Source: Sorangium aterium
GTDB taxonomy: Bacteria > Myxococcota_A > Polyangia > Polyangiales > Polyangiaceae
Length of the DNA: 64,000 bases
Assembly: GCF_028368935.1 (NCBI RefSeq)
Contig: NZ_JAQNDK010000005.1
Location: 868,001 to 932,000, forward strand
Reading direction: 5' to 3'
Shown here one piece after another: positions 1 to 64,000 of this stretch (position 1 is the first letter of the stretch; each line of letters opens with the position of its first letter). Below the pieces are notes generated by a model. It was not told the DNA's origin, did no database searches, and worked only from the letters and a program-made list of their open reading frames with translations. Position numbers and translations under genes: made by a program.

Positions 1-1159
1 CGCGCACGTGGTGAAGGGCGCGACGCCGGATGACTTCTACGTCAAGTCCGAGATGACCTTCGCCATCTGGAACCAGTACGGCGGGCCGTTCATGCAGCCG
101 TCCTCGAACGGTGGCCAGTCGATCACGGTGCAGTTCAACCAGGCGTACATCGAGGCCGGCAACTTCCTCGTCCCGGGCCTCAGCGTCTGGGGCGGCGCGA
201 AGTTCTTCCGCGAGCAGTACGCGCCGATCGGCGACTACTTCTACCTCGACGACCTCAGCGGCCAGGGCGGCGGTATCAAGTACGGCGGCCTGCAGCTCGC
301 GATCCTCGGCTATCGCGGCTTTGGCAACACCACCCCCCCCTACAACGTCGACGTGAACGGCGACGGCGGTGTGGACGTCGAGCGCTTCCGCACCGTCTTC
401 GCCGGTAACTACAAGGCGGAGTTCGGCGGCGAGGCCAAGCACCACGTCAAGGTCCACGGCGAGTTCCACGTCCTGCCGGCCGCGAAGCGCGGTGAGGGGT
501 GGGCGGTGCCCGACAACGCGCCGGCGGACTTCGGCGGCGTCATCGGCGCGAAGCTCCACCTCGGCCTCGGCCAGGGCAACTGGAGCGACACGGCGGTGCG
601 CTTCGGCACCGGCATCGCCAACGGCGCCGCCGGCGGCGCGAAGACGTACCAGACCTGGGGCGCCCCGAACGACGAGGGCACCTTCGCGGGCTCCTTCGCC
701 ATCGAGGCGGTCGAGCACCTCGGCTTCCGGCTCGGCGACGCCGCCGCCCTGGAAGGCCTCGCCACCTTCCACTACACGAAGGCGGCGTACGAGGCCGAGG
801 GCGCGGCGCCCCCCACCGCCCTCGAGAAGCAGATGGACTTCTCGGTCCAGGCGAACGCCACGATCTTCGCGCACAAGAACTTCCACCCCGTCGTCGAGGC
901 CTCGTTCCAGGGCCGGAAGGACGGCGACGGCGACCTGGGCACCGCGGTCAAGGTCTCGGTCGTCCCGACCCTCGTGCCGACGGGCGAGCTCAGCGCCGGC
1001 GCGCGGCCGCACTTCAAGCTCATCTACTCGCTCGCCATCTACAACGATGTCGCGAGGGATGCGGCGATGTCCGGCTACCTGCAGCGGGTTGGCGCCGGTC
1101 CGGGCGTCGGCTCGAAGGTCGGCCAGTACATCGGTGCCCGCACCGACTGGTACTTCTAG
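1..1159 (+). CDS. lamB: LamB-type maltoporin / carbohydrate porin, 5' partial
   Basis: An outer-membrane trimeric sugar porin of the LamB family, allowing maltodextrins or other sugars to diffuse into the periplasm. The frame is open at the left edge, so the signal peptide and first strands lie outside. About 385 residues remain; family members are usually 400-500. Visible LamB-like stretches are the early QAYIEAGNF and WGGAKFFREQYAP segments and the YFYLDDLSGQGGGI segment, which corresponds to the conserved DfYywdiSGpG region of enteric LamB. The rest alternates hydrophobic and polar residues with Gly and aromatics, as in a beta barrel. The chain ends in ...DWYF, an aromatic C-terminus typical of Bam-assembled barrels. 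Substrate specificity cannot be read. The next gene is convergent, with a palindrome between them. Confidence 0.75.
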   Translation, partial: AHVVKGATPDDFYVKSEMTFAIWNQYGGPFMQPSSNGGQSITVQFNQAYIEAGNFLVPGLSVWGGAKFFREQYAPIGDYFYLDDLSGQGGGIKYGGLQLAILGYRGFGNTTPPYNVDVNGDGGVDVERFRTVFAGNYKAEFGGEAKHHVKVHGEFHVLPAAKRGEGWAVPDNAPADFGGVIGAKLHLGLGQGNWSDTAVRFGTGIANGAAGGAKTYQTWGAPNDEGTFAGSFAIEAVEHLGFRLGDAAALEGLATFHYTKAAYEAEGAAPPTALEKQMDFSVQANATIFAHKNFHPVVEASFQGRKDGDGDLGTAVKVSVVPTLVPTGELSAGARPHFKLIYSLAIYNDVARDAAMSGYLQRVGAGPGVGSKVGQYIGARTDWYF

Positions 1160-1221
1160 ACCGCTCGGTCCTCGAAGCCGCCGCTCTCTTCCGTTCCCCC
1201 ACCCACCCTCAGGCCAGCGCC

Positions 1222-1245
1222 CCGGCGCCGCGATCGCGGCGCCGG
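1222..1245. terminator. 24-bp perfect palindrome between convergent genes
   Basis: A perfect 24-bp palindrome (half-site CCGGCGCCGCGA) lies between the stop of the porin and the stop of the convergent UPF0158 gene. As RNA on either strand it gives a stem of about 10 bp with a GATC loop. There is no U-tract, so it is a possible bidirectional hairpin terminator or mRNA 3'-end stabiliser rather than a textbook intrinsic terminator. Confidence 0.45.
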
Positions 1246-1255
1246 CGGCGCGCCC

Positions 1256-2047
1256 TCACGCCGTATCGCTGCGCGACTCGCTCGCGATCTCCTGCGAAGC
1301 AGGCCCGGCGTCGTCGTCCACCGGCCCCTGGGCCTCGTGGTAGTGGTGCGCGAACGAGCGCGCCGCGCGGCGCGCCTTCAGGAACTCCGCGAACGCCGTC
1401 AGCGTGTCGAGATCCCGCGGACCGAGCGCCTCGGCGATGTCGCGGAGGTTCTTGCGCAGGCTCTCCACGCTCTTGCCGCGGCGGGGCTCTCGCGTCTCTT
1501 CACGCTCGCGCTCGCGCGCCGGCGGCTCCACCGCAGGGGCCGCCGGGACGACCGCCTCCGGGCGAGCTGGTACCTCCGGCACCCAGAGCGGGCGAGGGAC
1601 CGGGTTCAGCGCGTGAGCGCTCAGCCACGCCTCCATGAAGATCCGCAGCCGCTCGCTGCGGAACGCGAACCAGCGCTCCCGCTCCGGACCGTAGGACATC
1701 AACACATCCTTGAAGCGACGGAACGCGCCCTTGCCATCGATCGCCTGGCTGAGCTTCGCCTGGAGATCCATGTCTTCCACCATCGGGATGTAGCGCTCCA
1801 TCCACCGGTACTGCTCGCGCGAGCTCACGGGATCGATCCGGAGGTAGTTCGCGTCCGCCGCGATGCGCGCGTGCATCTGCGGATCCGCCACGCCGTCGAC
1901 CACCCGCAGCACGTCGCCCGTGCCGAGGTGCAGGTACGAGTGCACCTCTGGGGCGTTGTTCTCGAAGGCGTCCTCCAGCGCCTCCCAGTCGATCGGGATG
2001 TCGCGAACGGCCGTCCCGCCGGCTGAAGCATTCTCGGTAGTCGGCAT
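1256..2047 (-). CDS. UPF0158 family protein
   Basis: A 263-residue soluble protein of the UPF0158 family, whose biochemical role is unknown. Family features are an early DWEALEDAFENN segment, LHLGTGDVLRVVDG, YLRIDPVSSREQYRWMERY, GKGAFRRFKDVL and RWFAFRSERLRIFMEAWL. The C-terminal 90 residues are Pro/Ala-rich, then charged, and are not part of the family core. The ATG at 2045-2047 is preferred because GAGGAGG sits just upstream. An in-frame ATG 33 codons earlier would add a basic tail unlike the family. An inverted repeat GTTCAA-N11-TTGAAC lies about 60 bp upstream. Confidence 0.75.
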   Translation of the reverse strand: MPTTENASAGGTAVRDIPIDWEALEDAFENNAPEVHSYLHLGTGDVLRVVDGVADPQMHARIAADANYLRIDPVSSREQYRWMERYIPMVEDMDLQAKLSQAIDGKGAFRRFKDVLMSYGPERERWFAFRSERLRIFMEAWLSAHALNPVPRPLWVPEVPARPEAVVPAAPAVEPPAREREREETREPRRGKSVESLRKNLRDIAEALGPRDLDTLTAFAEFLKARRAARSFAHHYHEAQGPVDDDAGPASQEIASESRSDTA

Positions 2048-2104
2048 GTCCTCCTCGTCTCCATCGAAAGCAGCGAGGCGGCGGTGGGCTGGCCGCGCGC
2101 CTCG

Positions 2105-2127
2105 GTTCAAGTGCACCAAGTTTGAAC
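2105..2127. promoter_or_regulatory. Inverted repeat GTTCAA-N11-TTGAAC
   Basis: Two 6-bp inverted half-sites are separated by 11 bp, so the centres are about 17 bp apart. They lie about 58 bp upstream of the UPF0158 start in a 276-bp gap, which is locally AT-rich compared with its surroundings. The geometry suits a dimeric regulator, but no binding protein is identified. Confidence 0.3.
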
Positions 2128-2323
2128 GGAAATGCGCCGTCGTCATAGCACTCTACGCTGGTTGGGGGCTTCTGGGCCTAACTCTCGCAACCTAGGGTTG
2201 ATTCCTTGATCCGGAAGCCCGTTCGGCCGCCGAGCCGCGGCGCGATGACGGCTCGGGAGAGAGCTTCGGAAGTCCTGGTTCAAGCGGAAAACAGCGTGGA
2301 AATTCAGGGGAATCGGCGAGTGC

Positions 2324-3835
2324 TCAGCTGCGCTTCGAGCGCGTGCGGGCGATGGCGTCGGCCCAGCGGTGGAGGTGGGCGGATCGATCCGCTTCGCTCA
2401 TCGCGACCTGGAAGCTCTGCCCCACACGGGACATGCGGGCCGCGTCCTCCTTTGTGAGGAAGAGGCCGGCGCCGACCCCGGCGAGCATTGCCGCGCCTCG
2501 CGCCGTCGTCTCCAGGTCGGTGGGGCGCTCGATAGCGACGTTCGCCACGTCCGCCTGGAACTGCATGAGCAGGTCGTTCGCGGCGGCGCCGCCGTCCACG
2601 CGCATCCGGCGCAGCGGGTGGCCCAGGTCGTCGGCCATGGCCCGCACGAGATCCGTCACGGAGAGCGCGATTCCCTCGAGCGTCGCGCGGGCGAGGTGCG
2701 CCGCGGTCGTGCCGCGCGTCACGCCGGAGATGATCCCGCGAGCGTCCGGATCCCAGTAGGGCGCGCCGAGGCCCGAGAGCGCCGGGACGAACGTGACGCC
2801 CTCGCTCGAGGGCACGCTGCGGGCGAGCGCCTCGATCTCCGCCGCGCTCTTGATGAGGCCCAGGCCGTCGCGGAGCCACTGCACCGCCGCGCCGGCGATA
2901 AAGGCGCTTCCTTCGAGCGCAAAGACCACCTCGGAGCCGATCTTCCACCCGACGGAGGTGAGCAGGCCGAAGCGGCTCCTGAGCGGGCGATCGCCGATGT
3001 TGGCCAGCACGAACGCGCCGGTGCCATAGGTGCACTTCGCGTCGCCCGCGGCGAAGCAGGCCTGGCCGAAGAGGGCCGCCTGCTGGTCGCCCGCGACGCC
3101 GGCGATCGGGATGCCGTCGGGCAGGTGCGGGAAGCCGCGAGTCGCCGCGATGCGGCCCGCCGACCCGACGATCTGCGGCAAGAGCGGGCGCGGGATCTGG
3201 AGCATCGCGAGCATCGCGTCGTCCCAGCTCAGCGACGCGAGGCTCATGAGCAGGGTGCGCGACGCGTTGGTGACGTCGGTCGCGTGCACCGGCGAGCCGC
3301 CGGCCGCGTCGCCCGAGAGCCGCCAGACGAGGAAGCTGTCGATGGTGCCGAAGCAGAGCTCGCCGCGCTCGGCGCGCGCGCGCGCGCCGGGCACGTCGTC
3401 GAGGAGCCACGCGAGCTTCGTGCCGCTGAAGTACGGATCGAGCACGAGGCCGGTGGTCTCCTCGACCGCCTGCTCGTGGCCCGCGGCGCGGAGCTCGGCG
3501 CAGCGCGCCGCCGTGCGGCGGTCCTGCCACACGATCGCGCGGTGGATCGGGCGCCCGGTCGCGCGCTCCCAGACGAGCGTCGTCTCGCGCTGGTTCGTGA
3601 TGCCGATGGCCTTGATCGCGCTGCCGGCCACGCCCGCCGCCCTGAGCGTCTCGCCCACGGCATCCTGAACGCTCTGCCAGATCTCCTCCGGGTCGTGCTC
3701 GACGAGGCCCGGCTCCGGGAAGTGCTGGCGAAATTCGCGCGTGGCGCGGCCCAGCGTCGCGCCCGACGTGTCCATGAGGAGAGACGTCGTTCCGGTGGTG
3801 CCCTGGTCGATCGCGAGGAGGTACGCGGAATCCAT
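2324..3835 (-). CDS. glpK: Glycerol kinase
   Basis: ATP-dependent phosphorylation of glycerol to sn-glycerol 3-phosphate in the cytoplasm (FGGY kinase family). The 503 residues match the usual length of about 500. Motifs include the N-terminal phosphate loop DQGTTGTTSLLMD from residue 10, the glycerol-contacting GITNQRETTL and TDVTNASRTLL segments, AGDQQAALFGQ, the ATP-site YGTGAFVL, and the C-terminal FGGY signature region GLGAPYWDPDARGI followed by RVDGGAAANDLLMQF. The ATG at 3833-3835 gives the canonical MDSAYLLAIDQG start. A TAGTCG hexamer lies 5 nt upstream and there is no clear Shine-Dalgarno. It is divergent from the cyclase gene. No glpF or glpD is adjacent. Confidence 0.93.
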   Translation of the reverse strand: MDSAYLLAIDQGTTGTTSLLMDTSGATLGRATREFRQHFPEPGLVEHDPEEIWQSVQDAVGETLRAAGVAGSAIKAIGITNQRETTLVWERATGRPIHRAIVWQDRRTAARCAELRAAGHEQAVEETTGLVLDPYFSGTKLAWLLDDVPGARARAERGELCFGTIDSFLVWRLSGDAAGGSPVHATDVTNASRTLLMSLASLSWDDAMLAMLQIPRPLLPQIVGSAGRIAATRGFPHLPDGIPIAGVAGDQQAALFGQACFAAGDAKCTYGTGAFVLANIGDRPLRSRFGLLTSVGWKIGSEVVFALEGSAFIAGAAVQWLRDGLGLIKSAAEIEALARSVPSSEGVTFVPALSGLGAPYWDPDARGIISGVTRGTTAAHLARATLEGIALSVTDLVRAMADDLGHPLRRMRVDGGAAANDLLMQFQADVANVAIERPTDLETTARGAAMLAGVGAGLFLTKEDAARMSRVGQSFQVAMSEADRSAHLHRWADAIARTRSKRS

Positions 3836-3840
3836 GCGGC

Positions 3841-3846
3841 CGACTA
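3841..3846 (-). promoter_or_regulatory. Candidate -10 hexamer of glpK
   Basis: TAGTCG on the minus strand lies 5 nt before the glpK ATG, one of a recurrent set of TAnnnT-like hexamers just before starts in this window. The last base does not fit the pattern. Confidence 0.25.
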
Positions 3847-4088
3847 ACGCGGCGGCATGTGGGCGCATAGCCGTTCCAGGCGGCGCCTCCATGAGATGCA
3901 GGGCCCGGCAGGCTAATCATCCGGTCAGGTATCCATGCGACAGCCGACGGCAGCCGCCCCGGGCGGTCGGGCTCGGCGCAGGTGTTTCCAGCGGGGCCGA
4001 GGCGCATTTGGCGCGGCCCGGCACGGTCGCTCCCCTCGGCCGACGCTGGACTTCGGCCGGAAAGATTGTCGGTCCGTGCCCGGCTGGG

Positions 4089-4094
4089 TAATCT
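4089..4094 (+). promoter_or_regulatory. Candidate -10 hexamer of the cyclase gene
   Basis: TAATCT lies 10 nt before the ATG at 4105, with no Shine-Dalgarno between. This suits a leaderless or very short-leader transcript. Confidence 0.4.
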
Positions 4095-4104
4095 GCCAGA
4101 ACCG

Positions 4105-5985
4105 ATGGCCCGCCTCATCCTGCAGACCGCCGAGGGCCAGCAGGCGATCGATCTGCGACCCGTGAACTCGCTGGGGCGCCACCCGAACAACTCCATCCAG
4201 TTGCTCGACAAGATCGTCTCCAAGGAGCACTGCATCATCGAGCAGCGGGGCGATCACTTCGTCCTGCGCGATCTGGGGAGCCTGAACGGCACGTTCATCA
4301 ACAGCGAGCGTGTCCGGGGCGAAGCGCCGCTCAAGCACGGGGACGAGATCGCCCTGGGGTCCACGCGTGGCCGCTTCGACGATCCGGGCGCCCCGGTCGC
4401 GCCGCCGCTCGTCCCGGGCTGGCCGCCCGTGGTCAACCACCAGGGCGCGGCGCCGGCGCAGCCGCCGGGCCACGGGTATCCGCCGCAGCCGCCGCAGTAC
4501 CAGCGCCAGCCGCAGCCGCCGCTCCCGGGTACGCCGGCGGCGCCGCCGGTGACGCGCCAGCCGTACGTGCCGCCGCCGCCGCTGGGCGCCGGACCGGGCG
4601 GGACGGCGCCGCTGCCAGGGCGCTCGGGGGCGCACGGTGGCTCGTTCGTCGCGCAGGGCACCCGCATCGACGTGAACGATCAGGCCCGGCAGATCGGGAC
4701 CCAGATCGCCGCTGTCGACAAGGGGTTCCTGGCGTTCGATCGGATCGCCAACGACATGAACCAGCTGCGCGCCGACTACGAGCGGCTGCGCCTGTCGCAC
4801 GAGCTGTCCCGCGAGATCGCCGCCGAGCGCGACACGACGAAGCTGCTCGAGAAGATCCTCACGAGCGTGTTCAAGTTCATCCGCGCCGACCGCGGGGTGA
4901 TCTTCCTGCGCAACGAGAACGGCGAGCTCACCCCGCAGGCCATGCAGCGGCGCGACGGGACGACGGCCCCGATCAGCGTGTCGTCGACGATCCTGAACCA
5001 CGTCGTCCACGAGCGGGCGGCGGTGCTGACCCACGACGCGGCGATGGACTTCGCGGCGTCGAAGGGCAAGAGCATGATCTTGAACCGGATCAGCTCGGCG
5101 ATCGTCGCCCCGCTGCAGCACAACAGCGAGGTGCTCGGCGTGCTCTGGCTCGACTCGGAGACGCTCGCGCAGTTCCAGCCCAAGGACCTCGAGCTGGTCA
5201 CGGCCATCGCCTATCAGGCGGCGATGTTCATCGAGATCAACATCCTCGGGAAGAAGATCGAGAACGAGATCGTCACGCGCGAGCAGCTGCGCCGGCTGCT
5301 CTCGCCGAACATCGCCGAGCGCGTCCTGAGCGGCCAGCTCGCCGTGAAGCAGGGCGGCCAGCACGTCGAGGAGTGCACCGTCTTCAACAGCGACATCCGC
5401 GGCTTCACGCGCATGGCCGAGAGCAAGCGGCCCGAGGAGCTCGTCGAGATGCTGAACGAGTACTTCGAGCGGATGGTCGACACCATCTTCCAGTTCGAAG
5501 GCACGCTCGACAAGTTCATGGGCGACGGGATCATGGCGCTCTGGGGCGCGCCGGTCGCCCACCGGGACGACGCGGTCCGCAGCGTGGAGTGCGCCCTGAA
5601 GATGGGCGAGGTGCTCGGCGAGTTCAACCGCGAGCGGCTCGAGAAGGGCGAGCTGCCGCTCGCTGTGGGCATCGGGATCCACACCGGCCCGCTCGTCGCC
5701 GGGTACATCGGGAGCTCGAAGGCGCTCAGCTACACGGTGATCGGGGACGTGGCGAACACGTCGGCGCGGCTCTGCTCCATCGCGCTGGCCGGACAGATCG
5801 TCATCAGCGAGAGCACGTACGCGCAGCTCGGCGGAAGGTTCGAGACCGAGGAGCTCCAGCCCGCCAAGGTGAAGGGCAAGGACAAGCCGGTCACGATCTA
5901 CAACGTCATCCGGAGCCGGCCGATGTCGCAGGTCCCGGCGAACGCCTTCATCCACGCCGAGCCGACCAACGCGCTCCCCGAATGA
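4105..5985 (+). CDS. FHA-GAF class III adenylate cyclase
   Basis: Predicted cytoplasmic adenylate cyclase of 626 residues, making cAMP from ATP. Domains in order: FHA (about 20-95) with GRHPNN, SKEH and LNGTFIN, so it can bind phosphothreonine; a Pro/Ala/Gly-rich linker (about 100-190); a GAF-like sensor domain (about 225-385); and a class III cyclase domain (about 410-600). The cyclase domain has both metal aspartates (NSDIRGFT and KFMGDG). It also has the adenine-selecting Lys in DKFMGDG, Thr in YTVIGD as in bacterial adenylate cyclases, and the Asn/Arg pair in VANTSARL. The active site therefore looks intact. The FHA domain suggests control by a Ser/Thr kinase. The ATG at 4105 puts the FHA domain at the N-terminus and follows a TAATCT hexamer. 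Confidence 0.88.
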   Translation: MARLILQTAEGQQAIDLRPVNSLGRHPNNSIQLLDKIVSKEHCIIEQRGDHFVLRDLGSLNGTFINSERVRGEAPLKHGDEIALGSTRGRFDDPGAPVAPPLVPGWPPVVNHQGAAPAQPPGHGYPPQPPQYQRQPQPPLPGTPAAPPVTRQPYVPPPPLGAGPGGTAPLPGRSGAHGGSFVAQGTRIDVNDQARQIGTQIAAVDKGFLAFDRIANDMNQLRADYERLRLSHELSREIAAERDTTKLLEKILTSVFKFIRADRGVIFLRNENGELTPQAMQRRDGTTAPISVSSTILNHVVHERAAVLTHDAAMDFAASKGKSMILNRISSAIVAPLQHNSEVLGVLWLDSETLAQFQPKDLELVTAIAYQAAMFIEINILGKKIENEIVTREQLRRLLSPNIAERVLSGQLAVKQGGQHVEECTVFNSDIRGFTRMAESKRPEELVEMLNEYFERMVDTIFQFEGTLDKFMGDGIMALWGAPVAHRDDAVRSVECALKMGEVLGEFNRERLEKGELPLAVGIGIHTGPLVAGYIGSSKALSYTVIGDVANTSARLCSIALAGQIVISESTYAQLGGRFETEELQPAKVKGKDKPVTIYNVIRSRPMSQVPANAFIHAEPTNALPE

Positions 5986-6094
5986 CCGAGGTGACGCGGC
6001 GCCTCGGCCGATCGGCCGGGGCGTGCGCGCGCGTCATCCCGTGGACGATGCGGCGCGGCAGCACAGCGCCGTAGCCGTCCGCCCGCTGCAGCGT

Positions 6095-6100
6095 TAGGGT
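6095..6100 (+). promoter_or_regulatory. Candidate -10 hexamer of accA
   Basis: TAGGGT ends 7 nt before the GTG start of accA, with no ribosome binding site between. Confidence 0.4.
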
Positions 6101-6107
6101 CCGCGCC

Positions 6108-7061
6108 GTGGCTGCTTCGATCCTACCCTTTGAGAAACCTGTCGCAGAGCTCATCGAGAAGGTGCGGGAGCTGCGCGCGCTCGCCGCGGCGGACCCGCGG
6201 TTCGAGCCGGAGCTCGCCCAGCTCGAGGACAACACGGGCCGGCTGGCGCGCGAGATCTTCGCGGGCCTCACGCCGATGCAGAAGGTGCTGCTCTCGCGGC
6301 ACGCGAACCGGCCGTACACGCTCGACTACATCAAGCGGCTCTTCACCGACTGGGTCGAGCTGAAGGGCGATCGGCGCTTCGCCGACGACTGCTCCATCGT
6401 CGGCGGGCTCGCGACGTACCACGGGCGGAGCGTGGTGGTGGTGGGCCACCAGAAGGGGCGCGGCGCGAAGGAGAACGTGAAGCGCAACTTCGGGATGCCG
6501 CACCCGGAGGGATACCGGAAGGCCATCCGGCTCTACGAGATGGCCGACAGGTTCGGGCTGCCGATCCTGACGTTCATCGACACGATGGGCGCCTACCCGG
6601 GCATCGGCGCCGAGGAGCGCGGCCAGAGCGAGGCGATCGGCGCCGCGCTCGCCGCGATGGCGCGGGTCGGGGTGCCGATCGTGGCGACCGTCATCGGCGA
6701 GGGGGGCTCGGGCGGCGCGCTGGCGCTCGGCGTCGCCAACCGGGTGCTGGTGCTCGAGTTCAGCTGCTACTCGGTCATCTCGCCGGAGGGCTGCGCGGCC
6801 ATCCTCTGGAAGGACGGCTCCCGCGCCGACGAGGCCGCGGCCCGGCTCAAGATCACCGCGCCGGATCTGCTGCAGCTCGGCGTCGTCGACACGATCGTCG
6901 ACGAGCCGACCGGCGGCGCGCACCAGGACCACGACGACGCCGCGGCGCGGCTCGACAAGGCGCTCTGGGCGACGCTCACGTCGATGGACGGGCTCGGGCC
7001 GGAGGAGCTCGTCGACGACCGGTACCGCAGGTTCCGCGGGCTCGGGTCGTTCGTGGGTTAG
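6108..7061 (+). CDS. accA: Acetyl-CoA carboxylase carboxyltransferase subunit alpha
   Basis: AccA pairs with AccD (not in the window) to transfer the carboxyl group from carboxybiotin to acetyl-CoA, giving malonyl-CoA for fatty acid synthesis. The 317 residues are full length. Family stretches are LTPMQKVLLSRHANRPYTLDY, the DDCSIVGGLA and GHQKGRG segments, NFGMPHPEGYRKA, FIDTMGAYPGIGAEERGQ and the crotonase-fold oxyanion region GEGGSGGALALGVA followed by SVISPEGCAAILWKD. The GTG start is supported by the conserved N-terminus (LPFEKPVAELIEKV) and by TAGGGT 7 nt upstream. It is a stand-alone gene between the cyclase and a small membrane protein. Confidence 0.93.
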   Translation: MAASILPFEKPVAELIEKVRELRALAAADPRFEPELAQLEDNTGRLAREIFAGLTPMQKVLLSRHANRPYTLDYIKRLFTDWVELKGDRRFADDCSIVGGLATYHGRSVVVVGHQKGRGAKENVKRNFGMPHPEGYRKAIRLYEMADRFGLPILTFIDTMGAYPGIGAEERGQSEAIGAALAAMARVGVPIVATVIGEGGSGGALALGVANRVLVLEFSCYSVISPEGCAAILWKDGSRADEAAARLKITAPDLLQLGVVDTIVDEPTGGAHQDHDDAAARLDKALWATLTSMDGLGPEELVDDRYRRFRGLGSFVG

Positions 7062-7102
7062 GCGGCGCGCCGCCCCGGCTGGCTCTCCTCGAGCGCCGGG
7101 GC

Positions 7103-7108
7103 TATACG
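7103..7108 (+). promoter_or_regulatory. Candidate -10 hexamer upstream of 7117
   Basis: TATACG lies 8 nt before the ATG at 7117. The last position differs from TAnnnT. Confidence 0.3.
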
Positions 7109-7116
7109 GCTCGCGG

Positions 7117-7518
7117 ATGGACTACGGCAAGGCGGTGCGGATGCTGCTGCTCGTGGGCACCAGCGCCGCCGCCGGCGGCGCGGTCCTCTGGACGCAGGCG
7201 AGGTTCAACGCCTCGGACCGCAGGGCGGCGCTCGGCATCGTGCAGCAGTACCGCCCCGAGGGCGGCCGGAGCGTGCCGGAGGCGATCGGCGCGCGGCACC
7301 CGGGAAAGGCGCCCGACTGGAGCACCATGACCGAGTCGGCCTGCTTCCAGCACGTCCGCGTGCGCGCGACGATCGAGGGCGAGGCGCGCGCGCCGTACGA
7401 CTTCCTCGTCGACATCAACGGGCCCTCGATCCACCCGGGCAACGCCGAGGGCGAGGCGATCCTCGGCGAGCTCGCGCTCCGGCCTGCCGAGTCCGCCGCC
7501 GCGCCGGGGGCGCCGTGA
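7117..7518 (+). CDS. Hypothetical membrane-anchored protein
   Basis: A 133-residue protein I do not recognise. Residues about 7-25 (MLLLVGTSAAAGGAVLW) form one hydrophobic segment that could be an uncleaved anchor. The remaining 105 residues are soluble and contain a single Cys. The final stretch is Ala/Pro-rich. Its GTGA stop overlaps the start of the Gfo/Idh/MocA oxidoreductase gene, so the two are translationally coupled and probably co-functional. Confidence 0.6.
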   Translation: MDYGKAVRMLLLVGTSAAAGGAVLWTQARFNASDRRAALGIVQQYRPEGGRSVPEAIGARHPGKAPDWSTMTESACFQHVRVRATIEGEARAPYDFLVDINGPSIHPGNAEGEAILGELALRPAESAAAPGAP

Positions 7519-8528
7519 GCGCCGCGAGCGTCCGCGTCGCGCTGGTGGGCTGCGGGCGTTGGGGGGAGAAGCTCCTCCGCGCGCTGTCGGAGAACGCGCG
7601 GGCGCGCGTGATCGCCGTGGCGGACGTCGACCGCGGCCGCCTCTCGCGGGCGCGCGCGCTCGCCCCGCGGGCGCGGCTCGTGCGCACGATCGACGAGGCG
7701 CTGGCCGCGCGCGTGGACGCGGTGGTCATCGCGACCCCCGCGGCGAGCCACGCCGAGCTCGCGCTGCGGGCCCTCGAGGCCGGGGCGGACGTCTTCGTGG
7801 AGAAGCCGCTGGCCCTCTCCGCCGCGCAGGCCGATCGCTGCGCTTCCCGCGCCGCGGCGCTCGGCCGGATCGGCATGGTCGGCCACCTGCTCCGCTACCA
7901 CCCCTCCGTGGTGCGCCTCGTCGCGCTCGCGCGCGAGCGGCGCCTCGGCGATCTCGTGAGCTTCAGCGCGGCGCGCCTGTCGATGAGCGCCGCCGGCGGC
8001 GTCGGCGGGGCCCGGTCGGCGCTCTGGACGCTCGGGCCGCACGACCTCTCGTTGCTCTCGGCGCTCGACTCGAGCCCGCTCGCCGAGGCGCGGGCCCACC
8101 TCTCGCCGTGCGGCGAGCTCGTCACGCTCGAGGCGCGCCTCGAGAGCGGCCTCGCGGCGCGGATCGAGCTCTGCTCGTCGAGCCCGACCAAGGAGCGGCG
8201 GCTGCGGCTCGTCGGCAGCGCGGGCGTCGCGGTCTTCGACGACGTGCGCGCGCCCGACCGCATCCTGTTCCTGGACGCGCGCGGCGCCGCGGCGGGCGCG
8301 CCGGCCGGCGAGCGCGCCTCGCACCTCGAGCTCGCGCCGGCAGGGCGGGAGCTCGAGGTCCCGTGGCGCGAGCCGCTCTCCGTGGAGATCGAGCACTTCC
8401 TCCGCTGCGTCGAGGACCGCGCGCCGCCGCTGACGCCGCTCGACGAGGGCGCCGCCGTCGTGACGATCCTCGAGCGCGTCGAGGCGACGCTCGCCCCCGT
8501 CGATGCGCGGGTGGTCGCTGCAGGGTGA
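7515..8528 (+). CDS. Gfo/Idh/MocA family oxidoreductase
   Basis: NAD(P)-dependent oxidoreductase of 337 residues, probably acting on a sugar or cyclitol; the substrate cannot be read. The Rossmann fold starts at VALVGCGRWGEKLLRAL (residues 7-23), followed by the family signature region VDAVVIATPAASHAELALRAL and the catalytic-lysine motif FVEKPLALS. The C-terminal alpha/beta domain contains GHLLRYHPS and the LWTLGPHDLSLL segment typical of the family. The start overlaps the stop of the upstream small gene by 4 nt. Confidence 0.83.
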   Translation: MSAASVRVALVGCGRWGEKLLRALSENARARVIAVADVDRGRLSRARALAPRARLVRTIDEALAARVDAVVIATPAASHAELALRALEAGADVFVEKPLALSAAQADRCASRAAALGRIGMVGHLLRYHPSVVRLVALARERRLGDLVSFSAARLSMSAAGGVGGARSALWTLGPHDLSLLSALDSSPLAEARAHLSPCGELVTLEARLESGLAARIELCSSSPTKERRLRLVGSAGVAVFDDVRAPDRILFLDARGAAAGAPAGERASHLELAPAGRELEVPWREPLSVEIEHFLRCVEDRAPPLTPLDEGAAVVTILERVEATLAPVDARVVAAG

Positions 8529-8759
8529 CGTGCGCAACGTGCGTAACTGCGTAACTCCGTAGCCGCGTCCGCTCCCGCTTCGGCCAGCCCGAGGCCCGGG
8601 AGGGCGCGGAGAGCACCGGCGCGGTCGAGCCCGGCGGGAGCCCTGGAAGCCTCGGAGACACCGCCGGATCCGAGAAAAGCGGAGCTGCGCCCGCTCGACG
8701 CGCCGGGGCGCTTTGCAGCGCCGGATCGGCGTGGTACTGCCGTCGGCTGGAAGGGCACG

Positions 8760-9098
8760 ATGCCGCAGGATCCGAAGCTCACTCCCACTCAGGTCAAGGC
8801 GCCGCACGGAGCGCGGGTGATGGAGATCCACTGGGCTGACGGCCACCGCAGCGTCCTTCCGCACGAGATCCTGCGCGGGTACTGCCCGTGCGCGAACTGC
8901 CAGGGGCACGGCGGCACGATCAACTTCGTGCCCGGCGGTGACCTGAACGTCCGCGAGATCGAGCAGGTCGGCAACTACGCGCTCCAGTTCACGTGGGGCG
9001 ATCGGCACGACTCGGGCATCTACACCTTCCGGTACCTGCGCTCGCTCTGCCAGTGCGACGAGTGCAAGCCGCAGTTCCAGCCGCCTCGCTCGAAGTGA
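8760..9098 (+). CDS. DUF971 (GBBH-like N-terminal) domain protein
   Basis: A 112-residue protein consisting of a DUF971 domain, related to the N-terminal domain of gamma-butyrobetaine hydroxylase. Family features are WADGHRSVLPHEILRGYCPCANCQGH, with three clustered Cys, then YALQFTWGDRHDSGIYTFRYLRSLC. Two more Cys near the C-terminus (CQCDEC) give a metal-binding look. Such stand-alone proteins are often linked to Fe-S or quinone biology, but the function is not settled. The ATG follows GGAAGGGC. The stop overlaps the GTG start of engB by 4 nt. The 231 bp before it hold only short imperfect repeats of CGTGCG and GCGTAACT. Confidence 0.8.
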   Translation: MPQDPKLTPTQVKAPHGARVMEIHWADGHRSVLPHEILRGYCPCANCQGHGGTINFVPGGDLNVREIEQVGNYALQFTWGDRHDSGIYTFRYLRSLCQCDECKPQFQPPRSK

Positions 9099-9862
9099 CC
9101 ACCTCCCGCCGCGCCCCCAAGCCTCAATCTGCTCCGACGGCCCGCGCCGAGCGGCAGCTCGATCCGTTCCAGATCGTCGACTCGTCCTTCGTCGCCGGCG
9201 CGGGCTCGCTCGCGTCGCTCCCTCCGCCCGTCAGCGCGGAGGTGGCGTTCGGCGGGCGCTCGAACGTCGGCAAGTCGAGCCTCATCAACACGCTCGTCGA
9301 GCGCAAAGGGCTCGTCCGGACGAGCTCGAACCCCGGCTCGACGCGGCAGATCAACCTCTATGAGGCGCGGGCCCGCGACGGCGCGGTGTTCCAGCTCGTG
9401 GATCTGCCGGGGTACGGCTTCACCCGGCGCTCGAAGTCGGAGCAAGCGGCGTGGGCGTCGCTCATCGAGGGGTACCTGCGCGGGCGCGTCACGCTCGCCG
9501 CGGTGCTGCTCCTTGTCGATGCGCGGCGGGGCCTCGAGGAGGACGATCTCGAGCTCATCCGCTTCATCGAGGCGTCCCGCGACGTCGCCCGGCGGCCGGT
9601 GGAGCTGCTGCTCGTCGCGACGAAGGTCGACAAGGTGCCGCGCTCGTCGGTCCGGCGCGCGCTGGACCAGCTGTCCGCGGCGGCCCCGCGCACGGCGGGC
9701 GGCGCCCTCCGCCGCGCGATCGGCTTCTCGTCGATCACCGGCGAGGGCAGGCGGGATCTGTGGCTCGCGATCCGTCGCGTGACGCGGCTCGGCGGCGCGG
9801 CGCCGTCACCGAGCGGCGACGCGGGACGCGAGGACGACGCCTCGAGGACGACCGACGGGTGA
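9095..9862 (+). CDS. engB: Ribosome biogenesis GTP-binding protein EngB/YsxC
   Basis: A circularly canonical EngB (YihA/YsxC) GTPase of 255 residues that assists late assembly of the 50S subunit. All G motifs are visible: G1 GRSNVGKSS at residues 54-62, a G2 region with SNPGSTRQINLYE, G3 DLPGYGF, G4 TKVDK and G5 SSITGEG. The GTG at 9095 was chosen because it overlaps the upstream TGA (GTGA) and gives an N-terminus of normal length. About 20 residues precede the conserved FVAGAGSLASLPPP segment. The C-terminal 25 residues are a polar extension. Confidence 0.9.
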   Translation: MTTSRRAPKPQSAPTARAERQLDPFQIVDSSFVAGAGSLASLPPPVSAEVAFGGRSNVGKSSLINTLVERKGLVRTSSNPGSTRQINLYEARARDGAVFQLVDLPGYGFTRRSKSEQAAWASLIEGYLRGRVTLAAVLLLVDARRGLEEDDLELIRFIEASRDVARRPVELLLVATKVDKVPRSSVRRALDQLSAAAPRTAGGALRRAIGFSSITGEGRRDLWLAIRRVTRLGGAAPSPSGDAGREDDASRTTDG

Positions 9863-10017
9863 CCTCGCAGAGGTGCGAGATGCACGCAGAGGCGGCGCGT
9901 CTCGCCGTGGAACAGGGCGGATGGAAGTATTGACCCGCCCTGTCGCCCTCCATTAACGTGCGGCTCCTCCGGTTCCGCGGGGGAGTCACCAGAGCCGACT
10001 GACACGTCGCGGGGTGG

Positions 10018-12660
10018 TTGCAGAGCAAGACGCGCGTGCCGGCCCATGTTCTCACCGGCTGCCCCAACGATGCCCGACTACTCGGCCAGGTCACGCACGT
10101 TCACACGGCGCTGACGCCACTCTGGTGGATTCCGCTCCTGCCGATGCTCGGCGCGGTGATCAACGCGCTGTTCGGCCGCGCGTTGCAGCGGAGCGCGTTC
10201 GGTCGCGGTGTGTCGAAGCGGCTCCACATCGGGAGCTTCGGCGTCACGCTCGTCGCGGTGGGCGCCATGCTGGGCGCCTTCGCTCTAGGGCTCGCGAGCT
10301 TCGTGCAGCTCGTCGGGCTCGCTCCGGGGGAACGCGCGCTCTACAGCTTCGCCTGGCAGATGATCCGCATCGGATCGCTCGACGCGAACTTCGCGTTCGT
10401 GATGGATCCGCTGAGCTGCCTCATGACGCTGATCATCACCGGCGTCGGCGCGCTCATCCATGTTTACGCCGCCTCGTACATGGAGGCCGAGCCGGCGTAC
10501 TGGCGATTCTTTACCTACCTGAACCTCTTCGTCTTCTCGATGTTGCTCCTCGTCCTCGGGGACAACTTCATCGTGATGTTCTTCGGCTGGGAGGGCGTCG
10601 GCCTCTGCAGCTATCTGCTCATCGGGTTCTGGTACAGCGACTACAAGAAGGCCTCTGCCGGGATGAAGGCCTTCGTCGTGAACCGGATCGGCGACTGGGG
10701 CTTCGTGTGCGGCCTCGCGCTCCTCTTCTGGGGTCTCGGCGCCAGGTGGCTCGACGACGGCCGGTTCCTCTCCGATTACCGCGCGCGCTTCATCGCGGTG
10801 GCCGAGGAGGCGCGCGGCGACCACGGCGCCTCCGCCGGGGCGCATGACGGCGCCGGGGGCAAGGCGGGCGAGCGCAGGGCGCAGCCGCTCGCCGGGGCGA
10901 AGGGATATCTCACCTTCACCGGTCATCCCGGCGCGCGCGTGTACCTCGGTATCGCCGACGCCGCTCAGCTCGCCTCGAACCCGCGGCCGTTCGGCGTGTC
11001 CCCCTTCATCCGCAAGGAGATCGACGCCGGGGCGCACTCCGTGGTGATCGTGCCGGGCGACGGCGCCGTGATCGGGGGCGACGGCGTCGAGATCGCCGCG
11101 ATCGAGCGGATGCGCGTCGAGCCGGGCAAGGAGATCGTGGTGGCGACCGTGGGCTCGACGGTCACGTTCCGCGAGATCCACGATCAGCTCGTGATCAAGG
11201 ACGCGAGCGGCAAGGCGTTCCTCAAGGATGCCCTCGAGTCGAAGACGGTGTGGGGCGGCGTCGCGCTGATCACGCTGGCCTGTCTCTTCCTCTTCGTCGG
11301 CGCCGCCGGCAAGAGCGCCCAGATCCCGCTCCACGTGTGGCTGCCCGACGCGATGGCTGGCCCGACCCCTGTCTCCGCGCTGATCCACGCCGCCACCATG
11401 GTCACGGCCGGCGTTTACATGGTCGCGCGCCTCAGCTTCCTGTTCTCGCTGAGCCCCGTCGCAGGCGGCGTCATCGCGCTGATCGGGGCCTCGACGGCGC
11501 TCCTCGCGGCGACGATTGGCTTCTTCCAGTACGACATCAAGAAGGTGCTCGCCTACAGCACGGTGAGCCAGCTCGGCTTCATGTTCATCGGGGTCGGCGT
11601 CGGGGCGTACTGGGCCGCCGTGTTCCACCTGATGACACACGCCTTCTTCAAGGCGTGCCTGTTCCTCGGGTCGGGCTCGGTGATCCACGGGATGCACGCG
11701 GTGGAGCACGACGAGGCCGCGGCCCAGGACATGCGCAACATGGGCGGCCTCCGCCGCGTCATGCCGCTCACGGCGCGGACGTACCAGGCGGCGTGCCTCG
11801 CCATCACCGCCGCGCCCATCCCGTTCTTCGCAGGCTTCTGGTCGAAGGACGAGATCCTCTGGAAGGCGTTCGGCGCCGAGAACACCGGCCCGATCCCGGG
11901 GCTGCTCCTCTATGCGATGGGCCTCGCGGCGGCGCTCGGCACCTCGTTCTACATGTGGCGGAGCTACTTCCTGACGTTCGAGGGGCCCCACGCCCGAAAG
12001 GAGATCGAGACCCGGGTCCACGAGTCGCCGCCGGCGATCACCTGGGTGCTCGCGGTGCTGGCGGTCCTGTCGGCGTTCGCGGGCGTCGTGTTCGGCTTCT
12101 CCAGCCACTTCGTCGGCGGCCACGGCGAGCCCCTGCTGGAGGCGTGGCTCCATCCGGTGTTCGCTCACGCGGAGGTCTCGTTCCGGCGCCACGGGCTGGG
12201 GCTCGAGCTCGCGCTCATGGCGCTCTCCGTCGGCGGCGCGATCGTCGCCTTCTCGCTCGCGCGCGCCCGCTACGGCGCGCGTCGCTCTCCGCGCTGGGTC
12301 GAAGAGGAGCGGCGGCTCCCGGGCTTCCAGCTCCTCTCGAACAAGTACTACGTCGACGAGATCTACGACGCGACCGTGGTGCGCGCCGCCCTCTCGCTGC
12401 GCCTCTTCTTCGCCGAGATGGATCGCTGGATCGTCGACGGCATCGTCAACGGGGTCGCGGTCCTGGCCCGGGCCGCCGCCTGGGTCACGGGCGCCATCGA
12501 TCGGTACCTCGTCGACGGGGTCGTGAACCTCGTCGCCGAGGGCACGCTGAGCGCCGGGGCGAAGCTCCGCACCCTGCAGACCGGGCGCATCCAGAGCTAC
12601 GTCTACTTCCTCCTGGGCGGCGTCGCCTTGTTCAGCATCGTTCATTACTTCCTGCGGTGA
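10018..12660 (+). CDS. nuoL: NADH-quinone oxidoreductase subunit L with a periplasmic PEGA-like insert
   Basis: Membrane subunit of complex I at the distal end of the proton-pumping arm. Conserved stretches include FVMDPLSCLMTLIITGVGALIHVYA, FGWEGVGLCSYLLIGFWY (TM5 Glu), MKAFVVNRIGDWG, GKSAQIPLHVWLPDAMAGPTPVSALIHAATMVTAGVY (broken-helix Lys/His region) and the C-terminal transverse helix. It has 880 residues; 600-680 is usual. The excess is a hydrophilic block at about 250-405, between TM6 and TM7. Within it, residues about 296-347 (GYLTFTGHPGARVYLG... SPFIRKEIDAGAHSVVIVP) read as a PEGA-like beta-sandwich. With the normal N-out topology this loop is periplasmic. The start is uncertain: TTG at 10018 or GTG at 10036. 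It is 7 bp from nuoM. Confidence 0.9.
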   Translation: MQSKTRVPAHVLTGCPNDARLLGQVTHVHTALTPLWWIPLLPMLGAVINALFGRALQRSAFGRGVSKRLHIGSFGVTLVAVGAMLGAFALGLASFVQLVGLAPGERALYSFAWQMIRIGSLDANFAFVMDPLSCLMTLIITGVGALIHVYAASYMEAEPAYWRFFTYLNLFVFSMLLLVLGDNFIVMFFGWEGVGLCSYLLIGFWYSDYKKASAGMKAFVVNRIGDWGFVCGLALLFWGLGARWLDDGRFLSDYRARFIAVAEEARGDHGASAGAHDGAGGKAGERRAQPLAGAKGYLTFTGHPGARVYLGIADAAQLASNPRPFGVSPFIRKEIDAGAHSVVIVPGDGAVIGGDGVEIAAIERMRVEPGKEIVVATVGSTVTFREIHDQLVIKDASGKAFLKDALESKTVWGGVALITLACLFLFVGAAGKSAQIPLHVWLPDAMAGPTPVSALIHAATMVTAGVYMVARLSFLFSLSPVAGGVIALIGASTALLAATIGFFQYDIKKVLAYSTVSQLGFMFIGVGVGAYWAAVFHLMTHAFFKACLFLGSGSVIHGMHAVEHDEAAAQDMRNMGGLRRVMPLTARTYQAACLAITAAPIPFFAGFWSKDEILWKAFGAENTGPIPGLLLYAMGLAAALGTSFYMWRSYFLTFEGPHARKEIETRVHESPPAITWVLAVLAVLSAFAGVVFGFSSHFVGGHGEPLLEAWLHPVFAHAEVSFRRHGLGLELALMALSVGGAIVAFSLARARYGARRSPRWVEEERRLPGFQLLSNKYYVDEIYDATVVRAALSLRLFFAEMDRWIVDGIVNGVAVLARAAAWVTGAIDRYLVDGVVNLVAEGTLSAGAKLRTLQTGRIQSYVYFLLGGVALFSIVHYFLR

Positions 12661-12667
12661 ACGGCCG

Positions 12668-14932
12668 ATGTCGAACCTCTCCCTCGTCAGCATGCGCCGT
12701 GGATTCGCCCTCGCGAGATCGGCCAGGTCCACCTCGATGAAGCTCCTGATCCCCCTCCTGGTCGCGCTCTCCGTCGTGCTCGGGGCGGCGCCGCCGGCGC
12801 TGGCGCAGGCGCTCGATGCGCCGAGGGCGCCCGGGCCGCGCGGCCAGATCGCGCTGCGCGCTGAGCCGCCCGGCGCGCCGGTCGAGCTCGCCGCGAGCGG
12901 GCCGGACCACGTCGGCTCGTTCACGATCGAGAACCAGGGCGACGGCCCCTTGAAGGTGACGCGGGTGATCGTGCGGACGTCCCCCGAGGATCCGCGCGTC
13001 CCGCCGGGCGTCAGCGCGGAGCTCGATGGCGGCGGCGCCTCGGCGACCCTCGCCCCGGGCGCGAGCCGGAAGGTCGTGGTCCGGTGGAAGACCGCGGGCG
13101 TGCGCGCGCGCGAGCTCTACGGGCACGTCGTCGTCGAGTCGGACGCGGTGGCGGCCGGCGCGGCCGGCGTGCTGGAGGTAGCGCGGACCGTCGCGATGGG
13201 CATCCACGCGGAGCGCGGGAGCAGCCTCGGCTTCGTCGGCGACCACATCCTCTCGATCCTGACGTTCCTGCCGCTGCTCGGCGTGGTCGCTGTCTTCCTC
13301 GCGCACCTCTTTCGTTACCGGGACGACAGGAAGCTCCGGCTGATGACCGTCGTGCTGATGGGCGTGAACCTCGTCCTCGCGGCGTGGCTCTACGCGCAGT
13401 TCGACCGGGGCTTCACCAGGATCGACGGGAACGACGGCTACCAGTTCATCGAGCACGGCGTGTGGATCCGCTCGCTGAACGTCGAGTACTTCGTCGGCGT
13501 CGACGGCGTGTCGATCTCGATGGTCCTGCTCACGGCGCTGATCTCGTTCGTGGGCGCCCTCGCGAGCTACAGCGTCCACGACCAGCTCAAGGGCTACTTC
13601 GCGATGTACAACCTCCTCGTCACGGGGATGTTCGGCGTCTTCATCGCGCTCGACCTGTTCCTCTTCTTCGTCTTCTGGGAGGTGATGCTCCTGCCGATGT
13701 ACTTCCTCATCGGCATCTGGGGCGGACCGCGGCGCGAGTACGCGGCGATCAAGTTCTTCCTCTACACGCTGGCCGGCAGCGTCTTCATGCTGCTCGCGTT
13801 CATCTGGTTCTACCTGAACGCCGGCCACACCTACCTGGTCGACGGCCAGGCCACCGAGCGCATCTTCTCGATCCCGGAGCTCTCGCGGGTCGCCTGGGCG
13901 GCGCAGGGGCTCACGATCCTCGGCGCCGCCGCGGTGAAGGTGGTCTGGATCTGGCTGTTCGTCGGGTTCGCGATCAAGATCCCGATGTTCCCGTTCCACA
14001 CCTGGCTGCCGGACGCCCACGTGGAGGCGCCCACGGCGATCAGCGTGATCCTCGCGGGGGTGCTCCTCAAGATGGGCACCTACGGCATCCTCCGCATCAA
14101 CTTCACCCTGCTGCCCGAGGCGACGCAGTGGGCCGCGCCGGCCATGGCGGTGTTCGGGGTGGTCAACATCCTCTACGGCGCCTTCTGCGCCATGGCGCAG
14201 AGCGACCTGAAGAAGCTCGTGGCCTACTCCTCCGTCAGCCACATGGGCTTCACGCTGCTGGCGCTCGGCGCGATGACGCCGCAGGGCATCCAGGCCTGCC
14301 TCGTCCAGATGTTCAACCACGGCCTGATCACCGGGATGCTCTTCACCCTGGTCGGCGTGGTCTACGACCGCGTGCACACGCGCGACATCGACAGGTTCGG
14401 CGGCCTCGCCTCGGAGATGCCGCTCTACACGGCGCTCGTCGGCTTCGCGTTCATGGCGTCGCTCGGCCTGCCCGGCCTGTCCGGCTTCTGGGGGGAGGCG
14501 ATGACGTTCATCGGCGCCTTCCCGCGCTACCGCGCGCTCACGATCCTCGCGGCCGTCGGCGTCATCGTCACCGCGGCCTACCACCTCTGGGCCCTCCAGC
14601 GGATGTTCCTCGGCACGTTCCGCGCGTCGTGGCGGCAGAGCAAGTACCTCGAGCCGTTCGGCGGGAAGTTCCCGGAGATCAGCGGGCGAGAGCTCGCGTC
14701 GATCGCGCCGCTCGCGGCGCTGGTCCTCGTCCTCGGCTTCTGGCCGCGCCCGCTGCTCAGCCTCATCGACCGCGGGGCCCTCGAGGTGCACCGCCTCGTC
14801 GACAGGCCGGGGCAGTCCCAGATCGCCGGCGCGCCAAGCGTGGACAGCGTGGGTGGCGCCGCGCACGCCCGCGCGGGCGCCCCGGACGAGGGCGCCTCGC
14901 CGGGCCAGGGCTCCCTCGCCAGCGCCAGGTAA
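12668..14932 (+). CDS. nuoM: NADH-quinone oxidoreductase subunit M with an N-terminal secreted domain
   Basis: Antiporter-like proton-pumping subunit of complex I. The core (about 200-715) has the TM5 Glu region LFFVFWEVMLLPMYFLIGIWG, the broken-helix segment IKIPMFPFHTWLPDAHVEAPTAISVILAGVLLKMGTYG, SDLKKLVAYSSVSHMGF and GLPGLSGFWGE. It has 754 residues; about 500 is usual. Residues 24-48 form a classical signal peptide ending PALAQA. Residues about 75-175 (GSFTIENQGDGPLKVTRVIV..., APGASRKVVVRWKT) look like an Ig-like/DUF1573-like beta domain. TM1 follows at GDHILSILTFLPLL. NuoM is normally N-out, so the extra domain would be periplasmic. The start could also be the ATG at 12737 (residue 24). 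The C-terminal 45 residues are Ala/Gly-rich. Confidence 0.9.
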   Translation: MSNLSLVSMRRGFALARSARSTSMKLLIPLLVALSVVLGAAPPALAQALDAPRAPGPRGQIALRAEPPGAPVELAASGPDHVGSFTIENQGDGPLKVTRVIVRTSPEDPRVPPGVSAELDGGGASATLAPGASRKVVVRWKTAGVRARELYGHVVVESDAVAAGAAGVLEVARTVAMGIHAERGSSLGFVGDHILSILTFLPLLGVVAVFLAHLFRYRDDRKLRLMTVVLMGVNLVLAAWLYAQFDRGFTRIDGNDGYQFIEHGVWIRSLNVEYFVGVDGVSISMVLLTALISFVGALASYSVHDQLKGYFAMYNLLVTGMFGVFIALDLFLFFVFWEVMLLPMYFLIGIWGGPRREYAAIKFFLYTLAGSVFMLLAFIWFYLNAGHTYLVDGQATERIFSIPELSRVAWAAQGLTILGAAAVKVVWIWLFVGFAIKIPMFPFHTWLPDAHVEAPTAISVILAGVLLKMGTYGILRINFTLLPEATQWAAPAMAVFGVVNILYGAFCAMAQSDLKKLVAYSSVSHMGFTLLALGAMTPQGIQACLVQMFNHGLITGMLFTLVGVVYDRVHTRDIDRFGGLASEMPLYTALVGFAFMASLGLPGLSGFWGEAMTFIGAFPRYRALTILAAVGVIVTAAYHLWALQRMFLGTFRASWRQSKYLEPFGGKFPEISGRELASIAPLAALVLVLGFWPRPLLSLIDRGALEVHRLVDRPGQSQIAGAPSVDSVGGAAHARAGAPDEGASPGQGSLASAR

Positions 14933-14935
14933 GCC

Positions 14936-16456
14936 GTGGAACCCCGCGCCCTCGACAACGTGGCGAGCCTCGCCTACTTCGCGCCGGAGCTCGGCCTCAT
15001 CGCGGCGGCCCTGCTGCTCGTCGTGTGGGACCTCGCGTCCCCGGCGCGCCTCAAGCTCGCCGGCCTCGTGATCCTCAGCCTCGCGGCGCTCGCCTGGTCA
15101 GGCGGGCTGGGCGCGTACTTCCTGGCGACGGACGCCGGCCCTCGCGCGCTCTTCCACGGCCTGCTCGCGTTCGATCGCTTCTCGAACCTCTTCCGCGTGA
15201 TCTTCGCGCTCGTCACCGGGGCGATCATCCTCTTCTTGGTGCCCCCGCGGGCCCCTGGGATCGAGCCCGAGCTCCGCCGCGACTCGGGCGAGCTCTTCAC
15301 GCTGATCCTCGTGCTCTCGCTGGGCATGAACCTGATGGCGGCGAGCCGCCACCTGCTGCTCATCTACCTGTCGCTCGAGCTCGTCAGCGTCATCAGCTTC
15401 GTGCTGGCGGGCTTCAAGATCAACGACGCGAAATCGAGCGAGGCGGCGCTCAAGTACGTCATCTTCGGCGGCGTCGCGTCGGGGATCATGCTCTACGGGA
15501 TGAGCTGGATCTTCGGCATCACCGCGTCGATGAGGCTCGACGAGTGCGGGGCGCGGATCGCCGCGCTCACGGCGCAGCAGGGCAAGGTGCCGGAGGTCGT
15601 GTTCGTCGGCACGGCCTTCATGCTCGCGGGGTTCGGTTACAAGATCAGCGCCGCCCCGTTCCACATGTGGACGCCCGACGTGTACGAGGGCGCGCCGACC
15701 CCGGTGACCGCGTTCCTCTCGGTGGGGCCGAAGGCGGCGGGCTTCGCGGTGCTGATCCGCTTCTTCTCGGACGCGCTCGGCGCCGGGAGCGCGTCGCCCG
15801 GCGTCGCGACGCCGTGGCCGGTGCTCTTCGGGTGCCTCGCGATGGCGACCATGACCGTCGGCAACCTGTCGGCGCTCGAGCAGGAGAACGTGAAGCGCAT
15901 GCTCGCCTACTCGAGCATCGCGCACGCGGGGTACATGCTGCTCGGCTTCTCGGTGTTCAGCGGCGCCGGCGTCGCCGCGATCGCGTTCTACATCGTCACC
16001 TACTGCTTCATGAACCTCGGCGCGTTCATGGTGGTGATGGCCGTGGCCGAGGAGAGCGGCGGAGACGAGACGTTCGCCGCCTTCCGGGGGCTCGGGCGCC
16101 GCGCCCCGCTCGTCGCCGCGGCGATGGCCGTGTTCCTGGTCTCGCTCACCGGCCTGCCCCCGATGGCCGGCTTCATCGGCAAATTCTACCTCTTCTCGGC
16201 GCTGCTCGCCGCCGGGGGCGCGTGGAGCTGGGTCATCGCGGTCGTCGGTGTGCTGAACAGCGTGATCTCGCTCTTCTATTACGCGCGCCTGCTCCGCACG
16301 ATGTATCTCGACAAGAGCGATCGCACCGAGCCCGCGCAGGTGCGGCCGCTGCTCGGCGCGACGACGTGCGCGCTCGCGGTTCCGACCCTGCTGCTCGGGG
16401 TCTACTGGGGGCCCGTTTACGATTTCGTGGCGCGCTCGGTGGCGATCCTGCGCTGA
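14936..16456 (+). CDS. nuoN: NADH-quinone oxidoreductase subunit N
   Basis: Third antiporter-like membrane subunit of complex I, 506 residues, of normal length and without the extra domains seen in NuoL and NuoM. Characteristic segments are the TM5 Glu region IYLSLELVSVISFVLAGF, SSEAALKYVIFGGVASGIMLYG, the broken-helix region FGYKISAAPFHMWTPDVYEGAPTPVTAFLSV, ENVKRMLAYSSIAHAGYMLLG and LTGLPPMAGFIGKFYLF. The GTG start lies 3 nt after the nuoM stop, so nuoLMN form one transcription unit. No nuoA-K genes are adjacent. Confidence 0.93.
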   Translation: MEPRALDNVASLAYFAPELGLIAAALLLVVWDLASPARLKLAGLVILSLAALAWSGGLGAYFLATDAGPRALFHGLLAFDRFSNLFRVIFALVTGAIILFLVPPRAPGIEPELRRDSGELFTLILVLSLGMNLMAASRHLLLIYLSLELVSVISFVLAGFKINDAKSSEAALKYVIFGGVASGIMLYGMSWIFGITASMRLDECGARIAALTAQQGKVPEVVFVGTAFMLAGFGYKISAAPFHMWTPDVYEGAPTPVTAFLSVGPKAAGFAVLIRFFSDALGAGSASPGVATPWPVLFGCLAMATMTVGNLSALEQENVKRMLAYSSIAHAGYMLLGFSVFSGAGVAAIAFYIVTYCFMNLGAFMVVMAVAEESGGDETFAAFRGLGRRAPLVAAAMAVFLVSLTGLPPMAGFIGKFYLFSALLAAGGAWSWVIAVVGVLNSVISLFYYARLLRTMYLDKSDRTEPAQVRPLLGATTCALAVPTLLLGVYWGPVYDFVARSVAILR

Positions 16457-16552
16457 GCGCTGAGCGCTGAGTGCTGAGTCAAGGACCGACGTCGCCCCAT
16501 CCGGCGCGCGCCGGGCCGAACGCGGCGGTATCGATCTCCCTGCGATCCTTGC

Positions 16553-16558
16553 TAGTGT
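16553..16558 (+). promoter_or_regulatory. Candidate -10 hexamer of the glycosidase gene
   Basis: TAGTGT ends 8 nt before the GTG at 16567, supporting that start codon over the upstream in-frame one at 16471. Just after nuoN (16457-16480) there is a short run of GCTGAG-type repeats. Confidence 0.4.
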
Positions 16559-16566
16559 GCGCGCGC

Positions 16567-18717
16567 GTGGCCACGACGCAGGACGCGAGCTCTCCAGAGG
16601 AACGTTTCGCGCGGGGGGTACGCCTTGCCCCGGGCGGCCTGGACATCGGCGGCAAGCTGGTCCCGCTGTACGCCGGCAGCGTGCACTACTGGCGGCTCGA
16701 CCCGCAGCACTGGCGCGCCTGCCTCGAGGCCACGCGCTCGCTCGGCGTTCACCTGATCGACATCTATGTGCCATGGGCCGTCCACGAGACCGGCCCGGGG
16801 CAGTTCGATTTCGGCCGGGCCGATCCGCGCCGCGACGTCGGCGCCTTTCTCCGCCTCGCGCACGAGCTCGGTTTTTACGTCATCGCCCGCCCTGGCCCGC
16901 ACATCAACGCCGAGCTCACCTGCTTCGGCATCCCCGAGCGCGTCATCTGGGACCCGAGCTGCCAGGCCCGCTCGGCGCGGAACAACCCGGTCGTGCTCCC
17001 GATGTTGCCGTACGGGTTCCCGGTCCCGAGCTACGCGAGCAACGCATTCCACGACGAGGTCGCCCGCTATTTCAACGCGCTCGCCCCGGTCCTCACGCCG
17101 CACCTCTACCCGGACGGGCCCATCGTGCTCTTGCAGATCGACAACGAGGGCGCGCTCTACTTCCGCGACGGGGCGTACGATCAGGATTACCACCCGGACG
17201 CGATCTCCCTGTACCGCGACTTCTTGCGCGAGAAGTACCGGACGATCGAGGCGCTCCAGCGCGCTTACGCGAAGCGGGCGGAGCCCACGCCGGAGGGCGA
17301 CGCGGTCGAGGACGTCGGCGCGGCGCTCGTGCGCGCGGTCGCCCGCGAGCGCGCGCAGGCCGAGGAGGGCGACCTGCGGTTCGCCACGATCACGCCGCCG
17401 GTCGCGTTCGACGCCGAGACGCCGGGCGATCTCGCGCGCCACCTCGACTGGAGCGAGTTCCACGAGCACCTCCTCGAGACCGCCATGGGCCGCTTCGCGA
17501 GGGCGCTCTCCGCGGCGGGCGTCGATGGCCTGCCCACGATGCACAATTTCCCGATGGGACAGGACGCGACGCCGCTCAACCCTGCGCGCATCTCGCGCGT
17601 CGTCGACCTCGTCGGCCTCGACTACTACAGCATCGCGAGCCCGAGCACCCGGCAGATCATCGCCCGCCGGACGAGCGAGCTCGCCGTGCGCTGCGAGGCG
17701 CTCTCGCTGCCGCCCTTCGCGTGCGAGATGGGCGCCGGCTTCCCGCCGTTCTTCCCGCCGCTCGAGGAGCGCGACAGCGTGTTCGTGATGATGGCCGCGC
17801 TCGCCTACGGGCTGCGCGGGTACAACATCTACATGGCGGTCGAGCGCGACCGCTGGATCGGCGCGCCGATCGATCCGCGCGGCCGTCCTCGCCCCTTCGC
17901 CGCCTTCTGGCGGAAGCTCTCCGCGGCCCTCGAGGCGACGAGGTTCCACGAGCTCCGGCGCCCGGCGCCGGTGCGCATCGTCACGCCGCGCACGGAGCGC
18001 CGGCTCTCCCGCGTGATGCACGCCTTCGGCCCGCTCACCGGGGCGTTCTTCTCGATCATGAACTTCGGTGCCCGCGATCGCTGCCTCGAGGACGATCTCG
18101 GGCTCGGCTACCCGCTGGCGGTGGAGTCCGACACGTTCGTGCGCGCGTTCGAGGAGGCGCTCGACGCGCGCGGCGTCCCCTACGCCCACGTGGGCGGCGA
18201 AGATCGCGACATCTCGCTCGTCGGGGCGCGCTGGGTCATCTGCGCCACCTCGGGCGGCCTGAGCCCGGAGCTGTTCGCGTGGCTCGAGGCGACGTCCAGG
18301 CAGGGGACGCTGATCACGCTCGGCCCCCGCGAGCCCACCTTCGACGGCGCCTTCCGCCAGCTGCCGCGGCCCTACGAGCTGAAGCGGCTCCTCGCCCCCG
18401 GCCAGAACCTGCCGGCGCTCCTCCAGGACGACCCCGCCGCGGCCGACGCCGCGGTGTCGCGCGCCATCGACGCGCTCGGCCTGCCGACCTTCGCGTGTGA
18501 TCCGGACAGCGTGTTCGCCACGCTGCACGAGGACGCGTCGGGCACGCCGCGGGTGCTCTTCCTGCTGAACCCCGGGGACGCGGACGTGGTGGCGCGCGTC
18601 ACCGTGAGCGCTCAGCGAGCGCGCGATGTGCTGGACGACGCGCACTTCGAGGCGCGGCGCGGGGCGCTCGAGGTGCGGCTCGTGCCTCGCTCCGTGCGGA
18701 TGCTCGCGCTGGAGTAG
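16567..18717 (+). CDS. GH35-like beta-galactosidase-type glycoside hydrolase
   Basis: Predicted retaining glycoside hydrolase of 716 residues with a GH35-type TIM barrel at its N-terminus. Diagnostic stretches are YAGSVHYWRLDPQHWRACLEATRSLG, YVPWAVHETGPGQFDF, FYVIARPGPHINAELTCFGIP and QIDNEGALYFRDG, in which the Glu of DNEG would be the acid/base (GH35 usually reads ENEYG). A second Glu in CEMGAGF is the candidate nucleophile. The second half has a GH42-like trimerisation/Rossmann-type region and a C-terminal beta domain (LFLLNPGDADVVARV). There is no signal peptide from the GTG at 16567, so it is probably cytoplasmic. The exact sugar is unknown. Confidence 0.75.
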   Translation: MATTQDASSPEERFARGVRLAPGGLDIGGKLVPLYAGSVHYWRLDPQHWRACLEATRSLGVHLIDIYVPWAVHETGPGQFDFGRADPRRDVGAFLRLAHELGFYVIARPGPHINAELTCFGIPERVIWDPSCQARSARNNPVVLPMLPYGFPVPSYASNAFHDEVARYFNALAPVLTPHLYPDGPIVLLQIDNEGALYFRDGAYDQDYHPDAISLYRDFLREKYRTIEALQRAYAKRAEPTPEGDAVEDVGAALVRAVARERAQAEEGDLRFATITPPVAFDAETPGDLARHLDWSEFHEHLLETAMGRFARALSAAGVDGLPTMHNFPMGQDATPLNPARISRVVDLVGLDYYSIASPSTRQIIARRTSELAVRCEALSLPPFACEMGAGFPPFFPPLEERDSVFVMMAALAYGLRGYNIYMAVERDRWIGAPIDPRGRPRPFAAFWRKLSAALEATRFHELRRPAPVRIVTPRTERRLSRVMHAFGPLTGAFFSIMNFGARDRCLEDDLGLGYPLAVESDTFVRAFEEALDARGVPYAHVGGEDRDISLVGARWVICATSGGLSPELFAWLEATSRQGTLITLGPREPTFDGAFRQLPRPYELKRLLAPGQNLPALLQDDPAAADAAVSRAIDALGLPTFACDPDSVFATLHEDASGTPRVLFLLNPGDADVVARVTVSAQRARDVLDDAHFEARRGALEVRLVPRSVRMLALE

Positions 18718-18796
18718 CCCCGCCGCCGCGCGCTGCGCCGGCCGGCGAGGCTCGTTATCTCCGCTCGATCCCCTCCTGGACCCGGTGTGCCCTCGA

Positions 18797-19543
18797 TCAG
18801 CGCTCGAACCGCAGCGAGTTGCCCTCTGCATCGCGGAAGCGGCCCATGCCGATCATGAGGATGTCGATCAGCGACCAGATGCCGAGCCCGCCGCACGTCA
18901 AGAGCTTCGCTATGCCGAGCCCGGTCTGTCCCAGATAAAAGCGATCTACGCCAAAGTAGCCGAGGAAATAGGAGAGCAAGAACAGCGTGGACTGGCTCTT
19001 GGTCGGGTGGCCGACGGGCGCGTCGCGCCTGAGCACGAGCCCCTGGGCGTCTCGCATCGATCCGGTGCCGATCAGGATCGTATCGATGAGGCTCCAGAAG
19101 CCGAGGCCACCACACGTGAACAGCTTCAGGAGCCCGAGCCCCGTCTGGCCCAGGTAGAAGCGATCGACGCCGAAGGTCCCGAGAAACACCGCGAGCATGA
19201 AGGCTGTCGCCTGGTCCTTGTCGGAATAGGCGTGCGCCGGGGCGCCGTGAGGCGGTCCGCCGCCATGAGCCGGCGGCGGGCCCCAGCCGCCTCCAGGCGG
19301 CGCGCCGTAGCCGCCTGGGGGCGCGCCCCATCCTGCGCCAGGAGGCGGGGTTCCGCCCGGCGGCGGGTATCCGCCGGGTGGCGGCGGCGGGTATCCGCCC
19401 GACGAGGATGCGCCGCCTCCGCCGCCCGGCGCCACGCCCTGGCCGCCGGGCGGGCTAGACCCCCAGCCGCCATTTCCCCAGCCGCCGCCTGCGTTGCCCC
19501 AGCCTCCGCCACCGGGCGGAACCCCGCCTCCGCTCGTGCTCAT
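18797..19543 (-). CDS. Protein with two TM2 domains and a Gly/Pro-rich N-terminus
   Basis: A 248-residue membrane protein. Residues 1-105 are almost entirely Gly, Pro, Ser, Trp and Tyr in imperfect PPPGGYPPPGG-like repeats. Two TM2 domains follow (about 112-165 and 188-240), each with the family core FGVDRFYLGQTGLG..KL.TCGGLG.WSLID. The two copies are close to identical over about 40 residues, so an internal duplication is clear. TM2 proteins have two membrane helices joined by a short turn; their molecular role in bacteria is not established. The ATG is preceded by GGAGGGAACGAGG. It is convergent with the glycosidase gene and divergent from the transporter gene. Confidence 0.85.
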   Translation of the reverse strand: MSTSGGGVPPGGGGWGNAGGGWGNGGWGSSPPGGQGVAPGGGGGASSSGGYPPPPPGGYPPPGGTPPPGAGWGAPPGGYGAPPGGGWGPPPAHGGGPPHGAPAHAYSDKDQATAFMLAVFLGTFGVDRFYLGQTGLGLLKLFTCGGLGFWSLIDTILIGTGSMRDAQGLVLRRDAPVGHPTKSQSTLFLLSYFLGYFGVDRFYLGQTGLGIAKLLTCGGLGIWSLIDILMIGMGRFRDAEGNSLRFER

Positions 19544-19737
19544 CCTCGTTCCCTCCAGCGGATGCGGCTGTGGAGGCGGCCGTGCGCCCCCGCGGTCGTC
19601 CGCCGAGCCTGACTGTAGCCCGGAACCGGCGCGCCGCGCTTGCGCAACGTGGAAATCGCTGGTGGTTGCCGGAGGCCCACCCTACCTTGCCCGCGATGGG
19701 CCGCTGATCGCGGCGCCAGGAGCGAGCGCACCCGGCG

Positions 19738-20877
19738 ATGCAGCAAGATTTTCAGTCCGATCGATGGCTGTCGTTCGCCCTCCGGGCGGGGCTCATCGCT
19801 CTGTTCTTCTGGATGGTGAAGGGGCTGCTCGTCCCCGTCCTGCTCGGCGGTCTGGTCGCGCTCCTCGTCTCCCCGCTCCAGGGCCGCCTCGCGCCTCGAC
19901 TCGGCCGCTTCCGCAAGTTCGCGCCCGCGATCTCGACGGTGGGCGTGATCATCCTCGTGTGCATCCCGCTCGCGGTGATCATCATCGAGGCCTCCGCCTC
20001 GATAAGCCGCTTCTTCGCGCGGGACTGGTCGAACACGATCGAGCGGGTCCAAGGCCTCCTGAACGACGGGAGGATAACGGGGCTCCTCAACAGGGCCGGC
20101 CTGTCCGGGGACGACGTCCGCACGTATGTGAGCAACCTGTTCGAGCGGGTGGGCAGCTCGATCGCCGGCTTCGCGGGCGGCATGGTCGCCGCGGTGCCGC
20201 AGACGATCGTCGACGCGTTCCTGTTCATCGTCGGGCTCTACTACCTGCTCCGCGACGGGGGCCTGCTGCTGCGCTGGTTGCTCACGCAGTCGCCGTTCAG
20301 GAACGAGGAGACGGACGTCCTCTTTGCGTCGATCCAGGACACGGTGCACGGCGCCGTCCTCGGCCTGCTCGCGACGGCGGCCGTCCAGGGGACGCTGACG
20401 ACGATCGCGCTGTTTGCTTGCAAGGTGCCGGGCGCGTTCCTCTTCGGCCTCCTGGCCACGCTGCTCTCGCTCGTCCCCATGATCGGCACCACGCCGGTCA
20501 CGCTGGGAGCGGCCATCTACCTGTTCGTCGTCGGGCGCATCGGGGCGGGCGTCGGCATGTGCGCCGCGGCGGTCGTCGTCGGGCTCTCGGACAACGTGAT
20601 CCGGCCGTGGGTCCAGAGCTCGCACGGCGGCATGCACCCGCTCATCGCGCTCCTCGCCATCTTCGGCGGGCTCGAGCTGTTCGGCGCGGCGGGGATCTTC
20701 ATCGGCCCGGTCGTCGCTGCGATCGTCCTCTGGGCGGTCGACACGCGCGCCGGCATCCCCGGTCCGAGCCTCCCGCTGGGCCCGCACACGTCGCAGCCGC
20801 CACCCTCGCTGAAGTCGCCGACGTCGCGACCGCCGCCGACGTCGCGACCGCCGCCGGCCTCGCGACCGCCGGTGTGA
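19738..20877 (+). CDS. AI-2E family transporter (PF01594-type permease)
   Basis: Integral membrane protein of 379 residues in the AI-2E/PerM family. Members are permeases of varied or unknown substrate, and some act as Na+(Li+)/H+ antiporters. An N-terminal pair of helices (FWMVKGLLVPVLLGGLVALLVSPL) is followed by a soluble helical segment (about 85-150). The C-terminal block of helices contains YYLLRDGG, the family core GLLATLLSLVPMIGTTPVTLGAAIYLFV, and the region SDNVIRPWVQSSHGGMHPLIALLAIFGGLELFGAAGIFIGPV. The last 25 residues are a Pro/Ser/Arg tail encoded by an 18-bp repeat. No quorum-sensing genes are nearby, so autoinducer transport should not be assumed. Confidence 0.85.
   Translation: MQQDFQSDRWLSFALRAGLIALFFWMVKGLLVPVLLGGLVALLVSPLQGRLAPRLGRFRKFAPAISTVGVIILVCIPLAVIIIEASASISRFFARDWSNTIERVQGLLNDGRITGLLNRAGLSGDDVRTYVSNLFERVGSSIAGFAGGMVAAVPQTIVDAFLFIVGLYYLLRDGGLLLRWLLTQSPFRNEETDVLFASIQDTVHGAVLGLLATAAVQGTLTTIALFACKVPGAFLFGLLATLLSLVPMIGTTPVTLGAAIYLFVVGRIGAGVGMCAAAVVVGLSDNVIRPWVQSSHGGMHPLIALLAIFGGLELFGAAGIFIGPVVAAIVLWAVDTRAGIPGPSLPLGPHTSQPPPSLKSPTSRPPPTSRPPPASRPPV
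20821..20874 (+). repeat. Three 18-bp tandem units encoding the transporter tail
   Basis: Two identical 18-bp units and one diverged unit encode consecutive TSRPPP hexapeptides (the last SRPPV) at the C-terminus of the AI-2E-family protein. Repeat-number change by slippage is likely. Confidence 0.7.
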
Positions 20878-20934
20878 CGCAACGGCGCGCCGGAGCGCCG
20901 CGAAAGGCGCGGTCCGCGCCCTGGAGCGAGGCGC

Positions 20935-21765
20935 TCACGGCGACAGGCCGTAGCCGCGGGCGAGGGTGAGGGAGAGGAGGTTGCACGCCGCGTGGAACAC
21001 GAGCGACGCCCCGATGCCGCCGGTGCGCGCTCGCAGCCATCCGAAGAGGAGCGCGGGGAAGAAGACGGCGAGCCGGGCCGGGTGCTGGATCGTGAGCACG
21101 TGGCCGAGCGCGAAGATCGCCGACGAGAGGAGCCACGCCGGGCCGAGCGTCGCGCCGGCGACGCGGAAGCGCGGCGGGAAGACGCGGTCGAGGGCGCTCT
21201 GGAGGTAGCCCCGGAAGAACGCCTCCTCGGGCAGCGCGACCACGAGCAGCTGCGCGGCGATCTCGTCGGCGAGCGATGGCGGCGGGCGCAGCACGAACGG
21301 CGAGGTCGCGCCCCAGTACAGCCGGTAGCCCAGCCAGAAGAGCGGAAAGACGATCGCGGCGACCAGCGCCGCCCAGGCGACGGCGTGGAGCGCGGCGCGG
21401 ACGAGGCGCTTCGGCGACAGCGGCACGGGCTCCAGGATCCCCCCGAGCGACAGGCCGTGGGCGCGGATCGTCGACTCGTCGTACCTCAGCACGAGCCAGA
21501 ACGTCGCCGCGAAGAAGGTGAGGCCGACGAGCGTCCCGGCGTAGCTCTTCGGCGCCGCGTAGGACACGGCCGTCACGGCGGCCGTCGTGACGCCTGCGGC
21601 GAGGAGCGCGCGCGCGGCGGTCGGCTCGGGCGCCCGCGGGCGCTCGCGCTCGCGCTCGCCGACGCTCGCATGGGCGGCGTTCGCGTCCGCCGGCGCGCCA
21701 GGTGTCTCGTCGCCGGCACGTGGGCGGACGTCGCGGCTCGGTTCGATGGGTGTGGGCGGCTGCAA
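20935..21765 (-). CDS. CPBP family glutamic-type intramembrane protease
   Basis: A 276-residue polytopic membrane protein of the CPBP (Rce1-like, Abi) family. All three motifs are present: EExxxR in ALPEEAFFRGYLQ, FxxxH in FALGHVL and HxxxN in FHAACN, so it should be an active glutamic-type endopeptidase. Myxobacteria use related enzymes to cleave C-terminal sorting signals of surface proteins, but no substrate with such a tail is adjacent. The N-terminal 50 residues are polar. The only fitting start seen is TTG at 21763-21765, so the true start is uncertain. Confidence 0.8.
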   Translation of the reverse strand: MQPPTPIEPSRDVRPRAGDETPGAPADANAAHASVGERERERPRAPEPTAARALLAAGVTTAAVTAVSYAAPKSYAGTLVGLTFFAATFWLVLRYDESTIRAHGLSLGGILEPVPLSPKRLVRAALHAVAWAALVAAIVFPLFWLGYRLYWGATSPFVLRPPPSLADEIAAQLLVVALPEEAFFRGYLQSALDRVFPPRFRVAGATLGPAWLLSSAIFALGHVLTIQHPARLAVFFPALLFGWLRARTGGIGASLVFHAACNLLSLTLARGYGLSP

Positions 21766-21963
21766 GGCGTGTTCGTCGCGGATTGGAGTGCGCGGTGCGG
21801 GGGCTTACGCGGGGGTCTCGGCGACCAGGGTTCGCGGCCGCGCGCGCTCAGCCTAGCCGCCGGGATGTCCCTCCGCGATGGTCAGCGGTCACGGCGGCGC
21901 GATTCGAGCGCTGCACACGGGTCCAGCCACCGCCCATTTTCTAGCCTTCCAGCCCGGTCACGT

Positions 21964-21969
21964 TAGAGT
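21964..21969 (+). promoter_or_regulatory. Candidate -10 hexamer upstream of 21979
   Basis: TAGAGT ends 9 nt before the GTG at 21979 in the divergent region shared with the CPBP protease gene. Confidence 0.4.
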
Positions 21970-21978
21970 GCGGCCGCT

Positions 21979-23388
21979 GTGGCGTTTTCCCGACTTCGCT
22001 GTCTGATGAAGCCGTTGGCCTGCGCGCTGCTTGCGTCCGTCGCGACGCTCGGCCCGGCGCCCGCGTCGGCCGCGTCGCCGTTCCTCATGATGCCTGAGGC
22101 GAGCGTCGCCGAGGCGTCCCCGGCGTACCGCTATGCCAACATGACGAACGAAGAGGCGCTGGCGGAGCTGGATCGCCGGAAGATCCTGTATCTCAAGGTC
22201 GACCACGCGCCCGGGGTGCGCGCTCCGATCCGGCTCACGGGGCGGCTGAACGGCGTGTACTTTCATTCGGTGCTCCCGCCCGAGCAGCGCGTGACGAGCA
22301 TGTTCGAGATCCTGGACGCGCGCCTCGCGCTCGCCCTCGACGATTTCGCGGCCGTGCTCTCGAGGCACGATATCGACGAGGTCGTCCATTACACGATGTA
22401 TCGGCCCAACGTGCCGATGCGCGGCGGCGAGGGCGTGGACGGCGACGGAGAGCACGGGCACCCGATCGCCCACGCGAAGGCCGCCGACAGCGCGGTGAAA
22501 CAGGCAGAGGCTGCGGACGGCGCTGCCCGCGAGGAATCGACGAGGCAGGCCTCGCCGGTCGAGCCCGCGCCGCCGGTGGAGCTCGGCAAGAAGGGCGCGC
22601 TCGATGGGGCGTCCAAGGCGCCTGATGAGCCACCGCGACGCCTGAAGGAGAAGGGGGCCGCCGAGGCCGGGCCGAAGGAGAAGGCCGCAGCGGAGGCCGG
22701 GCCGACGCGGAAAGGGGCGGTGGAGGCCGGGTCGAAGGAGAAGGCCTCAGCGGGGGCCGCGCCGAAAGAGAAGGCCGCAGCGGGGGTCGCGCCCAAGGAG
22801 AAGGCCGCAGCGCAGGCTGCGCCGAAGGAGAAGGCCGCAGCGCAGGCCGCGCCGAAGGAGAAGGCCGCCTCGGAAGCCGAGCCAAGCGCCGCCTCCAAGG
22901 CTCCTGGCCAGCGCACGCGCACGATCGCGGCGCGCAGCGGGCAAGCCAAGGCCGCCGGCAAGGTCGGAGCGCGCCGCGCTGCTCGGCGCAAAGCCGTGGA
23001 GCCGACCCGGGCCACGACGTCTGCGGTCAAGCACCGTGGCGACGTCGCTCTGCGCAGCGATGCAGCGCAGAAGCCTCGCGGTACGTGGGCTCCGCCTGGC
23101 ACGCGGCACCCCGCCGGCCTGGCCATCGACGTCGGCGCGCTCAAGAAGCGCGACGGCACCTGGATCAGCGTCGCGCGCCACTTCCACGGCCGCATCGGGG
23201 ACAAGACCTGCGGTGAGGGGGCGCCCCAGCCCGAGCTCCCCGAGGCGCGCGAGCTCCGGTCCATCGTGTGCGAAGCGGCGGATCTCGGGATTTTTACATA
23301 TGTGCTGACGCCCAATTTCAATGCGGCGCACGTCGACCATTATCATATGGAGATCAAGCCGGGCGTCCGGTGGTTCCTCTATCACTGA
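21979..23388 (+). CDS. Extensin-like / D-Ala-D-Ala carboxypeptidase-like secreted protein with a decapeptide repeat
   Basis: Predicted secreted protein of 469 residues. A signal peptide (MKPLACALLASVATLGPAPASA) begins at residue 10. A globular N-terminal region (about 35-150) is followed by a linker with eight tandem decapeptides of the form KEKAAA(E/Q)A(G/A)P (residues about 223-302). A C-terminal domain has the zinc-peptidase pattern RHPAGLAIDVGAL ... HVDHYHME, as in extensin-like C-terminal and VanY-like LAS peptidases. The Asp and His ligands are all present, so peptidoglycan peptidase activity is plausible. The start is either GTG 21979 (after TAGAGT) or ATG 22006. Basic, Ala-rich linkers of this kind could hold the enzyme to the wall or an acidic polymer (inference). 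Confidence 0.75.
   Translation: MAFSRLRCLMKPLACALLASVATLGPAPASAASPFLMMPEASVAEASPAYRYANMTNEEALAELDRRKILYLKVDHAPGVRAPIRLTGRLNGVYFHSVLPPEQRVTSMFEILDARLALALDDFAAVLSRHDIDEVVHYTMYRPNVPMRGGEGVDGDGEHGHPIAHAKAADSAVKQAEAADGAAREESTRQASPVEPAPPVELGKKGALDGASKAPDEPPRRLKEKGAAEAGPKEKAAAEAGPTRKGAVEAGSKEKASAGAAPKEKAAAGVAPKEKAAAQAAPKEKAAAQAAPKEKAASEAEPSAASKAPGQRTRTIAARSGQAKAAGKVGARRAARRKAVEPTRATTSAVKHRGDVALRSDAAQKPRGTWAPPGTRHPAGLAIDVGALKKRDGTWISVARHFHGRIGDKTCGEGAPQPELPEARELRSIVCEAADLGIFTYVLTPNFNAAHVDHYHMEIKPGVRWFLYH
22645..22884 (+). repeat. Eight tandem 30-bp coding repeats
   Basis: Exactly 240 bp, in frame, make eight 10-codon units. Units 6 and 7 are identical at protein level. Unit 3 (TRKGAVEAGS) is the most diverged. 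Near-identity of neighbouring units points to recent expansion. Confidence 0.85.
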
Positions 23389-23579
23389 GCGAAGGCCGCG
23401 CGCCCCTTGTACAGCCCTGAACGGCTCGCAGCGCGCCGCACTGCACATCCGTTGATTGCGCGTTTTTTGATGATCTGAGCGGTTTGTTCGCGCAACTTCC
23501 GCCGCGAGAGCGACGATTCCCTTCCCGAACGAAGGCGCCGGCGCTCCGCCGCGCGCCCCCGCAAGGGAGGTCGACGGAC

Positions 23580-24572
23580 ATGGTGCAAAAGAAAGACGGA
23601 CAGCCGCTGCCGGGGACTTCCTACCGTGTGCTCCGTCGGATCGGGGCAGGCTCGTGCTCGGAGGTCTTCGAGGTGACCGGGCGCCGCGGCCAGCTGCGCG
23701 CGCTCAAGCTGCTCCGCGCCATGCACGACGGGTCGAGCGAGATCGGAGCGCGCCTGGTCCAGGAGGGGCGCACGCTCTCGGCGCTGAGCCATCCCCACAT
23801 CGTGAAGGTCGAGGAGGTCGGCGTGACGAGCGACGGCCGGCCCTTCCTCGTCATGCCGCGCCTCTTCGGCGAGACGATGCGCGAGCGGCTCGACGCGCGC
23901 GGACCGCTCGCGACGCCCACCGCCGTGCGCGTCGCGATCCAGGTGCTCGGCGGGCTCGCGGCGACGCACCGCGCCGGCGTCGTCCACCGCGACATCAAGC
24001 CGGCGAACGTCTTCCTCGCGCAATCGAGCTGCGCCGAGCAGGGCCTGGCCGATCTGGACAGCGCGTCCGGTGCGCCCGAGGCCGAGCACGCCGTGCTCAT
24101 CGACTTCGGCATCGCGAAGGTGACCCGCGAGGGGCTGGAGCCGTCGATGGGCTCGAACGTCCTCGGCACGCCGCGCTACCTGTCGCCCGAGCAGATCCGC
24201 GGCGAGGAGGTCGACGCTCGCACCGACGTGTACGCGGTGGGCCTCCTGCTCTTCGAGGCGATCACAGGGCGCGGTCCGTTTCCGGTGGTCGACTCGATGG
24301 CGGTGATGCGGGCGCACCTCGGCACACCGGCGCCGCGGCTTCGCTCGCTCCTCTGGGTGCCTCCGGCGCTCGATCATGCCGTCGCGCGCGCGCTCGAGAA
24401 GGATCCGGGGCTCCGCTGGCAGACGGCGGACGCGATGGCCGCCGCGCTCGCGGAGGCGCAGGGCGAAGACGGGGGCAGGGAGACGCCGGCCCTCGGCGGG
24501 GCGGGGCGCGCCTCGCCGCCGGACGGCGAGCGCAGCGCGCGGGCGCGCCTCGCGGCCGGAGGGGCGCGATGA
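23580..24572 (+). CDS. Soluble Ser/Thr protein kinase
   Basis: Hanks-type kinase of 330 residues with no membrane segment. The ATP loop is GAGSCSEVFEV, the ATP-anchoring Lys is in LRALKLLRA, the catalytic loop is HRDIKPANV, the metal motif is IDFGIAK and the P+1 region is GTPRYLSPEQ, so it looks active. The last 45 residues are Ala/Gly/Arg-rich. The ATG at 23580 is preferred over an in-frame start 32 codons earlier because AAGGGAGG lies just upstream. The stop overlaps the next kinase gene (ATGA), so the two kinases are translated together. Confidence 0.9.
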   Translation: MVQKKDGQPLPGTSYRVLRRIGAGSCSEVFEVTGRRGQLRALKLLRAMHDGSSEIGARLVQEGRTLSALSHPHIVKVEEVGVTSDGRPFLVMPRLFGETMRERLDARGPLATPTAVRVAIQVLGGLAATHRAGVVHRDIKPANVFLAQSSCAEQGLADLDSASGAPEAEHAVLIDFGIAKVTREGLEPSMGSNVLGTPRYLSPEQIRGEEVDARTDVYAVGLLLFEAITGRGPFPVVDSMAVMRAHLGTPAPRLRSLLWVPPALDHAVARALEKDPGLRWQTADAMAAALAEAQGEDGGRETPALGGAGRASPPDGERSARARLAAGGAR

Positions 24573-25954
24573 GCGGCGCGTCCGCCGAGTGCTCCGGGGC
24601 GCGCACGCTGCTCTACGCGGGCGGGGTGTCGCTCGCGCCGAGGGCCCCTCTCGCGCGGCCGCTCCGCGCGAGAGGCGAGGGCGAGCCGCTCGAAGACGGG
24701 TGGCCGCTCCGCGCGCTGGGCGAGGGTGAGCCGCTGCGGGGCACACCGTACGTCGTGCTGCGCCTGCTCGGTCAGGGCGGCATGGGCGAGGTGTACGAGG
24801 TCGAGCACCGGGCGCTCGGCCGCCGGTTCGCGGTCAAGGTGCTGCACCGCAGCCACGCCGGCCGCAGCGATCTCTCGGCGCGCCTGCGCGCCGAGGCGCG
24901 CTCGATCGCCCGCCTGCGCCACCCGGGCCTTCCCAGCGTGTTCGACCTCGGCGCGACCGACGGCGGCCGCCCCTACTTCGCCATGGAGCTCCTCGAGGGG
25001 CGCGATCTCCGGACCGAGCTCGCGCGCCTCGGCGTGGTCGCGGTCCCGACAGCGCTCGACCTGGTTCTGCAGGCCCTGTCCGCGCTGTCGCTCGCGCACG
25101 CGGCGGGCATCGTCCACCGCGATCTCAAGCTCGAGAACCTGTTCCTGTGCGATGACGGCACGCTCAAGGTCCTCGACTTCGGCGTCGCCAAGCTCCTCCA
25201 CGCCGGCGCCTCGATGACCGCCCCGGACGCCGTCATCGGCACGCCCAGGACGATGGCGCCCGAGCAGTGCGCCGCCCTGCCGATCGATCCGCGCGCGGAT
25301 ATCTACGCGATGGGCCTCGTCCTCTACGAGCTCGTCGCCGGGCGAGGCCCCTTCGACGAGCTGCGCGGCCGGGGCGACGCGCTCCGCTTCGCTCACTGCG
25401 AGCGGGAGCCTCCTCCTCCCTCGCGCTTCGCGCCGCAGCCGATCCCGGCGGCGCTCGAGCAGCTGATCCTGCGCGCGATCGCGAAGGCGCCCGAGCATCG
25501 CTTCCAGACGGCCGCCGACATGGAAGCCGCTGTGCGCCGATTGCACGGCCGGTTGCACGACGGATCGCCGTCGAGCGCCGCGCCGGCGGTCAGCGCGACC
25601 GCGCTCACCCCGACCACGGCCGACGCCGTCGCGGCCTGCACGCCTGCGCGCGGCGAGGTGCCCGCCGAGGTGCTCCGCCGATCGCTGCTCGCCGCGTCGG
25701 CCGGCGCCGCGCGCCTCTCGCGCCGCCCGAGGGCGCGCTCGACGCGGCGCGCACCTCCGGCGCGGCCCGCCGCCCGTGCGGCGTCGCGCGCCTCCGCGCT
25801 CGCCGTCTGCGCGCTCGCCATCGGCGCGCTCGCCGTCGCGTCGGCCGCGCTCGGGCTCGCGCTCGGACAGCGCTGGATCGCGGCGAGCGAGCACGCCGCG
25901 CCTGCGCCGCCGTCCGCGCCCGCCGCGGCGCAGGCGCGCTCGGCTGTAAGGTAG
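24569..25954 (+). CDS. Membrane-anchored Ser/Thr protein kinase
   Basis: Hanks-type kinase of 461 residues. After a 55-residue N-terminal region comes the kinase domain (about 56-315) with GQGGMGEVYEV, the ATP-binding Lys in FAVKVLHR, catalytic HRDLKLENL, LDFGVAK and GTPRTMAPEQ. A basic Pro/Ala linker then leads to a single hydrophobic helix (about 405-430) and a 30-residue Ala/Pro tail, which would be outside. The ATG overlaps the upstream TGA (ATGA). With the first kinase it may form a phosphorylation relay or heterodimer (inference). Confidence 0.88.
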   Translation: MSGASAECSGARTLLYAGGVSLAPRAPLARPLRARGEGEPLEDGWPLRALGEGEPLRGTPYVVLRLLGQGGMGEVYEVEHRALGRRFAVKVLHRSHAGRSDLSARLRAEARSIARLRHPGLPSVFDLGATDGGRPYFAMELLEGRDLRTELARLGVVAVPTALDLVLQALSALSLAHAAGIVHRDLKLENLFLCDDGTLKVLDFGVAKLLHAGASMTAPDAVIGTPRTMAPEQCAALPIDPRADIYAMGLVLYELVAGRGPFDELRGRGDALRFAHCEREPPPPSRFAPQPIPAALEQLILRAIAKAPEHRFQTAADMEAAVRRLHGRLHDGSPSSAAPAVSATALTPTTADAVAACTPARGEVPAEVLRRSLLAASAGAARLSRRPRARSTRRAPPARPAARAASRASALAVCALAIGALAVASAALGLALGQRWIAASEHAAPAPPSAPAAAQARSAVR

Positions 25955-26017
25955 CCTCGTCGAGCCCGTTCCTTGGTCGACACCGCGTCGACACCGCAGT
26001 CGCGGAGTGGAGGGACC

Positions 26018-27007
26018 ATGAACCGGATGCGACGAATCGGGCTGGCTTGTTTGGCGATATCGCTCCTCGCGGGCACCGCCGGCTGCGGCGGCAGCACCGC
26101 GGCCCGGCCGGCGGATTCCACGGCAAAGGGGGGACGCGCGATCACGGGCGCTCCCGAGCCCTCCAGCGCACAGGGGTTCGAGGACGGCGCCGCGTTCGAG
26201 CCGGGCGCGCCCGCCGCGCCGCCGTCGCGCGACGCCTCGCCCGCGGCGCCTTCGGCCGCGCTGGAGCAGCCCTCCGCCACGGGCGGCGCCTCGCGCGCCG
26301 AGGGGGCGGCGCGCAAGGCGCCGAGCAGCCAGGTCGCGCCGGAGCCCATCGATCGCCCGGGCCTCGGCACCGAGTGGGGTGAGACGCGCGTGTCGCGCAT
26401 CTCGACCGCGCCGTTCGTCCGGGCCGACGTCAACCGCCCCTTCGTCGTCGCGAGCCTGTTCTACAACGACGCCGAGGGCGCCCGCGCCATGGCGAGCGCG
26501 TCCGGCTTCCGCCGCACGTCGCCGCAGGCCTTCACGCTGGCCGGCGGCGCCGTCGCGGTCGGGCTCCGCGGCGAGGGCGGCGGCTTCCTGAGCGGCTTCG
26601 TCGCCGGCGAGAAGACCCACGTCGTCGGCGAGGCCGGCCAGCGCTACAGCATCGTGCTGCGCAACCTCACGCCGACCCGGATCGAGTGCGTCGTCTCCGT
26701 CGACGGCCTCGACGTCATGGACGGCCAGGCCGCGGCGTTCAGCAAGCGCGGTTACCTGATCGATCCCCACGGCGAGCTCGAGATCGACGGCTTCCGCCAG
26801 TCCGTGGACACGGTCGCCGCGTTCCGCTTCGGCTCGGTCCGCGGCTCGTACGCGAACCAGAAGCACGGCGACACGAGGAACGTCGGCGTGATCGGCGTGG
26901 CCCTCTTCAACGAGCGCGGGACGACGCCCTGGACGTTCGACGAGGTCCAGCGCCGCCGGGAGGCGGACCCCTTCCCGGGGCAGTTCGCCACGCCGCCCGG
27001 CATCTGA
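26018..27007 (+). CDS. Hypothetical lipoprotein
   Basis: A 329-residue predicted lipoprotein: basic start MNRMRRIG, hydrophobic core, and lipobox LAGTAGC with Cys at about 25. Residues 26-115 are a low-complexity Ala/Pro/Ser/Glu linker. Residues about 120-320 form a globular domain I do not recognise, containing FVVASLFYNDAEGARAMA, a Gly-rich GEGGGFLSGFVAG loop and YSIVLRNLTPTRIECVVSVDGLDVMDG. The latter reads like a beta-sandwich that may bind ligand or protein. The ATG at 26018 follows GGAGGGA. It lies 63 bp after the kinase pair on the same strand and may be co-transcribed. Confidence 0.7.
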   Translation: MNRMRRIGLACLAISLLAGTAGCGGSTAARPADSTAKGGRAITGAPEPSSAQGFEDGAAFEPGAPAAPPSRDASPAAPSAALEQPSATGGASRAEGAARKAPSSQVAPEPIDRPGLGTEWGETRVSRISTAPFVRADVNRPFVVASLFYNDAEGARAMASASGFRRTSPQAFTLAGGAVAVGLRGEGGGFLSGFVAGEKTHVVGEAGQRYSIVLRNLTPTRIECVVSVDGLDVMDGQAAAFSKRGYLIDPHGELEIDGFRQSVDTVAAFRFGSVRGSYANQKHGDTRNVGVIGVALFNERGTTPWTFDEVQRRREADPFPGQFATPPGI

Positions 27008-27081
27008 GCCTTTCCAGCGGGCATCTCGCGCCTCCTCCGCGCTCCGACAAAATCAAGCTCCCGCTCCGCCGCGCGCCGGGC

Positions 27082-27087
27082 TAGGCC
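27082..27087 (+). promoter_or_regulatory. Candidate -10 hexamer of the helicase gene
   Basis: TAGGCC lies 8 nt before the GTG at 27096. The last position deviates from TAnnnT. Confidence 0.25.
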
Positions 27088-27095
27088 ACGGCACG

Positions 27096-29213
27096 GTGTC
27101 GGACTTATTGAACCCGTCTCAACGTGCGGCCGTCGAGCACGAGCTCGGGCCCATGCTGGTGCTCGCCGGCGCAGGTTCCGGCAAGACGCGCGTGGTGACC
27201 ACGCGGATCGCCCGCCTCCTCGATCGCGGCATCCCGGCGCGCTCCATGTTGGCGATGACCTTCACCAACAAGGCCGCCGCCGAGATGCACGAGCGCGTCG
27301 GCAAGCTCGTCGGCTCGAAGGTCGCGCGCGAGCTCAAGGTCTGCACCTTCCACCGCTTCGGGCTCGACGTGCTCGGCGCGGAGACCCGCGCCCTCGGCCT
27401 GCGCGGCGGCTCCTTCGCCATCTTCGACCAGTCCGACGCCCTGGGGGTCATCCGCGAGATCCTCCGCGAGCTCCGCGCCGGCAAGAGCTACGACGTCAGC
27501 GCGATCCTCTCGCGCATCTCGAACGCCAAGAACGCGTTCCTCGACGCCGAGACCTGGGCCGAGGCGCAGCGGCAGGGCAAGGGCATCGACGAGTACGACG
27601 AGATCTCGATGCTCGTGTACCCGCGCTACATGGCGGCGCTGCGCTCGTTCCAGGCGTTCGACTTCGACGATCTCATCTGCGAGGTGGTCCGCCTCTGGCA
27701 GTCGCGCGCCGACGTCCTCGAGCGCTGGCGGATGCGCTACCGCTTCGTGATCGTCGACGAGTACCAGGACACGAACCGCGCCCAGCTGGAGCTCCTGCGC
27801 CTGCTCTGCGGCGAGCACCGCAACGTGGTCGTCGTCGGCGACGACGACCAGTCGATCTACGCCTGGCGCGGCGCCGACGTGCGCAACATCCTCGATTTCG
27901 AGGAGCACTTCTCGGGCGCGAAGGTCGTCAAGCTCGAGCACAACTACCGCTCCCGCAAGCCGATCCTCGACGTCGCGAACGCCGTGCTCGCCAAGTCCGG
28001 CGCCCGGCGGCACAAGAAGTCGCTCATCGCCACCCGCGTGGAGGGCGACAAGGTGCGGTCCATCATCTGCGTGGACCCCGACGTCGAGGCGAGCTTCGTG
28101 GCCACGGAGGCGCAGCGCCTCCTGGAGCGGGAGGCCGCGCGGCCGAAGGACATCGCGGTGCTGTACCGCTCGAACCTCCAGGCGGCCGCGATCGAGTCGG
28201 CCCTCAAGGAGCGGCAGATCCCGATCCGGATGATCGGCGGCCAGCAGTTCTTCGAGCGCAAGGAGGTCAAGGACCTCATCGCCTACCTCCGCGTCGCGCT
28301 CAACCCGGGCGACGAGATGTGCCTGCGGCGCATCCTGAACTACCCGGCGCGGGGCATCGGCGACGTCGCGGTGGCCAAGCTCGGCGCCTACGCGACGGCG
28401 CACGACGCGACGCTCTGGACGGCGGTGTCGCGGCCGCACGCCGTGCACGAGCTGACCGCCGCCGCGATCGAGGGCTGCCGCCAGCTGCTCCGGATCATCG
28501 AGGCCACGCGCGCGCGGTTCGAGCGCGGCGAGCCCTCCGCGGAGGTCGCCCGCGCGCTCCTCGCCGATGCCGGCTTCAAGGAAGACATCATGGCCGGCTC
28601 GTCCACGGCCAACGCCGCGGCGCGCCGCTGGGGCAACATCGAGGGCCTGCTCAACGTCTTCGCGCGCCGCGACGAGAAGGGGAAGGGGGACCGCGCGAGC
28701 TTCGCCGAGTTCCTGCGGCTGCTCGCCCTGCGGCAGGACTCCGAGGAAGAGGAGGCCACCGATCGGGTGACGCTCACCACGATGCACGGCGCGAAGGGGC
28801 TCGAGTTCCCGTACGTGTTCGTGATCGGCCTGGAGGAGGGGTTGATGCCTCACCAGCGCAGCCTCGACGAGCGCGCCACGGACGCCGCGCCGAGCGGCGC
28901 GGAGGGCGGCGACACGGGCGGTCACAGCATCGAGGAGGAGCGGCGGCTCTTCTACGTCGCGGTCACGCGGGCCCGCGATCGGCTCTACCTCACGCGGGCC
29001 AAGCACCGTGGCTCGCGCGGCAAGATGGTGCCGAGGACGCCGAGCCGGTTCATGCTCGAAATTCCGCCCGAGCTCCTGGAAGAGCGCGAGGAGCTCGCGC
29101 CCGTCGCTCCGGGGATGGAGAAGGTGAAGGCGGGCGCGGCCGGCGTGCTGGCCGCGCTGTCGATGAACCCGTTCGCAGGCGATCCCCCCCTCATCCCGCG
29201 CCGCCGCTCCTGA
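27096..29213 (+). CDS. UvrD/Rep/PcrA-type superfamily 1 DNA helicase
   Basis: ATP-dependent 3'-5' DNA helicase of 705 residues, involved in repair or replication restart. Motifs in order: Q motif LLNPSQRAAV, Walker A GAGSGKT, Ia AMTFTNKAA, Walker B VDEYQDTN, III GDDDQSIYAWRGAD, IV LEHNYRS, V TTMHGAKGLEFP and VI YVAVTRARDRLYL. At 705 residues it is nearer Rep than full UvrD/PcrA, and the C-terminal RNA polymerase-binding tail is short. The GTG start gives the conserved MSDLLNPSQ N-terminus. The next gene is convergent. Confidence 0.9.
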   Translation: MSDLLNPSQRAAVEHELGPMLVLAGAGSGKTRVVTTRIARLLDRGIPARSMLAMTFTNKAAAEMHERVGKLVGSKVARELKVCTFHRFGLDVLGAETRALGLRGGSFAIFDQSDALGVIREILRELRAGKSYDVSAILSRISNAKNAFLDAETWAEAQRQGKGIDEYDEISMLVYPRYMAALRSFQAFDFDDLICEVVRLWQSRADVLERWRMRYRFVIVDEYQDTNRAQLELLRLLCGEHRNVVVVGDDDQSIYAWRGADVRNILDFEEHFSGAKVVKLEHNYRSRKPILDVANAVLAKSGARRHKKSLIATRVEGDKVRSIICVDPDVEASFVATEAQRLLEREAARPKDIAVLYRSNLQAAAIESALKERQIPIRMIGGQQFFERKEVKDLIAYLRVALNPGDEMCLRRILNYPARGIGDVAVAKLGAYATAHDATLWTAVSRPHAVHELTAAAIEGCRQLLRIIEATRARFERGEPSAEVARALLADAGFKEDIMAGSSTANAAARRWGNIEGLLNVFARRDEKGKGDRASFAEFLRLLALRQDSEEEEATDRVTLTTMHGAKGLEFPYVFVIGLEEGLMPHQRSLDERATDAAPSGAEGGDTGGHSIEEERRLFYVAVTRARDRLYLTRAKHRGSRGKMVPRTPSRFMLEIPPELLEEREELAPVAPGMEKVKAGAAGVLAALSMNPFAGDPPLIPRRRS

Positions 29214-29240
29214 GCGGGGCGCGGGACGGCGGGGGCTCGG

Positions 29241-30905
29241 TCAGAGGGCGCCCTCGGCGGCCGCGAAGCCGGCGCGGGTGATCTCCTGCACGCCCTTGCG
29301 CGTGACGAAGTCGCGGAAGCTCTCGCCCTCGGCGCGGCCGGCCATGTAGAAGCGCGCGATCGCCGCGATGACCTTGGGCGTCTCCTCCTCGGGGATGCGG
29401 CCGTCGAGGCGCTCGCCGATGCGCGCGCTCGGGCCGCAGCAGCCGCCCACGCGGAGCGAGTAGTGCGGGCGCTCCACGCCGTCCTTGCCCTTCACCATCA
29501 GGCCCGTCATCCCGATGTCCGCGACGTGGTGCTGGCCGCACGAGTTCGGGCACCCCGAGATCTTGATGTCGAACTCGCCGAGGGCGCTGACGAAGTCGTC
29601 GGTCTCCTGGCGGCTGCCGTTCGGCACCAGGTGATCCCGGATGCGCGTGCCGACCTCCATGCTCTTCGTGATCGCGAGCGTGCAGTAGTCGCCGCCGGGG
29701 CAGGTCACCACGTCGGTGATGTGCCCCGAGTCCGCCTCGGCGAGGCCGATCTGCGAGAGCTCGCGGTGTAGGCTGAGCAGCTGCCCCTCCGGCACCCAGC
29801 GCAGCACGAAGTTCTGGGTGTTCGTCGCCCGCACCTCGCCGTTGCCGTAGCGCCGCGAGATGTCGGCCAGGCGCCTCAGCTGCTCGGCCGTGATGTCGCC
29901 GAGCGGCAGCTTGACGGTCGCCACCCGGTAGCCGGGCTGCTTCTGCGCGATCGTGTTGGTCCGCTTCCAGCGCGCGAACGCGCCGTCGCCGAGCGTCTCC
30001 CGCAGCGGCGTGAGCGGAGGCGGATCGTTCTCCCGGTACCCGGCTACCTCCTCCGTCAGCTCGGCCGCGAGCGCCTCGCCGCGCTCCGCCTTGATGCGAG
30101 CGAACTCCTCGTCGAGCCTGCGCAGGAACTCCGCCTCGCCGATCTTGCGCAGCAGGAACTTGAGGCGCGCCTTCTTCCGGTTCTTCCGCTCTCCGTCCCG
30201 GTGGAACACGCTCACCACGGCCTCGCACACCGGCAGCAGATCGGCCTCCGGGATGAACTCCTTCCAGAGGTGCGCGATCTCGGGCGTCGACCCGAGCGAG
30301 CCGGCCACGTAGACCGCGAAGCCGCGCCCGCGGTCGCCGATCTTCGCGAGCAGACCGACGTCGTTGATCATGATCTGCGCGTGATCGCGCGCGCTCCCCG
30401 AGAAGGCCACCTTGAACTTCCGCGGTAGCCGCCGGTTGTGCTCGTGGAAGAGGAAGTGCTCGGTGACCGCGTGCGCGTAGGGCGTCACGTCGAACACCTC
30501 GTCCTCGACCACGCCAGCGAGGTGGGACGCGGTGATGTTGCGGAGCGTGTCCGCGCACGCGCCGACCGTCGTCACCCCCGCGCGCACGAGCACGCGCTGC
30601 AGGTCGATCGTCTCTTCGATCTCCAGGTAGTGGAGCTGGATGTCCTGGCGGGTCGTGACGTGCGCTAGCCCGCGCCCCCACCGCTCCGTGACTTCCGCGA
30701 GGGCTTCCAGCTGCGCAGCCGTGAGCTGCCCTCCAGGAATCTTGATCCGCTGCATGTGCTTCACGTGCGCGAGCTGCGCGTAGACACCCATGGCCAGCCG
30801 TAGAGGACGGAACTGGTCGGGGGTCAGCTCACCACGTTTGAATTTGGCGACGTTCTCGGCGTGTACGTCGATGGCCGCCGCAAGGCGCTCGACTCGTTGC
30901 GACAT
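29241..30905 (-). CDS. Siroheme-dependent sulfite/nitrite reductase
   Basis: Assimilatory reductase of 554 residues with a coupled [4Fe-4S]-siroheme centre, doing six-electron reduction of sulfite to sulfide or nitrite to ammonia. There are two ferredoxin-like repeats: an N-terminal one with IPGGQLTAAQLEAL and TTRQDIQLHYL, and a second with LGDITAEQLRRLADIS and ATNTQNFVLRWV. The cluster/siroheme cysteines are CPGGDYC and GCPNSCGQH. The divergent neighbour is a Cys/Met-family PLP enzyme, which favours sulfite as substrate (inference). No nitrate reductase gene is near. Confidence 0.85.
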   Translation of the reverse strand: MSQRVERLAAAIDVHAENVAKFKRGELTPDQFRPLRLAMGVYAQLAHVKHMQRIKIPGGQLTAAQLEALAEVTERWGRGLAHVTTRQDIQLHYLEIEETIDLQRVLVRAGVTTVGACADTLRNITASHLAGVVEDEVFDVTPYAHAVTEHFLFHEHNRRLPRKFKVAFSGSARDHAQIMINDVGLLAKIGDRGRGFAVYVAGSLGSTPEIAHLWKEFIPEADLLPVCEAVVSVFHRDGERKNRKKARLKFLLRKIGEAEFLRRLDEEFARIKAERGEALAAELTEEVAGYRENDPPPLTPLRETLGDGAFARWKRTNTIAQKQPGYRVATVKLPLGDITAEQLRRLADISRRYGNGEVRATNTQNFVLRWVPEGQLLSLHRELSQIGLAEADSGHITDVVTCPGGDYCTLAITKSMEVGTRIRDHLVPNGSRQETDDFVSALGEFDIKISGCPNSCGQHHVADIGMTGLMVKGKDGVERPHYSLRVGGCCGPSARIGERLDGRIPEEETPKVIAAIARFYMAGRAEGESFRDFVTRKGVQEITRAGFAAAEGAL

Positions 30906-30990
30906 AACCGATGGTATTCCCTATATTTCCGACGCGTCAAGTGCGACAATTATCACGGTCGGTTCCACGTGGTATCCGGCCTCCAGCACC
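30906..30990. promoter_or_regulatory. Divergent promoter region of the sulfite reductase and PLP enzyme genes
   Basis: An 85-bp gap that is markedly AT-richer than its flanks. On the minus strand TTGACG is followed after 17 nt by ATACCA, a weak -35/-10 pair about 10 nt before the reductase ATG. It also holds the related strings TATTCCC and TATATTTCC. Co-regulation by sulfur supply from this shared region is plausible but unproven. Confidence 0.4.
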
Positions 30991-32187
30991 ATGAAGACCG
31001 CTCTGCCGAACTCGACCGAAGCCGTGCACGCGGGCGTACTCCGCCAGCGCCCCTCCCACACCCTCGCGCCTGCGATCGCGCAGACGGCGACGTACACCTT
31101 TGCGGACACGGCGGACCTCGAGCGCTATTTCGCCGGAGGCGACGCGGATCCCGAGCGGCAGGAGTACGGTCGTTACGGCAATCCCACGGTGCGCGAGGTC
31201 GAGCAGCGCATCGCGGCGCTCGATCGCGCGGAGGACGCCCTGCTCTTCGCGAGCGGCATGGCGGCGGTGACGACCACGGCGTTCGCGCTCCTCAAGGCGG
31301 GCGACCACGTCATCCTGTTCCGCGACGTGTACCGCCGCACACGGCAGTTCGTGATCAACGTGCTCTCGCGGCTCGGCGTCGAGCACACGCTGATCGACCC
31401 GGGCGCGTTCGATCAGCTCGAGGCGGCCATCCGGCCGCGCACGCGCTTCGCGCTGAGCGAGTCGCCGACGAACCCCTACCTCCACTGTATCGACCTGTCC
31501 CGCTTCGCCGAGATCTGCAAGAAGGCGCGGGTGAAGACGGTCGTGGACGCGACGTTCGCGACCCCCTGCAACTCCGATCCGATCGGCCGCGGCATCGACC
31601 TCGTGGTCCACAGCGCCAGCAAGTACCTGTCGGGCCACAACGACGTCCTCGGCGGCGCGGTCTCCGGATCGAGCGCGCTGATCTCGCTGATCCGCGACAT
31701 GCGGAGCGTCCTTGGGAGCATCATGGATCCCCACGCCGCGGCGCTGATCGGGCGCGGGATGAAGACGCTCGCGCTCCGCGTCGAGCGGCAGAACGCGACA
31801 GGGCTCGCCGTGGCGCGCGCGCTCGAGGCGCACCCCGCGGTGGAGCGGGTGTTCTATCCGGGGCTCCCGTCGCACCCGGATCACAAGGTCGCGGCCGAGC
31901 AGATGCGCGGCTTCGGCGGGGTCGTGAGCTTCATCGTGCGCGGCGGGCGAGAGGCGGCGTCGCGCGTCGTGGACGGCGCGCGCATCGCGGCGATCGCACC
32001 GAGCTTCGGCGGCGTCGAGACGCTCATCGAGCAGCCCTGCATCATGAGCTTCCACGAGCTCAGCGACGAGCAGCTCGCGGCGATCGGCATCTCCCCCGCG
32101 CTGATCCGCCTGTCGGTCGGCATCGAGGAGACCGAGGACGTCGTGAGGGACATCGTCGGCGCGCTCGACGCGCTCGGCAAGCCCTAG
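30991..32187 (+). CDS. Cys/Met metabolism PLP-dependent enzyme (cystathionine gamma-synthase / O-acetylhomoserine sulfhydrylase type)
   Basis: PLP enzyme of 398 residues in the Cys/Met metabolism family. The PLP Lys is in SASKYLSGHNDVLGG. Other family stretches are YGRYGNPT, FASGMAAVTT, SESPTNPYL, VVDATFATP and the C-terminal APSFGGVETLIEQP and RLSVGIEETEDV. It could be cystathionine gamma-synthase, gamma-lyase or a sulfhydrylase; the sequence alone does not separate these. The ATG at 30991 gives the standard N-terminus. Upstream in-frame codons lie inside the divergent reductase gene and were rejected. Confidence 0.87.
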   Translation: MKTALPNSTEAVHAGVLRQRPSHTLAPAIAQTATYTFADTADLERYFAGGDADPERQEYGRYGNPTVREVEQRIAALDRAEDALLFASGMAAVTTTAFALLKAGDHVILFRDVYRRTRQFVINVLSRLGVEHTLIDPGAFDQLEAAIRPRTRFALSESPTNPYLHCIDLSRFAEICKKARVKTVVDATFATPCNSDPIGRGIDLVVHSASKYLSGHNDVLGGAVSGSSALISLIRDMRSVLGSIMDPHAAALIGRGMKTLALRVERQNATGLAVARALEAHPAVERVFYPGLPSHPDHKVAAEQMRGFGGVVSFIVRGGREAASRVVDGARIAAIAPSFGGVETLIEQPCIMSFHELSDEQLAAIGISPALIRLSVGIEETEDVVRDIVGALDALGKP

Positions 32188-32271
32188 CCGCGCCAGCGGG
32201 GCCGCCCGCGCGAATCCGCCGCGAAGCGGCGCAGAAGTCCGGCCATCCGGCCGGGCTCCTGGTGGGCGGAG

Positions 32272-32820
32272 CTAACTGAGCTTCTTCAGCTTCCGCTGCA
32301 GCGTCCGCCGATCGATCCCCAGCAGCTTCGCCGCGGTGGCCACCACGCCGCCCGACTCCCTCAGCGCGGCGCGGATCGCCTCGCGCTCGAGATCGTCGAG
32401 CTTCAGGCTCCCCGGCGGCGGCGTCGGCGCCGCCGAGGGCGGGGGGCGCTGGCGGTCCCGGAGGTTCGCGGCCTCGCGCAGCAGCTTGTCCGCGTCGACG
32501 GGCTTGCTGAGCAGCGTGTCGGCGCCCTCGCGCATCGCCGCCACCGCGAGCGGGATGTCCCCGAACCCGGTCAGCATCACGATCGCCGCGTCGGGCTGCA
32601 GCTTGCGGTACTGGGCGAGCGCGCTGAGCCCGTCGCCGCGCGGCATGCGGTAGTCGATGACCACGAGGTCCACCGGCTCGTACTCGAGCGCCACGAGCCC
32701 CTCGTCGATCGTCGCCGCGGTCCTCGCCACGACCCCGCGGCGGCGCAGCGCGCCCTGCAGGGTGGTGCGGAACGCGTCGTCGTCGTCCACGAGGAGCGCC
32801 GTCTCGATCCGTCGCGTCAT
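32272..32820 (-). CDS. regA: RegA/PrrA/ActR-type redox response regulator
   Basis: A 182-residue response regulator: receiver domain (about 1-120) with acidic pocket DDDD at 12-15, phosphoacceptor Asp56 in VVIDYRMPRGDG, Thr in MLTGFGD and Lys in LSKPVD. A Pro-rich linker and a short Fis-type helix-turn-helix (about 138-182) follow. The recognition end IDRRTLQRKLKK closely resembles the HRRTLQRILAK helix of RegA/PrrA. Family members activate cytochrome oxidase and other redox genes. The ATG at 32820 was chosen because GAGGTGA lies just upstream, 7 bp after the kinase stop. Four candidate target sites lie upstream of actA. Confidence 0.85.
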   Translation of the reverse strand: MTRRIETALLVDDDDAFRTTLQGALRRRGVVARTAATIDEGLVALEYEPVDLVVIDYRMPRGDGLSALAQYRKLQPDAAIVMLTGFGDIPLAVAAMREGADTLLSKPVDADKLLREAANLRDRQRPPPSAAPTPPPGSLKLDDLEREAIRAALRESGGVVATAAKLLGIDRRTLQRKLKKLS

Positions 32821-32827
32821 CTTCACC

Positions 32828-34300
32828 TCAGGCGGCCCCGGAGCGCTTCAGCGCGCCGGGGAGATCCGCGTCCATGGGGTCCGTGCTCCCGTCGAGGCGG
32901 AGGCGCAAGGTCGCCTTCGCGCCGCCGGTCTCGACGCTCTCCATGCGCAGCACCGCGTTCATGCGGGAGGCCATCATCGAGCTGATGTAGAGCCCGAGCC
33001 CCATGCCCCCCTGCTCCATCTTCGTCGTCTGGAACGGCTCCCCGAGCCGCCCGGCGATGTCGGGGTTGAGCCCCGGCCCGTTGTCGGAGACCGCGATCTC
33101 GCAGACGTCGCCGCGCTCGACGACGCTCACCTCGATCCGCTGCTCGGCCGAGCCGGCCGTCGCCTCGGCGGCGTTGGCGAGCAGGTTGACGAGCACCTGG
33201 CAGAGCGCCGGCCGCAGCACGTCCGCCTGCACCGGCCGCGGCGTGTCGAACGCGAGCGCGCCGCGGTAGCCGAGCCGCGCGAGCTCGACCTTCGTCAGGT
33301 CGCGCACGAAGCGGGTGAGCTCCAGCGGCTCCAGCCGCTGATCGAGCCGGATCTGGCCGCGCATCAGCCCGATGATGTCGCTCGCGCGCCGCGCCTCGCC
33401 GGCCACGGTCTCGGCCATGCGCGCCGCGTCCTCGGAGCCCGTCTCCCGCGCCACGTCGACGAGGTCCTTGCTCGCGAGGAGGATCGTCGCGAGCGGCGTG
33501 CTGAGCTCGTGCGACATCCCGCCGACCATGCGGCCGAGCATCGCCAGCCGCTCGTTCCGCTGGCTCTGCTGCCGGAGCTCCTCGAGCCTGTGCGCGTAGA
33601 CGACGACGAAGAAGCCGAGGAACAGCGTCAGCGACGTGAGCGACACGAGGTCGCCGAGCCGCCGGATGCGCTCGCCGCCGAGCGGCGCCGCGTCGAGCGG
33701 CAGCGGCGCCGCGTACGTGAGCACGGCGATCGCGGCCAGCGTCAACAGGCCCACGAGCACGGTCGTGCGCCGCGGGCAGAGGAGGCCGGAGAGGGCGATG
33801 TGGAAGGCGAGGAAGACGGCGAACGGGTTCGCCAGCCCGCCCGAGAACCAGAGCATCCAGGCGTTCGCGAGCACGTCGCCCACGAGCTGGGCGCGCGCGT
33901 GATCCTGCGCGGGCTCGCGCCCCGAGGGCTCGCCCCCGTCCGTCCGGCGCGCGCGCTGGACCCGGAAGGTCCAGGCAATGTTGGCCGCCGCGATCGCGGC
34001 GATGCCGACGATCAACGGAGCGAGCCCGAGGTCGGGGACGAGCTTCCTGCCAGCGACCGTGGTCGCGACCATCCCCGCGATCGCCCCCCACCGCAGCTGG
34101 ATCAGCCACCTGTCGGCGGTGTCCCAGGACGGGGGCTTCGGCCCGGAGAGCAGGACCGCGAGCCGCCGGCGCGCCGCCGGGGGCGCGCTGCTCTTGGCGG
34201 GGTCGGGACCTGCGTCAAGCGACCATGGCTGGAAGGAGGATTGCATCCGCGCGCGGACAGAGGGGCTTTCCAGGGCGCGGTCGAGGTGTCCGGCGTCCAT
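32828..34300 (-). CDS. regB: RegB/PrrB-type quinone-sensing histidine kinase
   Basis: Membrane histidine kinase of about 490 residues. Polytopic N-terminus (about 60-245), including the RegB quinone-sensing heptapeptide GGLANPF at 154-160 (consensus GGxxNPF). H-box GGMSHELSTPLATI follows with phospho-His264, then N-box NLLANAAEA, SDNGPGL and GMGLGLYISSMM. The redox-active Cys of Rhodobacter RegB between membrane and H-box is absent: the linker HRLEELRQQSQRNERLA has no Cys. Regulation is thus expected through quinone state alone. The start at 34300 is favoured by GAAGG upstream; ATG 34246 is the alternative. It lies directly downstream of the caa3 genes on the same strand. Confidence 0.85.
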   Translation of the reverse strand: MDAGHLDRALESPSVRARMQSSFQPWSLDAGPDPAKSSAPPAARRRLAVLLSGPKPPSWDTADRWLIQLRWGAIAGMVATTVAGRKLVPDLGLAPLIVGIAAIAAANIAWTFRVQRARRTDGGEPSGREPAQDHARAQLVGDVLANAWMLWFSGGLANPFAVFLAFHIALSGLLCPRRTTVLVGLLTLAAIAVLTYAAPLPLDAAPLGGERIRRLGDLVSLTSLTLFLGFFVVVYAHRLEELRQQSQRNERLAMLGRMVGGMSHELSTPLATILLASKDLVDVARETGSEDAARMAETVAGEARRASDIIGLMRGQIRLDQRLEPLELTRFVRDLTKVELARLGYRGALAFDTPRPVQADVLRPALCQVLVNLLANAAEATAGSAEQRIEVSVVERGDVCEIAVSDNGPGLNPDIAGRLGEPFQTTKMEQGGMGLGLYISSMMASRMNAVLRMESVETGGAKATLRLRLDGSTDPMDADLPGALKRSGAA

Positions 34301-34393
34301 CCCGGAGCAACCTTCCGACGTTGCCTTGCATCCGCTCCCTTGTACCGCGCACGAAAGCCGCGAGCACGCGCGAGGTGCGCCCCGGCCCACATC

Positions 34394-34493
34394 CTGGGGC
34401 TATCAGGAAAAACCCCAGCAAATACAGTGACTTGGGATTGTTGGCCGGATTACATCCGACCTCGTGCCGGCGGGGCGCTCGGCCCCGGGCCGG
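34394..34493 (-). terminator. Hairpins between ctaF and regB
   Basis: On the minus strand just after the ctaF stop there is a GC-rich stem (34467-34493: CCGG/CCGG arms flanking GGGGC/GCCCC), then CGGAT-TAC-ATCCG (34446-34458), then CTGGGG...CCCCAG with a 13-nt loop (34394-34418). None has a U-tract. They could attenuate read-through into regBA or protect the 3' end of the oxidase mRNA. Confidence 0.35.
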
Positions 34494-34991
34494 TCACTTG
34501 GCCTCTTCGGCTCCGCCGCCGTGCGCGCCGTGCTCGGGCGGCGGCGGCGCCTTGTGCGAGCGCTTCATCCTCCAGTCGTCGGCGGCGCGCTTGCCGTCGA
34601 ACGGCGCCTTGATGTCCGCCGGCCGCTCGGCCTCGATCTGCTCGGCCCGGCCGCGGTTGGCCGTGTCGAACATCGTGAAGCCGATGAAGATCGCCAGGAA
34701 GATGAGCGACGACGCGAAGATCAGGGCGTGGAACTTATGGTCCCACTTGAGGTGCATGAAGATGAGCGCCACGACGCCCGCCTTCGTCGTCGCGATGATG
34801 ATCGCGATCGCCAGGTTGGCGGCGCCGAGGTCGACGTAGCTCGCGCCCACGGTGGCGACCGTGAGCACGAGCAGCGCGAGCCACGTGGCGATGTAGACCT
34901 TGAGCGGCAGGACGTGAGGCACGTGATCGGCGCCATGGCCATGGCCGTGCCCGTGCCCGTGCGCGCCGGCTGCTTCTGCGTGTGTCGACAT
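34494..34991 (-). CDS. ctaF: Cytochrome c oxidase subunit IV
   Basis: Small membrane subunit of the caa3 oxidase, 165 residues, prokaryotic COX4 type with three helices: VYIATWLALLVLTVATVGASY, LAIAIIIATTKAGVVALIFMHL and FHALIFASSLIFLAIFIGF. The conserved ATTKAGVVALIFMHLKWD stretch is visible. The N-terminus has an alternating Gly-His run (AHGHGHGHGHGADH) that might bind metal. The C-terminal 55 residues are polar and probably periplasmic or cytoplasmic tail. It is the last gene of the respiratory unit, 15 bp after ctaE. Confidence 0.85.
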   Translation of the reverse strand: MSTHAEAAGAHGHGHGHGHGADHVPHVLPLKVYIATWLALLVLTVATVGASYVDLGAANLAIAIIIATTKAGVVALIFMHLKWDHKFHALIFASSLIFLAIFIGFTMFDTANRGRAEQIEAERPADIKAPFDGKRAADDWRMKRSHKAPPPPEHGAHGGGAEEAK

Positions 34992-35006
34992 GCGGTCCTC
35001 TAGGCC

Positions 35007-35693
35007 TCAGCCCACCAGGTAGAGCAGGGGGAAGAGATAGATCCAGATGAGGTCGACGAGGTGCCAGTACAGCCCCACCCCTTCGACCGGCGAGTAGTAA
35101 CGGCTCGAGAACTCACCGCGCGTGTTGCGGATGAGGATCCACGTGATGAGCCCCATCCCGATGACGACGTGCAGGCCGTGGATGCCCGTCATCATGAAGT
35201 AGATGGCGAAGAACGTCCCCCCGTGGGCCGTGGTGAAGCCCTGGGCGGTGAAGTACTTCCCGGGCAGCAGGCCGTCGTGGAACTTGTGCTGGTACTCGAA
35301 GTACTTGATCACAAGGAACATGGCCGCGCAGAGCAGGGTCACCACGAGCAGCCGGGTGGTGGTCTTCTTGTCGCTCCTCTGCGCAGAGCGGACGGCGAGC
35401 GCCATCGTGAGGCTGGAACAGATGAGCACGATCGTGTTGATGCCGCCCATCACCTTGTCGAGGTGATGGTGGGCCTCCACGAACGAGTCGAAGAACCAGG
35501 TCCGGAAGACGGCGAACGCGCAGAACAGCCCGCCGAAGAGCAGGATCTCCGTGACGAGGAAGAGCCAGATGCCCATCCTGCCGGCGTCGAACTGCGTGTC
35601 CGCAGAATCGAAATGATGGGCGACGTGGAAGTCGGGGGACAGGATCGGGCCTGCCTTGTTCGGCCGGTCGGCGGCCTCGGCGTGCGCGCTCAT
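35007..35693 (-). CDS. ctaE: Cytochrome c oxidase subunit III
   Basis: Subunit III of 228 residues, five-helix bacterial type, stabilising the oxidase core. Conserved stretches are [46 protein letters not shown] and the C-terminal [21 protein letters not shown]. The ATG at 35693 overlaps the ctaD stop (ATGA). Longer in-frame starts fall inside ctaD and were rejected. Confidence 0.93.
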
Positions 35694-37327
35694 GCGTTCT
35701 CCGTGTTGAAGTCGTATGCGCCCTTGGTGACGATCGGGGTGCGGACGAAGTTCTCGGTGATGGGCGGGGAGGCGGTGGTCCACTCGAGGCTGAGCCCGCC
35801 CCAGGGGTTCGCCGGCGCCGGCGCGCCGGAGCGCAGCGACTTGATGAAGCAGATGATCATCACGAGGAAGCCGAGGCCCAGGATCCACGAGCCCACGGTC
35901 GAGAAGGCGTGCAGCGGCTGGAACTGGTCCAGGTAGTTGTAGTAGCGGCGCGGCATCCCGCGGCTACCCATGATGAACTGCGAGAAGAACGTCACGTTGA
36001 AGCCGATGAAGACGAGCGCACAGGAGATCGTCGCGAGCCGCTCCGAGTACATCTTCCCGGTGATCTTGGGCCACCAGTGGTGGAGCCCGCCGATGTAGGC
36101 GATGACCGTGCCGCCGACCATCACGTAGTGGAAGTGCGCGACCACGAAGTACGTGTCGTGCAGGTGCAGGTCGACGCTGAGCATCCCGAGGAAGATGCCG
36201 GTGAGCCCGCCGATCGAGAAGAGGATGAGGAACGACAGCGCGTACAGCATCGGCGCGCTGTAGCTGATGGATCCGCGCCACAGCGTCGCGATCCAGTTGA
36301 AGACCTTCACGCCGCTGGGGATGGCGACGAGGAAGGTCAGGAACGAGAACATGATGGCCGCGAACTCGCTCTGGCCCGAGGTGAACATGTGGTGGCCCCA
36401 CACGAGGAAGCCGACCAGGGCGATGGCGACGCTGGAGAACGCGATCGCCTTGTACCCGAAGATCCTGCGCCGCGCGTGGACCGAGATGAGCTCGTTGATG
36501 ATGCCCATGCCCGGAAGGATCATGATGTAGACGGCCGGGTGGCTGTAGAACCAGAAGAAGTGCTGGTAGAGCACCGGGTCGCCGCCGAGCGCCGGGTCGA
36601 AGATGCCGATGTGGAACGCGCGCTCCGCGATGAGCAGGAGGAGCGTGATGCCGAGGACCGGCGTGGCGAGGATCTGGACGATGCTGGTCGCGTAGATCGC
36701 CCAGAGCATGAGCGGCATCTTGTACCAGCCCATCCCCGGCGCCCGGAGCTTGTGCATCGTGACGATGAAGTTCAGCCCCGTGAGGACGCTGGAGAAGCCC
36801 AGGATGAACACGCCGAACGTGACGCTCAGGACCGACGTCGTGGTCACCGTGCTCGAGTACGGCACGTAGAACGTCCAGCCGGTGTCGATGCCGCCCGTGA
36901 TGAGCGACGACAGCGTGAAGAGGGCGCCGATCCAGTAGAGGTACAGGCTGAGGAGGTTCAGCTTGGGGAAGGCGACGTCCTTCGCGCCGATCATGATCGG
37001 CAGGAGGAAGTTGCCGAGCGCGCCGGGGATGCTCGGGATGATGAACAGGAACGTCATCACCGCGCCGTGCAGCGTGAACATCTGGTTGTAGGTGTTCGCG
37101 CTCATGATCGTCTGCTTCGGCGTCAGGAGCTCGAGCCGGAGGATGAGCGCGAACACGCCGCCCATCGCGAACGCGATGAACGTGCTGATGAGGTACATCA
37201 GGCCGATCCGCTTGTGATCGACCGTGGTGAGCCACGACATGATCCCGCTCTGGGCCCGGATGTAGTCCGTTCCGTGGCCGCCGTCGGGTGCCGTATTGAC
37301 GTCGAGGGTTGTTACGGTCTGCGACAT
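35690..37327 (-). CDS. ctaD: caa3-type cytochrome c oxidase subunit I, A2 type
   Basis: Catalytic subunit (545 residues) carrying heme a, heme a3 and CuB; it reduces O2 and pumps protons. Ligands: heme a His87 (FTLHGAVM) and a His in the AHFHYVM pair (398/400), CuB His263 in YSHPAVY and His312-His313 in GHHMFTSG. Tyr267 of HPAVY is the cross-linked Tyr. The D-channel Glu of HPEVY is replaced by Ala265, and a Tyr-Ser pair (261-262) precedes His263. This is the signature of A2-type oxidases such as the Rhodothermus marinus caa3 enzyme. About 12 helices are expected. It lies 19 bp after ctaC. Confidence 0.95.
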
Positions 37328-37346
37328 GACTGCTTCTCCCCGGCGC

Positions 37347-38297
37347 TCACTTCACCGTCTTCAGATAAGCGATGAGCGCGTCCACTTCTTTGTCCTTCAG
37401 GAGCCCCTTGAACGACGGCATCACCGGCGGATAGCCGCGCACGACCTGGCCGCCGGGGTTGAACAGGCTCTCGCGGATGTAGTTCTCATCCACGACGACC
37501 TTGGCCCCGTCCGCGAGCTCCTCCTCGCGGCCGAAGACGGCCTTGAGCGACGGGCCCTGGATCCGCGTCCCGTCGAGCGAGTGGCAGGTCGCGCAGCTCC
37601 GCTTGGCGAAGAGCAGCTTGCCGAGCTCCTCGGGGGGCAGGTCGCTGTTGTTGTTGCCCTCGAGCCACTTGTCGAAGTCCGACGGCTCCAGCACCTTGAC
37701 GGTGGCCATCATGTCGGAGTGACCGGACCCGCAGTACTCGGCGCACAGGAGCACCGTCTCGCGCGCCTCGGTCGCCTCGAACCACACCGACGTGTACGAG
37801 CCCGGGACCACGTCCTGCTTCACCCGGAACTCCGGGATGAAGAAGGCGTGGAGGATGTCCTTCGAGCTCAGGATGATCCGCACCGGACGCCCCCGCGGCA
37901 CGGCGAGCTCGTTCACGGTCGTCGTCCCGTCGGGGTAGGTGAACGTCCACAGGTACATCTCGCCCGTGGCGTTGATCTCGTAGGCCTCGGCCGGCGCGAC
38001 GGAGGCGTGCACGTAGCCGCGCATGCCCACGAAGAAGAGCGAGATCACGATGGCGAGCGGGATCAGCGTCCACACGACCTCGACCGTCGTGCTGTGGTCG
38101 ATGGGGCTCGTCTTGTCGCGCTCGCTGCGCCGTTTGTACTTGATGGCGAAGAGGACCGTCGCCCCCGCCACCAGGATGAAAAAGAGGACGGAGACCCAGT
38201 AAGCCGCGGCCCACGCGGAGTCGATTCGCTCAGCGAGCGTCGAGCCCTGGCGGGGCAGCCAGAAGGAGCCGAGTTCGATCGGGTTTTTCATCACCAT
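37347..38297 (-). CDS. ctaC: caa3 oxidase subunit II with C-terminal cytochrome c domain
   Basis: A 316-residue electron-entry subunit. Two membrane helices (about 32-54 and 73-93) precede a cupredoxin domain holding the binuclear CuA site: His150, Cys185, Cys189, His193 and Met196 ([12 protein letters not shown]). A fused cytochrome c domain (about 220-316) has heme motif CATCH at 235-239 and a likely Met ligand in PVMPSF. The aromatic patch [10 protein letters not shown] for electron transfer is present. The fusion defines a caa3 oxidase, which can take electrons directly from alternative complex III. The ATG at 38297 follows GGAG. Confidence 0.94.
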
Positions 38298-38321
38298 AGT
38301 TGTGGCTCCGCCACCTTGTAC

Positions 38322-39164
38322 CTAGGAAGCCTCGTTTACGCGCACCCTCGTGCGGGAGCGTTCAGTCCGCCAGAAGCGAATCAGCCAGAGCCCGAGGACC
38401 ACGACGGTGACCGCGCCTGACGCCATCATCAGCCGCTTCGTCGCCAGGACGTACCCTCGGGCGTTGGGATCGTAGTGAAAACAGAACAAGAGCACGCGAT
38501 CCCAGGTGCTCCCGACCTGCCCGCTGCCCGCTTCGCGCAGCGCGAGGCCGAAGTTCTTCTGTGGGAAGGAGATGCCGTAGAGCGTGCGCGACAGGCGTCC
38601 ATCCGGCGTGAAGACGAACGCGCCCGCCGCGTGCGCGTACTGCTTCGTCGTCTCGTCCCACCGGTAGTGGAAGCCCACCGCGTCGGCGAGCGCGCGCACC
38701 GACGCCTCGTCGCCGACGAGGAAGTCGAAGCCGTCGCCGGTGACCGGCCTGCCGTACGCCTCGATGTAGTTCGCCCGCTTCTTGCGCCCGGCTTCGGGCG
38801 TGTCGCGGGGATCGAAGCTCACGACGAGGGTGCGGTACTCCTTGCCCGCGCTCCAGGCGCTCTCCTTCATGGCCTGGAGCACGCCGTTCAGGACCAGCGA
38901 GCACAGCATCGGGCACTCGAAGTAACCGAGCACCAGGACGAGGGGCTTGTCCCCCGCCGCGTACCTGGCGAGCTCGACCTCCTGCCCCGACTGGTCGCGG
39001 AGCCGGAGCTTCTGCGGGAGCAGGGCTCCCGGCCGCTCGTCGATGTCGATGCCGGTGAGCTCGGTGGGGATGGTCGTGTCCGCGGCCCGCGCGCTCCGCG
39101 CCGGGGTGACCGTGGCCACCACGAGCGCGAGAACGGCGAGCAGGCCAGACAGCGGGCGGGACAT
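38322..39164 (-). CDS. SCO1/SenC/PrrC-type copper chaperone
   Basis: Membrane-tethered thioredoxin-fold protein of 280 residues that delivers copper to the CuA site of CtaC. Copper ligands are Cys84 and Cys88 (FECPMLC) and His178 (YAHAAGAFVF). A signal-type helix at the N-terminus (LSGLLAVLALVVATVTPARS) and a second helix near the C-terminus (about 245-265) place the domain in the periplasm. SenC/PrrC genes accompany regBA in Rhodobacter, so its presence here fits both oxidase assembly and redox control. The start overlaps the upstream stop (TGATG). Confidence 0.88.
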   Translation of the reverse strand: MSRPLSGLLAVLALVVATVTPARSARAADTTIPTELTGIDIDERPGALLPQKLRLRDQSGQEVELARYAAGDKPLVLVLGYFECPMLCSLVLNGVLQAMKESAWSAGKEYRTLVVSFDPRDTPEAGRKKRANYIEAYGRPVTGDGFDFLVGDEASVRALADAVGFHYRWDETTKQYAHAAGAFVFTPDGRLSRTLYGISFPQKNFGLALREAGSGQVGSTWDRVLLFCFHYDPNARGYVLATKRLMMASGAVTVVVLGLWLIRFWRTERSRTRVRVNEAS

Positions 39165-39826
39165 CACTGCTCCGGAGCGGGGGTCGCCGGGGCCGCGGGC
39201 TTGGGCGCCGCGCCTGCAGGCTGGGCGGGCTTCGCGTCCGCGGGCTTGGCGGGCTTCACGGCCTCGGCGGGCTTGGCTGACTCGGCAGGCTTCGCAGGCG
39301 TGGCCGTACCAGCAGGCTTGGCGGCGTCCGAGGGCTTCGCCGCGTCCTTGTCGCCCGGCTTCGCTGCGTCCTCGGCCTTCGACGGCTCGCCGGCGGCGGA
39401 GCCCTCGTCGGGCTTCGCTGCGCCGTCCGCGGGCTGAGCGCCGTGCGGGATCGTGTGGATCTCCACCGGGGGGGCGGCCGCGCTCCTCACGCGCCTCTCC
39501 TGGTAGTCCTTCAGGGTGAGCGCGACGGCCTGATCGACCGGGATGCGGACGACGCCCTTCTTCTCGTCGGCCCACTGGTAGCGGCTGAGCCGCTCCTGCT
39601 CCATGGCCCGCAGGCCGCGGAGCGCGCTGTTCGGCGGCTCGAGCACCTTGCTCGAGATCTCGTGCTCCATCGTCGACTTGAAGATCTCGTTGACGAAGAG
39701 CACGGTCACCACGATGGAGAACAGCGTGGCGATCACGATCACGAAGATGAGCGAGTTGTTCGGTCGATCCGCCTCGGCCTGGGCCTCGTCGTGATCGGTC
39801 GCTGTGTTGTCGGTCGCTTCGCTCAT
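39164..39826 (-). CDS. Small membrane protein with a KPA-rich tail in the ACIII-caa3 operon
   Basis: A 220-residue protein with one membrane helix (about 26-46, SLIFVIVIATLFSIVVTVLFV). A conserved-looking 70-residue segment follows (TMEHEISSKVLEPPNSALRGLRAMEQERLS..., IPVDQAVALTLKDYQ), then about 100 residues of Ala/Lys/Pro repeats (KPADAAKPAE type). I do not recognise a named family. Its position between actF and the Sco gene suggests an assembly or bridging subunit of the ACIII-caa3 supercomplex, with the flexible tail reaching across the periplasm (inference). The ATG at 39826 follows AAGGAG. Confidence 0.7.
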   Translation of the reverse strand: MSEATDNTATDHDEAQAEADRPNNSLIFVIVIATLFSIVVTVLFVNEIFKSTMEHEISSKVLEPPNSALRGLRAMEQERLSRYQWADEKKGVVRIPVDQAVALTLKDYQERRVRSAAAPPVEIHTIPHGAQPADGAAKPDEGSAAGEPSKAEDAAKPGDKDAAKPSDAAKPAGTATPAKPAESAKPAEAVKPAKPADAKPAQPAGAAPKPAAPATPAPEQ

Positions 39827-39836
39827 GGCCGGCTCC

Positions 39837-41039
39837 TTACGGGTTGTCGATCCGAGCCGCTTCGGCAAGGTGAGGGTCGTTCAGGGGATACAGCGGGCTC
39901 TTGGCCGCCTGGAGCGCGAGCATCCAGGCTCCCACGCCCAGCGGGCCGAGCAGGCCGGCGAGGTCGATCCAGCTCAGGTGCAGGTGGTGATCCACGTTCG
40001 GCATGACGAGCCAGTAGAGGTCGACATAGTGCATCACGAGGAGGAGCACCGACGCCGCGCCGAGCACGAGCGGGCTCCGCTTCGCGTGTCGCGACAGGAG
40101 GACGAGGAACGGGATGACGAAGTGCCCGAACAGCAAGGCCAGGCTCACGACGTGCCACGAGCCCTCCCAGCGGTGGCGGTAGAAGATCGTCTCCTCGGGG
40201 ATGTTCGCGTACCAGATCAGGATGAACTGCGAGAACGCGATGTAGGCCCAGAAGATCGTGAAACCGAAGAGCAGCTTGCCGATGTCGTGCTGGCGCTCGA
40301 CGTTGCTCACCTTGCGCAGGAGCCCCGCCTTGTGGAGCGCGATCGTGATCAGCGCGAGCGCCGAGAGGGAGCTCGTGGCCGAGCCGGCGAACACGTAGAC
40401 GCCGAAGATCGTCGAGTACCAGTGCGGGTCGATGCTCATCAGCCAGTCGAACGCCGCGAACGAGATGGTCAGGGCGAAGACGATGACGGCCGGGGCCGCT
40501 CCGGCGCGCATCCTCGCGGTGGGCCGGAAATCGGCGCTCTTGTCCTGCGCGCGGGAGGTCTTGATAAACCAGAGCGCGAGGCCCGCCCACGCCGCGAGGA
40601 ACACCACGGCGCGAATGTAGAAGAAGGTCGGGTTCAGGTAGGGCGCCTTCTGGTGGAGCACATGATCGTTCGCGGCGTCGGGCCCCATCCAGTGATGGTA
40701 GATGTCGTGGGCGAGCACCGCGACCGGGAGGAACAGCACGATGCAGGCGGGCAGGATGCCGCTCATCCACTCCATGTGGCGGCGCGCGGCCGCCGACCAG
40801 CGCGCGCGGGTCAGGTGCTGGATGATCACGAAGAACAGCGCGCCGAGCGCGATCGTCACGAGCCACGTGAAGCCGGTGAGGTACGAGAACGCAAAGCGCT
40901 TCGTGTCAGTCACCGCCGCCGCCGCCGAGAGCACCACGCCGACGATCGCCAGCGCCATGCTCCCCGAGACGAGCCGCTTCGCGACCGCCGGATCGAGGAC
41001 CTTCGTGTCCTCGGCCAGAGCACTTCCGTGGGACTTCAT
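39837..41039 (-). CDS. actF: Alternative complex III subunit ActF (quinol:cytochrome c oxidoreductase membrane subunit)
   Basis: Polytopic membrane protein of 400 residues with about ten helices, second quinone-region integral subunit of alternative complex III. Recognisable stretches are FAFSYLTGFTWLVTIALGALFFVIIQHLTRARW, DIYHHWMGPDAANDHVL, KAPYLNPTFFYIRAV, FAAFDWLMSIDPHWYSTIFGVYVFAGS and the C-terminal LYWLVMPN. The ATG overlaps the actE stop (ATGA). The paired ActC is the other membrane core subunit. Confidence 0.88.
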   Translation of the reverse strand: MKSHGSALAEDTKVLDPAVAKRLVSGSMALAIVGVVLSAAAAVTDTKRFAFSYLTGFTWLVTIALGALFFVIIQHLTRARWSAAARRHMEWMSGILPACIVLFLPVAVLAHDIYHHWMGPDAANDHVLHQKAPYLNPTFFYIRAVVFLAAWAGLALWFIKTSRAQDKSADFRPTARMRAGAAPAVIVFALTISFAAFDWLMSIDPHWYSTIFGVYVFAGSATSSLSALALITIALHKAGLLRKVSNVERQHDIGKLLFGFTIFWAYIAFSQFILIWYANIPEETIFYRHRWEGSWHVVSLALLFGHFVIPFLVLLSRHAKRSPLVLGAASVLLLVMHYVDLYWLVMPNVDHHLHLSWIDLAGLLGPLGVGAWMLALQAAKSPLYPLNDPHLAEAARIDNP

Positions 41040-41647
41040 GGAGTTCCGCTCTCCTTCGCGATGTTGCCCCGCTGGGCCTCGGGCACGTCGTCGATGTGCG
41101 CGTGCTGGCTGTGCTGCAGCACGCGCACCCACGTGACGATCGCCCACCGGTCCTTGACCGGGATCTGCTTCCGATAAGCCGGCATGTTGCGCACGCCGTT
41201 CGTGATGACGTTGAAGATCTCGCCGTCGGGCAGGCCGAGGGCCCGGTCCGACGCGAGGTCGATGGGGGGCGGGTATCCGCGCTTCACCACCATGCCCTGG
41301 CCGCTCCCGCTGTGGTCGTGGCACGGGGTGCAGTAGATGTGGAAGCGATCCTGGCCGCGCCGGATCACCGCCTCATCGACGGTGATGGGCGCAAGCGCCA
41401 GGAACGTCTCGCCGTCCTTCTCCTTGCCGGTGCGGAAGGCCTCGCTCTCGTCGAGCGATCCCTGGGCCACCGTGCCCTCGACGATCGGCCGCATCGCCCG
41501 CCCGTCGGGGAACAAGCGCGTGCCCTCCTCGGGCTGGAACTTGGGCTGCCAGTCCATGTCTCCGAAGACGTGGATCGGCGGATCGCTGCTCGCCTGTCCA
41601 CGGCAGCCTGCCAGGACGAGGAGGAGGGGAATGCTCCAGCGCTTCAC
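41036..41647 (-). CDS. actE: Alternative complex III subunit ActE (monoheme cytochrome c lipoprotein)
   Basis: A 203-residue periplasmic cytochrome c anchored as a lipoprotein: signal [15 protein letters not shown] with lipid Cys15. One heme c motif, CTPCH at 106-110, with a likely Met ligand in RNMPAYRKQIP. It is expected to pass electrons from the pentaheme ActA towards CtaC. The start is GTG at 41645-41647, which follows GGAGG and overlaps the actD stop (GTGA). Confidence 0.88.
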   Translation of the reverse strand: MKRWSIPLLLVLAGCRGQASSDPPIHVFGDMDWQPKFQPEEGTRLFPDGRAMRPIVEGTVAQGSLDESEAFRTGKEKDGETFLALAPITVDEAVIRRGQDRFHIYCTPCHDHSGSGQGMVVKRGYPPPIDLASDRALGLPDGEIFNVITNGVRNMPAYRKQIPVKDRWAIVTWVRVLQHSQHAHIDDVPEAQRGNIAKESGTP

Positions 41648-42411
41648 GACGAGACCTCCCGGATGCTCTGGGCGCCGAGGCGCTGGAGGAGGCTGCGCGT
41701 CTCCGTGGAATCGAACTTCGGGTCGCTCGCCTCGACGCTGATGAAGAAGGCGTCGTCGGTCGCGCGCGGGAACGAGGGGTGCGTCATGGTGGGGTGGAAC
41801 AAGGTGGGCAGGCGCCCGAGCGCGAAGAGCCCGAAGAAGCACGTGAGCGCCGCGAAGAGGACCGTGAGCTCGAAGAAGATGGGGATGAAGGCCTGGTACG
41901 AGAAAGACTGCTTGCCGCTGATGATGAGCGGATAGTCGTAGTACTGCGTGTACCAGGCGAGCGCGATGGCGCTGGCGAGCCCCGCCGTGCCGCCGCCGAG
42001 CACGAGCCACGGCAGCGGAGACGGCTTGAGCCCCATCGCCTTCTCCAGCCCGTGCACGGGGAACGGCGTGTGCGCGTCGAAGCGGCTGTACCCGGCGTCC
42101 CGGAGCGCCTCGCACGCGTGATAGATGTCCTTCGGGCTCGTGAAGTAGCCCATGATCCCGAACAGGGCAGACTCCCCGTCCGCCTCCTGCTCGGCCTTGC
42201 GCTCCAGCTTGCGCTCGATCGAGAGCGCGGCCTGACCGTGCGGCCCGCTGTCGTGGGGCTCGGAGTACTCCGCGTCGTCCTCGGGCACGTGGCCCTGCGG
42301 CTCGATGTCGGGCTGGCTGTCGCGCGCGGAGCCCTTGTGCGCTCGTGCCTCCTCGGCCGAGGCGGGCTTCCCGGAGCGCTTCTGGCGTCGGGCATCGCTG
42401 TTACGCTGCAT
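41644..42411 (-). CDS. actD: Alternative complex III subunit ActD (DUF3341 protein)
   Basis: Membrane subunit of 255 residues in the DUF3341 family. A polar N-terminal 80 residues rich in Asp/Glu/Gln precede the conserved [44 protein letters not shown] segment. Two helices follow (about 140-165 and 185-210), then a soluble C-terminus containing [18 protein letters not shown]. The 80-residue N-terminal extension is longer than usual for this family. It overlaps the 3' end of actC by 11 nt. Confidence 0.88.
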
Positions 42412-43834
42412 GATGAGCCTCGTCGTTGCTGTGCGAGCCGTGAGGATCGGCCGCCGCCGTGACCCCCTTCACCTCGCTGATCGCGACCATCGGCAGGTAG
42501 CGGACGAACAGCAGGAAGAGCGTGAAGAAGAGGCCGAACGAACCGAAGAACGTCGAGATGTCCCAGATGGTCGGGCGGAAGTAGGTCCAGCTCGAGGGGA
42601 GGAAGTCGCGGTGGAGGCTCGTCACGATGATGACGAAGCGCTCGAACCACATCCCGATGTTGACCAGGATCGAGAGGATGAACATCGCGGGGATGCTGGT
42701 GCGCACCTTCTTGAACCAGAAGAGCTGCGGGAAGATCACGTTGCAGCTCACCATGGTCCAGTAGGCCCAGGCGTACGGGCCGAGGATGCGGTTCCGGAAG
42801 GCGAACTGCTCGTAGCCGTTGCCGCTGTACCAGGCGATGAAGAGCTCCATCCCGTACGCGTAACCGACCATGGTGCCGGTCGCGACGATGACCTTGTTCA
42901 TGTTCTCGAGGTGCCGCATCGTGATGAGGCCCTCGAGGCCGAACGCCTTCCGCGCGAACACCATCAGCGTGACGACCATCGCGAACCCGCTGAAGATGGC
43001 GCCCGCGACGAAGTACGGCGGGAAGATCGTCGTGTGCCAGCCGGGGACGATCGAGACGGCGAAGTCGAACGACACGATCGTGTGCACGCTGAGCACGAGC
43101 GGCGTCGAGAGCCCGGCGAAGATCAGGTAGGCCTTCTCGTAGTGCAGCCAGTGGCGGTGCGAGCCGCGCCAGCCGAGACAGAGGATCCCGAAGACGATCT
43201 GCTTCGTCCGGGTCGTGGCCCGGTCGCGGATCGTGGCGAGATCAGGGATGAGCCCGACGAACCAGAACAGGGTCGAGACCGTCGCGTAGGTCGAGACGGC
43301 GAACACGTCCCAGAGCAGCGGGCTCTTGAAGTTCGGCCAGATGCTCATCTGGTTCGGGATCGGGAACAGCCAGTGGGCGAACCAGATCCGGCCCAGGTGG
43401 GCCACCGGGTAGATGGCGGCGCACGCGACCGCGAAGATCGTCATCGCCTCCGCGGCCCGGTTGATGCTCGTCCTCCACTTCTGGCGGAAGAGGAAGAGGA
43501 TGGCGCTGATCAGCGTGCCGGCGTGGCCGATACCGACCCAGAACACGAAGCCGGTGATGTCCCACGCCCAGTTGACCGTGGTGTTCAGCCCCCAGATACC
43601 GATACCGGTACCGACGAGGTGAGCGAGCGAGCCGGCGAGGATAAGGAGGATGCTGAGGGCAAGGCACAGCAGCACGAGCCACCCCGGGGGGCGCTTGCTG
43701 AGGATGATGCCCGAGACCTTGTCGGTGAGAGAGCGGAAGTCGTCCTTCCCCTGCACGAGGGGCGCCTCGTCCAAGAGGGCGGCGCGGTCCGAGAGCCGGG
43801 GGTGGTCGACCTGGAGGGGTGCTGTGGCGCTCAT
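42401..43834 (-). CDS. actC: Alternative complex III subunit ActC (NrfD/PsrC-type quinone-binding subunit)
   Basis: Integral membrane protein of 477 residues in the NrfD/PsrC family, about ten helices, providing the periplasmic-side quinol oxidation site of alternative complex III. Stretches visible include [84 protein letters not shown] and [25 protein letters not shown]. The N- and C-terminal polar tails lie outside the membrane core. The start overlaps the actB stop (ATGA). Confidence 0.92.
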
Positions 43835-46830
43835 GCGTCGGCGAGCTCCGGGTTCTTGTTGCGAATCTTGGCGAGGTAGGTGACCCGCGGCTTGGTGTTG
43901 ATCTCGTCCAGCAGCCTGTAACCGCGCGGGCTAGCGGACGTGGCGGCCACCTGGCTCGTGGCGTCGTCGAGGTCGCCGAAGACGATGGCCTGCGTCGGGC
44001 AAGCGCCCTGGCACGCGGTCACGATCTCGCCGTCCTTGATGTGGTCCCGACCCTCTCGCTTGGCGTCGATCTTGGCGTGGTTGATCCGCTGCACGCAGAA
44101 GGTGCACTTCTCCATGACGCCCCGCGATCGGACGGTGACGTTGGGGTTGAACTGCATCTTCCGCTCCTCCGAGTCCGGCTGGCCGTACTCGAGGAAGTTG
44201 AAGCGACGGACCTTGTAAGGGCAGTTGTTGGCGCAGTACTTCGTGCCGACGCACCGGTTGTACGCCATGTCGTTCAGCCCCTCGGGGCTGTGCGTCGTGG
44301 CGGCGACCGGGCAGACCTGCTCGCACGGCGCGTTCTCGCAGTGCTGGCAGGGGAGCGGCTGCTGGATGCTCTCCGGCTCGTTCGGGTCCGTGCCCTGGAA
44401 GTAGCGGTCGATCCGGAGCCAGTGCATCTCGCGCGTCATGCGCACGCCTTCGGCGCCGACGACCGGGATGTTGTTCTCGGCCTGGCAGGCGACGACGCAC
44501 GCGTTGCACCCGATGCAGGCGTTGAGATCGATGCTCATGCCCCACGCGTGCCCCTGCCGCCGGTTCGGCTCCTTGAACAGGCTGAGCAGCGGCGGCACGT
44601 GCACCTGCTTCTGGGCGAACTCCGTGTCCTTCTGGAACTCGTCGAGCGTCCCCTCGCGCGCGAGCGGGCGGCCCTCCATCACGAAGTGCTCCTGCGTGCG
44701 CGCCAGCGCCACCACCTCGCCGGCCTTCTCCAGCGAGAAGCCGCCGGCGAGCTCGAAGGCGTCGCTCTTCCGCAGCGGGGTCGTGTCGACGCCGACGCCA
44801 TGGCCGACCCGGAGCTGCGCGCGCCGGCCCTGGCCGATGGTGATACCCACCGAGTCGTCCGCCTGCCCCGGCGCAACGAGGACGGGGATCCGCACCGACG
44901 CGCCGCTGCCCGTCAGCGTCACGACGTCGCCGTCCTTCAGGCCGAGCCGCGCCGCCGTCGAGGGCGAGAGGTTCGCGGCGCTGCCCCAGGTGAGCTTCGT
45001 CATCGGGTGGGGCAGCTCCTGGAGCCACCCGTTGTTCGCGAACCGGCCGTCCCACGCGTGCACGTCGGGCCGGAAGGTCACCTCCAGGCCCTCGCCCGCG
45101 GCGGGCGCGAACGCGCGCAGCGCCTCGATCGCGCCCTGCGCCGCGGCGGCCACCTGCTCGTCCACGAGCTGGGTGCCCGCGACGAGGCCGTCGTGCAGCG
45201 CGCGGCGGAAGTCGTCCTCGGTGCGCTTCGCGCCCTCGGCGGTCAGCCAGGTCGCCCGCACCAGGTCGTACGCCGTCCGCGAGCCGCCGAGCAGGAGCTC
45301 GATGACCTCGGCGTCCGTCCTGCCGCCGAAGAGCGGCGCGATGAGCGGCTGCGCGACGCTGGCCGTCCCGTCCTCCGCCCGGACGTCGCTCCACGACTCC
45401 AGCGGATGGGCGCGGTTCAGGTGCCATTTGGTGCGCTCGCTCGTCTCGTCGACGTGCGTCGAGACGTGCACGCTCACGGCCACCTTGGCGAGCGCGTCGG
45501 CGAAGCGCGCGTCCGCGGGCGCGTCGAAGGCCGGGTTGCCGCCCAGGATGATCAGCGTCTCGACCTCGTTCTTCTCGATGGAGCGCGCGAGCTCGACGAG
45601 CGCCTCGGGGCCCTCGCGCGAGTCGTCGAAGGGCGCGACGAGCCGGACCGCCTTGCCCGTGTTGTCGAGGGCGAGGTTGATGAGGTGCACGAGGCCGTGG
45701 ACCTCCTTCGGCAGCGAGCGCCCGGCCACGACCGCGCCCTGGCCCCGGTTGGCGGCGAGGTCGGCGGCGATGGCGGCGACGTGCCGGGTCGCCTTGGCGT
45801 CGAGCCCCTCCGATTTGCCCTCGAGCGCCTTGAGCAGCTCCGCGTCGAGCGCGACCCCGCGCTTGCCGAGCTCGGTCGCGAGGGCGAAGGCGAAGGCGGG
45901 GATCTTGCGGCTCTGGATGCGGAGCCGGTGATCCGCGGCCGCGCCGGTGATCGTGAAGGTGCTCTCGACGGCGTAGAGGCGGTTCATCGCCTTCGGGTCC
46001 TTGTCGACCGCGCGGCCCGCCGAGAACGCGCGCGCCTGCTTGAGCGGGCTGCCGTCGGAGGCGAACAGGTCGGCGTCGAGCGCGACGATCACGCGCGCCT
46101 TCGTCAGGTCGAGCGTGGTCTCGAGCGGCTTGCCGAACGCGAGCCGCGCGCCCTCCCGCGCGGCGTCGCGCGAGAAGGGCTCGTACCGGACGACGCGCGC
46201 CTCGGGCAGCGTCTTGCGGAGATCCGCGAGGCGCGCGGCCAGCGTCGGCGACCGGTGCGCCTCGGTCAGGATCGTGAGCCCCTTGCCGCCGCGGCCGCGG
46301 AGCTTGTCGCCCTCGGTGCGGAGGAACGCCGCGGCGTCGTCCCAGGACTTCTCGTTCGCGCCCTCGCGCGGCGACTTGCTGCGATCGGGATCGTAGAGGT
46401 CGAGGACCGCGGCCTGGGTATAGAGGGTGGTGCTGCCGAGGCTCTCGGGGTGCTTCGGGTTGCCCTCGATCTTGGTGGGCCGCCCCTCGTGGCTCTCGAC
46501 GATGACGCCGAAGGCCGTGCCCATCATCGGGAGCGCCGTCGCGAAGAACAGTGGCTTGCCCGGGATGACCTCCTCCGGGGTCCGCGAGTACGGCAGGATC
46601 TGCTCGACGGGCCGGCGGCAGCCCACGAGGCCACCGAGCGCGAGCGACGCGCCCATGAGGCTCAGGAACGTGCGCCGCCCGACGCCCTCCGGCGGCTCGA
46701 ACGCGGCCGGCGGGAACTCGCGCCCGAGCGCGTCGACGAAGTCGGGCGAGCCGGAGAGCTCGTTCAAGCTGCGCCAGTAGGTCTTTCCAGAGAGGTCCTG
46801 GGCGAGGGGGAGAGGAGTTCGTTTACTCAT
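43831..46830 (-). CDS. actB: Alternative complex III subunit ActB (molybdopterin-oxidoreductase-like and Fe-S fusion)
   Basis: A 999-residue periplasmic subunit. The N-terminus has a twin-arginine motif ([11 protein letters not shown], Arg52-Arg53) and a lipobox ending at Cys71 (GGLVGC), so it is probably Tat-exported and lipid-anchored. Residues about 80-740 resemble molybdopterin oxidoreductases, although ACIII members carry no molybdenum. The C-terminal ferredoxin-like domain (about 760-970) holds the Fe-S cysteines: [11 protein letters not shown] (from 772), [26 protein letters not shown], and CTFC with CQGACP. Electrons run from quinol at ActC through these clusters to the hemes of ActA. 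It overlaps actA and actC by 4 nt on each side. Confidence 0.93.
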
Positions 46831-47522
46831 CGGTGGCACCCCGAGCAGTGAAGCGGCGCCTGCACCTGCCGCCCGGAGGAAGTGACCGCTGGCACGCGAT
46901 CGTTGTAAGGCTCGTGGCTCGCCGGGATGCCGGCGCCCGCCATGGCGGCCGTCGCGGGTGCCATATCCATCTTGGTGACGTCGGCGGGATTGCGGAGGTT
47001 GGGACCCGGATTGCGGTGGCAGTCCAGGCACCATCCCATCGAGAGCGGCTGGACCTGCCGGACCTTGTGCATCTGGTCCACGCGGCCGTGACAGCTCACG
47101 CAGCCGACCCCTGCGGCCAGGTGGGCCGAGTGGTCGAAATAGGCGTAGTCCGGCAGGTTGTGGACGCGCACCCAGGGGATGGGTTGATCCGTCGCCCAGC
47201 TCTCCTGGACCAGGAGGAGCTTTTCGCTGTCCCGCCGCACCTTGGCATGACAGTTCATGCACGTCTCGGTGGGGGGAACTGCGGCGAAGCTGGAGACCTC
47301 TACTGTGCTGTGACAGTAGCGGCAGTCGATACCGAGGTCGCCGGCGTGCAGCTTGTGGGAATAGTCAACCGGTTGATCCGGCTGATACCCAACCTCGATA
47401 TGTTTGTTGGTACCGTAGTACCAGAATCCGCCGATCACAGCGGCGCCGAGGGGCAGGACTCCGAAGAGCAGCCCCAACGGAACCACTTTGTTGGCCCATC
47501 GTGGGAACAGGAACCGCGCCAT
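46827..47522 (-). CDS. actA: Alternative complex III subunit ActA (pentaheme cytochrome c)
   Basis: A 231-residue membrane-anchored multiheme cytochrome c. One N-terminal helix (VVPLGLLFGVLPLGAAVIGGFWYY) is followed by five CxxCH motifs at residues 67-71, 88-92, 141-145, 165-169 and 226-230. This matches the pentaheme ActA of alternative complex III. It is the first gene of the operon. The ATG at 47522 gives the MARFLFPRWANK N-terminus typical of the family. A candidate promoter and four palindromes lie upstream. Confidence 0.92.
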   Translation of the reverse strand: MARFLFPRWANKVVPLGLLFGVLPLGAAVIGGFWYYGTNKHIEVGYQPDQPVDYSHKLHAGDLGIDCRYCHSTVEVSSFAAVPPTETCMNCHAKVRRDSEKLLLVQESWATDQPIPWVRVHNLPDYAYFDHSAHLAAGVGCVSCHGRVDQMHKVRQVQPLSMGWCLDCHRNPGPNLRNPADVTKMDMAPATAAMAGAGIPASHEPYNDRVPAVTSSGRQVQAPLHCSGCHR

Positions 47523-47558
47523 AGGGTTGTGGTGGGCGTCGGAGGGACGCGCGGGCGC

Positions 47559-47587
47559 AGTTATGGCTTGCTGGCGGGGTGCGACAA
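47559..47587 (-). promoter_or_regulatory. Candidate promoter of actA
   Basis: On the minus strand TTGTCG (47582-47587) and ATAACT (47559-47564) are separated by 17 nt. Transcription would start near 47552, about 30 nt before the actA ATG. The first palindrome abuts the -35 element. No clear Shine-Dalgarno is seen in the predicted leader. Confidence 0.4.
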
Positions 47588-47588
47588 G

Positions 47589-47684
47589 ACGGCAAAGTGC
47601 CGCGTGACTGCGGCAGATTGCCGCTGTGGATAACTGAAGGTCCACGTCGCGGCAGGCCGCCGCGGGGGTGCGGCACTTTGCCGC
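47589..47684. promoter_or_regulatory. Four RegA/PrrA-like palindromes upstream of actA
   Basis: Four 15-bp dyads of the form GCGGCA-N3-TGCCGC: 47589-47603 (left half ACGGCA), 47610-47624 (perfect), 47649-47663 (right half CGCCGC) and 47670-47684 (perfect). The pairs 1-2 and 3-4 are each spaced exactly 21 bp, two helical turns. The half-sites match GCGNC...GNCGC, the dyad recalled for RegA/PrrA. Relative to the candidate start site their centres lie near -44, -65, -104 and -125, a layout suited to activation. A RegA homologue is encoded at the far end of the locus. Confidence 0.5.
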
Positions 47685-47770
47685 GGCTGCAGGCGTCCGT
47701 CCTTACGACACGGGTGCAAACTGGACGCGACACCAGCTCGAAAAATTCTCGAAACATCGACGCCGGCCGG

Positions 47771-47794
47771 AAAACCCCCCCGGCGAAGCCGGGG
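47771..47794 (-). terminator. Candidate terminator of the dioxygenase gene
   Basis: On the minus strand a 7-bp stem (CCCCGGC-TTC-GCCGGGG, 47778-47794) is followed by GGG and four T's, 60 bp after the stop codon. It would insulate the actA promoter from upstream transcription. The short T-run makes it a moderate candidate. Confidence 0.5.
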
Positions 47795-47854
47795 AGGGGG
47801 AGGGCTGGCGAGCGGGGGCCGCCGACCGCGCCGGGGCCGCCTGCCCGGGGGAGC

Positions 47855-48640
47855 TCAGAACACCGGCGTGAACGTGCGTGGGGCCTTCTTCTTCCGGAGG
47901 CATCGGGTCGCCCTGCTCATGTAGCAGACCGTGAAGGCCCGGCGCGGCTGGCCGCTCCGGTTCACGGCGGAGCAGTGCCAGAGGTAGTTGTGGATCAGCA
48001 GGGCCTCGCCCGCGCGCGCCGGCAGCGCGATCTTGCGGGCGTCCGCGTCGGCCGCGCGCACGCGGTCGCTCGGAACGACGCCGCCGAGCGGCGTCGCGAG
48101 CCCGTCGATGTGGCTGCCTTCCAGCACCTCCACGCAACCGCCGCCTGTGGGGGCGTCGTCGAGCGCGGTCCAGATCTGCAGCTCGGGGTCGCGATCCAGC
48201 CCCCAGTAGCTGCCGCCGTCCTGGTGCCAGGGCAGCGGCGTCCCTCCCGACGCGGCCTTGTTGAAGAGCACGGCCCGGTAGATGGAGACCTCTCCCTCGA
48301 TGAGCGCGCGCGCGATCCTCTCGAAGAGCGGGTTCTCGATCCAGGCGAGGAACAGCGGATCCTTCTCGAGCTTCTCGAGCTTCCGGTACGACGTGCTCGG
48401 CCCCTGGTAGCCCTTGCCGTACGGCAGATCCTCGTAGCGGCCCGACGCGGCGTCGTGCTGGAAGAAGAGCCCGGGGTACGTGACGCGCCCGAGCATCAGG
48501 TCATCCGAGCGCGCGCGCAGGGCCGCGAGCCCCGCGTCGGTCATCACGCGCCCGAGGCGGGCGTGGCCGCGGGCGGCGTAGTCGGCCAGGGGGACCGCGA
48601 GATCGAGATCCCTGGCCTCGGGCAGCAGGAGATCGATCAT
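47855..48640 (-). CDS. Phytanoyl-CoA dioxygenase (PhyH) family protein
   Basis: Predicted Fe(II)/2-oxoglutarate-dependent oxygenase of 261 residues. The facial triad is HQD in LPWHQDGGSYWGL and a distal His in the LLIHNYLWHCSAVNRSG segment; an Arg in GQPRRAF would bind 2-oxoglutarate. The substrate is not evident. The C-terminus is basic (RCLRKKKAPRTF). The ATG at 48640 overlaps the stop of the upstream aldo/keto reductase gene (ATGA), so the two probably act in one small pathway. Confidence 0.8.
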   Translation of the reverse strand: MIDLLLPEARDLDLAVPLADYAARGHARLGRVMTDAGLAALRARSDDLMLGRVTYPGLFFQHDAASGRYEDLPYGKGYQGPSTSYRKLEKLEKDPLFLAWIENPLFERIARALIEGEVSIYRAVLFNKAASGGTPLPWHQDGGSYWGLDRDPELQIWTALDDAPTGGGCVEVLEGSHIDGLATPLGGVVPSDRVRAADADARKIALPARAGEALLIHNYLWHCSAVNRSGQPRRAFTVCYMSRATRCLRKKKAPRTFTPVF

Positions 48641-49632
48641 CGCGCGTAGCTCGCGTCGGTGCCCAGGTGATCGCGGTAGAGCGCGTCCATGCGCCGCGCC
48701 GCCTCCTTCGAGAGCGGGCGCGCGACGGCGTCGGCCGCCGCATCGAGGTGCTCTGCCCGGACCGGGCCGACCAGGATGGAGTCGACGACGTCGCGCCCCG
48801 CGAGCCAGGCGTACGACAGCGAGATCAGGCTCGTTCCCTCGTCCGCCGCGATCGCGGCGTAGCCGGCCGCGAGCTCGAACATGCGCCTGCTCCAGTACCG
48901 GCGCTGGTAGAGGCCGTTGCCCTCGAAGCGCGAGCCCGCCTGCGTCGCCTCCGGCCCGGCGTGCCGCCCCGTCAAGAGCCCGCCGGCGAGCGGGTTGTAC
49001 ACCGCGGTGGCCAGCGCGTACCGCCGCGCGAAGGCGGCGTACTCGACGTCGAGCTGACGGATCAGCGCGTTGTAGAGCACCTGAGAGACGGCGGGGCGCG
49101 GCCTCCCGACGGCGTCGCGGCGCGCGATGATCTCGAGGATCTGCCACGACGCGAAGTTAGAGACCCCGTACTGCAGGATCTTCCCCTGCTCGAGCAGGGC
49201 GTCGATCGCCGACAGCGTCTCCTCGATGGGCGTCTCCGGGTCCGGCGCGTGGAGATAGCAGACGTCGACGTGGTCGGTGCCGAGGCGCGCGAGGCTCTCC
49301 TCGACGGCGCGGATCACGCGCTCGCGCCCGAGCCCCTCGGGCCTGCCCCGGAGGCGGCGCAGGCCGACCTTGGTGGCGATCTGCGCCTCGGCCCGGCGGC
49401 CCCGGAGCGCCCGGCCGAGGATCCGCTCGGACGCGCCGTCCTGGTAGAGGTTGGCCGTGTCGAACGCGGTGATCCCTCGATCGAGCGCGCGCAGGGTGAT
49501 GCGCTCGGCCTCCTCGGGCGGCGTGCGGCCGCCGAAGTTCATCGTGCCGACGAGGATCGCGGGCGGCGCGCCCGGGCGCCGCTTCGCCGTCATTCCCGCG
49601 CTCACGTCGTCAGCCTTCACGTCAGGCGCCAC
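48637..49632 (-). CDS. Aldo/keto reductase
   Basis: NADPH-dependent oxidoreductase of 331 residues with an AKR TIM barrel. The catalytic tetrad is visible: Asp in FDTANLY, Tyr of the same motif, Lys in IATKVG and His in YLHAPDPETP. YGVSNFASWQ and the C-terminal SLSYAWLAGRDVVDSILVGP cofactor region are typical. The first 22 residues are a variable polar extension; start at GTG 49632, with nearby in-frame GTG and ATG alternatives. Its substrate may be the product or precursor of the coupled oxygenase. Confidence 0.85.
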   Translation of the reverse strand: MAPDVKADDVSAGMTAKRRPGAPPAILVGTMNFGGRTPPEEAERITLRALDRGITAFDTANLYQDGASERILGRALRGRRAEAQIATKVGLRRLRGRPEGLGRERVIRAVEESLARLGTDHVDVCYLHAPDPETPIEETLSAIDALLEQGKILQYGVSNFASWQILEIIARRDAVGRPRPAVSQVLYNALIRQLDVEYAAFARRYALATAVYNPLAGGLLTGRHAGPEATQAGSRFEGNGLYQRRYWSRRMFELAAGYAAIAADEGTSLISLSYAWLAGRDVVDSILVGPVRAEHLDAAADAVARPLSKEAARRMDALYRDHLGTDASYAR

Positions 49633-49642
49633 GCCCCGCTCC

Positions 49643-49885
49643 TCACGCCCGCGCGACGAGGAGCGCGAGCACGTACACGATGAGCCATACGAGCCACAGG
49701 GTGCTCGTCCGCCGCCACCCCAGCCGGAAGCCGTACATCGGCGCGAGCGGCGGCACCACCAGCGCGACGAGCCCGCGCCAGCGCGGCTGGCTCCGGAGCG
49801 CGAGCCGCGCGGCCAGCGCGACGTGGGTGGTCACCCAGGCGGCGAACGAAAGGACGAGCGTCGCGGTCGCCGCGATATCCTTCAC
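49643..49885 (-). CDS. Small membrane protein
   Basis: An 80-residue protein with two or three hydrophobic stretches (ATATLVLSFAAWVTTHVALAA, LVALVVPPLAPMYG and LWLVWLIVYVLALLVARA). No family is recognised. The GTG start follows no strong ribosome site. It lies 10 bp before the aldo/keto reductase gene on the same strand, so it may lead that small operon. Confidence 0.5.
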   Translation of the reverse strand: MKDIAATATLVLSFAAWVTTHVALAARLALRSQPRWRGLVALVVPPLAPMYGFRLGWRRTSTLWLVWLIVYVLALLVARA

Positions 49886-50002
49886 GGGGCGAAGCCTAGC
49901 GTCGCCGGCGCGCCCCGCCTCTGGAAAACGGCGACCCCGGGTGGCGCGGCGACCTCCCGGCGCGCCTCTGGCCCCCGCTCTGTCGCGCTACCAAATCCGG
50001 GC

Positions 50003-50008
50003 TAAGCT
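50003..50008 (+). promoter_or_regulatory. Candidate -10 hexamer upstream of 50015
   Basis: TAAGCT ends 6 nt before the GTG at 50015. The identical hexamer precedes the DsbA-like gene at 59842. Confidence 0.4.
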
Positions 50009-50014
50009 TGGGCC

Positions 50015-52036
50015 GTGCCTCTGCGCAACATGCCGTGTTTTCGTCCGGATTCCTTCCTCACCGCGCGCGCCGCCCCGCTCGCGACCCGCGGCGCGAGGGC
50101 GATCGCCGGCGCCGCCCGCGCCCTCGTCGACCGCGACGGCCGCCTCATCCCCCTGAGCCTGCTCGCCGGCGCGGCGTGCAGCGTCGCCGTCGGCGTCGGC
50201 GCGGCTCAGGCGATCTCCGCCCCGCCCGACACGTTGCCGATCTCCGAGGTGAAGCCGGGGATGAAGGGATACGGCCTGACCGTCTTCTCCGGCACCACGC
50301 CCGAGAAGTTCGACGTCGAGGTCATCTCGACGCTCCGCAACTTCCGGCCGAACCAGGATCTCATCCTCATCAAGACGCAGCACCCGCGCCTCGAGGTCGC
50401 CCGCACCGTGGCGGGGATGAGCGGCAGCCCGATCTACCTGAACGGCAAGATGATCGGCGCCTACGCGTACGGCTGGCTCTTCGGCGCGGAGGCGATCGCC
50501 GGCGTCACCCCGATCAAGTCGATGCTCGACGAGCTCGCGCGCCCGCTCCCGCGCGGGATCGCCCCGAAGGTCGGCGGCCCGCTGCCCGCCCCGGTGAGCC
50601 GCGCCGGTGGTGCGACGCCGCCGCCGCGCGCCGCCGCGCCGGCCCGCCTGCACGGGAGCCGCGGCTTTTTGGGGGCCGTCGACGCCTACGATCTCGCCGG
50701 CCACGCCGGCCAGATCGCCGCGCGCGTCGCGTCGTCGCTCGCCCCGCCCGAGTCGACGGGCCTCGCGCGCGCCTCGACGCCGGTGATGCTCGGCGGGCTC
50801 GGCGGGACGTCGCTGCGCATCGCGAGCGATCTGCTCGGCCCCATGGGGCTCGATCCGATGCAGGCTGGCGGAGGCTCGTCCGCGAACCCGGAGCCTGGCG
50901 CGCCGACCAAGTACGTCGACGGGGGGGCGATCGGCGTCGAGCTCGTGCGCGGCGACATCTCCGCGATGGGCATCGGCACGGTCACGCGCGTGTCGGGCGA
51001 CAAGCTGGTCGCGTTCGGCCACCCGATGATGAACGGCGGCGTCACGAACCTCCCCGCCGCGATCGCGCGCGTCCACTGGATCCTGGCGAGCCAGAACCGG
51101 AGCTTCAAGATCGGCGAGGCGGTGCGGCCCCTGGGCACGCTGGTGAACGATCGGCAGGCCGCGATCGTCGTCGACAGCTCGGCGAAGGCGCCGGTCTTCC
51201 CGATGCGCGTCCAGATCGACGGCGTGGAGGGCGCGCCGCACCCGACGTGGAACGTCGAGGTCGCGCACGATCAGTTCCTCGCGCCCGCCTTCGTCTCGAT
51301 GGCCGTCGGCAACGCCGTCGAGGCGACGACGGCCGAGCGGCGGGACATGACCTGGCGCGCGGTGAGCCAGGTGAAGATCGGGCGCTACGGCACCATCTCG
51401 CTCGTCGACTTCGGCGCCGGCAACGGCACCCCGCTCAGCAGCGACGATTTCGTCCGCAGCCGGCTCGTCCGGGCGATGGGCGCCCTGCTCAACAACCCCT
51501 GGGAGGACGTCTCGATCGAGCGCGTCGACACCCGCGTGAAGGTCACCTTCGACCGCGAGGTCGTCCTGCTGCGCGGCGCGAAGGTGCTCGAGCCGGAGAT
51601 CGAGGCGGGCGCGCCCGCGCGGATCCGCCTGGATCTCCAGCCTCATCAGGGCCCCATCGAGTCGCGCGTCATCGAGGTGCCGGTGCCGCGCGAGCTCGCC
51701 GGCAGCCAGGTGGACATCGATCTCGCGCCCGGCTACGAGGTGGAGCGCCCGATGGCGACCCCGAACAACGTCGCCGAGCTCGTGGCGATGCTGCCGAACC
51801 AGACCCACGACGCGGAGAGCGTCGTCGCGACGTTCCGGCTCCGGGAGAACGGCGCGGCGTACCGCGGCAAGGTCGCGTCGCGGCTCCCCCCGGGCGCGAT
51901 GGACACGCTGCGCCCGAGCTCCGCGTCCGACGCGCCCGAGACCTTCGGCGCGCAGGTGCAGGTGCCGGTGTCCCTCAAGCGGTTCCTGGTCGGGAAAGAC
52001 TCCGTGAGCGTCACGGTCCGGCCTATCCTCCGCTGA
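50015..52036 (+). CDS. SpoIVB-like S55-family (SpoIVB peptidase domain) secreted protein
   Basis: A 673-residue protein with an N-terminal helix (about 46-68, LSLLAGAACSVAVGVGAAQA) for export or anchoring. Two S55-type segments are visible: VARTVAGMSGSPIYLNGKMIGAYAYG with the candidate catalytic Ser of SGSP (about residue 136), and GIGTVTRVSGDKLVAFGHPMMNGG with a candidate His in FGHP. In SpoIVB these activate a sporulation protease; here the organism and substrate are unknown. About 100 residues of Pro/Ala-rich insert separate the two parts. The C-terminal 250 residues are beta-rich and unrecognised. The downstream beta-propeller gene may encode a partner. Confidence 0.65.
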   Translation: MPLRNMPCFRPDSFLTARAAPLATRGARAIAGAARALVDRDGRLIPLSLLAGAACSVAVGVGAAQAISAPPDTLPISEVKPGMKGYGLTVFSGTTPEKFDVEVISTLRNFRPNQDLILIKTQHPRLEVARTVAGMSGSPIYLNGKMIGAYAYGWLFGAEAIAGVTPIKSMLDELARPLPRGIAPKVGGPLPAPVSRAGGATPPPRAAAPARLHGSRGFLGAVDAYDLAGHAGQIAARVASSLAPPESTGLARASTPVMLGGLGGTSLRIASDLLGPMGLDPMQAGGGSSANPEPGAPTKYVDGGAIGVELVRGDISAMGIGTVTRVSGDKLVAFGHPMMNGGVTNLPAAIARVHWILASQNRSFKIGEAVRPLGTLVNDRQAAIVVDSSAKAPVFPMRVQIDGVEGAPHPTWNVEVAHDQFLAPAFVSMAVGNAVEATTAERRDMTWRAVSQVKIGRYGTISLVDFGAGNGTPLSSDDFVRSRLVRAMGALLNNPWEDVSIERVDTRVKVTFDREVVLLRGAKVLEPEIEAGAPARIRLDLQPHQGPIESRVIEVPVPRELAGSQVDIDLAPGYEVERPMATPNNVAELVAMLPNQTHDAESVVATFRLRENGAAYRGKVASRLPPGAMDTLRPSSASDAPETFGAQVQVPVSLKRFLVGKDSVSVTVRPILR

Positions 52037-52105
52037 GCCCGCCGGTTTCCCGCCTCCCTCTCTTCCCTGACCCCCCTCTCCCTGACCCCCTCCATCTTGC
52101 GACCC

Positions 52106-54214
52106 ATGAGCACAGAGCGCTCTTCTGCCCATTCCCGATCGCCTCACCCTCGCCGCACCATCCCCTCTCCCCGCAGGCTCCTCGCCGCCGCCGTCGCCGC
52201 CGCGGGGCTCGTGGCGCTGCCGGCCCACGCGGTGGGCACGCGCAGCTTCGAGCTCCGATCGCTCGAGGACCTGAAGGGCGGGGATCTCACCGGCGTCAGC
52301 GTGGACTCGAACGGCGCCGTGCGCGCCGGGCTGACGCTCGGCGCGACGCCGCTGCCGGACGCGACGTCCATCTGGAGCTCCGTGGTGCTGCCGGACGGGA
52401 CGGTGCTGCTCGGCACGGGCAACGAGGGCAAGATCTACAGCGTCTCGGGCGGCCGGGTCGCGCTCGTGGCCACGACCGGGCAGATGGCGGTCAGCGCGCT
52501 CGCGCTGGCGGAAGGCGGCGACGTCATCGCGGGGACCTTCCCCGAGGGCAAGCTCTTCCGCCTGCCGCGCGGCGCGGGCAACGGCGGCCCGGCGAAGGTC
52601 TTCGCCGAGCTCCCCGACACCGAAGACGTGTGGGGCCTCGCGTACGATCCCAGGGCGAAGGCGCTCTACGCGGCGACCGGCTCCGACGGGAAGCTCTTCC
52701 GCGTCGACGCCGCGGGCAAGGCGCAGGTGTACTTCGACAGCGACGAGCCGCACCTCGTGAGCGTCGCCGTCGGGGACGACGGCGCCGTCTACGCCGGCTC
52801 GAACGGCAAGGCGCTCCTCTACAAGCTCACGGCGCCCGGGCGCGCGACCGTGCTCTACGACTTCGACGCCGACGACGTGAAGGCCATCGCCGTCGCGCCG
52901 GGCGCGAAGGGCGGCGCGATCTACGCGATCGCCAACAAGTACGCCGAGGCGTTCGCCCCCCCGAAGCGCAACCGGAGCGGGCCGCCGTCGCCGCAGCCGG
53001 CGCGCGCGCAGAAGCCCGGCAAGGGCGTGCTCATGCGCTTCGATCGGAGCGGCGTCGCCGAGAAGATGATGAGCGACGACGACACCCACTACGTCTCGCT
53101 CGGCCTCGGCGACGACCTGGCGCCGTACGTCGGGACGGGCGCGGAAGGCCAGCTCTACACCGTGAGCGACAACCACGTCGCGCGGCTCGTCGCCGACACC
53201 GACGAGCGCCAGGTCGGCGCCTTCATGATGGCCGGGAAGCGCAGGTTCGTCGCGACCACCGATCCCGCGGTCTTCCACGAGGTGAAGGGCGTCGGCGGCC
53301 CGGACGCGGTGTGGACGAGCAAGGTGCTCGACGCCGGGCTGCGGGCCAGTTTCGGGCGCCTGGCGTGGCGCTCCGACGGCGCGCTGGAGCTCGAGACCCG
53401 GAGCGGAAACACCGACGCGCCGGACGGCACCTGGAGCCCGTGGTCCACAGCGCTCGCCGCGCCGGGCGACGCGAAGAGCCCGCCGGCGCGCTTCGCGCAG
53501 ATCCGCGCGCGCTGGCGCCGCGATCCGGGCGCGGTGCTCCGCGAGGTGAAGCTCTCGTTCGTCACCGACAACGCGCGCGCCGTGGTCACGTCGATCGAGG
53601 CCGCGCCGAAGGGGCAGACCAAGCCCTCTCGCTCGAGCCTCCCGCCCTCGGGCGGGGAGGCGCCGAAGCCCGTGAGCGCGCTCCAGCTGACATGGAAGGT
53701 CGACAATCCAGACCAGGACGACCTCCGCTACCGCCTCTCCTACCGGATGGAGGGGCAGTCGACCTGGCGCAGCCTGCTGAAGCCGGGCGAGAAGGTGACG
53801 CGCGCCGAGCACGTATGGGACACGACCGCGCTTCCCGAAGGCGAGTACCGCATCCTCGTCGAGGCGAGCGACGAGCTGGCGAACCCGCCCGAGCGCACGC
53901 TGCGCCACAGCCTCGAGTCGGGCACCGTCCTTGTCGACAACACGCCGCCGCTGTTCCGGGCGCTCGCGCTGCAGGGGCGCCGGCTCACGGGCGAGGTCGC
54001 GGACGGCCTCGGCCCTGTCGCGCGCATCGAGGTCTCGATCGCGGGCCTGGACGAGTGGCGGCCCATCTTCCCGAGCGACGGCGTCTTCGACGAGGCCGTC
54101 GAGCCGTTCGAAGCGGATCTCGGCGCGATCGTGCCGCCTGGCGCGCACCTGATCGCGGTTCGCGCCTATGACAGCGCGGGCAACGTGGTCACCCGCGACA
54201 TCGAGGCGCGGTAG
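52106..54214 (+). CDS. Secreted beta-propeller protein with C-terminal fibronectin-like domains
   Basis: A 702-residue predicted secreted protein: basic N-terminus and hydrophobic core ending PAHAVG. Residues about 70-400 contain repeated blades of the type GTVLLGTGNEGKIYSV, GDVIAGTFPEGKLFRL, ALYAATGSDGKLFRV and AVYAGSNGKALLYKL, indicating a six- or seven-bladed propeller. Residues about 540-700 hold two Ig/FN3-like modules (LQLTWKVDNPDQDDLRYRLSYR; DNTPPLFRALALQGRRLTG). No catalytic motif is seen. It lies 69 bp after the S55-like gene; the gap holds CCCTGACCCCC-type pyrimidine repeats. Confidence 0.7.
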   Translation: MSTERSSAHSRSPHPRRTIPSPRRLLAAAVAAAGLVALPAHAVGTRSFELRSLEDLKGGDLTGVSVDSNGAVRAGLTLGATPLPDATSIWSSVVLPDGTVLLGTGNEGKIYSVSGGRVALVATTGQMAVSALALAEGGDVIAGTFPEGKLFRLPRGAGNGGPAKVFAELPDTEDVWGLAYDPRAKALYAATGSDGKLFRVDAAGKAQVYFDSDEPHLVSVAVGDDGAVYAGSNGKALLYKLTAPGRATVLYDFDADDVKAIAVAPGAKGGAIYAIANKYAEAFAPPKRNRSGPPSPQPARAQKPGKGVLMRFDRSGVAEKMMSDDDTHYVSLGLGDDLAPYVGTGAEGQLYTVSDNHVARLVADTDERQVGAFMMAGKRRFVATTDPAVFHEVKGVGGPDAVWTSKVLDAGLRASFGRLAWRSDGALELETRSGNTDAPDGTWSPWSTALAAPGDAKSPPARFAQIRARWRRDPGAVLREVKLSFVTDNARAVVTSIEAAPKGQTKPSRSSLPPSGGEAPKPVSALQLTWKVDNPDQDDLRYRLSYRMEGQSTWRSLLKPGEKVTRAEHVWDTTALPEGEYRILVEASDELANPPERTLRHSLESGTVLVDNTPPLFRALALQGRRLTGEVADGLGPVARIEVSIAGLDEWRPIFPSDGVFDEAVEPFEADLGAIVPPGAHLIAVRAYDSAGNVVTRDIEAR

Positions 54215-54404
54215 GCGCCGTCACACACCGTCGCGCGAGGCCCGGCGCTCGGCGCGACATGGGCGTCATGCTTGCGCCAGGGGCGCCCGCAGGCGAGGCG
54301 CACCCGTGTCCGCGCCGCGCAGGGTGGCGCCCCCACCCAGGTTGCGCTCGGCGCCCTGGCGACGACACACCGAATGGGCACATTCTGTGAATGCAGGAGG
54401 CGAC

Positions 54405-55391
54405 ATGATACGCTCATTCCGCTTGTGCTTTTCTGGTAGTCCTGGAATGAGCTCACACCACGCCCGTCTGCTTTCTGGCCTCGTTGCGACCTGGATTTTC
54501 GCGATTTGCGCGTGCTCGATGGGCGACTTCGATGCGGCGGGTGGGTACGAAGACGGCGGCGGGCTGTTCGCGGGTGGGGGGGGCGAGAGCGAGTCGACCC
54601 AAACGGGCGGCGGCCCTCCGCCTGGGAGCGGCAGCGCCAGCGGTACCAGCAGCGGCAGCGGCGGTGGCGTCGTGAGCGAGGACGTCAACATCCCGGCGGC
54701 TCCGGAGGCGCAGGATCCCTACACCCGCTTCGCTTACCTGTGCGGCGATGGCTGCACCCCAGGCGGCGAGCCGACCGAGTGCTCGTCGGACGGCGATGCG
54801 GGGACGGGGACGGGGACGGGGCTCCCTGCCGCGCAGACGCTGCACTGTCAGCTCGTGCTCGACGACGGCGATGCGATCCCGAGCTGCCGTCCGGCGGGCC
54901 GCTTCGAGGCAGGAGGCCCTTGTCACAGCGGCGCCGATTGCGCGGCTGGCCTGGGGTGCGTGGCTGCCGACGGCGAGGGCGGCGTGTGCCGGCAGTACTG
55001 CTGCGGTCACGTCGAGAGCTGCGCGGCTGGGACGTACTGCGACGAGCGACCGATGGCCGAGTCGGTCGTCGAGGCGAGCGCTCCGGTCCCGATCCCGGTC
55101 TGCGTTCCCGCGATGAACTGCGAGCTCTTGAACGACAGCGTGTGCCCGACGGGCCTCACCTGCACGATCGTCCGCGAGGATGGGACGACGAGCTGCGTGG
55201 TCCCCGGCGAGGGGCGGACCGGCGAGCAATGCCCGTGCGCGCCCGGCTTCGTGTGCTCGATGCTGACGAACCAGTGCAAGCAGCTCTGCCGGATCGACAG
55301 CAGGGCGCAGGACTGCGGCGCAGGCGCCAAGTGCCAGGGCGGCAGCGCGATCTACCCCGCCGGGTTCGGCGTGTGTGTCAGCACGTCGTAG
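54405..55391 (+). CDS. Cys-rich lipoprotein with Gly/Ser linker
   Basis: A 328-residue predicted lipoprotein. Signal region (LLSGLVATWIFAICAC) with lipid Cys near 39, then about 45 residues of Gly/Ser/Thr/Asp (GSGSASGTSSGSGGG). A domain of about 230 residues with over 20 Cys follows, in spacings such as CHSGADCAAGLGC, CRQYCCGHVESC and CPCAPGFVC. It resembles the EGF-like or TIL-like disulfide-rich modules common in myxobacterial surface proteins. The ATG at 54405 follows AGGAGG. The function is unknown. The 190 bp before it hold nothing recognisable. Confidence 0.65.
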   Translation: MIRSFRLCFSGSPGMSSHHARLLSGLVATWIFAICACSMGDFDAAGGYEDGGGLFAGGGGESESTQTGGGPPPGSGSASGTSSGSGGGVVSEDVNIPAAPEAQDPYTRFAYLCGDGCTPGGEPTECSSDGDAGTGTGTGLPAAQTLHCQLVLDDGDAIPSCRPAGRFEAGGPCHSGADCAAGLGCVAADGEGGVCRQYCCGHVESCAAGTYCDERPMAESVVEASAPVPIPVCVPAMNCELLNDSVCPTGLTCTIVREDGTTSCVVPGEGRTGEQCPCAPGFVCSMLTNQCKQLCRIDSRAQDCGAGAKCQGGSAIYPAGFGVCVSTS

Positions 55392-55489
55392 CCGCCGTCC
55401 GCCGCGTCGCTCCGTTAAGAAATGTTGTAGAGCCCGGCTCCGCGCGGATCGGAGCGGCGGGCGCGCGCCGCCGTGGTCATGCTGGACGC

Positions 55490-56686
55490 GTGCAGCGGCC
55501 TCTCCTCTCCTTCGTCATCTTCATCGCTGTCTTCAGCGCCATCGTGGCGGGCGTCCACTACTACCTCTGGCAGCGCCTGATCCGCGCGCCCGAGCTCGGC
55601 CCGCTCTGGCACCGCGTCGGCAGCGTGGCCCTGGTGGTGCTCGCGTCGCTGGTGCCCCTCGGCCTCCTGCTCACCCGCGCGCTGCCCCGGCACATCGCCG
55701 GCGTCGTGGCCGGCGTCGTCTACACGTGGGTCGGGCTCGCCGTCCTGCTCTTCTTCCTCCTGCTCACCTCCGAGCTCGTCCGCCTCGGCGCCCACGGCCT
55801 CACCGCGCTCCTGAACCAGCCGCTCGACGGCGAGCGCCGCACCTTCCTCTCGCGCGCCCTCGCGGGCGCGGCCGGAGCGCTCGCCATGGGCTTCGGCGTC
55901 GCCGGCGCCGCGAGCGCCCTCGGCGAGGTCGCCGTCCGCCCGGTGCGCGTCCGCCTCCGCCGCCTCCCCGCGGCCATGTCGGGCTTTCGCGTGGTTCAGC
56001 TGACCGACCTCCACATCGGCCCGACGATCGGCCGGGCGTGGCTCGAGCGCGTCGTCGCGCGCGTGAACGCGCTCGAGCCGGATCTCGTCGCCATCACGGG
56101 CGATCTCGTCGACGGCTCCGTGGAAGAGCTCCGCGAGCACACCGCGCCGCTCGCCGATCTGCGCGCCAAGCACGGGGTCTTCTTCGTGACGGGCAACCAT
56201 GAGTACTACTCCGGCGCCGAGGCGTGGATCGCGGAGCTCCGCCGGCTCGGCGTGACGGTGCTGCGCAACGAGCGCGTCTCGATCGGCGACGGCGAGCACG
56301 GCTTCGACCTGGCCGGCGTGGACGACTGGAGCTCCCGCGGCATGGGCCGCGGCCATGGCCCCGACCTCGCGCGCGCGCTCGCGGGGCGGGACCCTTCCCG
56401 GGAGCTCGTGCTGCTCGCGCACCAGCCCAAGCAGATCCTGGAGGCCGCGGAGCGGGGCGTGGGCCTGCAGCTCAGCGGCCACACCCACGGTGGTCAGATC
56501 TTCCCGTGGAACTTCTTCGTGCGGCTCGACCAGCCCTACGTGGCCGGGCTGTCCTCGCACGGCGACAGCCAGATCTACGTGAGCCGCGGCACGGGCTACT
56601 GGGGGCCGCCGATGCGCGTCGGCGCGCCGTCCGAGATCTCGCTGATCGAGCTCGAAGGCGCCGCCGCGGCGGAGGCCGTGGCGTGA
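55490..56686 (+). CDS. Membrane-anchored metallophosphoesterase
   Basis: A 398-residue calcineurin-like phosphoesterase. Four hydrophobic helices (about 1-120, beginning LLSFVIFIAVFSAIVAGVHYYL) precede the catalytic domain (about 150-390). All metal motifs are present: DLHIG, GDLVDG, GNHEYY and GHTHGGQ. It resembles YaeI-type membrane phosphodiesterases. The helix count puts the catalytic domain on one side of the membrane, probably the cytoplasm or periplasm depending on the N-terminal orientation. The GTG at 55490 is the only fitting start. Confidence 0.82.
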   Translation: MQRPLLSFVIFIAVFSAIVAGVHYYLWQRLIRAPELGPLWHRVGSVALVVLASLVPLGLLLTRALPRHIAGVVAGVVYTWVGLAVLLFFLLLTSELVRLGAHGLTALLNQPLDGERRTFLSRALAGAAGALAMGFGVAGAASALGEVAVRPVRVRLRRLPAAMSGFRVVQLTDLHIGPTIGRAWLERVVARVNALEPDLVAITGDLVDGSVEELREHTAPLADLRAKHGVFFVTGNHEYYSGAEAWIAELRRLGVTVLRNERVSIGDGEHGFDLAGVDDWSSRGMGRGHGPDLARALAGRDPSRELVLLAHQPKQILEAAERGVGLQLSGHTHGGQIFPWNFFVRLDQPYVAGLSSHGDSQIYVSRGTGYWGPPMRVGAPSEISLIELEGAAAAEAVA

Positions 56687-56699
56687 CCCGACCGGGCGC

Positions 56700-57404
56700 T
56701 CACGGGAGCGGGTTCGCCGGGTCTTTCTTGCAGTTGATCACCGGCGCCGGGTAGCTGCTCGGATCGGCGATTCGCTCCATGGCAAAGGTAGAGCCCTTGA
56801 GATTCAGGGGGATCGGCCTCGCCGCGCTGCCGGTGACAACGCCACAGATGAAGTCGGCTGGCGCGCAGAGGGAGCCGGTGAGCGTGATGGTGGCCTCGAG
56901 CTCGCTGCCGGAGATGGGGTTGGCGTCGCCCGGCACGATGAGCGTGGGCAGCTGCGCGGTGAACTTCCCATCGGCGGACAGCTCGAAGGGACCCACATCG
57001 AACGGCTCGCCCGTGGGCGTCCTCCGATCGGCGGCCGTGAGCGGCTGGAAGGTGAGCGAGAAGCTCAGGCCGCCGTCGCTGGCCTCGGTGGTCAGGCTGG
57101 CCACGAAGAGGATAGGGGCCCGCGGGTTGAGATAGGCCGAGAGGCTGAAGAGGAAATCGCCGTCGACGGCGCCCGCTTCCGGCAGCAGGCAGTTGTCCCC
57201 GCCGCCACCAGCGCCGCCATTTCCGTCGCTGCCACCACCACCACCACCACCCTCGCCGCCGCTGCTCTGGTCTTCGCGGATCGTTGTATCGCGAGCTTCG
57301 AAGTCATCGTATCTGCCTTCCGGGTCGGCGCAGCCGATGAGGAGCGCGGTGGAGGTGAGGGCAGCTGAGGCGAGCGTTGTCCAGATGGTGCGGGAGAAAA
57401 GCAT
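56700..57404 (-). CDS. Hypothetical lipoprotein with Gly-rich linker
   Basis: A predicted lipoprotein of about 234 residues. Signal MLFSRTIWTTLASAALTSTALLIGC with the lipid Cys near 25, then a linker with a long Gly/Ser/Asp run (GGEGGGGGGGSDGNGG) and a beta-rich domain (about 75-225) with four Cys. No family is recognised. The start may be 57404 or 57428; both follow the string GTCAA. It is divergent from the FadL-type porin gene. Confidence 0.6.
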   Translation of the reverse strand: MLFSRTIWTTLASAALTSTALLIGCADPEGRYDDFEARDTTIREDQSSGGEGGGGGGGSDGNGGAGGGGDNCLLPEAGAVDGDFLFSLSAYLNPRAPILFVASLTTEASDGGLSFSLTFQPLTAADRRTPTGEPFDVGPFELSADGKFTAQLPTLIVPGDANPISGSELEATITLTGSLCAPADFICGVVTGSAARPIPLNLKGSTFAMERIADPSSYPAPVINCKKDPANPLP

Positions 57405-57539
57405 TTGACACCGTTCGAAAGGTGACATTTGACTTGAGCGGGTAGAACATTCCCCGACGTGGCAGGAGTTGCAACCCTACCATGCAGGGTCCGCCGCAGG
57501 CGCCGCATTCCTCCGCCCTCAGAATCGAGAACACCGGAT

Positions 57540-58910
57540 ATGTCCATCAACCGCCCCTGTTTCGCGATCTCCGTCGGCCTCCTCGGCGGTCTCGCCTGGA
57601 CCGGATCCGCGCTCGCCGGTGGGTTCGCGACCGCGCGGTTTGGCGGCGAGCACGGCAACCCGATCACGAGCAATCCGACCGCGGTCTACTACAACCCCGC
57701 AGGCCTCGCCGAGAGCGAGGGGATTCACCTGTTCCTGGACGGAACCATCGCGCTGCGCTCCGCGTCCTACACGCACGCGGCGGCGGCGACCGATGACGTG
57801 ACGGTGCCGCAGGCGAACACGGGGAAGGCGACCCTGTTCAACGTGGCTGCCGCGCCGATGCTCGGAGCGTCGGCCAAACTCGGCGACCTGGCGCTGGGCG
57901 CCGGCGTCTATGTGCCCTTCGGCGGCGCCGCGTCCTGGGACACGAACGCGGCGTTCGAGGGAAATCGCGAGCTCGCCGGGCCGGTGGACGGCGTGCAGCG
58001 CTGGCACTCCATCGAGTCTTCGCTCCAGGCGATGTTCTTCACCCTCGCCGCCGCCTACAAGATCCCGTCGCTCCGCCTCAGCCTCGGCGTCTCGGGCAAC
58101 CTGATTCGGACCCAGGTGAACACCGTGCGCGCCCGCAACGCCTCCGGCGACAACCTCCTTGCGACCGAGGGGCGCTCGCTGCTCGAGGTGAGCGGCTTCC
58201 ACGCGAGCTTCGGCGTCGGCGCGCTGGTCGAGGCGGTGCCGGAGCAGCTCTGGATCGGCGCGTCGTACCAGTCGCGGCCGAACGTCACGGGGGGAGAGTC
58301 GCTCGAGGGCACGCTCACCAACCGCTTCAGCGGCGTGTCGGGCTCCCCGAGCGACGTGGAGCTGCACCAGGGCCTGCCGGACATCGTGAGGCTCGGCGCC
58401 CGCTTCGTCCCGGCGGAGCGCTTCGAGGTGCGGCTCTTCGGCGACTGGACGCGGTGGAGCTCGATGGAAAACCAGTGCCTCACCCAGGTCGGCGCTGCGT
58501 GCGCGATCGACCGCGACGGCTTCGCCGGAGAGGGGGCCCGCGTGGTCCAGAACATCGCCCGCCGCTGGAACGACACGTTCGGCGTGCGCGTGGGCTGGAG
58601 CCACTGGCCACGGCCCGCGATCGAGTTCTTCGGCGGCCTCGGGTACGACTCCAACTCAGTTCCCGACGAGACCCTGGATCCATCGGGCGTCGATTTCCAC
58701 GACGTCTCGTTCTCCCTGGGCGGGCGCTTCCATGTCGCGGAGCAGCTGCACCTCGCCGCGTCGTATACCCAGCTGTTCTACGTCGACCGCGACACCGCGG
58801 GGGACAGCATCACCGCGGGCCTGCACCCCAACTCGAGGGCTCCCGACTCCGGCGGGCACTACACGCAGAACATCGGCGTGCTCAACCTCAACGTCGATGT
58901 CGCCTTCTGA
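57540..58910 (+). CDS. OmpP1/FadL/TodX family outer-membrane protein
   Basis: A 456-residue outer-membrane barrel for uptake of long-chain fatty acids or other hydrophobic compounds. After a signal peptide (ISVGLLGGLAWTGSALA) comes the FadL hallmark N-terminus GGFATARFGGEHGNPITSNPTAVYYNPAGLAE (compare NPAaly.NPAgla). It continues with alternating strands, including ALGAGVYVPFG, YKIPSLRLSLGVSGNLI and LWIGASYQSRPNV. It ends in ...DVAF, a C-terminal Phe. The ATG at 57540 gives a normal signal peptide. Its substrate is unknown. Confidence 0.85.
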   Translation: MSINRPCFAISVGLLGGLAWTGSALAGGFATARFGGEHGNPITSNPTAVYYNPAGLAESEGIHLFLDGTIALRSASYTHAAAATDDVTVPQANTGKATLFNVAAAPMLGASAKLGDLALGAGVYVPFGGAASWDTNAAFEGNRELAGPVDGVQRWHSIESSLQAMFFTLAAAYKIPSLRLSLGVSGNLIRTQVNTVRARNASGDNLLATEGRSLLEVSGFHASFGVGALVEAVPEQLWIGASYQSRPNVTGGESLEGTLTNRFSGVSGSPSDVELHQGLPDIVRLGARFVPAERFEVRLFGDWTRWSSMENQCLTQVGAACAIDRDGFAGEGARVVQNIARRWNDTFGVRVGWSHWPRPAIEFFGGLGYDSNSVPDETLDPSGVDFHDVSFSLGGRFHVAEQLHLAASYTQLFYVDRDTAGDSITAGLHPNSRAPDSGGHYTQNIGVLNLNVDVAF

Positions 58911-58967
58911 GCGCGGAATCTGCGTGCGGTGACCGAGCGCGGAGTCTGCGTGCGGTGACCGAGCGCG
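58909..58967. repeat. 26-bp tandem repeat after the FadL-type gene
   Basis: Two adjacent 26-bp units (58909-58934 and 58935-58960) differ at one base and are followed by a 7-bp partial third unit. The first begins in the stop codon of the porin gene. Its content GAGCGCGGA...GCGGTGACC could form a weak hairpin; function unknown. Confidence 0.75.
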
Positions 58968-59002
58968 AGCCCGCGTCGCGGCGGACGCCGCGGCGAGGGG
59001 CC

Positions 59003-59797
59003 TCAGGAGGTGAAGCGCCGCGTCCGGCGGAGCAGGCTGAAGATGCGAGCCCCGAGCTCGGGGGCGCGGAAGGGCTTCACCATGTAGTCGTCGGCGCCGC
59101 TGGCGAAGGCCTCGACCATGTCCTGCGAGGAGGCGTGCGCCGTCAGGAAGAGGACCGGAAGATCGCGGAGCCCGGGCTCCTGCCGCAGCGTCCGGCACAG
59201 GTCGATGCCGGTCATCTTCGGGAGGTTCCAGTCGAGGACGACGAGGTGAAACGGCGCGCCGCGGACCCGCGCCAGCGCCTCTTCCGCGCTGGCGACGGCG
59301 ACGACGGTGAGCTCGACCGCCTCGAGCATCGCCGACAGCAGCTCGCGGATGTGGGGATCGTCGTCGACAACGAGGACCCGTGAGCCTTTGCCTTTCAGCC
59401 GAGGCGGCGCAGGGGGCGGCGGCGCCCGGCCCGCCGGGCCGGCGCCCTGGACGCCGGCTGGCGCGGCGCCGGCCCCGTCCGCGGCGCGGAGGAGCGCCGC
59501 GGCGTCGGTGTCGGGCACGGATCCGGGGCGGGGAGCCTCCGTCCGCGCGAAGTGGGCCAGGCGATGCCAGTCGCGCGGCTCGAACGTGAGCCGCGCCCCC
59601 TCCGGTGAGACCGACGCGCACGCCGCGGCCGAAGTCGCGCGGCGGTTTTCGCCCAGCTCGAAGATGGCGAGCACCCACTCGCCGTCGGCCACGGCCTCCC
59701 CCGCGGGCAACCCGAGCTCGAGGTCACGCTCCTCCGGATCGCACACGATTTGCTCGAACTGCTGCAGATCCGGGAAGCGGTAGAGGACGCTCCGCAC
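59003..59797 (-). CDS. Response regulator with an unusual N-terminal domain
   Basis: A 264-residue protein. The C-terminal receiver domain (about 139-260) is complete: acidic DDD in VLVVDDDPHIRELL, phosphoacceptor Asp in LVVLDWNLPKMTG, Thr in FLTAHAS and Lys in MVKPFRAPEL. The N-terminal 90 residues (LELGLPAGEAVADGEWVLAIFEL, ARLTFEPRDWHRLAHFA) are unrecognised but loosely PilZ-like in tone. A Pro-rich linker joins them. There is no DNA-binding domain, so output by protein interaction is likely. It is convergent with the FadL-type gene. Confidence 0.75.
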   Translation of the reverse strand: MRSVLYRFPDLQQFEQIVCDPEERDLELGLPAGEAVADGEWVLAIFELGENRRATSAAACASVSPEGARLTFEPRDWHRLAHFARTEAPRPGSVPDTDAAALLRAADGAGAAPAGVQGAGPAGRAPPPPAPPRLKGKGSRVLVVDDDPHIRELLSAMLEAVELTVVAVASAEEALARVRGAPFHLVVLDWNLPKMTGIDLCRTLRQEPGLRDLPVLFLTAHASSQDMVEAFASGADDYMVKPFRAPELGARIFSLLRRTRRFTS

Positions 59798-59841
59798 CTC
59801 TTGACGCTACACCCGCGCTAGCATCTCGCAAGGGGTCCGAC

Positions 59842-59847
59842 TAAGCT
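59842..59847 (+). promoter_or_regulatory. Candidate -10 hexamer of the DsbA-like gene
   Basis: TAAGCT ends 9 nt before the ATG at 59857 and is identical to the hexamer at 50003. Confidence 0.4.
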
Positions 59848-59856
59848 CGCGCCGCG

Positions 59857-60960
59857 ATGTCATTCCTGCGCTGGATGCCGCCGCTCCTCGCGTTGCCGTT
59901 GCTCGCGATCGGCGCCACGGGCTGTCCTGGGAACCCGAGCTCGAACGAGCCCAAGCCGGCCGCGAGCCCGGAGGTAACGGTCTCGCTGCCGGGCGTGGAC
60001 ACCTCCTCGCTGACACCCCGCGAGCGCCGGGAGTGGGGGGCACAGGTCTCCGAGCTCCTCTCCCCTTGCCCGGATACGCCCGTGAGCATCGCGCAGTGCG
60101 TGAAGGAGCAGCGCGCGTGCAAGGCGTGCCTCCCCGCCGCGCAGCTCCTGCTCGGTCAGGTCAAGGACGGCCGGTCGAAGAAGGAGCGCGAGGACGCGTT
60201 CCACATGCGCTTCGACGCGAACAAGGTGAAGACGCTCGCCACCGACGGCTCGCCGGAGATGGGGCCGCCCGACGCGCCGATCACGATCGTCGAGTGGGCC
60301 GACTTCGAGTGCCCGTTCTGCAGGCTCATGGCGCCGCTGCTCGAGGGGCTCGTGAAGCGCTTCGACGGGCAGGTGCGCCTCGTCTTCAAGTTCTACCCGC
60401 TCTCGGCGCACGTCCACGGCGAGCCCGCCGCGCGCGCGGCGACCGCCGCGCTCAACCAGGGCAAGTTCTGGGAGATGCACCACCTCCTCTTCGAGAACCA
60501 GGACAAGCTGGAGCAGGCCGACCTCGAGCGTTACGCGCAGCGGCTCAAGCTCGACATGGTGAAGTTCCGCGCCGATCTCGTCTCGACCGACACCAAGGCG
60601 CGCATCGACAAGGACAAGCTGCAGGCCGACGGGGTCGGGCTCGAGGGGACGCCCCTCATCTTCATCAACGGCCGCGAGGTCAACCTCCAGCTCCTCACGA
60701 ACCCCGGCGAGGATCTCGAGGCGTGGGTCAAGCTCGATCTGGAGCTCCTCGGCAAGACGCCGCGGCCTGCGCCCCCGAAGGCAGGCGACGCGCCGCCCTC
60801 CGGCAGCGCGATCCCCGCGGCCAGCGCGACGCCCGCGGCCAGCGCGACAGCTGCGGCCAGCGCGACGCCCGCTGCCGGCACCAGCGCGCCGGCGGGCGGC
60901 GCGGCGCGCCCCGCGACCTCGGCTGCACCCGCCCAGCCCGCCAAGCCGAGGACGCCGTGA
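59857..60960 (+). CDS. DsbA-family thiol oxidoreductase lipoprotein
   Basis: A 367-residue predicted lipoprotein (lipobox AIGATGC, lipid Cys about 23) with a thioredoxin/DsbA-like domain (about 125-300). Active site CPFC lies in EWADFECPFCRLMAPLLEGL, the cis-Pro in GLEGTPLIFINGREV, and a helical insertion between. An N-terminal region has four Cys (CPDT, CVKEQRACKAC) that could pair as structural disulfides. The C-terminal tail is Ser/Ala/Pro-rich with an 18-bp coding repeat. It probably forms or isomerises disulfides of periplasmic proteins. The stop overlaps the exonuclease start (GTGA). Confidence 0.85.
   Translation: MSFLRWMPPLLALPLLAIGATGCPGNPSSNEPKPAASPEVTVSLPGVDTSSLTPRERREWGAQVSELLSPCPDTPVSIAQCVKEQRACKACLPAAQLLLGQVKDGRSKKEREDAFHMRFDANKVKTLATDGSPEMGPPDAPITIVEWADFECPFCRLMAPLLEGLVKRFDGQVRLVFKFYPLSAHVHGEPAARAATAALNQGKFWEMHHLLFENQDKLEQADLERYAQRLKLDMVKFRADLVSTDTKARIDKDKLQADGVGLEGTPLIFINGREVNLQLLTNPGEDLEAWVKLDLELLGKTPRPAPPKAGDAPPSGSAIPAASATPAASATAAASATPAAGTSAPAGGAARPATSAAPAQPAKPRTP
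60805..60876 (+). repeat. Four 18-bp tandem units in the DsbA-like tail
   Basis: Four in-frame 18-bp units encode SA(T/I)PAA-type hexapeptides of the C-terminal linker. Variation among units is mostly at the third and fourth codons. Confidence 0.75.
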
Positions 60961-61733
60961 AGGTCGCCGACCCGTGCGGCTGCTTCCCGACGGGCCGGCA
61001 CTACCCTGGGATCGCGCACCTCCTCAAGGTGCGCGCCGTCGGCGTCGCGTCGGAGATCGACGCGGGCAGCGCCTGGATCGAGCAGCCCATCGCCTTCGTC
61101 GACGTCGAGACCACGGGGCGCGATCCGGCGGGTGACAGGATCATCGAGCTCGGCATCGTCATCGGCCGCGCCGGGGAGATCCTGACGCGTTACAACTGGC
61201 TCATCCACCCGGGGCGGCCCATCCCCGCGGAGAGCACCGCCATCCACGGCATCAAGGACGCGGACGTCGAGGGCAAGCCGTCGTTCGCCGAGGTCGCGGA
61301 GGAGATCCTCGCCTGCTTCAAGGGGGCGATCCCCGCGGCGTACAACGCCACCTTCGACCGCTCGTTCCTGCTCGCCGAGCTCGAGCGCGTGGGCATGCGC
61401 CCGCAAGAGCCGCCGCCCGCCATGCGGCGCGAGGTCGACTGGGTCGATCCGCTCACGTTCGCCCGCGAGCTCTACAAGAACGAGGAGAGCCGCGCCCTCG
61501 GCGACATGGCCGCTCGGCTCGGGATCTCGCTCGAGAAGGCGCACCGCGCGACGGACGACGCCGAGGCGGCGCTCCAGGTCCTGTACGCGCTCGCGAAGGA
61601 TCCGCGGGTGCCTCGCGCTTATGGCGGCCTGATCCAGGAGCAGCGGCGGCTGGTCCGCCAGCAGGACGAAGCGCGGAAGTTCTGGCGGAAGGCTCCTGCC
61701 GCCGCGCCGCCCCCGACCTCGAAGCCCAGCTGA
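60957..61733 (+). CDS. DnaQ-type 3'-5' exonuclease (DEDDh)
   Basis: A 258-residue exonuclease of the DNA polymerase III epsilon family. Catalytic residues: Asp and Glu in FVDVETTGRD, Asp in YNATFDRSFL, and His plus Asp in HRATDDAEAALQ, giving a full DEDDh set. It could proofread or process DNA or RNA ends. No polymerase domain is fused. An N-terminal stretch of 40 residues with two Cys (ADPCGCFP) is unusual. GTG at 60957 overlaps the stop of the DsbA-like gene, so expression is coupled to a periplasmic protein, which is odd. Confidence 0.85.
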   Translation: MKVADPCGCFPTGRHYPGIAHLLKVRAVGVASEIDAGSAWIEQPIAFVDVETTGRDPAGDRIIELGIVIGRAGEILTRYNWLIHPGRPIPAESTAIHGIKDADVEGKPSFAEVAEEILACFKGAIPAAYNATFDRSFLLAELERVGMRPQEPPPAMRREVDWVDPLTFARELYKNEESRALGDMAARLGISLEKAHRATDDAEAALQVLYALAKDPRVPRAYGGLIQEQRRLVRQQDEARKFWRKAPAAAPPPTSKPS

Positions 61734-61737
61734 CGTC

Positions 61738-62298
61738 ATGGGGGACGCGCCGAAGCGACGCCTCCCGGTCGTCGGCGGCGGCGCGGCGCCTCCCGGCGGC
61801 GGCGCGGCAGCGCCGGAGAAGCGCAAGCTCCCCGTGCTGCAGAGCAGCGGCGACGACGAGGGCGAGGACCGGCCGCCGTGGCACTGGATCGCGCTCGGGA
61901 CGGTGGCGATCTTCATCGCGTGGCTGCCGCTCGCGGGCCTCGTCAACACGCTGCTGCGCAAGATGATCGAGCGGACGGGGGACGCCGGGGCAGAGGGCTC
62001 GGTGCGGCTCGCGATGGTGGGGCTCAACGCGATCGCGTTCGCGCTCGCCGGGGTCGCCGGCGGCTACCTCGTGGGGCGGTTCGGCGGGCGCGCCGGGCGG
62101 CGCGAGGCCGCCGCGAGCGGCGCCGTCGTCGCGGCGCTCGCCTGGGCGCTCGCCCTCGCCGAGGGCGCGCCGGCGGGCGCGCTGGGGTGGGCGCTGCTCC
62201 TGGTCGTGGTGGTCACGATCGGCAGCGCAGCGTCGTACGCCGGCGGCAGCGCCGGCCTCCGAGCCCGCGCCGCTTCCGGCCCGCCGCGCTCGCGCTGA
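61738..62298 (+). CDS. Hypothetical membrane protein
   Basis: A 186-residue protein. The first 45 residues are Pro/Gly/Ala-rich and polar (GGGAAPPGGGAAAPEKR). Four hydrophobic helices follow: WIALGTVAIFIAWLPLAGLV, LAMVGLNAIAFALAGVAGGYLV, SGAVVAALAWALALAEG and LGWALLLVVVVTIGSAASYA. No family recognised. It lies 4 bp after the exonuclease gene and probably belongs to the same operon. Confidence 0.6.
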   Translation: MGDAPKRRLPVVGGGAAPPGGGAAAPEKRKLPVLQSSGDDEGEDRPPWHWIALGTVAIFIAWLPLAGLVNTLLRKMIERTGDAGAEGSVRLAMVGLNAIAFALAGVAGGYLVGRFGGRAGRREAAASGAVVAALAWALALAEGAPAGALGWALLLVVVVTIGSAASYAGGSAGLRARAASGPPRSR

Positions 62299-62329
62299 GC
62301 GCCGCGCCCGCGCGCCGCCGCGGCGCAGA

Positions 62330-62827
62330 TCAGCTCGGATCGAGCTTGCGAATCGGCGCGCTCGCCTCGGGGAGCGCGGCGTAGGCGACGGCCGTGCGAG
62401 GGTCGCGCGCGTCGGGGGCGACGTCGAGCAGCGGCCTGAGCGCGAACACACGGCCGCAGAGCCGCGGGTGAGGCACCTCGAGATCCGGCTCTGCGACGGC
62501 CTCGCCCTCGATCCAGAGCAGGTCCAGATCGATCGTGCGCGGCCCCCATCGCACAGGATCGGGGCGCGTCCGCCCGAGCGAGCGCTCCACGGCGAGGGTG
62601 CGCTCGAGGATCTGGCGCGCGGGCAGCGACGTGGCGATGAGCACCGCGGCGTTCACGTAGTCGCCTTGCGGAGGGCCGCCTGCGGGCGGCGACTCGTAGC
62701 GCGACGACTCGCGGATGACGTCGAGATCGGGATCCGCGCCGAGCGCTGCGATGGCGGCGCGGAGGGTCGCCAGGCGATCGCCCAGGCTCGACCCGATCCC
62801 GATGACGACGCGCCGGCGGGGCCTCAT
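62330..62827 (-). CDS. folK: 2-amino-4-hydroxy-6-hydroxymethyldihydropteridine pyrophosphokinase
   Basis: HPPK of 165 residues, transferring pyrophosphate from ATP to 6-hydroxymethyl-7,8-dihydropterin in folate synthesis. Family stretches are GIGSSLGDRLATLRAAIAAL, the VNAAVLIATSLPARQILERTLAVER region, and the signature RWGPRTIDLDLLW with the Mg-binding Asp pair, followed by VPHPRLCGRVFALRPLLDV. No folP or folB is adjacent. A 21-bp tandem repeat lies about 80 bp upstream. Confidence 0.92.
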   Translation of the reverse strand: MRPRRRVVIGIGSSLGDRLATLRAAIAALGADPDLDVIRESSRYESPPAGGPPQGDYVNAAVLIATSLPARQILERTLAVERSLGRTRPDPVRWGPRTIDLDLLWIEGEAVAEPDLEVPHPRLCGRVFALRPLLDVAPDARDPRTAVAYAALPEASAPIRKLDPS

Positions 62828-62910
62828 GGCGAGAACTTACCATGCGCCGCGCGCACCCGGCGGCATGCGGCGCTCCGCGCGGAGCGCGGGTATCGCTCCG
62901 GAGAGCGGCG

Positions 62911-62973
62911 CGAGGTGGGCTCCGGCGCGCGCGAGGTGGGCTCCGGCGTGCGCGAGGTGGGCTCCGGCGCGCG
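62911..62973. repeat. Three 21-bp tandem repeats upstream of folK
   Basis: Three adjacent 21-bp units, nearly identical (one C/T change in unit 2), lie in the 166-bp gap between folK and the next gene, both on the minus strand. The unit length is two helical turns. It is a possible protein-binding array or simple expansion. Confidence 0.75.
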
Positions 62974-62993
62974 CCAAGAGGGCGCCGTCGCGA

Positions 62994-63359
62994 TCACTCG
63001 CCCGGATCCGAGGCGCGGCGTCCTCCACCGATCCGCCGGCCCTCCGGCCGCGGGGGGAAGACGCGCCGATCCTCGGGGCTGCGGCGCGCGATCGGGGAGC
63101 GGCGCTCGACGGACGGATCGCGCTGCGCCGGCTGCGCGCTGCGCTGGAGCCCCACGAACAGCGCGCGCATCTCCTCGAACGTCTCCGGCATGGCGGCGGC
63201 CACGGTCGCCGCGTGCGTCCGGCACAGGCTCAGCGAGCGCCCCTGGATGACCACGCGCGCCATCCGCGTCCTCGCGCGAGGATCCCCGGGCGCGCCGCCC
63301 TCCCGATCGCCCTGCTCGCCGTCGCTGCACACGGCACACCGCTCGAATGACTCGCCCAT
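62994..63359 (-). CDS. Hypothetical small protein with Cys pairs
   Basis: A 121-residue protein. An N-terminal CAVC and a later CRTH motif (about residue 45) could form a small zinc-ribbon-like unit, followed by an amphipathic stretch and an Arg/Pro-rich tail. No family recognised. The ATG at 63359 is a guess; a longer start exists upstream. It lies between folK and the glutathione synthetase gene on the same strand. Confidence 0.4.
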   Translation of the reverse strand: MGESFERCAVCSDGEQGDREGGAPGDPRARTRMARVVIQGRSLSLCRTHAATVAAAMPETFEEMRALFVGLQRSAQPAQRDPSVERRSPIARRSPEDRRVFPPRPEGRRIGGGRRASDPGE

Positions 63360-63414
63360 GGGGGAGCCTTCGCAGAGGCGGGCGCTCCGGGCCAACTTTC
63401 CGGAGCCAGGTGGC

Positions 63415-64000
63415 TCACGCGCGCGCGGACCGGCCGCGCGCCCGCTCCTCGGCCCAGGCGATCACCCTCGCCGCCGGATCCTCGCCGGTGAAGCGCCCGA
63501 GCTCCTGGATGCCCGTCGGGCTCGTGACGTTCACCTCGGTCAGGCGCTCGCCGATGACGTCGAGGCCCACGAAGAAGAGGCCGTCGGCGCGGAGGCGAGG
63601 CGCGACAGCGCGGACGAGATCGAGCTCGCGCGGCGAGAGCTCCGTCGAGACGACGCGCCCGCCGACGTGGATGTTCGAGCGGTGATCGTCGTCGCGGGGC
63701 ACCCGGAGGATGGCGCCGAGCGGCTCGCCGTCGAGCAAGAGGACGCGCTTGTCGCCGTGGACGACGGCGGGCAGGTACTCCTGGACCATGGCGAGGCGCT
63801 GCCCCTCGCTCGTCATCATGTCCGCGATGGCGCGCGCGTTCTTGTCGCGCTCGCTGATCTGCAGCACGCCGAGGCCGCCCGCGCCGTCGAGCGGCTTGAT
63901 CACCGCCGTTCCGCCGAGGGCGCGCACGAACGCGTGGATCTGCTCGCGGTCGGCGGTCACCAGCGTCCTCGGCGTCCACTCGGGGAAGTTCAGCGCGTAG
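63415..64000 (-). CDS. gshB: Glutathione synthetase, 5' partial (right edge)
   Basis: C-terminal part (about 195 residues) of an ATP-grasp glutathione synthetase, joining gamma-glutamylcysteine and glycine. The frame is open past the right edge: upstream residues read YALNFPEWTPRTLVTADRE, as in the conserved NFP...PPTLVT region. ATP-grasp stretches include AVIKPLDGAGGLGV, the VQEYLPAVVHGDKRVLLLDGEPLGA region, and the Mg-binding EVNVTSPTGIQEL. The rest of the gene lies outside the window. Confidence 0.9.
   Translation of the reverse strand, partial: YALNFPEWTPRTLVTADREQIHAFVRALGGTAVIKPLDGAGGLGVLQISERDKNARAIADMMTSEGQRLAMVQEYLPAVVHGDKRVLLLDGEPLGAILRVPRDDDHRSNIHVGGRVVSTELSPRELDLVRAVAPRLRADGLFFVGLDVIGERLTEVNVTSPTGIQELGRFTGEDPAARVIAWAEERARGRSARA

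Follow-up and report, generated by a model that had tools for sequence, protein, structure and literature searches.

Tandem palindromes resembling RegA sites before an alternative complex III-caa3 oxidase operon in Sorangium aterium

The window analysed here, a 64-kb stretch of the Sorangium aterium genome, carries a gene cluster for alternative complex III and a caa3-type oxidase that is preceded by four closely related palindromes and ends in a RegB/RegA-like two-component pair. This arrangement raises the question of whether the palindromes are operators of the cluster, and which protein reads them. An array of conserved sites for the operon is real, and the best candidate reader, judged from sequence, is most likely the RegA-like regulator encoded behind the cox genes.

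The gene cluster and its palindrome array

The host genome (13.47 Mb in seven contigs) is of Sorangium type, and among 80 loci from named genomes the closest relative of its ActC is that of a Sorangium MAG (94% identity). The cluster is encoded on the minus strand in the order actA-actB-actC-actD-actE-actF, a short unknown frame, SCO1, coxB, coxA, coxC, cox4, the RegB-like gene and the RegA-like gene. actA (46827-47522) encodes the multihaem cytochrome c of alternative complex III, actB (43831-46848) a subunit with molybdopterin-like and Fe-S features, and actC (42401-43834) an NrfD-type membrane subunit. These are followed by an actD-like frame (41644-42411) and by frames holding an actE-like cytochrome c (41036-42115) and an actF-like membrane subunit (39837-41324), both with true starts internal to the frame. 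The frame in the gap between actF and SCO1 (39164-39868) has a long Ala/Pro/Lys-rich tail and is without a Pfam match. The oxidase genes encode an SCO1/SenC copper chaperone (38322-39170), a CoxB that reads as carrying a C-terminal cytochrome c motif (37347-38297), oxidase subunit I (coxA, 35690-37327), oxidase subunit III, read from a frame with an internal true start (35007-35888), and oxidase subunit IV (34494-34991). Last come the RegB-like histidine kinase (32828-34390) and the RegA-like response regulator (32272-32826), a candidate binder of the palindromes.

The palindromes, or dyads, have the 15-bp form GCGGCA-N3-TGCCGC and lie 67-162 bp 5' of actA, whose ATG is at 47522. A search of the window with GCGGCANNNTGCCGC gives matches at 47589 (one mismatch), 47610 (none), 47649 (one) and 47670 (none), and no other match with up to one mismatch. 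This agrees with the initial annotation, which described two perfect and two one-mismatch palindromes at these places, and the spacing within each of the two pairs is exactly 21 bp, as it had also proposed. Numbered towards the gene on the minus strand, dyad 1 (47670-47684) is a perfect palindrome and dyad 2 (47649-47663) has one mismatch; both are found in the six genomes of the genus. Dyad 3 (47610-47624), again perfect, is the counterpart of the strong palindrome of other genera, and the promoter-proximal dyad 4 (47589-47603) reads GCGGCACTTTGCCGT.

A candidate -35 box, TTGTCG (47582-47587, minus strand), starts one base beyond dyad 4, as the initial annotation had noted. It is invariant in the six genus genomes and takes the form TTGNC in most other dyad-bearing genomes. 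The -10-like CATAAC (47560-47565, minus strand), 16 bp from the -35-like box, is invariant in the six genus genomes and G007, and a GTAAGG block upstream of the array (47701-47706, minus strand) is invariant in the six. Under the stricter rules of a generic sigma-70 scan, no promoter was called. By arithmetic from the candidate boxes, transcription of actA would start at about 47553, and the centres of dyads 4 to 1 would then lie at about -43, -64, -103 and -124. These are activator-like positions, as expected from the suggestion that the array suits activation.

The palindromes are far from a chance occurrence. Second-order Markov copies of the window hold on average 1.3 matches with up to one mismatch, and at most two per 126 bp in 40 runs. 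When up to three mismatches are allowed, the whole genome holds three pairs spaced by 21 bp, two at actA and one within a repetitive frame at C3:1207283, and the reversed pattern gives no such pair genome-wide. A fortuitous cluster in GC-rich DNA would be in keeping with single dyads being near background in the genome, and with the window being ordinary when two mismatches are tolerated (28 matches, where shuffles average 22 and 13 of 100 reach that number). Against it stand the four dyads per 96 bp and their position and, mostly, spacing, which are conserved between genera; because of this conservation the reading is already refuted, and we give it practically no weight.

Perfect single dyads are not clearly enriched: this genome has 12 where the reversed pattern has six, and the other five genus genomes have 5-11 where it has 8-20. 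A regulon of single perfect dyads was rejected because these counts are near background. Ten of the perfect sites lie away from actA, five of them within long frames accepted by a GC-by-codon-position filter and five not (L001-L004, L012). The site at C2:221748 (L004) recurs in three genomes; the DNA around it is about 90-92% conserved across 692-962 bp and reads as coding in L160. Another perfect dyad (L001:1501 and L298:1501) lies between divergent genes that read as serA-like and lipoprotein-like; it is kept in two of the six genus genomes and may mark another target or another factor.

The array behaves differently from the single sites. A composite pattern of the distal dyad and a proximal half-copy matches 23 times, in 18 of 108 family genomes, and each match stands before actA, with one for the reversed control; because this pattern was drawn from the actA sites themselves, only its absence elsewhere is independent evidence. 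A looser pattern, searched in 377 genomes of the phylum, has 15 matches in 12 genomes, 11 of them before actA. The other four, two of them inside long frames, are without act genes in the retrieved stretch and equal the reversed control (four). Since matches before actA dominate and those elsewhere are at the control level, the array marks one operon, and regulation through weaker or single sites elsewhere may occur. The initial annotation had named a common, randomly placed dyad as the outcome that would speak against its reading. That description holds for single dyads, which are near background, but not for the array, which is confined to actA.

Conservation of the array and its co-occurrence with RegA

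ActA has a match in 106 of the 108 family genomes (E 0.001, a count that includes weak multihaem matches). The six genus genomes have four sites at about -161, -141, -102 and -80, and successive sites are 20-21, 39 and 21 bp apart; the half-sites hold and the dyad centres vary, and in G103 the last of the four sites is degraded (three mismatches). TTGTCGCAC and the downstream CATAACT are invariant across all six. The other dyad-bearing genera (G006, G007, G046, G067, six g44 genomes, G105-G107 and G004) have one strong palindrome, some of them more, and in most of them a degraded copy follows 20-21 bp closer to actA and merges into a -35-like box of TTG type. The distance from palindrome to copy is about 40 bp in G107 and G379.

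Among the 80 loci from named genomes, 64 have an ActA match, and six of these 64 have a dyad with up to one mismatch within 300 bp upstream (L016, L017, L018, L027, L042 and L074); that of L042 is a one-mismatch dyad about 300 bp from the gene. RegA and RegB are both in the retrieved stretch of L017 and L018, and the L016 contig stops short of that point. The genome of L017 has a RegA at 74% identity and a one-mismatch dyad. In the ActA tree the dyad-labelled rows fall in one clade (24 rows, 23 with a dyad; support 100/97). G008, an 83% complete draft, lies inside the dyad clade, yet neither dyad nor RegA was detected in it.

This genome carries in addition a divergent ActA-like gene (C1:805583-806149, L164; 43% identity). 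No dyad with fewer than three mismatches occurs in the 1.4 kb around it, and none with fewer than two in the stretches searched for the divergent second ActA gene of this genome and five relatives.

The local RegA is present in 19 of the 108 family genomes (E 1e-40). A dyad with up to one mismatch lies before actA in all 19 of these (18 perfect), against two of 70 genomes without the regulator, namely G004 (perfect) and G012 (one mismatch). The reversed pattern never reaches one mismatch or fewer in the same stretches of either group. These counts cover the 89 of 108 genomes that yielded upstream sequence (19 are not included), with 260 bp for 30 genomes and up to about 500 bp, including some coding sequence, for the other 59; they use the best ActA match per genome, which in several genomes without RegA is the divergent type. 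In 16 of the 19 genomes RegA and actA share a contig and are 14-18 kb apart, whereas RegA is on a separate contig in G104, G106 and G107; in G107 it was not found within 28 kb downstream of actA on the actA contig. Thus the proposal that RegA-type sites stand before the ACIII-caa3 operon with a RegA in the same cluster is upheld, and the sites and the local RegA do occur together.

The association extends beyond the family. RegA (E 1e-35) is found in nine of the 377 phylum genomes, two of which belong to another family (G329 and G379). Their RegA proteins are 62% identical to the local one, with dyads at -112 (perfect) and -110 (one mismatch), respectively; RegA and actA are on different contigs in both, near contig ends. 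Because the dyad-bearing ActA rows form one clade, the co-occurrence is mostly one inheritance, and thus largely reflects one shared history.

The RegB/RegA-like pair and its relatives

The local RegA-like protein has Response_reg and HTH_8 (Fis-type) domains. Its best match is the ActR_PrrA model, at a score (106.4) that is below the NCBIfam equivalog cut-off of 250, and the kinase likewise has ActS_PrrB as its best match (166.9, below a cut-off of 350). Its helix reads GIDRRTLQRKL, without variation among the RegA proteins of 22 genomes, where the best PDB match, 3rqi, has NMHRRTLQRKL. With the HTH domain alone, a PDB search returns 3rqi, NtrC-type and Fis domains, and there is no PrrA effector entry among the 25 matches listed. 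Of the claim that a RegA with a nearly identical recognition helix is encoded downstream, the RegA-like gene at the end of the cluster thus stands, and its membership in the canonical family does not, since the protein is divergent and below the NCBIfam cut-off. Judged by these scores and motifs, the pair is RegBA-like but not canonical, and its RegA is a divergent branch.

The kinase carries an HELSTP H-box, and at the position that we take to be that of the known redox-active cysteine it has an alanine. The same column holds Ala in 19 of 19 aligned kinases and Cys in the paralog L253; Cys is also present in the corresponding stretch of the paralog L254. The GGxxNPF quinone motif of the RegB family (PMC8191878) is found in 18 of the 19 kinases adjoining RegA orthologs, as GGLANPF in the window, the exception being GGLRSPF in G006.

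The RegA orthologs of G105-G107 (L142-L144, L169, L170) were examined for a neighbouring RegB-like kinase, and none adjoins them. In these genomes it is therefore the regulator rather than the pair that accompanies the dyad, and the kinase half of the explanation developed below fails there.

Two further RegB/RegA pairs, at C5:319644 (L253) and C7:305547 (L254), are closer to the canonical family. Their regulators reach 173.7 and 171.3 bits with the ActR/PrrA/RegA model, against 106 for the local RegA, and both kinases have the quinone motif and the Cys. The C7 pair adjoins a multi-TM protein with a C-terminal CxxCH, which reads as perhaps a cytochrome-linked oxidase. A C5-type RegA (E 1e-40) is present in 58 of the 108 family genomes, by matches that reach down to about 45% identity, so that orthology is not assured.

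As for the sites, PMC5506826 quotes consensus strings for R. capsulatus RegA, R. sphaeroides PrrA and B. japonicum RegR, and the RegA and RegR strings have the same 15-base frame as the dyads. The initial annotation held that the half-sites fit the RegA/PrrA dyad. This is borne out in part: two of the four dyads match the R. capsulatus consensus fully and the others have one and two mismatches, but that consensus is so loose that it fits 144 places in the window in full. From the RegR consensus, in the better orientation, the four dyads differ by one to two mismatches, and from the PrrA consensus by one to three. Proteobacterial sites of this family are called degenerate in PMC5506826 and PMC4263372, and according to the latter, PrrA ChIP-seq gave no strong consensus.

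A candidate redox circuit

The four palindromes are probably tandem operators read by the RegA-like protein of the cluster, and we favour this explanation with fair confidence. One RegA-like dimer would bind each 15-bp dyad, with the dimers of a pair two helical turns apart. The proximal dimer, centred near -43, would adjoin a weak -35 box, and its neighbour would be centred near -64; RegA, so placed, would most likely recruit RNA polymerase. The two upstream sites would add strength in Sorangium-type genomes. The signal of the kinase is most likely the quinol/quinone pool, which alternative complex III drains, because the kinase retains the quinone motif and carries Ala where the redox Cys would be. 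We infer the binding by the local RegA, the direction of control, the promoter and the quinone signal; what the sequences show is that the sites exist and are conserved, that the array is restricted to the operon and co-occurs with RegA, and that the kinase has these motifs. It is possible, at slightly below even chances, that the loop is self-contained, with the Cys-less RegB-like and RegA-like pair controlling only its own operon through the array.

An unrelated regulator, such as an NtrC-type or other HTH protein, could read the dyads instead, and they could serve repression, since the last of them directly adjoins the -35-like box. Many dimeric factors could bind a palindrome of this kind, and there are dyads in genomes where RegA was not detected. 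In G004 (perfect dyad) the RegA matches, at best E 1.7e-18, are confined to the receiver domain. At E 1e-15 RegA has no match in the genome of L074, which has a perfect dyad at -157, or in that of L027, which has one-mismatch dyads at about -274 and -261. The L074 dyad (L074:5598) is set in an AT-rich stretch before the actA of a Myxococcota MAG. This alternative is at odds with the linkage of RegA to actA in 16 of 19 genomes, with the co-occurrence in 19 of 19, and with a site register and length that are the same as those of RegA-family sites, and we regard it as unlikely, though worth keeping in mind. Less likely again is that the array is read by the C5:319644 or the C7:305547 pair, with the local pair acting elsewhere. 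The higher ActR/PrrA/RegA scores of these distant pairs and their kinases with both quinone motif and Cys would fit such a role, but the C5 type, the only one compared, is missing from the dyad-bearing genomes G006 and G046, and among 35 examined genomes with it and without the local RegA just one has a dyad. The canonical C5 paralog thus tracks the dyad poorly.

The palindromes could also act as structure, whether as a DNA cruciform or as hairpins in an RNA leader. With z -5.5, which none of 200 shuffles equalled, the fold predicted for the 198-nt minus strand is unusually good. It pairs dyad 1 with dyad 4 and dyad 2 with dyad 3, and in this genome the pairing of dyads 1 and 4 extends to all 15 positions. 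Palindromes of the same sequence pair anyway, however: across the six genomes the 1-4 combination pairs at 13-15 of 15 positions, 2-3 at 12-13 and the others at 12-15. Most relatives have one good palindrome with a non-palindromic copy, the sites are upstream of the implied transcription start, and the array-bearing L008 has no Rfam match. RNA structure as the function was rejected on the nonspecific pairing and the missing Rfam match in L008, and a structural role of either kind is very improbable.

Among known systems, the closest are the proteobacterial RegB/RegA (PrrB/PrrA, ActS/ActR, RegS/RegR) redox two-component systems. They have, as does the Sorangium pair, a regulator with a receiver and a Fis-type HTH and a kinase with a GGxxNPF quinone motif and an H-box; the candidate site here likewise takes the form of a 15-bp imperfect inverted repeat, and the putative target genes are respiratory. 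Unlike their proteobacterial counterparts, both Sorangium proteins are under the NCBIfam equivalog cut-offs, and the kinase lacks the redox Cys. The sites differ as well, in forming tandem pairs that most genomes space by 20-21 bp. In place of global control through degenerate sites, the array stands at one operon, that of alternative complex III, and is confined to it among the 108 family genomes, in contrast to the global regulon of the proteobacterial systems. According to PMC5506826, the RegA of Acidithiobacillus ferrooxidans similarly binds 5' of respiratory-enzyme operons, mostly upstream of the -35; its targets, unlike the one here, are iron and sulfur oxidation operons, a search for sites in the target promoters failed, and its kinase has the cysteine.

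A thin literature search brought up no account of a regulator acting on an alternative complex III operon, from which absence does not follow. The main novelty is the sharp array at a single operon, compared with the degenerate sites of the proteobacterial RegA family. Because the array is sharp, conserved and in one known place, both site recognition and quinone sensing by a Cys-less kinase become directly testable. If the proposed circuit is correct, the state of the quinol pool would set the level of the enzyme that drains it.
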